Origin: a virus
IMG/VR virus record: IMGVR_UViG_3300044612_001240
Span: 1-29,221 of that record
Length of the DNA: 29,221 nucleotides
Reading direction: 5' to 3' (one strand)
This document shows positions 1 to 29,221 of the stretch, piece after piece. Below the pieces are notes generated by a model. It was given only the letters and a program-made list of their open reading frames with translations, was not told the origin of the DNA and did no database searches. Every line of letters begins with the position of its first letter. Position 1 is the first letter of the stretch. Both the position numbers and the translations under genes were made by a program.

Positions 1-49
1 ATGCCAGGGTGTCTTGTGTGTTGGAGGCCATTTGCATACTCTTTCCCAT
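1..49 (-). CDS. Possible N-terminus of a gene running off the left edge
   Basis: An open minus-strand frame runs off the left edge. It could begin at ATG 49-47, 37-35 or 31-29; the last reads MASNTQDTLA. It lies beyond the strong minus-strand terminator at 81-106, so it would be a separate transcription unit. A perfect minus-strand TTGACA box (68-63) lies just upstream, but I see no convincing -10 box at normal spacing. At most 16 codons are visible, so no function can be assigned and the start is uncertain. Confidence 0.35.
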   Translation of the reverse strand, partial: MGKSMQMASNTQDTLA

Positions 50-80
50 AACTACATTACCCTGTCAAGCTCGGTTTGGC

Positions 81-106
81 AATAAAAAGCCCCCGGTGAA
101 GGGGGC
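81..106 (-). terminator. Intrinsic terminator
   Basis: On the minus strand GCCCCC and GGGGGC (106-101 and 94-89) form a perfect 6-bp GC stem with a 6-nt loop, followed directly by TTTTTATT. This is a canonical Rho-independent terminator. It lies 17 nt after the stop of the small Cys-rich gene and closes the ssDNA-binding protein operon. Confidence 0.85.
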
Positions 107-122
107 CGTAACTTAATAGTGT

Positions 123-323
123 TTAAGTAAACCGGCTAGTCCAGTCGCCGCAACCGCTTTCACCGTGTACGACGGGCCACAGGGTTTTGTAATGCACGAT
201 GTTGTCGTTGTAAGCGACGGGGCTGGGGGCGTGTCGATGACATTCTCCGAAGGAGTTTTGCGGCTCCTTTTCGATGTCCTCGAAGTACCAGCCCCAGCGG
301 CAGGTGTAGCACTGCTGATCCAT
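123..323 (-). CDS. Small Cys-rich (putative zinc-binding) protein
   Basis: This 66-aa protein starts at ATG 323-321, one base after the stop of the ssDNA-binding gene, so the two form an operon. It has a CxxC pair near the N-terminus (C6, C9), a Cys followed by HRHAP in the middle, a WPVV segment, and a C-terminal CGDW. This arrangement (CxxC, C-R/H-x-P, WP-V, CG-D/E) is familiar from small phage proteins that probably bind one zinc ion, although no function is established that I know of. A longer in-frame N-terminus is possible but would be antisense-like sequence overlapping the upstream gene. A terminator follows. Confidence 0.7.
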   Translation of the reverse strand: MDQQCYTCRWGWYFEDIEKEPQNSFGECHRHAPSPVAYNDNIVHYKTLWPVVHGESGCGDWTSRFT

Positions 324-324
324 G

Positions 325-906
325 TCAGGCAGCCTTGAAAGGGTTACCGCCGGTAAGGAGGCGGCTGATGTCGAAGCCTTCGGACTTGGATTCGAGCCAG
401 GCGGCGTCGATGTGCTCTTGGCTGCCTTTCTTGCGGGGGACAGGACGGACCGTGTACTCCGTCGTAAGGCCCGAGCCCTTTTTGCTGATCGTGAAGTCCC
501 AGGCAAGCAGGTCCTCGTAGTCCTCCATCTGGGAGATCTGGTCGATTTCCTTCAGAATGGACTTCTGCGTGATCTGCAGGACTTGGACTTTGCCGGACTC
601 GTAGTTGTAGACCGGGACCGCAATGAAAAACTTCAGGTCGACGGTGCCGGGGCCGCCACGGCCTTCGCGTGCTTCAAAGTCGCCCAGCTCCACCGTGACG
701 TCCTCGGGGGTGGGTTCTTGCTCGAAGCGGAAGGGCTTGGACTGGCCGGCGCATTGGCCCCAGACTTCGTAGCCCTCCAGGGGCTCGTCCGAGAGCAGTG
801 CGAAGCGGACTGAGCCGCCGTCAGGGAGTTTGGAAAGTTGCAGGTAGCCGCCGCCGCTGCCCGAGCTGTTGACGTTGGCTGAAGCAGTCTTGGAAAGAAA
901 TGCCAT
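325..906 (-). CDS. Putative ssDNA-binding protein (phage gp32/SSB-like)
   Basis: The ATG at 906-904 gives 193 aa beginning MAFLSKTASANV; a TTG 36 nt upstream is in frame but less likely. The protein has a Gly/Ser-rich N-terminus, then a beta-rich core (about residues 25-165) with basic and aromatic residues. A segment near LQITQKSILKEIDQI is followed by LAWDFTISKKG and TEYTVRPVPRKK. This pattern is typical of phage gp32-like or recombination-associated ssDNA-binding proteins, which coat single strands at the fork. A Gly-rich C-terminus (TGGNPF) follows. It is transcribed divergently from the primase-helicase, which fits a replication role. The call rests on fold-like pattern and context, not on a decisive motif. 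Confidence 0.6.
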   Translation of the reverse strand: MAFLSKTASANVNSSGSGGGYLQLSKLPDGGSVRFALLSDEPLEGYEVWGQCAGQSKPFRFEQEPTPEDVTVELGDFEAREGRGGPGTVDLKFFIAVPVYNYESGKVQVLQITQKSILKEIDQISQMEDYEDLLAWDFTISKKGSGLTTEYTVRPVPRKKGSQEHIDAAWLESKSEGFDISRLLTGGNPFKAA

Positions 907-984
907 GGTGAATGGTCGGTTTGAATGGTCGCCGGGTGGCAACTCTCATACAGTAGCACGGGGTTGCCTGGATGGCTACCATAG

Positions 985-1015
985 AAAAATGCCCCAAGGC
1001 TGCCGGCCTCGGGGC
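985..1015 (-). terminator. Hairpin in the divergent ssb/primase spacer, terminator-like on the minus strand
   Basis: Positions 991-1000 and 1006-1015 pair over 10 positions with one A-C mismatch and a 5-nt loop. On the minus strand the stem is followed by ATTTTTC, so it looks like an intrinsic terminator that would stop antisense transcription leaving the primase gene. Read on the plus strand it sits 35 nt upstream of the primase start and could instead be a leader structure. The primase gene has a clear ribosome-binding site (GTAGGAG, 1034-1040). Confidence 0.45.
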
Positions 1016-1049
1016 ACACTCAAAACTTTCACTGTAGGAGTCTAACATC

Positions 1050-3488
1050 GTGTCGCATGAGACGCAAGAGCTTCTGGCATTTGTGCGCCAGTTGCCTGTC
1101 GGGTTGGCGTATGCGCCCATATACCGGAAAGATGCGCTGCTCCAGTCCGGGAAGGTCAGCAAGGGCAAGACGCCGCTGGAACGGTCGCATCACGTCGTCA
1201 TGGATCCGGCGGATGTCGCGTTGCAGATCGAGCGCAAGCCGGAAGTGTTCCAGGCGGTTGGTGTGTTCACTGGGGCGAGGAGCAACGGCCTCGTAATCCT
1301 TGATGTGGACAGGAATCTCGCCAGATTGAAGAGCAAGTGGTGCGATTCGCTCGACGGTGCTCCAGTCGTTACGTCCACCAAGGCCAATGCGGCGAAGTAC
1401 CTGTTTCGCGTCCCAGAGGCTCTGTGGGGCGTTGTAAGGGGTTTTGGGTTGTCCGATACCGGGCAGGGCTATGAGGTCCTCTGGGGCCGTCAGGGACTCC
1501 TCTACGGGGCGTATCCGGGCTCCAGTGATGGGAAGGCTCCAGCTGGGCGGTACGGCTTTCAGGGCGATCTTGAGGCCATTCCGGAGGCTCCAGCGTGGCT
1601 GCTGGCTGAGATGCGTGATTCCGCCGGTAAAGAGCTACAAGACGGCGGGTTCATCAAAAACCGCAAGGCGCTTGATTTCTCAGATCGAGATCCGGCTGAG
1701 GTGGCTGAGATTATTCAGTCCGCGTTGCGGGTGATTCCAGGGCAGGGGGCCGGTAGTCGGGACCACTGGGTCAAGGTGGGTATGGCGATCCACTCGGAAT
1801 TGCCTACGGACTTGGGCCTCACCTTGTGGGCGGCATGGTCGTCAGATGATCCTGAATACAGCGAAGAGTGGGCTAGCTCCAACCCCTGCGAGGAGGTTTG
1901 GAAGTCTTTCAAGAAAGGGCCGGTGACGCTTGGGTCGCTGTTCTGGATGGCTGATCAGCAGATGCCAGGGCGGCTGTGGCTGTCTGAGGATTTGCGCAGG
2001 GTTGTTGACAGTGCTGAGCAAGACCGCGTGCAGCGATTTCGTAGCACTGGTCTTTCGCACGAGGAAATCGTCAAACGGGCGACGGCGGCCATGGGGTTGC
2101 CCAATCCTTCGGAAGTGCAGCACAAGCTCCACGAAATTGCGCTGGAAGCTGGTTACAGGGAGGCCGCTGCGGTTGTGCGGCTTCTGATTGCGGATCAGGA
2201 ATACAGGCGCGGATCACAGGGAGGAACTCTGCAGGAAATTTTTGCCACGGAGGACACGCCAATCGAATACCTCATTCCTGATCTACTGCCTAAGCCGGGG
2301 ACAGTGCTGATCCACGGACGTGGAGGCTGCGGCAAAACTATGGCTGTCATGACGCTTGCCAAGCACATTGCACGTGGAATCCCGTTTTCTGTGCGAGGGG
2401 CTGATGTTCCAGTTGAACCGGGCAAGGTGCTTTGGCTGAATGGTGATCAAAACAGTCGGCGGATTCGGAAGCAGTTTGCCGATCTGGATTTCACAGCTGA
2501 TGACCCTGTTGTGGTACAGAACAAGGTTTCGATGCTCTGGTATCCGTGGTTTATCCAGCAGATCGAAGAGCATCGGCCTTCCCTTGTTGTGTGGGACTCC
2601 GTTACCGCCTGTATGAGGGGCTGCGCTTACGACCAGAACAAGGCTGAATACGCCGAGCCCATTTACTGGTACAGCGCCGAGAACGGCGAGAGCTTCCCAG
2701 CAACCACGATCGTCTTCATCCACCACGCAGCCAAAACAGGCGACTTCAGGGGAACCTCGGCGCTCCAGGATGCCGTGGATGAGTCTTGGGGTATCCGTAG
2801 GCCGGAGAAAGCCGAACTGGAGCGTGTAGGGGCTTCTGCACGGCTCATAACCATCGGTAAGAGCCGGGAAGGAAACGAGGGCAAGCAGCTGATCCTGCGC
2901 CAGCAGGAAGACCTGACGTTCTCGCTCCAGGATCTGCCGGCTCTGGAAGGAGTCGATTCGGCCAGTCCTGCCTCGATCATCGACCGGGTGCTTCAGCGGC
3001 TGCGCACCAAAGGCGTGCCAATGACTCGGACTGAGTTGAACGCCGACCCTCTCCTTGGGGGCAGCGTCAGCGCAATCTCGAAATCGCTCCAGCGATTGGT
3101 CGACCGGGGGCTGGTCTCGGTTGAAGGAGAACGTTCCAGCAAGCGTTACTCAGCAGTACTCGCGCGCGTGGGGGGAGGAGGTATAGCTTGTCCCAAAGAA
3201 GAAGAATCCAGTGCTGGAGAGGGATCTCAGGAAATGGGTTGTCCCAGTTTGTCCCAGTTTGTCCCAAGTTGTCCCAAACCGGAGCTTCAGACGGGCTTTG
3301 GGACACCCAAAGGACAGGTTGGGACAAAACGGGACAAAATGGGACAACTCAAAACAGTAGATCCGTTGCAGGGCAGTGGATCTCAGAGTTTGGGACAACA
3401 GGACACGTCTATCTTCACGCGCGAGAGCCAACGCACTCCCGAGGAGATGGCGCAGCTGCTGCGAAGTGCTTCGGACAGCTGGACGTAG
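1050..3488 (+). CDS. Bifunctional primase-polymerase / RecA-fold helicase
   Basis: The GTG start at 1050 has a good RBS (GTAGGAG, nine nt before). The 812-aa protein has an N-terminal prim-pol-type domain (about 1-200) with the metal-binding acidic pair D85-x-D87 in ILDVDRN. A PriCT-like helical linker follows (about 205-300). An AAA_25/RecA-like ATPase (about 405-620) has Walker A GRGGCGKT near 423 and Walker B LVVWDSV near 512-518, and IHHAAKTG near 554 resembles the sensor region of hexameric helicases. A winged-helix-like segment covers about 639-705, and a low-complexity polar tail ends the protein. It would prime and unwind DNA at the phage fork. The tail (residues about 713-783) is encoded by an iteron cluster, so its odd composition (repeated VPSCP, GTKRDKMGQ) is probably dictated by a DNA function. 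It is the first gene of the plus-strand early region. Confidence 0.9.
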   Translation: MSHETQELLAFVRQLPVGLAYAPIYRKDALLQSGKVSKGKTPLERSHHVVMDPADVALQIERKPEVFQAVGVFTGARSNGLVILDVDRNLARLKSKWCDSLDGAPVVTSTKANAAKYLFRVPEALWGVVRGFGLSDTGQGYEVLWGRQGLLYGAYPGSSDGKAPAGRYGFQGDLEAIPEAPAWLLAEMRDSAGKELQDGGFIKNRKALDFSDRDPAEVAEIIQSALRVIPGQGAGSRDHWVKVGMAIHSELPTDLGLTLWAAWSSDDPEYSEEWASSNPCEEVWKSFKKGPVTLGSLFWMADQQMPGRLWLSEDLRRVVDSAEQDRVQRFRSTGLSHEEIVKRATAAMGLPNPSEVQHKLHEIALEAGYREAAAVVRLLIADQEYRRGSQGGTLQEIFATEDTPIEYLIPDLLPKPGTVLIHGRGGCGKTMAVMTLAKHIARGIPFSVRGADVPVEPGKVLWLNGDQNSRRIRKQFADLDFTADDPVVVQNKVSMLWYPWFIQQIEEHRPSLVVWDSVTACMRGCAYDQNKAEYAEPIYWYSAENGESFPATTIVFIHHAAKTGDFRGTSALQDAVDESWGIRRPEKAELERVGASARLITIGKSREGNEGKQLILRQQEDLTFSLQDLPALEGVDSASPASIIDRVLQRLRTKGVPMTRTELNADPLLGGSVSAISKSLQRLVDRGLVSVEGERSSKRYSAVLARVGGGGIACPKEEESSAGEGSQEMGCPSLSQFVPSCPKPELQTGFGTPKGQVGTKRDKMGQLKTVDPLQGSGSQSLGQQDTSIFTRESQRTPEEMAQLLRSASDSWT
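3188..3398. repeat. Iteron cluster, candidate replication origin
   Basis: The octamer TTGTCCCA occurs at 3188, 3239, 3249, 3259 and 3269. Its reverse complement TGGGACAA occurs at 3320, 3340 and 3391, with one-base variants at 3299 (TGGGACAC) and 3330 (CGGGACAA). Four direct copies are spaced exactly 10 bp apart, and three inverted copies are also exactly 10 bp apart, forming two facing arrays about 50 bp apart. Ten bp is close to one helical turn, so a protein could bind along one face. The cluster lies inside the 3' end of the primase-helicase gene. Lambda ori lies inside gene O in the same way. Origin function is an inference; binding for autoregulation is the alternative. Confidence 0.75.
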
Positions 3489-3635
3489 TACAACAGACAC
3501 GCGGGTCATTCCCGTGTCTTGACGAGCGGGTGTACGCAAAACCCTGCCGTTACCGGAGAACTGCCCGTGCTACGAACGCCTAACTTTTTCTTGGGCCTCC
3601 TGCGGGTGGTCGCTTGGATCTTCTGGAGAGACCCC

Positions 3636-3914
3636 GTGGATGTCGCAGACAAGTCCAAGCGTGAGCCGAGGCCGCCCAGGCGGCCCACGCTCTGCTACAC
3701 CGTCGGAAACGTGCCCGATGAGATCCACAGCATCGTGCGTACCAGCTGGTTTAGGAAGGGCAAGCCTGTCGAGGTCGATGAGATCCAGATCTTCGAGTGC
3801 GGCGACAGCACCCGAATCTTCCACTACGTCGTTGGGCAGGCCCTGCGCCAAGGGGCAGACGTCTCCGTGCTGACCACCTACCCCGCCCACATCCTCGGCG
3901 TACCCGAGGGTTAA
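3636..3914 (+). CDS. Hypothetical protein
   Basis: I do not recognise this product. GTG 3636 with GGAGAG at 3625-3630 (5-nt spacing) gives 92 aa. An in-frame TTG at 3519 would give 131 aa and add a hydrophobic stretch (FFLGLLRVVAWIFW) that could be a membrane segment, so the start is not settled. The protein begins with a basic, Pro-rich segment (KREPRPPRRP) and continues with a compact alpha/beta region. The 147-bp gap after the primase gene contains a hairpin at 3496-3518 (GACACG/CGTGTC) without a T-tract. A terminator-like hairpin follows the gene at 3965. Confidence 0.55.
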   Translation: MDVADKSKREPRPPRRPTLCYTVGNVPDEIHSIVRTSWFRKGKPVEVDEIQIFECGDSTRIFHYVVGQALRQGADVSVLTTYPAHILGVPEG

Positions 3915-3964
3915 GTTTTACAACTGACGGGATTGCCGGCACCGCTGGCTGTGTGTAACACTAT

Positions 3965-3996
3965 GGGCAGGGGGCGAGAGCTTCCTGCCCTGTTTC
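3965..3996 (+). terminator. Terminator-like hairpin
   Basis: GGGCAGG (3965-3971) pairs perfectly with CCTGCCC (3984-3990) across a 12-nt loop and is followed by TGTTTCTGTATT, a moderately T-rich tail. It lies 50 bp after the stop of the preceding gene and just before the next RBS. Upstream, TGTGTAACACTATG (3951-3964) resembles the promoter-like motif seen at 6984 and 9551, so this spacer may both end one transcript and start another. Confidence 0.5.
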
Positions 3997-4010
3997 TGTA
4001 TTAGAGGACT

Positions 4011-4262
4011 ATGGACACCCACACCAGCCTGCACACCAAGCTGGACAACAGCAAGCTCAGCGAGTACTACTTCGCAACCCGCTGGGCCATCACCAGCATC
4101 AAAGAACGCATCGCAAACACCGAGAAGTACGGTCTCAGCGCCAGTTACGACAGGCACCAGCTGGAACGCTTGGAGGACATGGAGCAATGGCTCAAGATGA
4201 GCTGGGACACGTGGATGGAGCAGTTGACCGGCCATCGTGTTGAGGAGGTGAGCCGTGGCTGA
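4011..4262 (+). CDS. Hypothetical small helical protein
   Basis: The ATG at 4011 follows TAGAGGACT, a Shine-Dalgarno-like sequence with short spacing. The 83-aa product is predicted to be mostly helical, with charged and aromatic residues (YYFATRWAITSIKERI, QLERLEDMEQWLKMSWDTW). I do not recognise a family. It overlaps the next gene by 8 nt and starts a long run of small, tightly spaced early genes that ends at 6951. Confidence 0.65.
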   Translation: MDTHTSLHTKLDNSKLSEYYFATRWAITSIKERIANTEKYGLSASYDRHQLERLEDMEQWLKMSWDTWMEQLTGHRVEEVSRG

Positions 4263-4536
4263 TGTTCTCGAAGTGTTGGACCTTTCTTTTGGGGTGGATG
4301 GGACGTGCCATGTCGAGGCCCTGGTCGATGATGTGGTCGTGGTGCATCCGCCCACCATGGAAGAGCCGGCCGAATGGGGGCCTGCCGTGTGCCGAGGCTC
4401 CTTCTACTTTTGTGATGAAGACGTAATTCCAGCTACCGATGCAGGACTCCGGCGCATGTTCGAGGACCGAATCGAGAACTGGGAGGTGGTGGACCAGTCC
4501 GATCTCTACGACTTTGGCGAGGACGACGCGGAATGA
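4255..4536 (+). CDS. Hypothetical acidic protein
   Basis: The GTG at 4255 is preceded by GAGGAGG (4242-4248), a strong RBS six nt away; an ATG at 4261 is an alternative start. The 93-aa product is strongly acidic (DDVVVV, FCDEDV, DFGEDDAE) with no motif I can name. Small acidic phage proteins sometimes mimic DNA, but nothing here demonstrates that. It overlaps the previous and following genes. Confidence 0.65.
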   Translation: MADVLEVLDLSFGVDGTCHVEALVDDVVVVHPPTMEEPAEWGPAVCRGSFYFCDEDVIPATDAGLRRMFEDRIENWEVVDQSDLYDFGEDDAE

Positions 4537-4765
4537 GGAGGATTACGACGACTGGGGCTACGGCACGGAGCCGATACCGGGCGACTCGACGTGGGTCGCC
4601 CCACGCAACCTCTGTCAGCTTCATCGGCGAGTTTCTGACACTCTTGCCGCTGCTGACACTGTTACGCCTGACCGCCTAGCCGCCCTGGCGCTCTTCGAGA
4701 TTCTCAGTGTCCCAGCTGAGACTCTTATTGCGATTCAACGGGCTTATGCCAAACAGGCTGATTGA
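4514..4765 (+). CDS. Hypothetical protein, start uncertain
   Basis: The protein-like part begins at NEEDYDDWGYG and continues through a Pro/Gly loop to two amphipathic helices (VSDTLAAADTV, LAALALFEIL). No ATG or GTG opens this frame nearby; TTG 4514 is the nearest candidate, giving 83 aa with a 23-nt overlap with the preceding gene. An ATG at 4534 overlaps the preceding stop in the normal ATGA way but opens a different frame that reads a poor, Arg/Leu-rich 48-codon peptide. A frameshift from that ATG, or a non-canonical start, are both possible. No family recognised. Confidence 0.5.
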   Translation: MARTTRNEEDYDDWGYGTEPIPGDSTWVAPRNLCQLHRRVSDTLAAADTVTPDRLAALALFEILSVPAETLIAIQRAYAKQAD

Positions 4766-5187
4766 GTACTACACTGCACAACGTTCAACCAACTCTCATG
4801 CTCACTCTTCTCTCTGACAAAGAAACCCACGATCTGCTGACCAATATCCAGGCAGCGTCTGACATCATTCAGAACCTGACGCGGATCGTCGGCTGCGCCC
4901 AGACCGTCACCCTCGAACTGGAGCAAAAAACTCCGGAAACCGTCAAAACCGTCAAGCAGCCCCAGTCTCAACCTAAGACTCGTGTGTCTCGCCGCAAGAA
5001 GCGGGAGATGCTGCGTGAGGCAGATGTGCGGGAGATCAAGCGCATCTTGATCGCCAAGGAGTTATCTGCAGTCAAGCTGGCTAAGCGGTACGGGGTGCAT
5101 CCCACCACGATCAACTGCATCAAGTACGGCAAGACCTGGAAACATGTCGAGCCGGCTGTATCCAACGTTGTCACGCTCCATAGCTGA
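4762..5187 (+). CDS. Helix-turn-helix DNA-binding protein
   Basis: TTG 4762 overlaps the previous stop (TTGA) and gives 141 aa; ATG 4798 gives 129 aa and is the alternative start. The N-terminal half is helical with a Gln/Pro linker. A basic stretch (RRKKREMLREADV) leads into a C-terminal helix-turn-helix, ELSAVKLAKRYGVHPTTI then NCIKYGKTWKHV. This resembles the HTH found in phage regulators and at the end of HNH homing endonucleases, but no nuclease domain is present. It overlaps the dCTP deaminase-like gene by one base. It may be a regulator of the early operon. Confidence 0.65.
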   Translation: MSTTLHNVQPTLMLTLLSDKETHDLLTNIQAASDIIQNLTRIVGCAQTVTLELEQKTPETVKTVKQPQSQPKTRVSRRKKREMLREADVREIKRILIAKELSAVKLAKRYGVHPTTINCIKYGKTWKHVEPAVSNVVTLHS

Positions 5188-5705
5188 TGATTTTGTGTGA
5201 TTCGCAAATTGCGGCCCTGTGCAAACAGGGCCTTGTCGATCAGTACGACCCAGCACTGGTAAATCCCTGTTCGCTGGATGTACGACTGGGGCCGACGATC
5301 TTGTTTGAGACTCAGCTTGCGACTGAGTTCCAGCAGGTCAGCATCGGGGACACCAGTCAGGAGTCGCCGTACTTCATGGCGCCGGGTGAGTTTTTGCTTG
5401 CGGCAACACTGGAGCGCATCACGGTGCCTGATGACTGCGCGGTGCAGTTCATGCTCAAGTCTTCCCGTGCCAGGGAAGGGATTGAGCACAGCTTGGCCGG
5501 ATTTGCAGACAGCGGGTTTTCCGGGATCTTGACACTGGAGCTAAGCAACATCAGGCGGTTCCATCCGATTCCGATTTGGCATGGGATGCGCATTGGGCAG
5601 CTTGTAGTTCACCGCTTAGCAGAAGTACCGCAACTTACTTATGCAGCGCGTGGGCACTACCAAAACGACGGCACTGTTCAACAATCCAAGGGGTATTTTC
5701 AGTGA
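5187..5705 (+). CDS. dcd: dCTP deaminase / dUTPase-fold enzyme
   Basis: The 172-aa product has hallmarks of the Dcd/dUTPase trimer family. NPCSLDVRLG (about 26-35) forms an early strand pair. KSSRAREGI (about 91-99) matches the SS-x-AR phosphate-binding motif. AGFADSGFSGILTLELSN (about 104-121) carries the Gly-rich turn and the Glu corresponding to the catalytic Glu of Dcd in LTLE. RIGQLVVHRL and a C-terminal region that could close the site follow. The enzyme would deaminate dCTP to dUTP (or to dUMP if bifunctional), feeding thymidylate synthesis during replication. The ATG shares its A with the preceding TGA. Sequence alone cannot separate mono- from bifunctional Dcd. Confidence 0.85.
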   Translation: MILCDSQIAALCKQGLVDQYDPALVNPCSLDVRLGPTILFETQLATEFQQVSIGDTSQESPYFMAPGEFLLAATLERITVPDDCAVQFMLKSSRAREGIEHSLAGFADSGFSGILTLELSNIRRFHPIPIWHGMRIGQLVVHRLAEVPQLTYAARGHYQNDGTVQQSKGYFQ

Positions 5706-5941
5706 ACGATCCAGTCAACCATCCCACGCATTACGCCAGTGGAATGCGTCAGTTTGAGGTGATTGACAAAATTGAGGATGCTGTGCAGTTTGCGCCAGAT
5801 CCCGTTTTGGGAGGTTTGCAGTGGCAGGTGCTTAAGTATGTTGAGCGCTGCTGGTGTAAAGATGATCCACGGCAGGATTTGATGAAGGCTCGCTGGTATC
5901 TGGAGCGCTTAATTGCAAAGTTGCCGGATGACGATGGCTGA
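5702..5941 (+). CDS. DUF3310 family protein
   Basis: The GTG at 5702 overlaps the preceding stop (GTGA) and gives 79 aa. The sequence fits the DUF3310 pattern: VNHPTHYASG near the N-terminus, FEVIDKIED, then LQWQVLKYVERCWCKDD and a final DLMKARWYLERLI helix. These proteins are common in phage replication and nucleotide-metabolism regions and are sometimes loosely labelled nucleotide kinases, but their biochemical role is not established to my knowledge. The protein is about the usual size of a stand-alone DUF3310 domain. Confidence 0.85.
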   Translation: MNDPVNHPTHYASGMRQFEVIDKIEDAVQFAPDPVLGGLQWQVLKYVERCWCKDDPRQDLMKARWYLERLIAKLPDDDG

Positions 5942-6167
5942 CCTCTCCCCCGCCGCGCAACAAGTGTTCTGGGAGTTCAATCGAGCAGCCAGCGGGAAGC
6001 CGGATGACTGGCACTATATGCCTGCAATCGCCGCCGCCCTGCGAGCTGCTGCGGGTGAGGTGGTGCCATACGACGAACTGAAAGGCAGCGACCCAGATGC
6101 GTGGACACGCGACGATGTGCGCAACGATCTCCTGGCCATTGCCACCGAGCTAGAGGGCAATGCCTAG
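5934..6167 (+). CDS. Hypothetical protein
   Basis: The ATG at 5934 (MADLSPAAQQVFWEF) overlaps the DUF3310 gene by 8 nt; another ATG at 5928 is in frame. The 77-aa product is helical and acidic, with repeated Ala-rich helices (AAIAAALRAAAGEV) and a C-terminal RDDVRNDLLAIATELEG helix. I do not recognise a functional domain. It overlaps the next gene by 8 nt and so is probably translationally coupled to it. Confidence 0.7.
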   Translation: MADLSPAAQQVFWEFNRAASGKPDDWHYMPAIAAALRAAAGEVVPYDELKGSDPDAWTRDDVRNDLLAIATELEGNA

Positions 6168-6447
6168 CCCGCGCATACCAACGCAGCGCGGTCGTAACTA
6201 CACGGTGAACATCCGCATGAGCCGTGAAGAGATCGAAGCTGCCCGCAAGCTGGGCGGCGGCAACATCAGTCAAGGCTTCAGGCACGCCATTCGCTATGCG
6301 ACGGATCGTGATATGAAGCCGGTGACGCTTACAACGCTGCTGCGTTCGGCTGCAGTGCTGGCCCAAGACCTGGAGGACACCTGCAAGCAGTTCCGGTCTG
6401 ATGCAATGTCCAATGTACGCAACCGTGTTTCAACAAAAAATGCTTAG
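6160..6447 (+). CDS. Ribbon-helix-helix-like DNA-binding protein
   Basis: The 95-aa product begins at ATG 6160 within the previous coding end. After a basic N-terminus (RIPTQRGRN) comes a short strand, YTVNIRMSREEIEAARKLG, then GNISQGFRHAIRYA. A strand plus two helices of this type is the MetJ/Arc ribbon-helix-helix layout. Such proteins dimerise and bind operators through the strand. The C-terminal half is an extended helix. It could regulate the early operon, for example at the operator-like repeats before the polymerase gene, but no target is shown. Confidence 0.6.
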   Translation: MPSPRIPTQRGRNYTVNIRMSREEIEAARKLGGGNISQGFRHAIRYATDRDMKPVTLTTLLRSAAVLAQDLEDTCKQFRSDAMSNVRNRVSTKNA

Positions 6448-6742
6448 AAAACAAAAAGATCCACGCTTTATGAACGGTGATCGTGTAGCCGAGAAACCCA
6501 AGAAACGCATGGTGCTGACTTACAGCGCCGAGACCAAGCAGCGGATCCAGCCGTTCTTTACGCAGCGATATGGCACCGTGATGGCTACCATCTACCGCAC
6601 CAATGCGCGGGGCTCACGGGTGCCTTACGTTGCTGTGCTATGGGATGGCTCCAAGACCCAGTCGTTTCACACGCAGAATCGGCTTTGCTTGGAGCGTGAT
6701 CTGGCTGCCGAGGTTGCCGCGTACAACGCAGCAGGCGAGTAG
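6440..6742 (+). CDS. Hypothetical small beta-rich protein (SH3/KOW-like)
   Basis: The ATG at 6440 overlaps the previous stop and gives 100 aa; an in-frame upstream ATG (6401) would lie deep inside the preceding gene. The first 20 residues are basic (LRKQKDPRFMNGDRV). The core looks like a small barrel: NGDRVAEKP, YGTVMATIY, VPYVAVLWDG and a final TQNRL strand. This resembles SH3/KOW-type phage proteins, but the similarity is pattern-level only and no function follows. Confidence 0.6.
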   Translation: MLRKQKDPRFMNGDRVAEKPKKRMVLTYSAETKQRIQPFFTQRYGTVMATIYRTNARGSRVPYVAVLWDGSKTQSFHTQNRLCLERDLAAEVAAYNAAGE

Positions 6743-6744
6743 TT

Positions 6745-6951
6745 ATGCCCGCTGTGCATACACCTTGCCCGGAGTGCTCCAGCAAGATGAGCTACGTGCT
6801 AATGACCAACCAGGATCCGGATGGGCGGATTGTCCGTCGGCGGGTTTGCCGGGCCTGCGGGCACAAGTGGTACACGCTCCAGTGGGCGGAAGAGCTGATT
6901 TCGCCCTACCAGCTGCGGTGGGAAGGCAAAAAGCCCTACCTGCGAGTGTGA
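6745..6951 (+). CDS. Zinc-ribbon protein
   Basis: The 68-aa product starts 2 nt after the previous stop. It has two CxxC knuckles: CPECSSKM near residue 8 and CRACGHKWYTLQ near residue 35, joined by a loop with DPDGRIVRRR. This is the classic zinc-ribbon arrangement seen at the N-terminus of NrdR and in small phage regulators of the Ogr/Delta type. A nucleic-acid-binding or transcriptional role is likely. It is the last gene before a 78-bp spacer with a promoter-like motif. Confidence 0.75.
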   Translation: MPAVHTPCPECSSKMSYVLMTNQDPDGRIVRRRVCRACGHKWYTLQWAEELISPYQLRWEGKKPYLRV

Positions 6952-6983
6952 AGATTTACAACAGCCCGGCGGTGCAAAGCGGT

Positions 6984-7000
6984 TGTTGTGTAGTACAGTA
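6984..7000 (+). promoter_or_regulatory. Promoter-like motif, copy 1
   Basis: The 17-mer TGTTGTGTAGTACAGTA differs at three positions from TATTGTGTAGCAGAGTA at 9551-9567. Both lie in short plus-strand spacers just upstream of a gene. TACAGT (6994-6999) matches 4 of 6 bases of a -10 box. I see no good -35 box at 17 bp. This may be a phage-specific or extended -10 promoter. Confidence 0.4.
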
Positions 7001-7029
7001 AGTGAGTTGTCGCCCCACCTGAGGCCTCC

Positions 7030-7308
7030 ATGTCTGACTTTTACAAGGTTTCCACGCTTGTCGCTGAGTTCAAAGGCAAGCTGGATGTCATCATCAAGCG
7101 GGATGGCTCCCGGCATCAGATGGATGCACACATCCCGATGCATGTAATGGGCCTTCTTGAGGATGAACTCCAGCCGATTCTCAAAGAGCTGATTACTGCA
7201 ATCGAATGGGAGCCTGGTGACGAAGATCTCTGCCCTGCTGAGCCGCCGATCACTGTGGCCGATATGCACCAGGCGGCTTGGGTACAGCATGTGCAAATGC
7301 ACAGCTGA
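7030..7308 (+). CDS. Hypothetical protein upstream of DNA polymerase
   Basis: The ATG at 7030 is preceded by GAGG (7021-7024) with 5-nt spacing. The 92-aa product has a short mixed alpha/beta N-terminal half (KVSTLVAEFKGKLDVIIKRDG) and a helix with acidic residues (LLEDELQPILKELITAIEWE). No family recognised. It lies 40 bp before the DNA polymerase gene, and its last codons overlap the first copy of an operator-like inverted repeat. Confidence 0.65.
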   Translation: MSDFYKVSTLVAEFKGKLDVIIKRDGSRHQMDAHIPMHVMGLLEDELQPILKELITAIEWEPGDEDLCPAEPPITVADMHQAAWVQHVQMHS

Positions 7309-7331
7309 GACGGTTTTTGATGCAAATGCAC
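7291..7331 (+). promoter_or_regulatory. Paired operator-like inverted repeats before DNA polymerase
   Basis: GTGCAAATGCAC (7291-7302) is a near-perfect palindrome, GTGCA-AA-TGCAC. ATGCAAATGCAC (7320-7331) is a second copy with the same 10-bp core, TGCAAATGCA. The two start 29 bp apart, close to three helical turns, and sit 18-58 bp before the polymerase ATG. This is the layout of a two-site operator. The first copy lies in the last codons of the upstream gene. A binding protein is not identified. Confidence 0.5.
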
Positions 7332-7348
7332 GTTTGAGGCACTGAACA

Positions 7349-9178
7349 ATGCGTTTTTTACAAGGGATCGAGCACCTTCTGTCGCTCGCTAATGCCACGA
7401 CTGTGGCGTTTGACTGTGAGACGACTGGGCTCCAGCCGACATTCGGCGGGTTGCGGTTATTGCAGTTAGCCGCGCTGGATCGGGATCCGGTGGTCATTGA
7501 CTGCTGGGAGCTGGAGGATCACCAGTGGGTGGACATCGAGGAGTTCTTTGCGCAGAAGCGTTACTGGCTGGCGCATAATGCGGTGTTCGACTTGGGTTGG
7601 CTGCAGGAGCACGAGATCTATCCCAATGGGGAGGTCTTGTGCACCATGCTGGCTAGCCGGATCCTTACCAATGGGCAGCCGAACGTAAAGCACGGTCTGC
7701 AGACTGTTGTAAAACGTTATCTGAAGGAGGAGATCTCTAAGGAAGAGCAGAAGAGTGACTGGTCGGGCGATTTGACCCAAGGGCAGTTGGAGTATGCAGC
7801 AAAGGACGTGCAGCTGCTGATTCAGATGGATGGGCCGATTAACCAGCGGATGGCAGAGGCGAATCTGCATCGGGCTTGGTTTTTGGAGTGTCGGGCGTTG
7901 CCGGCGATGGCGCAGCTTTGGCGAACCGGCCTGCCGTTTGATCGCAGCGGATTAGAAACGCTCCAGCGTGAGCTGACGCTTCAGCATCGGACGCGAGGTG
8001 AAGAGTTTCTGGTTGCTTTGGATCAGGCATTGCCGGAGGACAAGAAACTGCCGAGGTTTGCTGATGGGCGTCTAAACACCAACGCCAAGGCCACCGGAAC
8101 AGCACGGGGTGGCGATCGGGTTGAGGCAGGTTTCAACCTGAACAGCCCCAAGCAATTGCTGGATGTCTTTACTGCATTACTTGGTAATGCACCAGTGACG
8201 GCAGATGGGAAGCCCAGTGCCAGCAAGCTGGTGTTGCGTGAGTACGTGGCTGATCATCCTGTGGTTGCGGATTACCTGGCCTGGAAGCGGATTGAGAAGC
8301 GGCGCCAGATGGTGGAATCGCTCTTGAAGCACCTGGGTGCCAGTGGCTACATCAAGGCTAGTTACCTCCAGTTGGGGGCTGACACAGGGCGCATGAGTTG
8401 CATGAGTCCCAACCTGCAGCAAATTCCAAGAGATTCAAGGTTTAGGGAGTGCGTCAAGGCGCCAGATGGATGGAGACTGGTAGTGGCGGATTACGCGCAG
8501 ATGGAGTTGAGGCTGGCGGCAGCCGAAGCTCAGGATGAGCTGATGATCCAAGCGTTCCAGGCTGGGACGGACTTGCACACACTGACAGCGATGCAGATTT
8601 ATGGCGTTTCAGCAGATGAAGTCACAAAAGATCAGCGCCAAGTTAGTAAATCAGCCAACTTCGGATTGTTATATGGAAGCGGTGCAAAAGGACTCAGAAA
8701 CTATGCAGCTGGCATGGGCATACAAATGGATATTACTGAAGCGGAAAACGTACGGAAAAAGTTCCACGCTGCTTATAAAGGGATCAGCAAATGGCAGCGT
8801 GAAAATGCTGCAGCTGCTAATGCGGCTAAAGGGAATGCCGCGATCAAGATTCGTCACTCCGGGTTGCGGAGGCTTCTTTACGGCGATCACAATTCGCTCA
8901 CGATTCGCTGCAACACTCCAATCCAAGGGGCTGGTGCGGCGGTGCTTAAGCGCACGCTCGGTAAGTTGTGGCCGCTGCTCCAGGCAGACGGGGAAGAAGT
9001 TGTGCGCCTAGCTGGCGTCGTGCACGACGAAATTATCTTGCTGGTGCGTGAAGAACATGCCGATATATGGGCGCATCAGTTGAAGGCAACGATGGAAGAG
9101 GCCGAAGCTGAGTGGTTGGATGATGTGCCGCCGCTTGCAGATGCCAATATCGGTATGACTTGGGCGGAGGCAAAATGA
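7349..9178 (+). CDS. polA: DNA polymerase I, family A (exonuclease + polymerase)
   Basis: This 609-aa enzyme copies phage DNA. A DnaQ-type 3'-5' proofreading domain occupies about 1-190: Exo I FDCETTGL with D22 and E24, Exo II HNAVFDLGWL with N77 and D81, and an Exo III-like AAKDVQLL. There is no 5'-3' nuclease domain. The polymerase domain carries motif A VVADYAQMELRL (D381), motif B RQVSKSANFGLLYG (about 430-445) and motif C VVHDEIILLV (about 557-566). The Phe in NFGLLYG corresponds to Phe762 of E. coli Pol I, rather than the Tyr of T7 polymerase. Length and layout match phage family A polymerases. The next ATG overlaps its TGA. Confidence 0.95.
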   Translation: MRFLQGIEHLLSLANATTVAFDCETTGLQPTFGGLRLLQLAALDRDPVVIDCWELEDHQWVDIEEFFAQKRYWLAHNAVFDLGWLQEHEIYPNGEVLCTMLASRILTNGQPNVKHGLQTVVKRYLKEEISKEEQKSDWSGDLTQGQLEYAAKDVQLLIQMDGPINQRMAEANLHRAWFLECRALPAMAQLWRTGLPFDRSGLETLQRELTLQHRTRGEEFLVALDQALPEDKKLPRFADGRLNTNAKATGTARGGDRVEAGFNLNSPKQLLDVFTALLGNAPVTADGKPSASKLVLREYVADHPVVADYLAWKRIEKRRQMVESLLKHLGASGYIKASYLQLGADTGRMSCMSPNLQQIPRDSRFRECVKAPDGWRLVVADYAQMELRLAAAEAQDELMIQAFQAGTDLHTLTAMQIYGVSADEVTKDQRQVSKSANFGLLYGSGAKGLRNYAAGMGIQMDITEAENVRKKFHAAYKGISKWQRENAAAANAAKGNAAIKIRHSGLRRLLYGDHNSLTIRCNTPIQGAGAAVLKRTLGKLWPLLQADGEEVVRLAGVVHDEIILLVREEHADIWAHQLKATMEEAEAEWLDDVPPLADANIGMTWAEAK

Positions 9179-9339
9179 AGTACACACCTTGTAATTATGT
9201 GGCGTTGTTGCGGACGCCTGGTGGGCTGCTCCAGAAGGCCACGATCATGGCAGACAGCATGACCCATGCGCATCACACCATCCGGGAGTTGTGGCCGGGT
9301 TTGCGGATGGTCAGACTCACTAAGGAAGGTGACTGGTGA
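9175..9339 (+). CDS. Small hypothetical protein (54 aa)
   Basis: The ATG overlaps the polymerase stop in the ATGA pattern, so this short frame is very likely translated by coupling. It encodes 54 aa beginning MKYTPCNYVALL and ending KEGDW, with a His-rich middle (MTHAHHTIREL). No family recognised. It overlaps the following frame by 11 nt. Confidence 0.6.
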   Translation: MKYTPCNYVALLRTPGGLLQKATIMADSMTHAHHTIRELWPGLRMVRLTKEGDW

Positions 9340-9547
9340 CGTAGTGCCGAAAACTGGTCGGGAATTGGTGCTCCAGTGGCTCTATGACGAGATCAAGCGG
9401 GCAAAAACCGCTGATCTCCATAGGGCTGCTGCCTTTTTGGAATGGGCACGTGGTATCCGGGCTGGTTGTGCCAAGCAAAGGGGTGGGGCGCGGATGGCGC
9501 AGGCCAATGGCTGGCGCAAGTACGTGGACGCCCCAGTGCGTTGGTAG
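9329..9547 (+). CDS. Small hypothetical helical protein
   Basis: The conserved-looking part begins near TGRELVLQWLYDEIKRAKTADL. GTG 9329 overlaps the previous gene; GTG 9344 is an alternative start with a weak GGTGA upstream. The product is about 68-72 aa: an amphipathic helix, AAFLEWARGIRAG, and a basic C-terminus with Trp residues (NGWRKYVDAPVRW). No domain is recognised. It ends the polymerase transcription unit before a promoter-like spacer. Confidence 0.55.
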   Translation: MTGDVVPKTGRELVLQWLYDEIKRAKTADLHRAAAFLEWARGIRAGCAKQRGGARMAQANGWRKYVDAPVRW

Positions 9548-9550
9548 TGC

Positions 9551-9567
9551 TATTGTGTAGCAGAGTA
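9551..9567 (+). promoter_or_regulatory. Promoter-like motif, copy 2
   Basis: TATTGTGTAGCAGAGTA matches the motif at 6984-7000 in 14 of 17 positions. It lies in the 31-bp spacer before the ribbon-helix-helix-like gene, 12 nt upstream of its ATG. The agreement between two non-coding spacers suggests selection, but a usual sigma-70 -35 box is not evident. Confidence 0.4.
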
Positions 9568-9578
9568 GACGGTTTGCT

Positions 9579-9845
9579 ATGCCCCTGCAGCACGGACGGA
9601 AGCTGTATTGCCAGTTGCTGGTCGACCAGCATCGGTATCAGCTGCTGGAGAGGTTGGCCGCAAAGGAAGGCAAGCGCACAACGGCGCTGATGCGGGAAAT
9701 GGTGTACACCATGCTGGAGAAAGCTGTGTCGGTGTCGGACTACAAGGCGGCTGAAGCGGCGGATCGTGCAGCATGGGCAGACTCGGTAAAGCGGCGGGTA
9801 GAAGGACGCCAGCGCTCCAAGCAAGAGACGCAAGTAGACGCATGA
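9579..9845 (+). CDS. Ribbon-helix-helix-like DNA-binding protein
   Basis: The 88-aa product contains a strand, KLYCQLLVDQHRYQLLERLA, then a turn and a second helix, EGKRTTALMREMVYTMLEKAV. This strand-helix-helix order fits Arc/CopG-type repressors. A basic tail with RRVEGRQRSKQ follows. Such proteins bind paired operators. Directly downstream lies a spacer with direct and inverted repeats (9846-9871), which is a plausible binding target. Confidence 0.6.
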   Translation: MPLQHGRKLYCQLLVDQHRYQLLERLAAKEGKRTTALMREMVYTMLEKAVSVSDYKAAEAADRAAWADSVKRRVEGRQRSKQETQVDA

Positions 9846-9871
9846 GACTTAGTTGTAAATCGTTGTAAGTC
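9846..9871 (+). promoter_or_regulatory. Operator-like repeats
   Basis: GACTTA (9846-9851) and TAAGTC (9866-9871) form a 6-bp inverted repeat. Inside it GTTGTAA occurs twice, at 9852 and 9862, exactly 10 bp apart. The element lies just after the ribbon-helix-helix-like gene and 55 bp before the next start. CACAGTAG at 9902 is a possible -10-like sequence downstream. Confidence 0.4.
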
Positions 9872-9925
9872 TGACTTGGGGTGGGGTCGGCGGTTAGGCT
9901 TGCACAGTAGTCTCGCGGGAGTTCC

Positions 9926-10153
9926 GTGACGCGCTTTGTTTTGAAGGTTGGGTCCCAGTTCGTTGCGGCGGTTTACTCGTCAAACGAGTGGATGGCTTTT
10001 ACTCAGAATCCTGATGACGCTTGTTCTTGGGTTACTTACGAGCGGGCTATCAGTGCTGCTCGAATTGTTTGTCGGCGCTGCAATAGCGAGGTTTTTGTGC
10101 ACGCTGTTGAAGAGCCCACCTACCCGAAAAGCTGGAGCGCCTGCCGTGCTTGA
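9926..10153 (+). CDS. Hypothetical protein
   Basis: The GTG at 9926 is preceded by GGGAG (9916-9920), a usable RBS. The 75-aa product is mostly beta-strand and helix (MTRFVLKVGSQFVAAV, YERAISAARIVCRRC). It looks like the small phage proteins that hold a stranded N-terminus and a helix with AARIV, but no function is known to me. It overlaps the next gene by 8 nt. Confidence 0.65.
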   Translation: MTRFVLKVGSQFVAAVYSSNEWMAFTQNPDDACSWVTYERAISAARIVCRRCNSEVFVHAVEEPTYPKSWSACRA

Positions 10154-10394
10154 AGGTAAAAAGCTCGACTACTTCGAGTTGCAGATCTGGTTGCCAGGGC
10201 AGGGGCCGCTGCGGGATATGATTCGCGCAGAGTCTTTGAGGCAGGCGTTAGCCTTTGCTCGGAACCGCTACCCAGGTTGCTTGGTGGAAGTTCCAGAGAC
10301 GCCGGCTAAACTCAGGCCGCTGTCCAAGTCGTACAACGGCGCCGAAAGCGAGCGCCTGCGCAAACTCAAGGCACTCAAAAATGAAAGAAACTGA
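10146..10394 (+). CDS. Hypothetical protein
   Basis: GTG 10146 gives 82 aa; the longer in-frame sequence upstream is a shadow of the previous gene. The protein has a strand (YFELQIWLPGQGPLRDMI), a helix (SLRQALAFARNRYPGC) and then VEVPETPAK with a basic tail. The pattern of a short stranded domain with QALAFA and RYPG is common in small phage proteins of unknown role. It overlaps the next gene by 14 nt. Confidence 0.6.
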   Translation: MLEGKKLDYFELQIWLPGQGPLRDMIRAESLRQALAFARNRYPGCLVEVPETPAKLRPLSKSYNGAESERLRKLKALKNERN

Positions 10395-10548
10395 ACAGGC
10401 TGTGCTGGAAATTAAAGTGCAAGATGCACGCCAGCGGTTTTTGGACAAGTTGTTCTTTATGGATGGCCGTGATAACCCGGAGCATCCACTACATGCCACC
10501 TACACCGGGTTGTACGAGCAGTACGCTGAAAAGCTCCAGCACGATTAA
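10381..10548 (+). CDS. Small hypothetical protein (55 aa)
   Basis: The ATG at 10381 begins MKETEQAVLEIKVQDARQRF and continues with a helical segment and a C-terminal YTGLYEQYAEKL. It is the last plus-strand gene. Its TAA stop and the TAA of the convergent minus-strand gene share the TTAA at 10545-10548, so there is no spacer or terminator between the two opposed units. Confidence 0.65.
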   Translation: MKETEQAVLEIKVQDARQRFLDKLFFMDGRDNPEHPLHATYTGLYEQYAEKLQHD

Positions 10549-10772
10549 GCGGAGTCGCGATCGAGGCCGCAAATTTCCGACAGGTTGTTAGCGGCTTCTT
10601 TTATCGCCCACCTGCATTTGGTGCGCTCCATGTGATAAAGGGTGTTCAAAAGCAGTGCGGCCTCGAATAAGCCGTTCCAGTCCTTTTCGGTGTAACGCTG
10701 TCTGAGCCAGTGGTCATGCTTCGCCTGGTCGAAGGCGTTTTCTGGTGTTTGCTCCAGTGGGTTCATGGTCAC
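10545..10772 (-). CDS. Hypothetical protein after the lysin
   Basis: GTG 10772 overlaps the lysin stop (GTGA) and gives 75 aa; ATG 10766 is two codons in. The protein is rich in aromatic and charged residues: DQAKHDHWLRQRYTEKDW, FEAALLLNTLYHMER and KCRWAIKEAANNLSEI. Helical throughout and without a membrane segment, it is not a typical spanin. It is the last gene of the lysis unit. Function unknown. Confidence 0.65.
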   Translation of the reverse strand: MTMNPLEQTPENAFDQAKHDHWLRQRYTEKDWNGLFEAALLLNTLYHMERTKCRWAIKEAANNLSEICGLDRDSA

Positions 10773-11884
10773 ATCGGGCGGATTTTCAGGTACCAGCCGC
10801 TGTCGGGACCGTCAACGAGCCAGCGAGGAAGCCAGTTTTTTCGGGAGTATGCCACGCCGGCGCCTCCTTTGTTGCTTATATAGCCACCATTCACCAAATC
10901 GGCATCGCCATTTGGGTCGTTGTGCAGGAAGTGGGTCGGGGTGAAGCCGATCACCACGCTCCAGTGGCCTGAACCAGTGGGCTTGTTGACCGGGCCGCGA
11001 TGGAGCCAGCCCACTGGGGTGGGGTAGCCCATGCGGATTTCGGCTTCCAGGTCGGAGGCGGTGCCTTCTTGCTCGAACGTGGCGCGGAGTCCCAGCTCTT
11101 TCAAAGCGGCGATTTGGGCGTGTACGTTTGTACTGTCCCCGTATTTGCGGCGGATTAGGTTGTAGGCGTCGTCGTTGCCGATTTTTTTCCAGTACCGGGC
11201 AACCATTGCACAGCTGGAGCTGAAGCACTCGCGGTAACCTGTGCCGCTTTTGTTGTCGAGCTGGTATTCGTAGGGGACTTTGAGAATAGATTCGTTAGTT
11301 TTTACGGTTTTTTCTGCTTGGGTGTTAATTACCTTTACCAGCTTGTTTCCGTAATCGGGATTGGTAGCGTAGCCTTCTTTTTGTAGCCAGTGGGCGGCGT
11401 CTTCGATGCTGGTGGCGTTGTTGCAGCCTTTGTAGGTTTTGTAATCTTTATACCAGCGATCAACTAAATAGCAGACGGCGGTTTGGATGTCTGGGAATTG
11501 CAGGAATGAGTCGCGGATTGTGATCCACTGGCCGTTTATAAATTCTTGCGTGGTGCTGGTGGTGCCATCGCCTTTTAGGCCGAAAAAGTTGTTGCGGCCT
11601 GTTACAAGTTTGCCCCAGCTAGATTCGAGGGCCCATTGGGCGGCAACCAGTTCTGGGTATTTGGCGCCGGCAATGCGGCCGGCCATCAAAATGCCGTCCC
11701 AGTTGTTTTCGATTGGTGGTTGCTTGCCGGACTGGCTCCAGGTTTTGAACCACGGTTGGGTGCGGTTGAGCAGCTTGGGGTCGGCTTTGTTGATCGCTTC
11801 CTCCAGCTCGGCTAAAGCCGCCATTTGGTGGGGAAGCGATCGGTAGAACCGAGCTAGGTCGAGTAGACGAATGGTGCTGGTCAT
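10769..11884 (-). CDS. Two-domain endolysin: glucosaminidase + C39-like peptidase
   Basis: The 371-aa protein would digest host peptidoglycan at lysis. A helical N-terminal segment (1-60) precedes a FlgJ/glucosaminidase-type domain (about 63-190) with LVAAQWALESSWG (probable catalytic E87), NNFFGLKG and a final GYATNPDYGNKLVKVI. A second catalytic domain (about 203-371) looks like a C39-type papain-fold peptidase: ECFSSSCAMVARYW with C220, SGHWSVVIGF with H307, and HNDPNG with D323. A PYEYQLDN segment precedes C220 and could supply an oxyanion residue. There is no signal peptide, so it would need a holin. Its ATG overlaps the TGA of the frameshifted upstream product. Confidence 0.85.
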   Translation of the reverse strand: MTSTIRLLDLARFYRSLPHQMAALAELEEAINKADPKLLNRTQPWFKTWSQSGKQPPIENNWDGILMAGRIAGAKYPELVAAQWALESSWGKLVTGRNNFFGLKGDGTTSTTQEFINGQWITIRDSFLQFPDIQTAVCYLVDRWYKDYKTYKGCNNATSIEDAAHWLQKEGYATNPDYGNKLVKVINTQAEKTVKTNESILKVPYEYQLDNKSGTGYRECFSSSCAMVARYWKKIGNDDAYNLIRRKYGDSTNVHAQIAALKELGLRATFEQEGTASDLEAEIRMGYPTPVGWLHRGPVNKPTGSGHWSVVIGFTPTHFLHNDPNGDADLVNGGYISNKGGAGVAYSRKNWLPRWLVDGPDSGWYLKIRPM

Positions 11885-12227
11885 TCGCGTTTCCAGGGCG
11901 CGTGGATCGAGATGGGTCCGCCGAGCTTCTGGGAGTCGCCAGTCTGCAGCTCGGTATCTATGGGGTGTTCAACGACGGTGGGCAATGGGATAGCCGGAGG
12001 CTGACTAGCGTGCCAGGCAGCCTCGGCGTGGTCGAGTTTGGCGGATAGTTCCGCGTCGAATTGCCGTTTGCGAATAGCGAATGGAGTCAGCGCTTTTTTG
12101 CTTTCAGCAGGTTCAGCACCTGGAACAGGAGTTGCACGATGCTGTTGCTCTTCAGCGGTGACAGCGCGATCAGTTCGCTGACGGCAGCCACGACGATCCA
12201 GAAGGCGGGGTGGTTAAGGAAGTCCAT
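11881..12227 (-). CDS. Putative -1 frameshift product of the holin-like gene (115 aa)
   Basis: A -1 slip at A_AAA_AAG (12099-12093) joins the first 45 residues of the holin-like peptide to 70 residues in the -1 frame, starting ALTPFAIRKRQFDAELSAKL and ending ISIHAPWKRE. The extension reads as a real protein: a charged helix, a Pro-rich linker and a compact end. It lacks any ATG, GTG or TTG upstream of its middle, so it cannot easily be made alone. Its TGA (11883-11881) overlaps the lysin ATG, which would couple translation. The fusion puts a long soluble tail on the membrane segment. The alternative is a sequencing error or a decayed single gene. No strong structure follows the slip; a 5-bp hairpin (12041-12054) lies 39 nt downstream. 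Confidence 0.65.
12087..12227 (-). CDS. Holin-like small membrane protein (46 aa)
   Basis: The ATG at 12227-12225 opens 46 codons. It begins MDFLNHPAFWIVVAAVSELI, continues with IALSPLKSNSIVQLLFQVLN, and ends LLKAKKR. One hydrophobic helix (about 8-22), a second amphipathic segment and a Lys-rich tail resemble small class II/III holins and, from memory, a peptide widespread in picocyanobacterial phages. It lies two coding units upstream of the lysin, which supports a lysis role. Its last codons contain an A_AAA_AAG slippery site, and the -1 frame stays open for 70 more residues. Confidence 0.7.
   Translation of the reverse strand: MDFLNHPAFWIVVAAVSELIALSPLKSNSIVQLLFQVLNLLKAKKR
12093..12099 (-). 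promoter_or_regulatory. A_AAA_AAG frameshift (slippery) site
   Basis: On the minus strand the zero-frame codons GCA AAA AAG CGC TGA place the heptamer A_AAA_AAG two codons before the stop. It is the same heptamer used for -1 frameshifting in E. coli dnaX and several IS elements. Slipping gives GCG CTG ACT, which is the open downstream frame. Confidence 0.65.
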
Positions 12228-12323
12228 GGAAATAGGACGTTTTGTGTAAGTCTAGCGCTAGGTATGCTAAGTAGCCCGTCTGTGCTGTTTTCCTCGCTAC
12301 CGTTTAGCTAGTCGAAGCCCCAA

Positions 12324-12629
12324 GTGGACTACATCGACGAGCACCACGGCTTTGTGAGTAAACGCGAGGCCAAGGCACGGTTTCGTGAACAAATCCTTAA
12401 GGGCTGGGATTACAGATGTGCGTATTGCAGAGAACATCTGGGCAAGAATGGAACGCTTGATCACGTGCGTCCCAAGTCAAAAGGCGGTGAGACAAACTTA
12501 AGTAATTTGGTTGCGTGTTGTTTTTCTTGTAATACAAAAAAGTCCAGTAATGAGTGGAAAGAATGGTTTAGAGCGCAAGACTTTTGGGAGCCGCATCTAG
12601 AAGATGCGGTTAGCTGGTGGATCAGCTAG
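12324..12629 (+). CDS. HNH endonuclease
   Basis: The 101-aa product (GTG 12324) has the full HNH signature. RCAYCREHLG supplies the first CxxC zinc pair. TLDHVRPKSKGG supplies the catalytic DH(V)xP-K-GG. NLSNLVACCFSCNTKKSS supplies the Asn/His-finger Asn and the second CxxC. It is the only plus-strand gene inside the minus-strand lysis region, and its 3' half is more AT-rich than its neighbours (runs such as TTTTTCTTGTAATAC), which suggests recent arrival as a free-standing homing-type nuclease. It splits the holin-like/lysin unit from the upstream minus-strand genes and ends 8 nt inside the convergent gene's 3' end. It could instead be a phage packaging or defence nuclease. Confidence 0.85.
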   Translation: MDYIDEHHGFVSKREAKARFREQILKGWDYRCAYCREHLGKNGTLDHVRPKSKGGETNLSNLVACCFSCNTKKSSNEWKEWFRAQDFWEPHLEDAVSWWIS

Positions 12630-12810
12630 GTAGGTGGCTTTCTGGTAGCCAGCCCCAGTTTTGAGCGTACATGTAGGCTACGTACTCGTCTTCGCAGTAA
12701 CGGCACATGCTGTTACGGCAGACGCGGTAATAGGTGTTGCCCCAGTCGTTTTCGAGGCGGTCGATCGTAAATCCTTGTCCGATGTCACGGGAATCGACGA
12801 CGCCGCTCAC
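12622..12810 (-). CDS. Hypothetical small Cys-containing protein
   Basis: GTG 12810 gives 62 aa, 6 nt after the stop of the membrane/coiled-coil gene. It contains GFTIDRLENDWGNTYYRVCR then MCRYCEDEYVAYMYAQNWGW. The close Cys residues (CRNSMCRYC) could bind a metal or lie in a small domain. Function unknown. It overlaps the HNH gene tail-to-tail by 8 nt. Confidence 0.6.
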   Translation of the reverse strand: MSGVVDSRDIGQGFTIDRLENDWGNTYYRVCRNSMCRYCEDEYVAYMYAQNWGWLPESHLPS

Positions 12811-12816
12811 GAGTCT

Positions 12817-13065
12817 TCAGCAACGGGGACGCGCTTCAAGCATAGTTACTCGCTGCTCCACGCCATTAAGACGTGAAAAAGTTTCCTTGCGGTCTTCTTT
12901 GATGTCCGTATGCAGCACCTCTAACTGGGTGGCAATATGCTCCACGGCAGCGGTCAGTCTGATTACAGCTTCACGTGCTTCATCGTTGCGACGGCTAAAG
13001 CCCATCGCGCCCATCGCGGCAACGGAGATCGACGCTCCAGCAATAGCAGCGATGACCTCGATCAT
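12817..13065 (-). CDS. Small membrane-anchored coiled-coil protein
   Basis: The 82-aa product starts at ATG 13065 with MIEVIAAIAGASISVAAMGAMGF, a hydrophobic N-terminal segment long enough to cross the membrane. It continues as a charged heptad-like helix (EAVIRLTAAVEHIATQLEVL, then DIKEDRKETFSRLNGVEQRV). This layout recalls XhlA-type holin accessory proteins and other phage membrane-tether proteins. Its place between integrase and lysin genes suits a lysis or membrane role. Not certain. Confidence 0.65.
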   Translation of the reverse strand: MIEVIAAIAGASISVAAMGAMGFSRRNDEAREAVIRLTAAVEHIATQLEVLHTDIKEDRKETFSRLNGVEQRVTMLEARPRC

Positions 13066-13074
13066 GTAATCAGT

Positions 13075-13212
13075 TTAGCGACCCTGGCCGCGCAAAGGTT
13101 TCTTACCTCTGCGTCGGGGACGGCTACGTTGCCCATACCCTTGACGGGTAGTTTTTGGCGGACCGGGCTGGTGCTCGATCCGCGCTGTACCGGCCTTTGC
13201 CTTTACTGCCAC
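13075..13212 (-). CDS. Small basic protein (45 aa)
   Basis: GTG 13212 lies inside the 3' end of the preceding gene (10-nt overlap) and opens a 45-residue frame beginning MAVKAKAGTARIEHQPGPPK and ending GKKPLRGQGR. It carries about 15 Arg/Lys residues and no hydrophobic core, so it is probably disordered and nucleic-acid-binding. A similar short basic ORF with a RQG and RGQGR ending is, from memory, common in marine cyanophages. It lies in an operon with its neighbours on both sides. Confidence 0.65.
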   Translation of the reverse strand: MAVKAKAGTARIEHQPGPPKTTRQGYGQRSRPRRRGKKPLRGQGR

Positions 13213-13508
13213 GGCGTTCCGCTGGCCTTGCTGGGATGGTGCTGCTCGTCAAGCTGTGCCTGCAGGGCGGCTTCGATCTCGGTCACTTTCTCGGCACCGA
13301 AAGCATCCTTGACCCAGCCGATCACCAGCTCTTCGGTCAGGTCAGCAAACGGGATCAGCTTGTCTGGGCGCTCGAAGCCCAGTGATCCGTATGCGCCGCT
13401 GCTGTAGGTGCCGTCTTCGGCGGTGACGGTATAGTGGGCGGTCATCACAAAACCGTCAGCGGTCTCGCGCTCCAGGTTGGCGATGCGCCAGGTAAAAGTA
13501 GTGGCCAT
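13203..13508 (-). CDS. Conserved hypothetical phage protein
   Basis: The 101-aa product (ATG 13508) starts MATTFTWRIANLERETADGF and continues with alternating strands (FVMTAHYTVTAEDGTY, GSLGFERPDKLIPF). It ends in an acidic helix (TEIEAALQAQLDEQHHP). The all-beta start and the short helical C-terminus match a group of phage proteins without a known role. It overlaps the basic peptide gene. Confidence 0.65.
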   Translation of the reverse strand: MATTFTWRIANLERETADGFVMTAHYTVTAEDGTYSSGAYGSLGFERPDKLIPFADLTEELVIGWVKDAFGAEKVTEIEAALQAQLDEQHHPSKASGTPWQ

Positions 13509-13553
13509 GCAATGCCTTGATTCAGTGTCAATGTATCAGATTTCAGGCATTGC
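13509..13553. repeat. Inverted repeat at the integrase 3' end
   Basis: GCAATGCCT (13509-13517) and AGGCATTGC (13545-13553) are perfect 9-bp inverted repeats 27 nt apart. The right arm lies in the last integrase codons and the left arm in the spacer before the next gene. It could be a transcript-end hairpin, an integrase-binding site or part of an attachment region. Sequence alone does not decide. Confidence 0.45.
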
Positions 13554-14396
13554 GTACTCCTGTGTGGTGTTGCAGTAATGCTTAAAGATGACCTCGCTGG
13601 TATTGCCAGCCCAGGCTGCTACCTGCGGCACCGGGATGCCGGCTTCGATCCAGTGGCTGATGGCCGTGTGCCTGCAGTCGTATGGCCGGTAAAGGTGTGA
13701 GATCAGGCCTGCCTGATGCAATGGCTGCAGCTTCTTGCGGAAATAGCTCTGAAATGCCAACCGATCCCACGGAAACAGGTAATCGGACTCTCGCGGCAAG
13801 GTGTCAAGGATTGTCTGGCACTTGCCGTTGAGCGGGACCCATCGCTTTTTGTTGGTCTTGGTGCTGTCTTTCAGTCCATGGGTCAGCGTCCAGTTCTGAT
13901 GCACCAGGATCTTGCTGTCTTTGATGTCCGCCCACCGCAGCGCCCGCACCTCGCCAGTTCGCATGGCGGTCTGCAGCATGAACTCGGTGTATTGCGACCA
14001 GTTGACTGTCCGGTAGGTCAGCTTTGCCTCAAGCGCTGCCAGCACCAGGCCGATCTCGTTGCGCGGAATGACGATGATCTCTTCGTCGCGCTGCGGCGCC
14101 TTGGGCATCTTGAAGCTGGCCAGCGGGTTGCGGTCCAAATAACCGACATCCTCCTGTGCCGCCCACTTGTACATCGTCTTGGTGTACATCGCCACGCGCC
14201 GCGATGACAGGACGGGCTTCTGCCCCAGCACCCAGATCATCACCTGCCGCGCTTGCTGCAGATCTTGGATGGGACAGCGGCTAAGCCACTTGGTGACTTG
14301 CCTGTAGTCAGAGGTAAGGCTGGTCGCGCAGAGCGAGATCGAGCGCTCAGCAACAAAGGCATCCCAGAGCTGGGACACCGAATAGGATGCGGTCAT
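13536..14396 (-). CDS. int: Tyrosine recombinase (integrase)
   Basis: The 286-aa protein has an N-terminal SAM-like core-binding domain (about 1-95) and a catalytic domain (about 105-286). Arg I is R146 in QTAMRTGEVRALRW. A hairpin Lys is probably K180 in STKTNKKRWVPL. R242 lies in PYDCRHTAISHWIEAG, and Tyr is Y274 in EVIFKHYCN. The usual first His of the HxxR box is replaced by Tyr (Y239) and the box II His position (GH in most) is Asn (N265, AGNTSEVI). I recall similar variants in cyanobacterial phage integrases, so it is probably active. The enzyme would integrate and excise the phage. Inverted repeats flank both ends of the gene. Confidence 0.92.
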   Translation of the reverse strand: MTASYSVSQLWDAFVAERSISLCATSLTSDYRQVTKWLSRCPIQDLQQARQVMIWVLGQKPVLSSRRVAMYTKTMYKWAAQEDVGYLDRNPLASFKMPKAPQRDEEIIVIPRNEIGLVLAALEAKLTYRTVNWSQYTEFMLQTAMRTGEVRALRWADIKDSKILVHQNWTLTHGLKDSTKTNKKRWVPLNGKCQTILDTLPRESDYLFPWDRLAFQSYFRKKLQPLHQAGLISHLYRPYDCRHTAISHWIEAGIPVPQVAAWAGNTSEVIFKHYCNTTQEYAMPEI

Positions 14397-14420
14397 CGTT
14401 CCAAAGCAGTGGAGCGGTCA

Positions 14421-14451
14421 TGAGGTAGGCAGTTGGCGCTGCGCTACCTCA
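14421..14451. repeat. Inverted repeat upstream of the integrase
   Basis: TGAGGTAG (14421-14428) pairs with CTACCTCA (14444-14451), and GCAG with CTGC inside, making a 12-bp stem with one bulged G and a 6-nt loop. It ends 25 bp before the integrase ATG on the minus strand. No T-tract follows on either strand, so it is more likely an operator or recombinase arm site than a terminator. Confidence 0.5.
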
Positions 14452-14490
14452 CAATTGTAGTACAGGAGCTAGATCCGCTCGTGAAGGTGA

Positions 14491-14700
14491 CTACTGTGCG
14501 TCGGGAAGCTGCTCTAGGGCGCGGCGAATGATGCTCATGTCTTCGGCAGACAGGCGGTTGTCAGTCGTTGCATCGCCATGAAGCTCGTAAACCGCAACGT
14601 TTGTAAGGATTTGAAGCGCTTGCTCCTTTAAGGTTGAAGGCTGTGGTTGTGTCAGAGCGGCCATAAAATTAGAAGCTACTTCGTCGTAAAAGTTGGTCAT
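14491..14700 (-). CDS. Hypothetical protein
   Basis: The 69-aa product (ATG 14700) has a helical N-terminus (MTNFYDEVASNFMAALTQ), a middle helix (LKEQALQILTNVAVYEL) and a C-terminal SAEDMSIIRRALEQL. No motif is recognisable. It precedes the integrase and may be a small regulator, but nothing shows that. Confidence 0.55.
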   Translation of the reverse strand: MTNFYDEVASNFMAALTQPQPSTLKEQALQILTNVAVYELHGDATTDNRLSAEDMSIIRRALEQLPDAQ

Positions 14701-14706
14701 TTGGGT

Positions 14707-14842
14707 TAGGCGTAGAAGTGGGAATGGCTACTGCGCCTTGAGGAAATAGTGACCCCCAGGTTTGAGCATCGTTGAGAGGCTTAGGGGGTATTGCTATCAG
14801 CGTACTAGGCGCAGAAGTGAGTAGGGCTACGCGGCCTCAAGG
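14707..14842. repeat. Imperfect direct repeats at the fibre 3' end
   Basis: The 37-bp segment 14707-14743 is repeated imperfectly at 14806-14842, an offset of 99 bp; TAGGCGTAGAAGTG and TAGGCGCAGAAGTG are the best-matched parts. The right copy covers the last fibre codons and stop. Between them ACCCCC (14752-14757) and GGGGGT (14784-14789) are complementary. This may be a duplication left after fibre exchange, or part of an attachment site. Confidence 0.45.
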
Positions 14843-16554
14843 GCTGCAACTTTGGCCTCAAGGGTTTCGATCCGCTCCATTGCTTCCTGCAGCGCCTTGA
14901 CTGCCTTCATGTAGAGCACCGAATAGTTGACGCTTTTGGTGACAGTGCCAAGGTCGTTGCCGTCTGCGTCGCGATCAGGAGATTCGTTGACAAGACCAGG
15001 GGAGACAAGCTCGACTTCTTGGGCAATTAGACCAATTTGGGTGTGAGTCTGACCTTTTCTAAAGTTGTAGTTACGAATCTGGAGAGCCTTGAGATCATCC
15101 CATTGAGAGTTGGCGTCAACAATGTTTTCTTTCAGTTTAATGTCAGAGAGGGAGCCGTAGCTATTGTTTGCGTTGAGTATGTTTCCACTTGTTCTGATTA
15201 CGATTGATGCTGTGCCTTTAGAAGTTGTACTTGTGGCGCTATAGTAACCAGTAAAAACGTTGCCAGTGTTGCTTGAAGCTAGTTTGCTACATACCTCAAA
15301 ACCATTGTCAAGATCATCAAATAGTGTTGAATTGCCGTTGTTTCTAATTCTCAGCCGCTCCGTCGGGCTGCTAGCTCCATCGGCGGTAGTGGAGAACACT
15401 AACCTGCCCGGCATGTCATCAGAGCCGGGTGCAGCATCAACAATCGCAGAGATTCGAGCACCTTCTACAAACTGCGATCCGTCTGATCCCTGAAATGAAA
15501 TGACTCCAATTTCGTCACCGCTTTGAACCACGGTCTGTGCGCCCACAGAGTCGGACCGATGTTTTGCTAATACAAGAAGCGGTCCCGATGTGCCTGCCGC
15601 TCCATAAGTTAGCGAGTTAACACGGCTATTTAGCTCATTACCTGCCGTTTCAATCTGAAAGACGCCAGTATAGGTTGAGTTGAAGAAGTTTGCACGCGCA
15701 CTAGACGTGCCAACTAAAAAACGACCCGATGTATCAAACCTGGCCACTTCTGATGAGCCAGTAGTCTCAAATGCAAGACTTGATTGACCGGTGGCTCCGT
15801 GATGGTGATAACACCTAATCGAGGCGCCCGAGGTTCCGGCTGCAAAGCCGTTTAATACTCCAATGTTTATTGCAGTATTCGATGGATCAGTGCTAGATGT
15901 GCCAAAGGCTGCAACATAGCCAGAAGTTCCGGCAACATTTAGAAGAGCTTGCGGCGCAGTAGTGCCAATCCCTAAACGCCCTGCGCCATCAACAGTTACA
16001 AGCGAAGAGCTGTTTCTCCTTATGTTGAATTTGTCGGCAGAAGTATCTAGCTGAACATCCCAGTTGTTTGGTCCCGTAAAGCGGACATCAAAAGTGTTCG
16101 TTGCATCGCCAAGGCGGATAAGATTACCGCTGCCAGAAACATGGAATGGCGCTCCAGGACTACTAGTCCCCAGACCTACCCGACCACTGGAGTCAACAAA
16201 CAGCCGGCCAGTGCCGCCCGTGCTGATGGCAACCTGATCAGTGCCAGGACTGTAGATGCCGGTGTCGGTGCCGCTGTCCTTGAAGTAGATGGATGGAGCG
16301 GAAGCGCTGCCGTTCTCAAAGGCGATGGTGCTCCACTCGCCGTCGAGTTGGTAAAGGGTGATCCAGGCATTATTGGCGCCGTTACGCATCTTCATGACGC
16401 CAGCCGTGGTATCGGCCCAGCGCATGTAGGCGTAGGTGGTGGTGGGCTCTGTCGTGCCGCTGTTTTGGCTGACGATTGCGGCGAGGCCGTTGTTCAGGTC
16501 AGAGCGGACGGCAGCACCAGTGCCGTTGGCGATGACGTAGTCGTGTTGTGCCAC
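14827..16554 (-). CDS. Tail fibre with C-terminal S74 chaperone domain
   Basis: The 575-aa protein starts at GTG 16554 with MAQHDYVIANGTGAAVRSDL, an N-terminus seen, from memory, in many cyanophage fibres. Repeated strand-Gly motifs (GRVGLGTSSPGAPFHV, GRLGIGTTAPQALLNV) form a trimeric beta shaft. The C-terminal 106 residues are an intramolecular chaperone of the peptidase S74 type, with S470 and K475 in SDIKLKENI as the likely self-cleaving Ser-Lys pair, GLIAQEVE and a terminal coiled coil (ERIETLEAKVAALEA). The middle (about 15100-15950) looks more AT-rich than the ends, as expected for an exchanged receptor-binding segment. It follows J as in lambda-type tails. Confidence 0.88.
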   Translation of the reverse strand: MAQHDYVIANGTGAAVRSDLNNGLAAIVSQNSGTTEPTTTYAYMRWADTTAGVMKMRNGANNAWITLYQLDGEWSTIAFENGSASAPSIYFKDSGTDTGIYSPGTDQVAISTGGTGRLFVDSSGRVGLGTSSPGAPFHVSGSGNLIRLGDATNTFDVRFTGPNNWDVQLDTSADKFNIRRNSSSLVTVDGAGRLGIGTTAPQALLNVAGTSGYVAAFGTSSTDPSNTAINIGVLNGFAAGTSGASIRCYHHHGATGQSSLAFETTGSSEVARFDTSGRFLVGTSSARANFFNSTYTGVFQIETAGNELNSRVNSLTYGAAGTSGPLLVLAKHRSDSVGAQTVVQSGDEIGVISFQGSDGSQFVEGARISAIVDAAPGSDDMPGRLVFSTTADGASSPTERLRIRNNGNSTLFDDLDNGFEVCSKLASSNTGNVFTGYYSATSTTSKGTASIVIRTSGNILNANNSYGSLSDIKLKENIVDANSQWDDLKALQIRNYNFRKGQTHTQIGLIAQEVELVSPGLVNESPDRDADGNDLGTVTKSVNYSVLYMKAVKALQEAMERIETLEAKVAALEAA

Positions 16555-16581
16555 GAATCGGAAGCAGGCAATGTTTACACT

Positions 16582-19500
16582 TTAGACGCCCTTGCCAAAT
16601 CCCACGGCACTCCATAGGAAATTGCGGCTAACCGCAGTGCCGGCGCTGTTTCTGAAGGTCACATCGAAGCCGGTGTTGCTGACGTTGGTGACGTTGAAGT
16701 AGTCGCCAGTAGCCAGGTTTTGGGCCACAATGCCGATGCTGGGCAGGTAAGCGTTGACGCCGCCGAGACTGGCTGTTCCAGTGAAAAACGCCTTGTCAAA
16801 CGCGACCGATGCAGTCCCAGCGCCGCTGGTAACGGTACCGACAGACTGCTCGCTACGCCGCTGGAAGGTGGCGTCGTAGCCCAGTTCGTCAACAAGGATG
16901 CTCTCAGCAGGATCGGAACTTGTCAGTTCGGCTTTGAACTGGAAACCGCGACCGAGGAAAGTGCCATTAACGAACTCCTGCCAGCCGGACCAAGTTGGGG
17001 TGCCGGCAGGATTGTCTGGTGTGCGGCGCAGGTATAGCTTGGCGTTGACCGCGTCGATCACGCCGCCGTCCCAGTCGGACCAATCATCGACAAGCCCACT
17101 GCGGCTGTCGATCAGGTCGCTTGGCAGGAAGCCACGGGTGATGAAATAGCGGCGTAGATCCAGCGAAAACACCGCGCCGAGGTCAAGCGTGCTGGTAAAG
17201 GCGTACTCACCAGAAACTTCAATGTCGCCGAAAAAGTCAAGCGTAGCGATCAGATCAAAGTCGACAATGTCGTCAAATAGGCCGTCCGCATCCAGTGCCA
17301 GTGCATCAAGGTCTTCGCTGTAGAAGGTGTTGGTTTTTGCGCCTTGGAATGGCGGCACATCCTGATCTTCCCGGCGTTGTTGGATAATCAACGCCCCTAC
17401 GGCATCGGGGAAATCGACGATGACGCTGGCTTCTTGAGGGCTTTGGCGGCCGCCGTCATCCTCGAACTTGACCAAGATTTCGCCTTCGACCAGCGGCACG
17501 ATGGCTTCTGTCGAGGCGCCTGATTTGGCTGGAATTAGGTCGACACTGTTGCTCCAGGTGCCGCTTCCGTTGGTCAGGTTGGTGTGGCGAATGTGGACGC
17601 GGCCGCCGGTTTTGACGTCAAGGTCAACAGTCTGATCCCAGCGCAGGCGGGCACTGTTGGCGCTGATCGGCTCGATGGTCAGGTTCTGGACGTTGCCTGG
17701 AGGGGCGGTTTTGCCAACCAGCGTGAACTGTGCCGTTGAGGCAACGCTCAGTTTGTTGAGGCTGTTGACGCTGCGGATTTGTACGTACAACGTACCGGCA
17801 CGCAGGCCAGTAAGCCGTGTTGAGGGCGAAGTCGTGTTGATCTGGATCCAGTTGTTGTTGTCGATCCGATATTCGACGCGGAAGCCCGCGACGCGCTGTA
17901 CCGGACTGATCCAGCTCAATTCAACAGCAGTAAGGACACTCTGGCCGTCTTCGTAAAGGTGCTCGACGGCGGTAATTGATCCGGGGGCGTCGGGGATGGC
18001 CGATAGATTGCTGATGTCGCGGAACTGGAGCGACAGGTCGCTTTCGATCGCGGCGTAGATGCTGCTGTTGTACGTCAGCGCTGTAACGCTGAACGCACCA
18101 GCTTCGCCTTCGGTGACCGACAGAACACGGAACTGGTTGGATTGGATGTCGGTGGTTTGGATTAAAAAGACGCTTTCTGCGTTAGGTGCTTCGCTAAATG
18201 CGCTGCTAACAGTAAATACACTGCCGGCAATGCTGCTGATCGAGCGTGTCTCAACCAAGCCGGTTGGCAGCAACACGCTGATGGTTGGGGAGTTAGCTGT
18301 AGTTGTGGGAAGCCCGACCGTGGAATCGACTGTGATGGCTGTGGTAGTGGCGCTGCTGATGCGGCCTGAGCGACGGCTGCCTGACTTGACCGGGTCGGCA
18401 ATGTCGATCACCATGCCAGGGCGCAAAATGATGCCCGACTCCAGTGAAACAGAGAAGCTGACGGTTTCGGTCAGGTTTTGCTCGGCCAGTAGGGCCCATT
18501 TGCCGAGGCGGTGTGCTTGGCCACGGCTGTAGCAGCCCATGGCCTTAATTTCTTTGTTGATTACCCCGTACTTAGATACAGCGTCCGAGTCTTCGACGTA
18601 CTCGAACTGGACTTCCCCGAGGCTGTCGTAGGTCTGGTAAGCAACGGTGGCCGTGCTATGCCGCGCTTTTTGCGAGCTGCCCGAATAACTGAAGTTGCCG
18701 TCGATAACGTTGCTGGGTCCCAGCAGATACTGCGAGGAGGCCGGTTTGTCCTGCAGAACCACCATCGAGCCGGCGCCGTAGTAAGCGATGCCTCGGAACA
18801 GCGAGACAAACTCTTGGATGACGTTGTAAATTTCGTCGCGATTGTTCAGCAGTAGGTGACACTGAAAACGTGGTTCTTGCCCACCGAAGCCGTTGCTGAC
18901 CAGTTCGTTGCAGTATTGGCTGATGGCGTAAAAGTCAAACTTGTCGAGCGTGGCAGCAGGAATAGCCGCTCCATAGCGGGTATTGGTGATCAGGTCCCAT
19001 AAGCACCACGCGGGGTCAGCGCACCACGTGGCGGCGCCGAAGGTGCCATCCCATACGCCGGCATAAGTGACGCGGCCGAGATAGGTGGTAGTGTCGACAG
19101 TTGCGTTGGACGGCAGCTGCACCTTCGTGGCGCGGATCAGATATTTTCGCGTCGGGATGCTGTCGAACTGGCGCGAGTCAAACCGCAGGAACGACAGTGC
19201 TGAGTTTGGGTATCTCAGTTTTTCGTCGAGGATTTCTGTATAGCTGAACCAGAAGGTGCGGTTTTGGCGACGGGCACTGCTTTCATCGGCAGACACACGC
19301 ACCATGCGAATGTCGATAGGGAAACTACCGCTAAATGTCAGCAGATAATCGCGCTGATAGCTGTTGGTGGTTTTGCCGCTGATTGTGTCATCTACAACCG
19401 TGGTGTAACCGCCGCCGTTGTATTGGACTTGCAGCTGGATGCGGACACTGTGGCCAATAATGTCACCATCGTCTTCAATAATCTGCAACGCTGGCAGTTG

Positions 19501-20337
19501 GATAGTCACCCGCACGCGATCCACGTCGGTGTCGGTGATCGTGCGAACGACGGGCGTTGCGTTTGTTACCTCAACATTGACGGTGTTCTCAGACTCTGTG
19601 CCGCCGGTAGCGGCGATGTAGGTCTGGGCTTGCGTGCCAGTGCGGAAGTCAGTGGTATAGCCGCTGAAGTTGCTGCTGCCACCTGGCCCAACGATGGGCG
19701 TACCATCTAAATAGACGCTCTTCAAGCCGTCGTCGAGGCCTTGGATCTCGCCTTCGCACAGCAGATCGAGGACGCTGGCGTACTGGACTGACTGCAGCGA
19801 ATCATCAGCTTCAGTTGGAACGCTTTGTGATCCACCGCCGCCTTTGCCACCACCGCCACCCCCACCTGCACCTGCGATCGTCGCACCGAGGCCTGCGTTA
19901 TGGACACGGATGTTGTCGGCAATAAAGGTGTGCTGGCCTTCGACCGTCAGGTTGTAAACAGTGCCGCGCTCCAGTTCGTCTTTGCGTAGGATCGGACGCA
20001 GGTGGCCGAGGCCGTCGACCAGACAGTCATCTGCGCCAAGCGTGTCGATGCAGACGAAGGCGTTGAACTGGTTCAGCACCCAGTGGTTGGGTGTCGCATC
20101 TAAGTGCGTGCCGCCCCACAGGTGGTAGCGCTTGATTGGCTGGTCTTCGTGGATGTGGACCTTGAGGATCTTCGCTGGGTGAATCTGGCCACGGTCGTCA
20201 AAACTCAGGACGATTTCGCCGGGCTCCAGTGAGTCGATCCGGCGTTGGCCGCCTGGGACGCTGATAAGCGTGTAGTTCGGAAAACAGCCGCTACCACCGC
20301 CGCCACCACCTGCACCTTGGATTACGGGGTAAGTCAT
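16582..20337 (-). CDS. Tail-tip / host-specificity protein J-like, with intein-like insertion
   Basis: The 1251-aa protein closes the tail tip and positions the fibres. After 17 residues (MTYPVIQGAGGGGGGSG) comes a 130-residue intein-like (Hint) domain, then a second Gly-rich stretch (GAGGGGGGGKGGGGS). The J-type core begins about residue 170 (DSLQSVQYASVLDLLCEGEIQG), includes several beta domains, and carries fibronectin-III-like repeats from about residue 790 (LSAIPDAPGSITAVE, APPGNVQNLTIEPI). The order of genes before it (M, L, K, I) and the conserved LLCEGEI start make the lambda J assignment strong. It overlaps the I-like gene in ATGA fashion. Confidence 0.85.
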   Translation of the reverse strand: MTYPVIQGAGGGGGGSGCFPNYTLISVPGGQRRIDSLEPGEIVLSFDDRGQIHPAKILKVHIHEDQPIKRYHLWGGTHLDATPNHWVLNQFNAFVCIDTLGADDCLVDGLGHLRPILRKDELERGTVYNLTVEGQHTFIADNIRVHNAGLGATIAGAGGGGGGGKGGGGSQSVPTEADDSLQSVQYASVLDLLCEGEIQGLDDGLKSVYLDGTPIVGPGGSSNFSGYTTDFRTGTQAQTYIAATGGTESENTVNVEVTNATPVVRTITDTDVDRVRVTIQLPALQIIEDDGDIIGHSVRIQLQVQYNGGGYTTVVDDTISGKTTNSYQRDYLLTFSGSFPIDIRMVRVSADESSARRQNRTFWFSYTEILDEKLRYPNSALSFLRFDSRQFDSIPTRKYLIRATKVQLPSNATVDTTTYLGRVTYAGVWDGTFGAATWCADPAWCLWDLITNTRYGAAIPAATLDKFDFYAISQYCNELVSNGFGGQEPRFQCHLLLNNRDEIYNVIQEFVSLFRGIAYYGAGSMVVLQDKPASSQYLLGPSNVIDGNFSYSGSSQKARHSTATVAYQTYDSLGEVQFEYVEDSDAVSKYGVINKEIKAMGCYSRGQAHRLGKWALLAEQNLTETVSFSVSLESGIILRPGMVIDIADPVKSGSRRSGRISSATTTAITVDSTVGLPTTTANSPTISVLLPTGLVETRSISSIAGSVFTVSSAFSEAPNAESVFLIQTTDIQSNQFRVLSVTEGEAGAFSVTALTYNSSIYAAIESDLSLQFRDISNLSAIPDAPGSITAVEHLYEDGQSVLTAVELSWISPVQRVAGFRVEYRIDNNNWIQINTTSPSTRLTGLRAGTLYVQIRSVNSLNKLSVASTAQFTLVGKTAPPGNVQNLTIEPISANSARLRWDQTVDLDVKTGGRVHIRHTNLTNGSGTWSNSVDLIPAKSGASTEAIVPLVEGEILVKFEDDGGRQSPQEASVIVDFPDAVGALIIQQRREDQDVPPFQGAKTNTFYSEDLDALALDADGLFDDIVDFDLIATLDFFGDIEVSGEYAFTSTLDLGAVFSLDLRRYFITRGFLPSDLIDSRSGLVDDWSDWDGGVIDAVNAKLYLRRTPDNPAGTPTWSGWQEFVNGTFLGRGFQFKAELTSSDPAESILVDELGYDATFQRRSEQSVGTVTSGAGTASVAFDKAFFTGTASLGGVNAYLPSIGIVAQNLATGDYFNVTNVSNTGFDVTFRNSAGTAVSRNFLWSAVGFGKGV
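19897..20286 (-). other. Intein-like (Hint, BIL-A-type) domain inside J
   Basis: Residues 18-147 of the J-like protein. C18 opens the domain (CFPNYTLISVPGGQ, then IDSLEPGEIVLSFD), matching splicing block A. ATPNHWVL matches block B with its TxxH. YNLTVEGQHTFIADN and IRVHN match blocks F and G. No homing endonuclease is inserted, so it is a mini-domain. The residue after His-Asn is Ala instead of Cys, Ser or Thr, as in type A bacterial intein-like domains. Cleavage, or slow splicing by another route, is more likely than canonical splicing. Confidence 0.8.
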
Positions 20338-20978
20338 ACGGTTTGATTAACGTCGAGGCCGCTGCTGATAACGGCCGAGCCAACAAAAAGACGCCCGTAG
20401 GCCACCGGAACAGGTAGTCCCTGTTTCGACGTATTCACAATTCCCGAAAAAGTGAAGCTCTCCAGGCGGGCTGCCTCGCGGCCACTGGTTAGAGCGCCCA
20501 TATTTTGCTGCGGTGAGATCATCTGCGCGACGCCGCCAAGAAGCAGACTGGCGCCGAGGCCGCCAAGAGCGACTGAGACTGCACTTGCTGTAGCGCCTGA
20601 GATAAAGCCAGCCCCAAGACCAAGGAAACCAGCACCGGCGGGACCGGCAACAATCGCCAATGCGATCAGACCAATACCAGCCAGCACCTGCCCGAAGCCT
20701 TGACCGGCGCCGCAGATCACCGGCGTAATGCTAAAGACCTCGCGTTCGGACCAAGGCAGTACCAGTGCTTCGGGTGATTCTTGCGTGATCGCGTCGCGGC
20801 CGACCGTGACGCGGAAGCCGGTGCCTTCGGCTTCGCGGTCCATCAGCCACCTGTCAAGGCCTGGGAAATTGACGCACAACGCTTTCAGCGCTTGGGCTGG
20901 TGTATCAACCTCAAACTCGAACCGGCATCGTCCGCCAAGGAGCTTACGGAGGGTGCCGTAGACCTTAACGACTTTCAT
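20334..20978 (-). CDS. Tail assembly protein I-like
   Basis: The 214-aa product has a ubiquitin-like N-terminal domain (about 1-85: KVVKVYGTLRKLLGGRCRFE then SITPVICGA) and a long Gly/Ala-rich hydrophobic region (about 95-165) with two possible membrane-like helices. This is the lambda gpI architecture, a tail-tip assembly factor acting with K. It lies between K and J as in lambda and overlaps both neighbours. Confidence 0.8.
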   Translation of the reverse strand: MKVVKVYGTLRKLLGGRCRFEFEVDTPAQALKALCVNFPGLDRWLMDREAEGTGFRVTVGRDAITQESPEALVLPWSEREVFSITPVICGAGQGFGQVLAGIGLIALAIVAGPAGAGFLGLGAGFISGATASAVSVALGGLGASLLLGGVAQMISPQQNMGALTSGREAARLESFTFSGIVNTSKQGLPVPVAYGRLFVGSAVISSGLDVNQTV

Positions 20979-21678
20979 GCCGCAGGACCATGGCAGTGCT
21001 CTTTACATAGTAGCCGCCGTACACGTCTCGACTAGATAGCCGCCCCTGCACATGATGCAAAATCTGCTGGTCGCCAAGGTAAATGGCGCCGTGGTTGGGC
21101 AGGTCAGCGCCAAGCTGCATCAGGATCGCGTCGCCGTACTGCAGCTCTTCAAACGGCACGCGCCGAAAACCTTGGGACTTGTACCCATCGACGTACAAGT
21201 TCTCGCCGCGTTCCCAAAAGCGGTCCCGTCGTGGAAAATCAGCTAGTTCCAGTCCGAACTCGCGCTTGTACCAGTCGCGGCACAAGCTGTAGCAATCCAC
21301 CACGCCAAAGACAAACTCACGCCCGACGTAAGGCAGCTCGAAGTCCTTTGGCTCGCAACCGCCCCACTGCTCGGTCTTTGGGTTGACGATGATCCAAGGC
21401 AGGCCGGTGGCGTTGCAGCTCAGTTGATCGGCGGCAGATGCGACCGGGCGGCTTGTTGGGTGGCTGTGTACCACGGCAACGATTTCGCCCAAATCTTCGG
21501 CGGCTGCGTAGTCGGCAGGATCCAGTACGAAGTGCTCGTCAGGTGTCTCGGCGATGTTTGCGCAGGCATAAAAACGTTTGCGGCCTTTGACCACATGGAT
21601 CAAGCCACACATCTCTTTTGGATCGCACGCCTGCGCGTAGGCGAGGATTTCGGTCTGTAGCGTCGTGCCTAGTTTCAT
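20965..21678 (-). CDS. Tail protein K-like: JAMM + NlpC/P60 peptidase
   Basis: The 237-aa product fuses two peptidase folds. The N-terminal JAMM/MPN domain (1-110) has E22 in KEMCGL, then VVHSHPTSRPVASAADQ with H71, H73 and D84 as the zinc ligands. The C-terminal NlpC/P60 domain (about 118-237) has C129 in GVVDCYSLCRDW, H196 in NHGAIYL and H208 or H209. This is the lambda gpK arrangement, needed for tail-tip assembly and possibly for cell-wall penetration. Both active sites look complete. It overlaps L by 4 nt. Confidence 0.85.
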   Translation of the reverse strand: MKLGTTLQTEILAYAQACDPKEMCGLIHVVKGRKRFYACANIAETPDEHFVLDPADYAAAEDLGEIVAVVHSHPTSRPVASAADQLSCNATGLPWIIVNPKTEQWGGCEPKDFELPYVGREFVFGVVDCYSLCRDWYKREFGLELADFPRRDRFWERGENLYVDGYKSQGFRRVPFEELQYGDAILMQLGADLPNHGAIYLGDQQILHHVQGRLSSRDVYGGYYVKSTAMVLRHESR

Positions 21679-22568
21679 TCCGTCAAGCCCACGCCAGGGA
21701 AACTGCCAAAAGGCAGCGGTGACGTGGCGCCGAAACGCAATTTGCAGGACCCGAGCCGTTTGCCGCAGGCATCAGCAGCAAGGCTGCCTACTGGTTGATC
21801 GTTGGCGTTCCAGTAGTTGCTGCCGGTGTAGCCGCACTCGCTGGAGCGGTACCGCCATTGGCAGATGTTGGCGATCAGTTGCCGCTTGGGGATCATCATG
21901 CCGGCCATGTCCAGCTTGCTGGCCAGCTCCCACTGCACAATGTCGCGAGTTTCTGCAGACTTGCGATCCACGTACCAGATTTCGTCCGGGAATTTTGCGT
22001 GTGGATCAGCGCCGGATTCGCCGTCGAGGAATTTCTTCAGCGTGCGGATACGGGTGACCTTCGCACCGCCTAAGTCGTTGCCGGGTGTGACGGCGTTGGC
22101 CAGCAAAATTAAAGTACTGATCTCGCCGCCAAGATTAGCCACACTCAGTGTGGGCCTGGGCAGCGTACCGCTGCTGGCATAATCGAAGCCCTCGGCTTGA
22201 ATTGGTAGGCGGACGTAAGAGTTGCCGTTCCACACGATGTTGCCGCTAACACTGGCGTTTACGCCGGCATGGAAGTAATAGGTGTCGCTTGTGCCGTGCA
22301 GTGTTGCATCCAGCGTCAGCTGGAACAGTTCGATGATGGCGTTAGGTGCCAGTGCAGCAAGTTCTTCGTAGACGCTGCTGATCGCTGCCCAAGTGACGGT
22401 GCCGTCGGCGATCGTGCTGCCGATGTCGGTCGGCCACGTGGGCTGCGTTGATGCACTCGTTCCAGCGACCGTGCAGCGAAAAACAAGGCCGCTGGCCTGG
22501 AGGGTGCTAGCTCGGACGATGTTGCCGACCGAGTAAGCAGTAGAGCTGGCCCAGGCGGAATAGGCCAT
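21675..22568 (-). CDS. Minor tail protein L-like with extra N-terminal module
   Basis: The 297-aa product has a C-terminal L-type region with four Cys (C236, C245, C268, C275) in ICQWRYRSSECGY and ACGKRLGSC, matching the Fe-S cluster ligands known for lambda gpL. Before it, residues about 1-65 form an added stranded module (SAWASSTAYSVGNIVRAS then CTVAGTSAS, TQPTWPT and ADGTVTW) resembling small carbohydrate-binding or fibre modules found on phage proteins. The middle carries the typical L beta domain. The N-terminal module is an addition to the usual form of about 230 aa. Confidence 0.85.
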   Translation of the reverse strand: MAYSAWASSTAYSVGNIVRASTLQASGLVFRCTVAGTSASTQPTWPTDIGSTIADGTVTWAAISSVYEELAALAPNAIIELFQLTLDATLHGTSDTYYFHAGVNASVSGNIVWNGNSYVRLPIQAEGFDYASSGTLPRPTLSVANLGGEISTLILLANAVTPGNDLGGAKVTRIRTLKKFLDGESGADPHAKFPDEIWYVDRKSAETRDIVQWELASKLDMAGMMIPKRQLIANICQWRYRSSECGYTGSNYWNANDQPVGSLAADACGKRLGSCKLRFGATSPLPFGSFPGVGLTE

Positions 22569-22906
22569 CAGGGCTCGAACACTTGGGTGAACTTAGTCCG
22601 AATCACAGCCCGGAATGGCTGTTCGATGGATTTGCTCCACTCCGAACACAGCCACTTGTAGGAGGTGTTGCTGTCCGGTGGGGTCCAGTCGAAGGATTCG
22701 GCGCCGCCTCGGGCTTCGAGGAAAGCCTCGATTACGTCGGCGTCGTCCTCAGTGACGTTAAATTCCAGCGTCCATTCTTTGGGGTCTTGGTTGAGACCGA
22801 AAACAAGACGCTGGGAGTAGCCGTCGCCGAACTGGACGCGGCGGACAGCCGGCTGGCTTGTCTTGCTGGCGCCGTACTGCGGGTCATAGTTGGGGAAGGT
22901 GGCCAT
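22568..22906 (-). CDS. Minor tail protein M-like
   Basis: The 112-aa product matches the phage minor tail (lambda M) family: MATFPNYDPQYGASKTSQPA, RRVQFGDGYSQRLVFGLN, then WTLEFNVTEDDADVIEAFLE, GAESFDWTPP and a final RAVIRTKFTQVFEP. It is about the usual length, overlaps the tape measure stop by one base, and stands in the M position between tape measure and L. Confidence 0.88.
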   Translation of the reverse strand: MATFPNYDPQYGASKTSQPAVRRVQFGDGYSQRLVFGLNQDPKEWTLEFNVTEDDADVIEAFLEARGGAESFDWTPPDSNTSYKWLCSEWSKSIEQPFRAVIRTKFTQVFEP

Positions 22907-25900
22907 TAGCGAGTACCAGCGAGGAGGCCGCCTGGGCGTTGTTGTTTGACGAGTTCGGCTTGGACTGCAGCCGAGATGACGCGGCCCAGTTGGTCGGCGT
23001 TGGGGCTGTCGCCTTGTACTGTACTGCCGCTTGCGTCGACATTTACGACGACGTTTGTTGTTCCAGTGAGAGCGTGGTTCGGGACGATCGTGCCGCTGCT
23101 GGAGGGCACGAAGAGTTCGGGGCCGCGTTCGCCGACGATGGATGGACGTCCTACGGGCGGGCGACCGCCTTCAGCAAATCCTGGAAGGGGTGCGTACTGC
23201 GCCAAATTGGAGGCAACGGAACCTAAAGATGTAGTGGCTGAAGGGGCGGGCGCAAAAGCACGGCGCAGGAATCCGACAGCTTGTTCAATAACAAGAATTT
23301 GCAGCAGTTGTTGAGCAATCTGATTAAGAACATTGGCTGCGATATTCTGCAGGGAGCGTCCCCAGTCTTCGCTGCCTTGTATAAGCAAATCAAAGGTGCT
23401 TGAAAGTCCTTGACCGATTGTGTCAAAAATAAAACCATAACGTTCAGTAAATTGGTTTAATTGTAGCTGCCTTTGTTCTACCGCATTTAAAGTGTTTAGC
23501 TGTTCTTTAAGAATTACAAGTCTTTGCTGTGCATTTTGAAGATCTTTTTGCTTTTCTGCAACGACAGCCGGATCGGTTCCTGCGGACTCGATTTCTTTAC
23601 GCAGTCGGGCAATTTCGCGATCAATAGGAATTTGTTCTGACTGCAACCGCAAGAACTGTGAAAGTGCCAAACGCTGCTTTTCGATAACAGTTTCGGGCAA
23701 CCCAAAACTGAAGACTCCGATTCCGGCTTCCATTTGTTGACCCCGGAAACGGTTAGTTAGGTCTTCTGCTGCTTGTGCTCTTTGTAGAGCAGCTAATTCT
23801 TTTTCTAGGTTTATACGATTAATAGCGCGTTCATTTATGGCGTCCTGCAGATTCAACTCATACTGCAAAATTTTTAATTTTAAGTTGAAAAGATGTAATG
23901 TTTCTTGCGTAGTTCCGTTTTTAGCTGCTTCTGTTAGTGCAATATCGCGTTCAGTGCTCAAGGACTTTTCGACTAACCGTGCGCGAGCGTCAGAAAGTTG
24001 AAGCGAGCGGCGCAAAGCAGCTTCCTGACCTCCCGCAAATTCTTGCTCGCGAATGTTAATATCAACCAGCTTTAGCTGTTCATCAAAAATATTTTTTGAT
24101 GCTGTAAAACGAGCTTGTAACTGTTGCTCTGCTGTACGGGCAGCTTCTTCTTGACGCCGTGCCAGTTCTTCAGCGCGTTGACGTTCCAGCTGGTTAAAGG
24201 CAGCTTGTTGGGTTAGCTGAGCACCCTGCAAAGCCAGTAAACGTTCTTGTGCTGTCAAAGAACCTTGTTTTGCCTGGAACTCAATTTCCGCCTCTTTTTT
24301 AAGTCTTTCTTGAACAAGCAATCTTTTACTTATGGCTACAAATTGGTCTATATTACTTTTTAAAGATAGTGAAGAAAGAGACGTCTGCGTGCGTAAAATA
24401 TCAGTTTCTTTCTGCAAAATGTTGACACGTTGCTGGGCTTCCGGAGTTAGAGCGGGTGTAGTTTGGGGCCTTTGTTCACCCTGTAACGCTAAACGGCCGA
24501 TAAAACTTGCAATGGAAAAACCGCCTCTTTGCGGGCTAGCTTTTTCTACTTCTTTAAAGGTACGAATTACTTCTGCTGTGATTGTTGTGAGTGTAGCTGT
24601 TACTGTTTTACCAAAACCGCTCCAGCCTTCTCCTGCATCCTTCAGGGCTTTTGCGTTTTCGCGCCCAACTGTATCGCTTAACGCTTTAAACGAAGCATCT
24701 GCGGTCGCAGCGACTTGACCACTTGCCTGAAGATTACTTATGTAATTTTTAGTTGCGGAATCAAGGCTTCCGACTAAGGCTTCCAGACTTTGTACAGCAT
24801 CGCCGTTTCCTCGCAGAGCACGAGCAAAATCGGCTGACTTTTGAGCGGCTTGATCGAACGTAGAACCTAGTGCTGTGCCTACCAATGACAAGCCAAAACC
24901 AAACTGCCCACCAGCTAAACCTCCGGCAAAACCACCGATACCACCGCCTGCTGCTGCTCCGACACCTTGACCGAACAGCAAAGGAAACGCCCCACCAATA
25001 ATTGCGTTCCCTGTAGCTTCTCGAATCTTTGCTCGTTGTTGGAGTGAAGACGTATTTCTCTCTAAAACACGTTCTAGTTTTAATTCAAAAAGTTGTTCTC
25101 TTGTTGCTAATTCTAAACTCTGTCGACGCGCTTTATTTTGCTCCTGACGTGAGCGTAAAATAGCATTTTCGTTAGCTTGCTGTCGCTGTGCCGGGGTGAA
25201 ACCCCCGCTAAAACCTAGACCACCAGGTCCTTGCTCAACGGTAGAGGCAGAGAAACCTGTCTGCGCTTGGCGCAAAAGACGCTGTTGTCTGTAAAACTCG
25301 GCCGTTTGCCGTCGTGCAGCTGCGGCTGCTGCATCTGTTCGGGTAGTAAATTCAGTCTGACGCTGATTTAACTTATCTATTTGTGTAGCTGTTTCAGTTG
25401 CTGCGGCTGCTTGTTGGTCTAACTCTTGCTGAATACGAGCTGCCTTTGCATCCAGTTTTGAGTTTTCTAGCTGGCGTTGCTGCTCATTCAGATCTTGTAA
25501 AACTGTTGTAAGCTCTGCGGCGCCCTTACGCTCTGCCAGAATCTGTTCTGTACGTCCACGAAGTTGGCTGGACAAAGCAACAGGGCTTGCTTGGCCCGGT
25601 CCGATAGGTTCTGCGTATTGCGTTGCACCAGCTAAAAATTTCTCCTGTCGACGTTGTTCTTGTAGAACAAATGATGCCGCCCGTTGATCAAGAATTGCAT
25701 TTGTTTCCTGTCTTCTACGTTCTTCTAGTTCGCCTAAAGCGGCTGCAAGTTCTCTAGCACCTTTTTTCTCGTCGATTAGTTGTTGTAATCTTCCTCGCAG
25801 CGGTGTCGACAGTGCTACCTGACTTGCTTGCCCTGGTCCGATAGGCTCGCCAAATTGAGTTGTTTCGCGGATACCAGCCGAAGATAGGCGTTGCTGGCGC

Positions 25901-26217
25901 TCTGCTTCATTTACTTGCTTAAGCAGTTGTAGCTTTTCACGTAAGCCGCTATTGAGATTTGATGTAGCAGCTACGTAATTTTGAGCTGCAAGTGTTGCTT
26001 CTTTGGTACCGAGGGCGGCGTCGTTTAGTGCTGCTGCTGCATTACTGACTATTTGCTGCAGATTATTTATGTTGCGAACTACACCGCCTGTTCCTATATT
26101 TTCAAGATAGTTGTTAAGACCGTCTACAAGTTTAGAGGTTGCGTTTATTTGATCGCCTAAACGCTTGAGTTCTTGTGCGCCACGAACGGCAATTTCGATG
26201 TCGGCTCTGTAAGCCAC
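22906..26217 (-). CDS. Tape measure protein
   Basis: The 1103-aa protein (GTG 26217) sets tail length. It is mostly helical with long coiled-coil stretches (about 90-330 and 560-850), a Gly/Ala-rich hydrophobic region (about 395-460, GGAFPLLFGQGVGAAAGGG), and a C-terminal region with GFAEGGRPPVGRPSIVGERG and ELFVPSSSGTIVPNHAL, a signature shared by many phage tape measures. Two 79-residue tandem repeats lie at about 103-260. At roughly 0.15 nm per residue it would fit a tail of about 165 nm, an estimate from general scaling. The DNA of about 23400-26200 looks more AT-rich than the flanking tail genes. Confidence 0.92.
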   Translation of the reverse strand: MAYRADIEIAVRGAQELKRLGDQINATSKLVDGLNNYLENIGTGGVVRNINNLQQIVSNAAAALNDAALGTKEATLAAQNYVAATSNLNSGLREKLQLLKQVNEAERQQRLSSAGIRETTQFGEPIGPGQASQVALSTPLRGRLQQLIDEKKGARELAAALGELEERRRQETNAILDQRAASFVLQEQRRQEKFLAGATQYAEPIGPGQASPVALSSQLRGRTEQILAERKGAAELTTVLQDLNEQQRQLENSKLDAKAARIQQELDQQAAAATETATQIDKLNQRQTEFTTRTDAAAAAARRQTAEFYRQQRLLRQAQTGFSASTVEQGPGGLGFSGGFTPAQRQQANENAILRSRQEQNKARRQSLELATREQLFELKLERVLERNTSSLQQRAKIREATGNAIIGGAFPLLFGQGVGAAAGGGIGGFAGGLAGGQFGFGLSLVGTALGSTFDQAAQKSADFARALRGNGDAVQSLEALVGSLDSATKNYISNLQASGQVAATADASFKALSDTVGRENAKALKDAGEGWSGFGKTVTATLTTITAEVIRTFKEVEKASPQRGGFSIASFIGRLALQGEQRPQTTPALTPEAQQRVNILQKETDILRTQTSLSSLSLKSNIDQFVAISKRLLVQERLKKEAEIEFQAKQGSLTAQERLLALQGAQLTQQAAFNQLERQRAEELARRQEEAARTAEQQLQARFTASKNIFDEQLKLVDINIREQEFAGGQEAALRRSLQLSDARARLVEKSLSTERDIALTEAAKNGTTQETLHLFNLKLKILQYELNLQDAINERAINRINLEKELAALQRAQAAEDLTNRFRGQQMEAGIGVFSFGLPETVIEKQRLALSQFLRLQSEQIPIDREIARLRKEIESAGTDPAVVAEKQKDLQNAQQRLVILKEQLNTLNAVEQRQLQLNQFTERYGFIFDTIGQGLSSTFDLLIQGSEDWGRSLQNIAANVLNQIAQQLLQILVIEQAVGFLRRAFAPAPSATTSLGSVASNLAQYAPLPGFAEGGRPPVGRPSIVGERGPELFVPSSSGTIVPNHALTGTTNVVVNVDASGSTVQGDSPNADQLGRVISAAVQAELVKQQRPGGLLAGTR
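25438..25911 (-). repeat. 79-residue tandem repeat in the tape measure
   Basis: Tape measure residues 103-181 and 182-260 are tandem copies with a 79-residue period (237 bp). The best-matched part is EPIGPGQASQVALSTPLRGR against EPIGPGQASPVALSSQLRGR. The copies look moderately diverged, so the duplication is not recent. Confidence 0.75.
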
Positions 26218-26269
26218 GGCGCCGCTACTAACTGGTACTTCAGTTTACGGCAGAAAGAAGCCGCCGGGG

Positions 26270-26802
26270 TTAGCGGCGGCGTTTGGCTTTGTCTAGCTCT
26301 TTCTGTTGGTCCTCGTTGAGGATCTGGAAGTAAGCGCTCCAGCCAAGGAGTTCTTCGGCGGTCATTGTCGTGCGGACTTGCTCAAGGCTGAGTCCCAGTT
26401 CTTTTGCGACGCCGAACTGGAGCATGAGCCAGTTGTCCTGGCGGATCTCCTTGGCTAGTTCTTGGGGTCGATTGGCTCGGCGTCGTCCGTGATGATCGCC
26501 AGCATGAGCTTTTGCAGGTCGGCGTCTTTGACTTCGTTCTTCAGGACGTCGATTTCACCTGCGGCAAACAGCTTTTGGCCGCTTTGGTCGCAAGCCTTGG
26601 TGATCAGCAACTGCAGAGCGAAGGCCCCGGTGTCGTCCGACTTGGCGTTTTTCTGGGCGCGTTCGCGTTCGGCCATGGTCAGGGGAGTGACCCACAGCTC
26701 GAAGGTGGTGCCGTCCGAGAGATCGACGGTTTTTTTGACGGGCTCCAGGTTGGCGGCCTTGCGGAGGCGGTCGATTGCCCGAACGGGGATGGAGGCAGGC
26801 AT
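26270..26802 (-). CDS. Tail assembly chaperone, G-T-like frameshift fusion
   Basis: A -1 slip near C_CCC_AAG (26467-26461) joins G to 63 residues, ELAKEIRQDNWLMLQFGVAK through ELDKAKRRR, with no start codon of its own before residue 12. The extension matches the T part of phage G-T chaperones: aromatic and charged, ending before the tape measure. The total is about 177 residues. The slippery sequence is not a classic X_XXY_YYZ heptamer, so the mechanism, but not the fusion, is the uncertain point. G/G-T frameshifting is well established in long-tailed phages. Confidence 0.75.
26455..26802 (-). CDS. Tail assembly chaperone, G-like
   Basis: The 115-aa product starts at ATG 26802: MPASIPVRAIDRLRKAANLE, KTVDLSDGTTFELWVTPL, a charged helix, and a C-terminal half ending DDAEPIDPKN. 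Size, position just before the tape measure and the open downstream frame fit the lambda G family, which keeps the tape measure soluble and recruits major tail protein. Its end carries a C_CCC_AAG site and an extension in the -1 frame. Confidence 0.8.
   Translation of the reverse strand: MPASIPVRAIDRLRKAANLEPVKKTVDLSDGTTFELWVTPLTMAERERAQKNAKSDDTGAFALQLLITKACDQSGQKLFAAGEIDVLKNEVKDADLQKLMLAIITDDAEPIDPKN
26461..26467 (-). promoter_or_regulatory. Candidate frameshift site of the tail chaperones
   Basis: On the minus strand the zero frame reads GAC CCC AAG AAC TAG. Slipping back one base on CCCC lets Pro-tRNA re-pair perfectly, and the next codon becomes GAA, giving the open T frame. The A-site AAG would re-pair imperfectly. 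It is weaker than lambda's G_GGA_AAG. Confidence 0.5.
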
Positions 26803-26823
26803 AACACCGTGCTGCTGTTTTTC

Positions 26824-26830
26824 TACTGTA
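26824..26830 (-). promoter_or_regulatory. TACAGTA, promoter-like, before the tail chaperone genes
   Basis: The heptamer TACAGTA on the minus strand lies 22 bp upstream of the G-like start and just after the terminator at 26845-26870. The same heptamer occurs on the plus strand at 949-955 and 6994-7000, also in spacers. It could restart transcription after the terminator. Evidence is only recurrence and position. Confidence 0.3.
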
Positions 26831-26844
26831 GCGGATTAAGCATG

Positions 26845-26870
26845 AAAAAGCCCCGCTGGTAAGGCGGGGC
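26845..26870 (-). terminator. Intrinsic terminator after the major tail protein
   Basis: On the minus strand GCCCCGC and GCGGGGC (26870-26864 and 26856-26850) form a 7-bp stem with a 7-nt loop, followed by TTTTT. It lies 29 bp after the major tail protein stop and 43 bp before the chaperone start. A leaky terminator here would give far more major tail protein than chaperone and tape measure, as virion stoichiometry needs. Confidence 0.85.
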
Positions 26871-26898
26871 CTGCCACGATTCACCCGGAACTAGGTTA

Positions 26899-27669
26899 TC
26901 AGGATTGGGAGAAGTCGAAGGTCGGGGTGCCAGCTGGGCGGAAGTTGACGGTGACGGACTGGGCGTCGTCGGGGTTGATGTTCAGGCTGGCCGAGGTCAG
27001 CACAGCGTTGAACGAAATCGAGCGGCTAAGGGTGTCGCTCAGGGTGCCGCCGCTGAAGACGCGGTCGGTGTACAGCTTGAAAGCTGCACCGTCTTGCTGG
27101 CGCTGCAGGACGTCTTGGATCATCCGGTTGGACAGGGCGGCGTCCTCGTTGGTCATGTAGACCGTCGCGGTGCCGCTGCCATCGCCGAAGCCGCTGATGT
27201 AGGTGCGGAAAGGCACGTACTGACCAGGGGTTTGGCCGATTGTGGTGACGTCGATCTCGGCGCGGCTGATCTCGAAGCTCCAGTCGCGGACTTGGCCAAC
27301 AACGGCAAAATCGGCGTACTCGACTTGGAACTCGTTGGGGAAGACAGCAACGCCGTCATCGGTGATGTCAACGGAAGCGCCGCTGACGGTGGCTGAGACT
27401 TTCAGCACGCCAGTGCTAGCGGTGTAGGCGTTGACGTAGTAGGTCGTGCCAGCGACCAGGCCGCCGGGGACGGTGCCGGTGCCGGAGCCGCCAGTTTGGC
27501 TGTTGATGACGCTGAACTTGACGGGGTCGTTGACTTTGAAGTTCAGAAAGGTCTGAACGACGATTTCGTCGCTACCGGCAGTAACGTTGGCTTCACCGAA
27601 AGAGCCGGTGGTGCCAGCGGGCTTGTAGTAGAGGGCGCCGGACGTGCCGGACAGAACGGTGGTGGCCAT
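26899..27669 (-). CDS. Major tail protein
   Basis: The 256-aa product (ATG 27669) builds the tail tube. Its fold looks all-beta: MATTVLSGTSGALYYKPAGT, GTTYYVNAYTASTGVLKVSA, then DFAVVGQVRDWSFEISRAEID, GYFGDGSG-like turns and SASLNINPDDAQSVTVNFRP. The segment WSFEISRAEIDVTT, leading to a FRTYISGFGDGSGTATVYM core, is typical of lambda V-like tube proteins. A Gly-rich insertion (about 60-110) could be a surface domain. Its place between the tail terminator and the chaperones and the terminator just downstream support a highly expressed structural gene. Confidence 0.85.
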   Translation of the reverse strand: MATTVLSGTSGALYYKPAGTTGSFGEANVTAGSDEIVVQTFLNFKVNDPVKFSVINSQTGGSGTGTVPGGLVAGTTYYVNAYTASTGVLKVSATVSGASVDITDDGVAVFPNEFQVEYADFAVVGQVRDWSFEISRAEIDVTTIGQTPGQYVPFRTYISGFGDGSGTATVYMTNEDAALSNRMIQDVLQRQQDGAAFKLYTDRVFSGGTLSDTLSRSISFNAVLTSASLNINPDDAQSVTVNFRPAGTPTFDFSQS

Positions 27670-27738
27670 AGGGGCGTACCAGATGGATATGCAGTGGTGC
27701 GGGACACTGCCCGGCTCTTACAAGAATAGCAAGAGTCT

Positions 27739-28170
27739 TTAGCTCAGGACTGTTGCTACCCAACTTGTGTCGATGCGACCCACGAAATGTGGGGCGTCGT
27801 CAGTTGCAGAAAATGTCGGTCCGTTTATTTCGCCAAGGCGGAAGAAAACGCCGCTAGATGTTTTTGCAGCAGCATTAAGTGTCTCTAAGACGTTTACGGC
27901 GGTGGTGATTAGGGTTTGGTTGCGGGCAGGACCCCTACCTTTTTCCGTAAATACGCGGATAACAAGGGCGCCACGTGCGTTATCAACGCTAGTAGTAAGC
28001 GTGGGTTCGTTGGTAATGCCGAAAGTAACATTGACCCGGACGTATTCAGTGGTTGTGTTAGGTGGGACCGCCGTAATGTTGTCGAAGTAGACCGGGACCG
28101 CCGGCACCAACGCGCTAAAAGCGGTCATTAACGGGTTCTCGACGGCGGCGCGGATTCCTTGGTAGTTCAT
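27739..28170 (-). CDS. Tail terminator (U-like)
   Basis: The 143-aa product (ATG 28170) fits the tail terminator/gpU-like group: MNYQGIRAAVENPLMTAFSA, VPVYFDNITAVPPNTTTEYV, then TLTTSVDNARGALVIRVFTE with GRGPARNQTLI and ending RIDTSWVATVLS. It caps the assembled tube and joins it to the head. It overlaps the preceding gene by 4 nt and stands directly before the major tail protein. Confidence 0.8.
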   Translation of the reverse strand: MNYQGIRAAVENPLMTAFSALVPAVPVYFDNITAVPPNTTTEYVRVNVTFGITNEPTLTTSVDNARGALVIRVFTEKGRGPARNQTLITTAVNVLETLNAAAKTSSGVFFRLGEINGPTFSATDDAPHFVGRIDTSWVATVLS

Positions 28171-28745
28171 GCAAACCTCCGGCGAAGGGCAGAATCCATT
28201 TCTAACTGCACAGCTCGTCCTAAATTTGCACTTGCATAGGTTGCAAACCAGTCAAGGGGGGCCGTGCGGCTGGAGTTTGTACCTTCGGCGCCGCCGCCAG
28301 TTGCGCCACGAGCGCTAACGTTTTTACGGGGTGTGGTTACTTCCCATTTGCTGCGTCCCAGTGCAGTTTGTGGTTCGGCGGTTTTGCGGCGGGCATAGTA
28401 TTGACGGTCGTGTTCGACGGCGTCGATTGCTTCGAGTGCGTGGGGCGCGAAGTTTGTGATGCGAAAGACGACGCTGTCCTTAAGCAAGAAGCTCTTGGTG
28501 ACTTCACGGCCTGTCAGTGTTGGAGCAACCAAGTTTTTTGGCTCGCCTGGAGTGCCGGGGCCGCGAACAGTTGTAGATGGGGTGGCGATTTGCCAAGAGT
28601 TGGAGAACTCGCCGCTCCAGCTGGGGCCTGCTTTTTGAAGTTCGCGCACGACACGCTCGGAGGCGGCGCGGGGGCCGTTGTAAACCGTAGTAGCGGCAAC
28701 GCGGTCCAGCTCTTTTAGGAGTTTGCCGAAATCGTTGCGTGCCAT
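28167..28745 (-). CDS. HK97 gp10-like / tail completion protein
   Basis: The 192-aa product (ATG 28745) begins MARNDFGKLLKELDRVAATT and has the features of HK97 gp10/lambda Z-type proteins: helices around a stranded core (ATPSTTVRG, SVVFRITNFAPHALEAI) and a basic tail. ATP- or metal-binding motifs are absent. It lies between the connector-like gene and the tail terminator. Such proteins complete the head-tail joint or tail. Confidence 0.7.
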   Translation of the reverse strand: MARNDFGKLLKELDRVAATTVYNGPRAASERVVRELQKAGPSWSGEFSNSWQIATPSTTVRGPGTPGEPKNLVAPTLTGREVTKSFLLKDSVVFRITNFAPHALEAIDAVEHDRQYYARRKTAEPQTALGRSKWEVTTPRKNVSARGATGGGAEGTNSSRTAPLDWFATYASANLGRAVQLEMDSALRRRFA

Positions 28746-29122
28746 TATTGGGGCCTCGCGATCAGGGTGTGCATCACCGGACTGTCGCCTCGGTAGCTAG
28801 TGATGGCGATGATCTTGGCCTCGCGGGTAACGCTGTCTTGGGTGTACTGGATGCGGTCGGCTTCAGTGGGGTAGTAAGACCCAAGCTCGGCCGCTCCAAT
28901 GATCACCTTAAGATCGGTGGTTTGGTACAGGCCCTCGGATTCGCGTGGATTGATGCGCGTGATCACAGCCTTGACCGAAACATTAGTGTCTGTGCCGGTG
29001 ATGGCGCCAGTGGTTGGGTTGTAGGTGCGAGGTGTGACGGTTTTGATGTACGTGATGGTCTGGCCCCAGTCACCGAGGATGGAGGCTGGGATAGAACCGA
29101 AGGTCGTGTCGATTAGGCCCAT
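28745..29122 (-). CDS. Head-tail connector / minor structural protein
   Basis: ATG 29122 gives 125 aa (MGLIDTTFGSIPASILGDWG) and follows the previous stop by one base; an upstream in-frame start at 29164 would overlap the neighbour. The stranded protein (ITYIKTVTPRTYNPTTGAIT, AVITRINPRESEGL) resembles phage FII/head-tail joining proteins. The call rests on position just before the gp10-like gene and on its beta-rich, motif-poor character, so another connector role is possible. Confidence 0.6.
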   Translation of the reverse strand: MGLIDTTFGSIPASILGDWGQTITYIKTVTPRTYNPTTGAITGTDTNVSVKAVITRINPRESEGLYQTTDLKVIIGAAELGSYYPTEADRIQYTQDSVTREAKIIAITSYRGDSPVMHTLIARPQ

Positions 29123-29123
29123 G

Positions 29124-29221
29124 TCAGCCTCGGAAGGCGCGGAGTTGGAAGCCGCCGGCGCCACCGATTGTGTAAGCGCCTAAGTATGCCTGCAGCCAGG
29201 GGTAGACGTCGAAGACATTGT
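29124..29221 (-). CDS. C-terminus of an upstream structural gene (partial)
   Basis: The minus-strand frame ending with TGA at 29126-29124 reads NVFDVYPWLQAYLGAYTIGG then AGGFQLRAFRG. Its 5' part is beyond the window. The end lies one base before the next ATG, as is usual in this module, so it is probably a connector or head-completion protein, but too little is visible to name it. Confidence 0.55.
   Translation of the reverse strand, partial: NVFDVYPWLQAYLGAYTIGGAGGFQLRAFRG

Follow-up and report, generated by a model that had tools for sequence, protein, structure and literature searches.

An A-type-BIL-like Hint domain in the glycine-rich leader of a phage tail-tip protein

Introduction

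A phage tail-tip protein J was found to carry, close to its N-terminus, a Hint domain that ends in His-Asn and is followed by Ala. The locus thus raises the question of whether such a domain cuts itself out of J, joins the parts on its two sides or stays in the virion, and of what it does for a protein that many related phages make without it. A preliminary description of the locus held that the Ala at +1 blocks normal splicing and that cleavage or alternative splicing during tail assembly may be a maturation switch. The locus, the fold of the domain, its catalytic residues in relatives and the J alleles with and without it (filled and empty) were analysed computationally.

Results

Organization of the locus

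The window (the whole stretch of DNA analysed, a virus record of 29,221 bases) carries the minus-strand tail genes M (PF05939), L (PF05100), K (JAB + NlpC/P60), I (phrog_32) and J. J is matched by phrog_31 over residues 162-998 (E=2e-243) and by the solved lambda J 8iyk (E=1e-110), and FNIII-A_GpJ and Phage-tail_3 exceed their cut-offs on it; the NCBIfam lambda J model NF049904 gives 425.7 bits, below its own cut-off of 1950. With J domains beside the L, K and I genes, the protein is a lambda-type tail-tip J. Since phrog_31 and lambda J both place the beginning of J proper at about residue 162, the Hint domain and two Gly tracts precede the first structural domain of J. The sequences flanking the Hint domain are GAGGGGGGSG on one side and AGLGATIAGAGGGGGGGKGGGG on the other. 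The features of the locus are collected in Table 1.

Table 1. Coordinates of J, of the parts of its leader and of the adjoining gene in the window.
Feature	Position	Strand	Remarks
J-like tail-tip (central fibre) protein	16582..20337	(-)	1251 aa; J proper from about residue 162
Native leader (N-extein), residues 1-17, MTYPVIQGAGGGGGGSG	20287..20337	(-)	leader motif in 134/136 Hint-bearing loci
Hint domain, residues 18-147 (130 residues)	19897..20286	(-)	blocks A, B, F, G
Block A Cys18 (Hint Cys1), expected thioester nucleophile	20284..20286	(-)	invariant in relatives
Block B T82-P-N-H85	20083..20094	(-)	conserved in relatives
Block F His136	19930..19932	(-)	conserved in relatives
Block G His146-Asn147, expected Asn cyclisation site	19897..19902	(-)	Asn147 codon 19897-19899; preceded by V
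Residues 148-158, AGLGATIAGAG	19864..19896	(-)	conserved +1 AGL(G) and second copy of leader motif
Gly tract with Lys165 (19843-19845), ahead of J proper	19831..19866	(-)	seen in sequence
Tail assembly protein I	20334..20978	(-)	directly upstream, overlaps J start; phrog_32 E=2e-46

The gpK gene (20965-21678, minus strand), encoding JAB and NlpC/P60 domains, adjoins the gpI gene. On the other side, the gene next to J (14827-16554, minus strand) encodes a tail fibre whose chaperone domain, Peptidase_S74, is of a self-cleaving kind; J and this fibre would be two possibly self-processing neighbours. A tyrosine-integrase-like gene (Phage_integrase; 13536-14396, minus strand) sits past the tail fibre gene, and an endolysin-like gene (10769-11884, minus strand) encodes a protein that joins glucosaminidase and C39-like peptidase domains.

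Residues 18-147 of J form a Hint domain

On the window's own sequence, the Pfam families Hint_2, Intein_splicing and Hint all remained under cut-off, and the NCBIfam model TIGR01443 (intein_Cterm) scored above it (18.8 against 15.6 bits). When 30 diverse members of the family were searched at E up to 0.01, Intein_splicing and Hint each matched all 30, Hint_2 matched 28 and PT-HINT 27. A profile of six family members matched solved inteins and a BIL (6qaz, E=1.1e-7; 2lwy, E=4.6e-7). In the AlphaFold2 model the mean pLDDT was at least 92 in each 10-residue block from residue 21 to 140; residues 1-15 and 149-176 had pLDDT below 50 and are predicted to be disordered. Comparison of the model with inteins, BILs and hedgehog gave Z values of 19-21 (NpuDnaB intein 20.8, BUBL1 BIL2 20.0, Clostridium BIL 19.8, each over at least 132 residues), and the top Foldseek match was BUBL1 BIL2 (6y75, E=1.3e-10). 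Profiles and predicted model together confirm residues 18-147 of J as a real Hint domain, and chance is ruled out. The preliminary description had delimited the domain exactly, from the Cys18 codon to the Asn147 codon, and its picture of a mini-Hint with blocks A, B, F and G intact between Gly-rich spacers agrees with the modelled fold.

Catalytic residues are kept in all relatives

Three scans (J-seeded, genome-contig and Hint-seeded) yielded 136 Hint loci, of which 132 are complete at the start and represent 83 distinct sequences; the latter is the sounder count, since the loci include some contigs twice, with two locus ids. The domain thus recurs in many phages; the preliminary description had placed such domains in marine phage tail proteins. 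These first samples favour Hint carriers: the J-seeded scan used one Hint peptide among its six patterns, and the Hint-seeded scan used two Hint patterns, one of them spanning block B. In the 62 loci new to the genome and Hint-seeded scans, the Hint domain is always in the J leader.

All 83 distinct complete copies keep Cys1, T65-P-N-H68, H119 and H129-N130 (Hint numbering), the invariance of TPNH being partly by construction because one Hint-seeded pattern covers block B. Scans seeded with J cores alone are free of this bias. In these, every one of the 69 complete copies starts with Cys and retains T65, H68, H119, H129 and N130, and all 75 copies end in HN-AGLG (6 are cut at the start by contig ends). 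Loss of the catalytic Cys or His in relatives, which had been named beforehand as an outcome that would speak against the earlier proposal, was thus seen in 0/83 distinct and 0/69 J-seeded complete copies. Ala, Gly and Leu follow the Asn in 132/132 loci, with Gly at +4 in 131/132. The absence of a +1 nucleophile, recorded earlier for this one locus, is therefore general among the relatives compared: Ala occupies +1 in 132/132 loci and 75/75 J-seeded copies, and Cys, Ser or Thr in none of either set.

The domain is exactly 130 residues long in all 93 distinct DNA copies, in which synonymous codons are in use at the conserved sites (two each for Cys, His and Asn, and all four for Ala). The dN/dS of the Hint domain has a median of 0.10 and a maximum of 0.22 (159 of 600 drawn pairs passing the identity filter). 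These comparisons are evidence that the catalytic residues are under selection. As the residues of the N-side (Cys1, T-x-x-H) and of the C-side (H119, H129, N130) are kept alike, both reactions seem to be selected; if one cut alone mattered, the residues of the other reaction would be expected to drift.

Beyond the catalytic set, the 83 distinct sequences also share without exception H44, H46, W57-G-G, N72-Q73 and C88. The two His and one Cys at positions 44, 46 and 88 (window residues 61, 63 and 105; 83/83) could possibly provide metal or redox control of autoprocessing.

Filled and empty alleles of J

The frequency of the domain was estimated from relatives found with J cores alone as seeds. 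Among the best 80 of 391 loci for the window's core, 38 have the Hint domain, 37 are without it, 4 are cut and 1 has no J start; among the best 80 of 434 loci for a second J lineage (L104), the numbers are 37 with, 39 without and 4 cut. The domain is thus present in 75 of 151 classifiable loci out of these best 160 (8 are cut before the leader and 1 has no J start). Farther J families are mostly empty, with a Hint domain in 5/153 among the matches listed, 3 of which are cut at the 5' end.

For the J-core tree, the 151 rows were reduced to 116 cores, 63 of them empty and 53 filled. On this FastTree tree the presence of the domain changes at least 29 times, 21 of the changes being forced by branches with support of at least 95; on a previous tree, built with 186 cores taken from the biased samples, 9 changes sufficed. 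Shuffled labels average 38.5 changes against the 29, so Hint status is still somewhat clustered. The count itself may be inflated, since FastTree alone was used, recombination affects J genes, and nearly identical rows of unlike status were left in. As about half of the close J relatives are without the domain and its status has changed so often, the Hint domain is dispensable. Hint identity tracks J-core identity poorly (Spearman 0.34, against 0.89 for core and gpI; 45 loci), but in AU tests for Hint transfer apart from J two groupings were not rejected (p 0.886 and 0.87).

In four filled/empty pairs, the aligned blocks flanking the Hint domain share 17-22 nt of the empty allele, which means that this stretch is present twice, around the domain, in the filled allele. 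The motif I-x-G-(A/S)-G occurs once in empty leaders (M..IxGAGG..GGKGGGG) and twice in filled leaders (M..IxGAGG-Hint-AGLG..IxGAGG..GGKGGGG), the second copy being found in 136/136 Hint-bearing loci. In one clade the native leader of filled alleles is of the same type as in Hint-less relatives (MSRIVGAGG). In another, the empty allele starts with MIEDLLLVQGAGG and the filled allele with MTQLQGSGG; the differing starts suggest that allele exchange by recombination, and not deletion alone, is likely. At its (A/S) position, the first motif has Ser in 6/22 scored distinct filled leaders (1 unscored) against 0/36 empty leaders (3 unscored), with Fisher p=0.002 on rows that are not independent and are uncorrected for kinship; in the second motif, Ser is found in 2/13 (p=0.07). 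The looser first motif is a weak sign, at the sequence level, toward a C-terminal cleavage that would leave an empty-like leader.

Even between phages with K and J genes of about 90% identity, the hydrophobic, Gly-rich middle part of gpI is hypervariable; its bin drops to 53-57% nucleotide identity in the pairs L317/L319, L348/L352 and L368/L371. In lambda gpI, the corresponding middle consists of predicted membrane helices and a plug. This segment is more than 85% identical in 11% of 226 mixed, 24% of 148 empty and 34% of 115 filled pairs. The tie of the segment to Hint status is weak, and physical linkage suffices for it.

Distribution

Two tblastn searches with the Hint domain and its flanks against 50,697 phage records gave no named isolate with a Hint domain in J. 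The matches comprised 7 and 17 records, each below 60% identity and annotated as helicase, P-loop NTPase, terminase or hypothetical, with one unannotated. Full-length J matched 1542 records, and none of the 60 matches listed starts before residue 170; the top phage records for whole J, among the matches listed, are Prochlorococcus siphophages, matching from residue 175. A single locus (L083), in a cyanobacterial MAG, came from the genome-contig scan. Among 299 genomes drawn from the order of that MAG, itself one of them, there was 1 match, so a common prophage of this order is not indicated. When 14 records, possibly fragments, were searched for a second Hint at E up to 0.1, the 12 viral records and the MAG one had a single match each and the record L059 had none. 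A Hint-like domain with a His-Asn end and Ala as the next residue also occurs in a 517-aa hypothetical protein of Ruminococcus phage NatCom_3870 (L146, 2236-3789); in this phage setting, unrelated to J, the +1 nucleophile is missing as well.

No description of a Hint domain in J, and hence no earlier report of one in this host protein, was found in a survey of the open PMC literature. The phage inteins named in the surveyed papers lie in terminase, ribonucleotide reductase, dCTP deaminase and minor head protein.

Discussion

Proposed mechanism and alternatives

We consider it somewhat more probable than otherwise that the Hint domain is a self-excising, A-type-BIL-like and dispensable guest in the flexible Gly-rich leader of J. 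Cys18 would take the leader onto its thiol as a thioester with Gly17, and Asn147 would cyclise and cut the Asn-Ala bond, upon which the Hint domain would depart. J would then begin at Ala148 (AGLG..IAGAGG..GGKGGGG), near the leader of Hint-less relatives; alternatively, the free amine of Ala148 could capture the thioester to give a spliced J by aminolysis. Either way the N-terminus of J would be changed, as the preliminary description had said. If the domain is active, cleavage is by our estimate to be expected somewhat oftener than splicing. Type A BILs are described (PMC4031507, PMC5874633) as having no +1 nucleophile, forming the N-terminal thioester and cutting at Asn; they sometimes join the parts via a free amine, and cleavage products dominate. 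Removal of the domain, of about 15 kDa, would be needed for J to assemble, or would improve its assembly, as a folded domain on the leader would probably hinder assembly. With assembly needing or favouring removal of the domain, inactive copies would be lost and active copies and empty alleles would persist. That no copy seen has lost its cutting residues, with about half of the relatives lacking the domain, suggests self-removal as the tail protein is made, and the absence of decayed copies despite many presence changes fits a guest that is tolerated only if it cuts.

Two observations sit less easily with a mere guest. The invariant AGL after the Asn is left unexplained by tolerance, and a native leader that is discarded would be useless, yet its motif is conserved. 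The half-half frequency may also point to a benefit. In an unlikely variant, the domain would be a leader-exchange device: self-cleavage would swap the native leader for the carried AGLG..IAGAGG, or pass the native leader to a Lys amine to give a branched J, and filled and empty morphs, recombined between phages, would be held near half-half by balancing selection as a functional tail-tip dimorphism. Conservation of the native leader, and its sharing by filled and Hint-less members of the MSRIVGAGG clade, would also follow from true splicing, in which leader and J are joined by aminolysis or some other route and J keeps both motifs. The residues for both half-reactions are all kept, as splicing would need, but no copy has Cys, Ser or Thr at +1, cleavage is reported to predominate in type A BILs (PMC4031507), and the first motif is less strict than its counterpart in empty leaders (on rows that are not independent), so we hold splicing to be unlikely. 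The earlier claim that normal splicing is blocked stands for the class 1 route; it does not extend to the free-amine route reported there for type A BILs (PMC4031507).

The thioester could also be attacked by a Lys amine, of Lys165 in J or of another protein, leaving an isopeptide-linked leader. This would account for the retention of both leader motifs, a Lys lies 14-24 residues past the Asn in 136/136 Hint-bearing loci, and BIL2 (6y75), the top Foldseek match, is reported to make a Lys isopeptide bond (PMC8616854). Against this, 36 of 51 hand-listed Hint-less leaders from the same J clades also hold a Lys, which leaves the Gly-tract Lys unsupported as a Hint-specific acceptor, and by sequence the Hint family is equally near ordinary inteins and BIL2; leader transfer is thus very improbable. 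Some inteins splice in dependence on zinc or redox state. Processing of the Hint domain might likewise be delayed until a tail-assembly or host-entry signal and then free the J leader, which is the maturation switch suggested earlier. The position in a tail-tip protein with the gpI and gpK genes adjoining, the invariant non-catalytic His and Cys residues and the zinc activation reported for BUBL1 BIL2 (PMC8616854) are in keeping with a switch. However, a timed switch should matter to Hint-less relatives too, and no sign of this was seen: half of the close relatives manage without the domain, its status has changed at least 29 times, and neither a signal or regulator nor a link to assembly timing was seen. 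The switch therefore finds no backing here and we regard it as improbable. Uncut retention as a tail-tip decoration, for which the flexible flanks (pLDDT below 50) would let the domain hang outside, is of similarly low probability, as conserved catalytic residues on both sides would need another reason.

If the proposed guest is active, intein-type autoprocessing would take place on the protein by which lambda-type phages find their host, and natural empty and filled alleles on near-identical backgrounds would make the role of BILs for their hosts directly testable. A Hint domain that cuts after a Gly run at a fixed Asn/Ala-Gly-Leu junction without a +1 nucleophile might also be put to use as a tag for cleavage or ligation.

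Comparison with known systems

By its features the Hint domain is of the A-type BIL kind, the assignment resting on sequence and model and its PDB matches in the six-member profile search mixing BILs and inteins. The Hint fold is combined with Cys1, T-x-x-H, a C-terminal His-Asn and a +1 Ala, and the definition of A-type BILs in PMC4031507 and PMC9185962 does without a +1 nucleophile. The length of 130 aa lies within the range of 130-155 aa given there (PMC9185962). The site is a variable region, the Gly-rich J leader varying in length and sequence, in line with the location of BIL domains in variable regions described in PMC5874633. A B-type BIL (block G without His-Asn) is ruled out, as His-Asn is present in all copies; a class 1 intein is ruled out by the criterion of a +1 Cys, Ser or Thr (Ala in 132/132), and a class 3 intein (no Cys or Ser at position 1) is rejected with Cys1 in 83/83.

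Several solved or described systems resemble the J Hint domain in part. Class 1 mini-inteins (gp41-1, NpuDnaB) share the fold (Z 19-21) and blocks A, B, F and G, and gp41-1 is the best PDB sequence match of the family; unlike them, the J domain lacks a +1 Cys, Ser or Thr and sits in a Gly-rich leader. Pretoxin HINT (PF07591) matches 27/30 Hint members at E up to 0.01. It is defined by fusion to a toxin domain, whereas the J domain is linked to a tail-tip protein in which Pfam matches at E up to 0.01 are tail-tip domains only, with no toxin domain. The J proteins of Prochlorococcus siphophages MED4-117 and MED4-184 are about 37% identical to J proper from residue 175 on; unlike the window J, that of MED4-117 has a short leader without a Hint domain.

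Tetrahymena BUBL1 BIL2 (PDB 6y75, 6tmm), the best Foldseek match (Z 20.0), is 19% identical to the J domain and is flanked by ubiquitin-like domains. An ubiquitin-like N-terminus of the gpI family and a JAB/ubiquitin-like link of gpK and gpI are described in PMC1779556; that this theme is common to gpI/gpK and the BIL2 flanks is perhaps a coincidence. The Clostridium thermocellum BIL (PDB 2lwy) aligns with an rmsd of 1.6 over 132 residues (Z 19.8; profile E=4.6e-7). With A-type BILs as a group, the J domain shares Cys1, the His-Asn end, the lack of a +1 nucleophile and the variable-region site; it differs from them in its host, a phage tail-tip protein, in the fixed Ala-Gly-Leu at +1 to +3, in its length of exactly 130 residues and in being polymorphic for presence and absence at one site.
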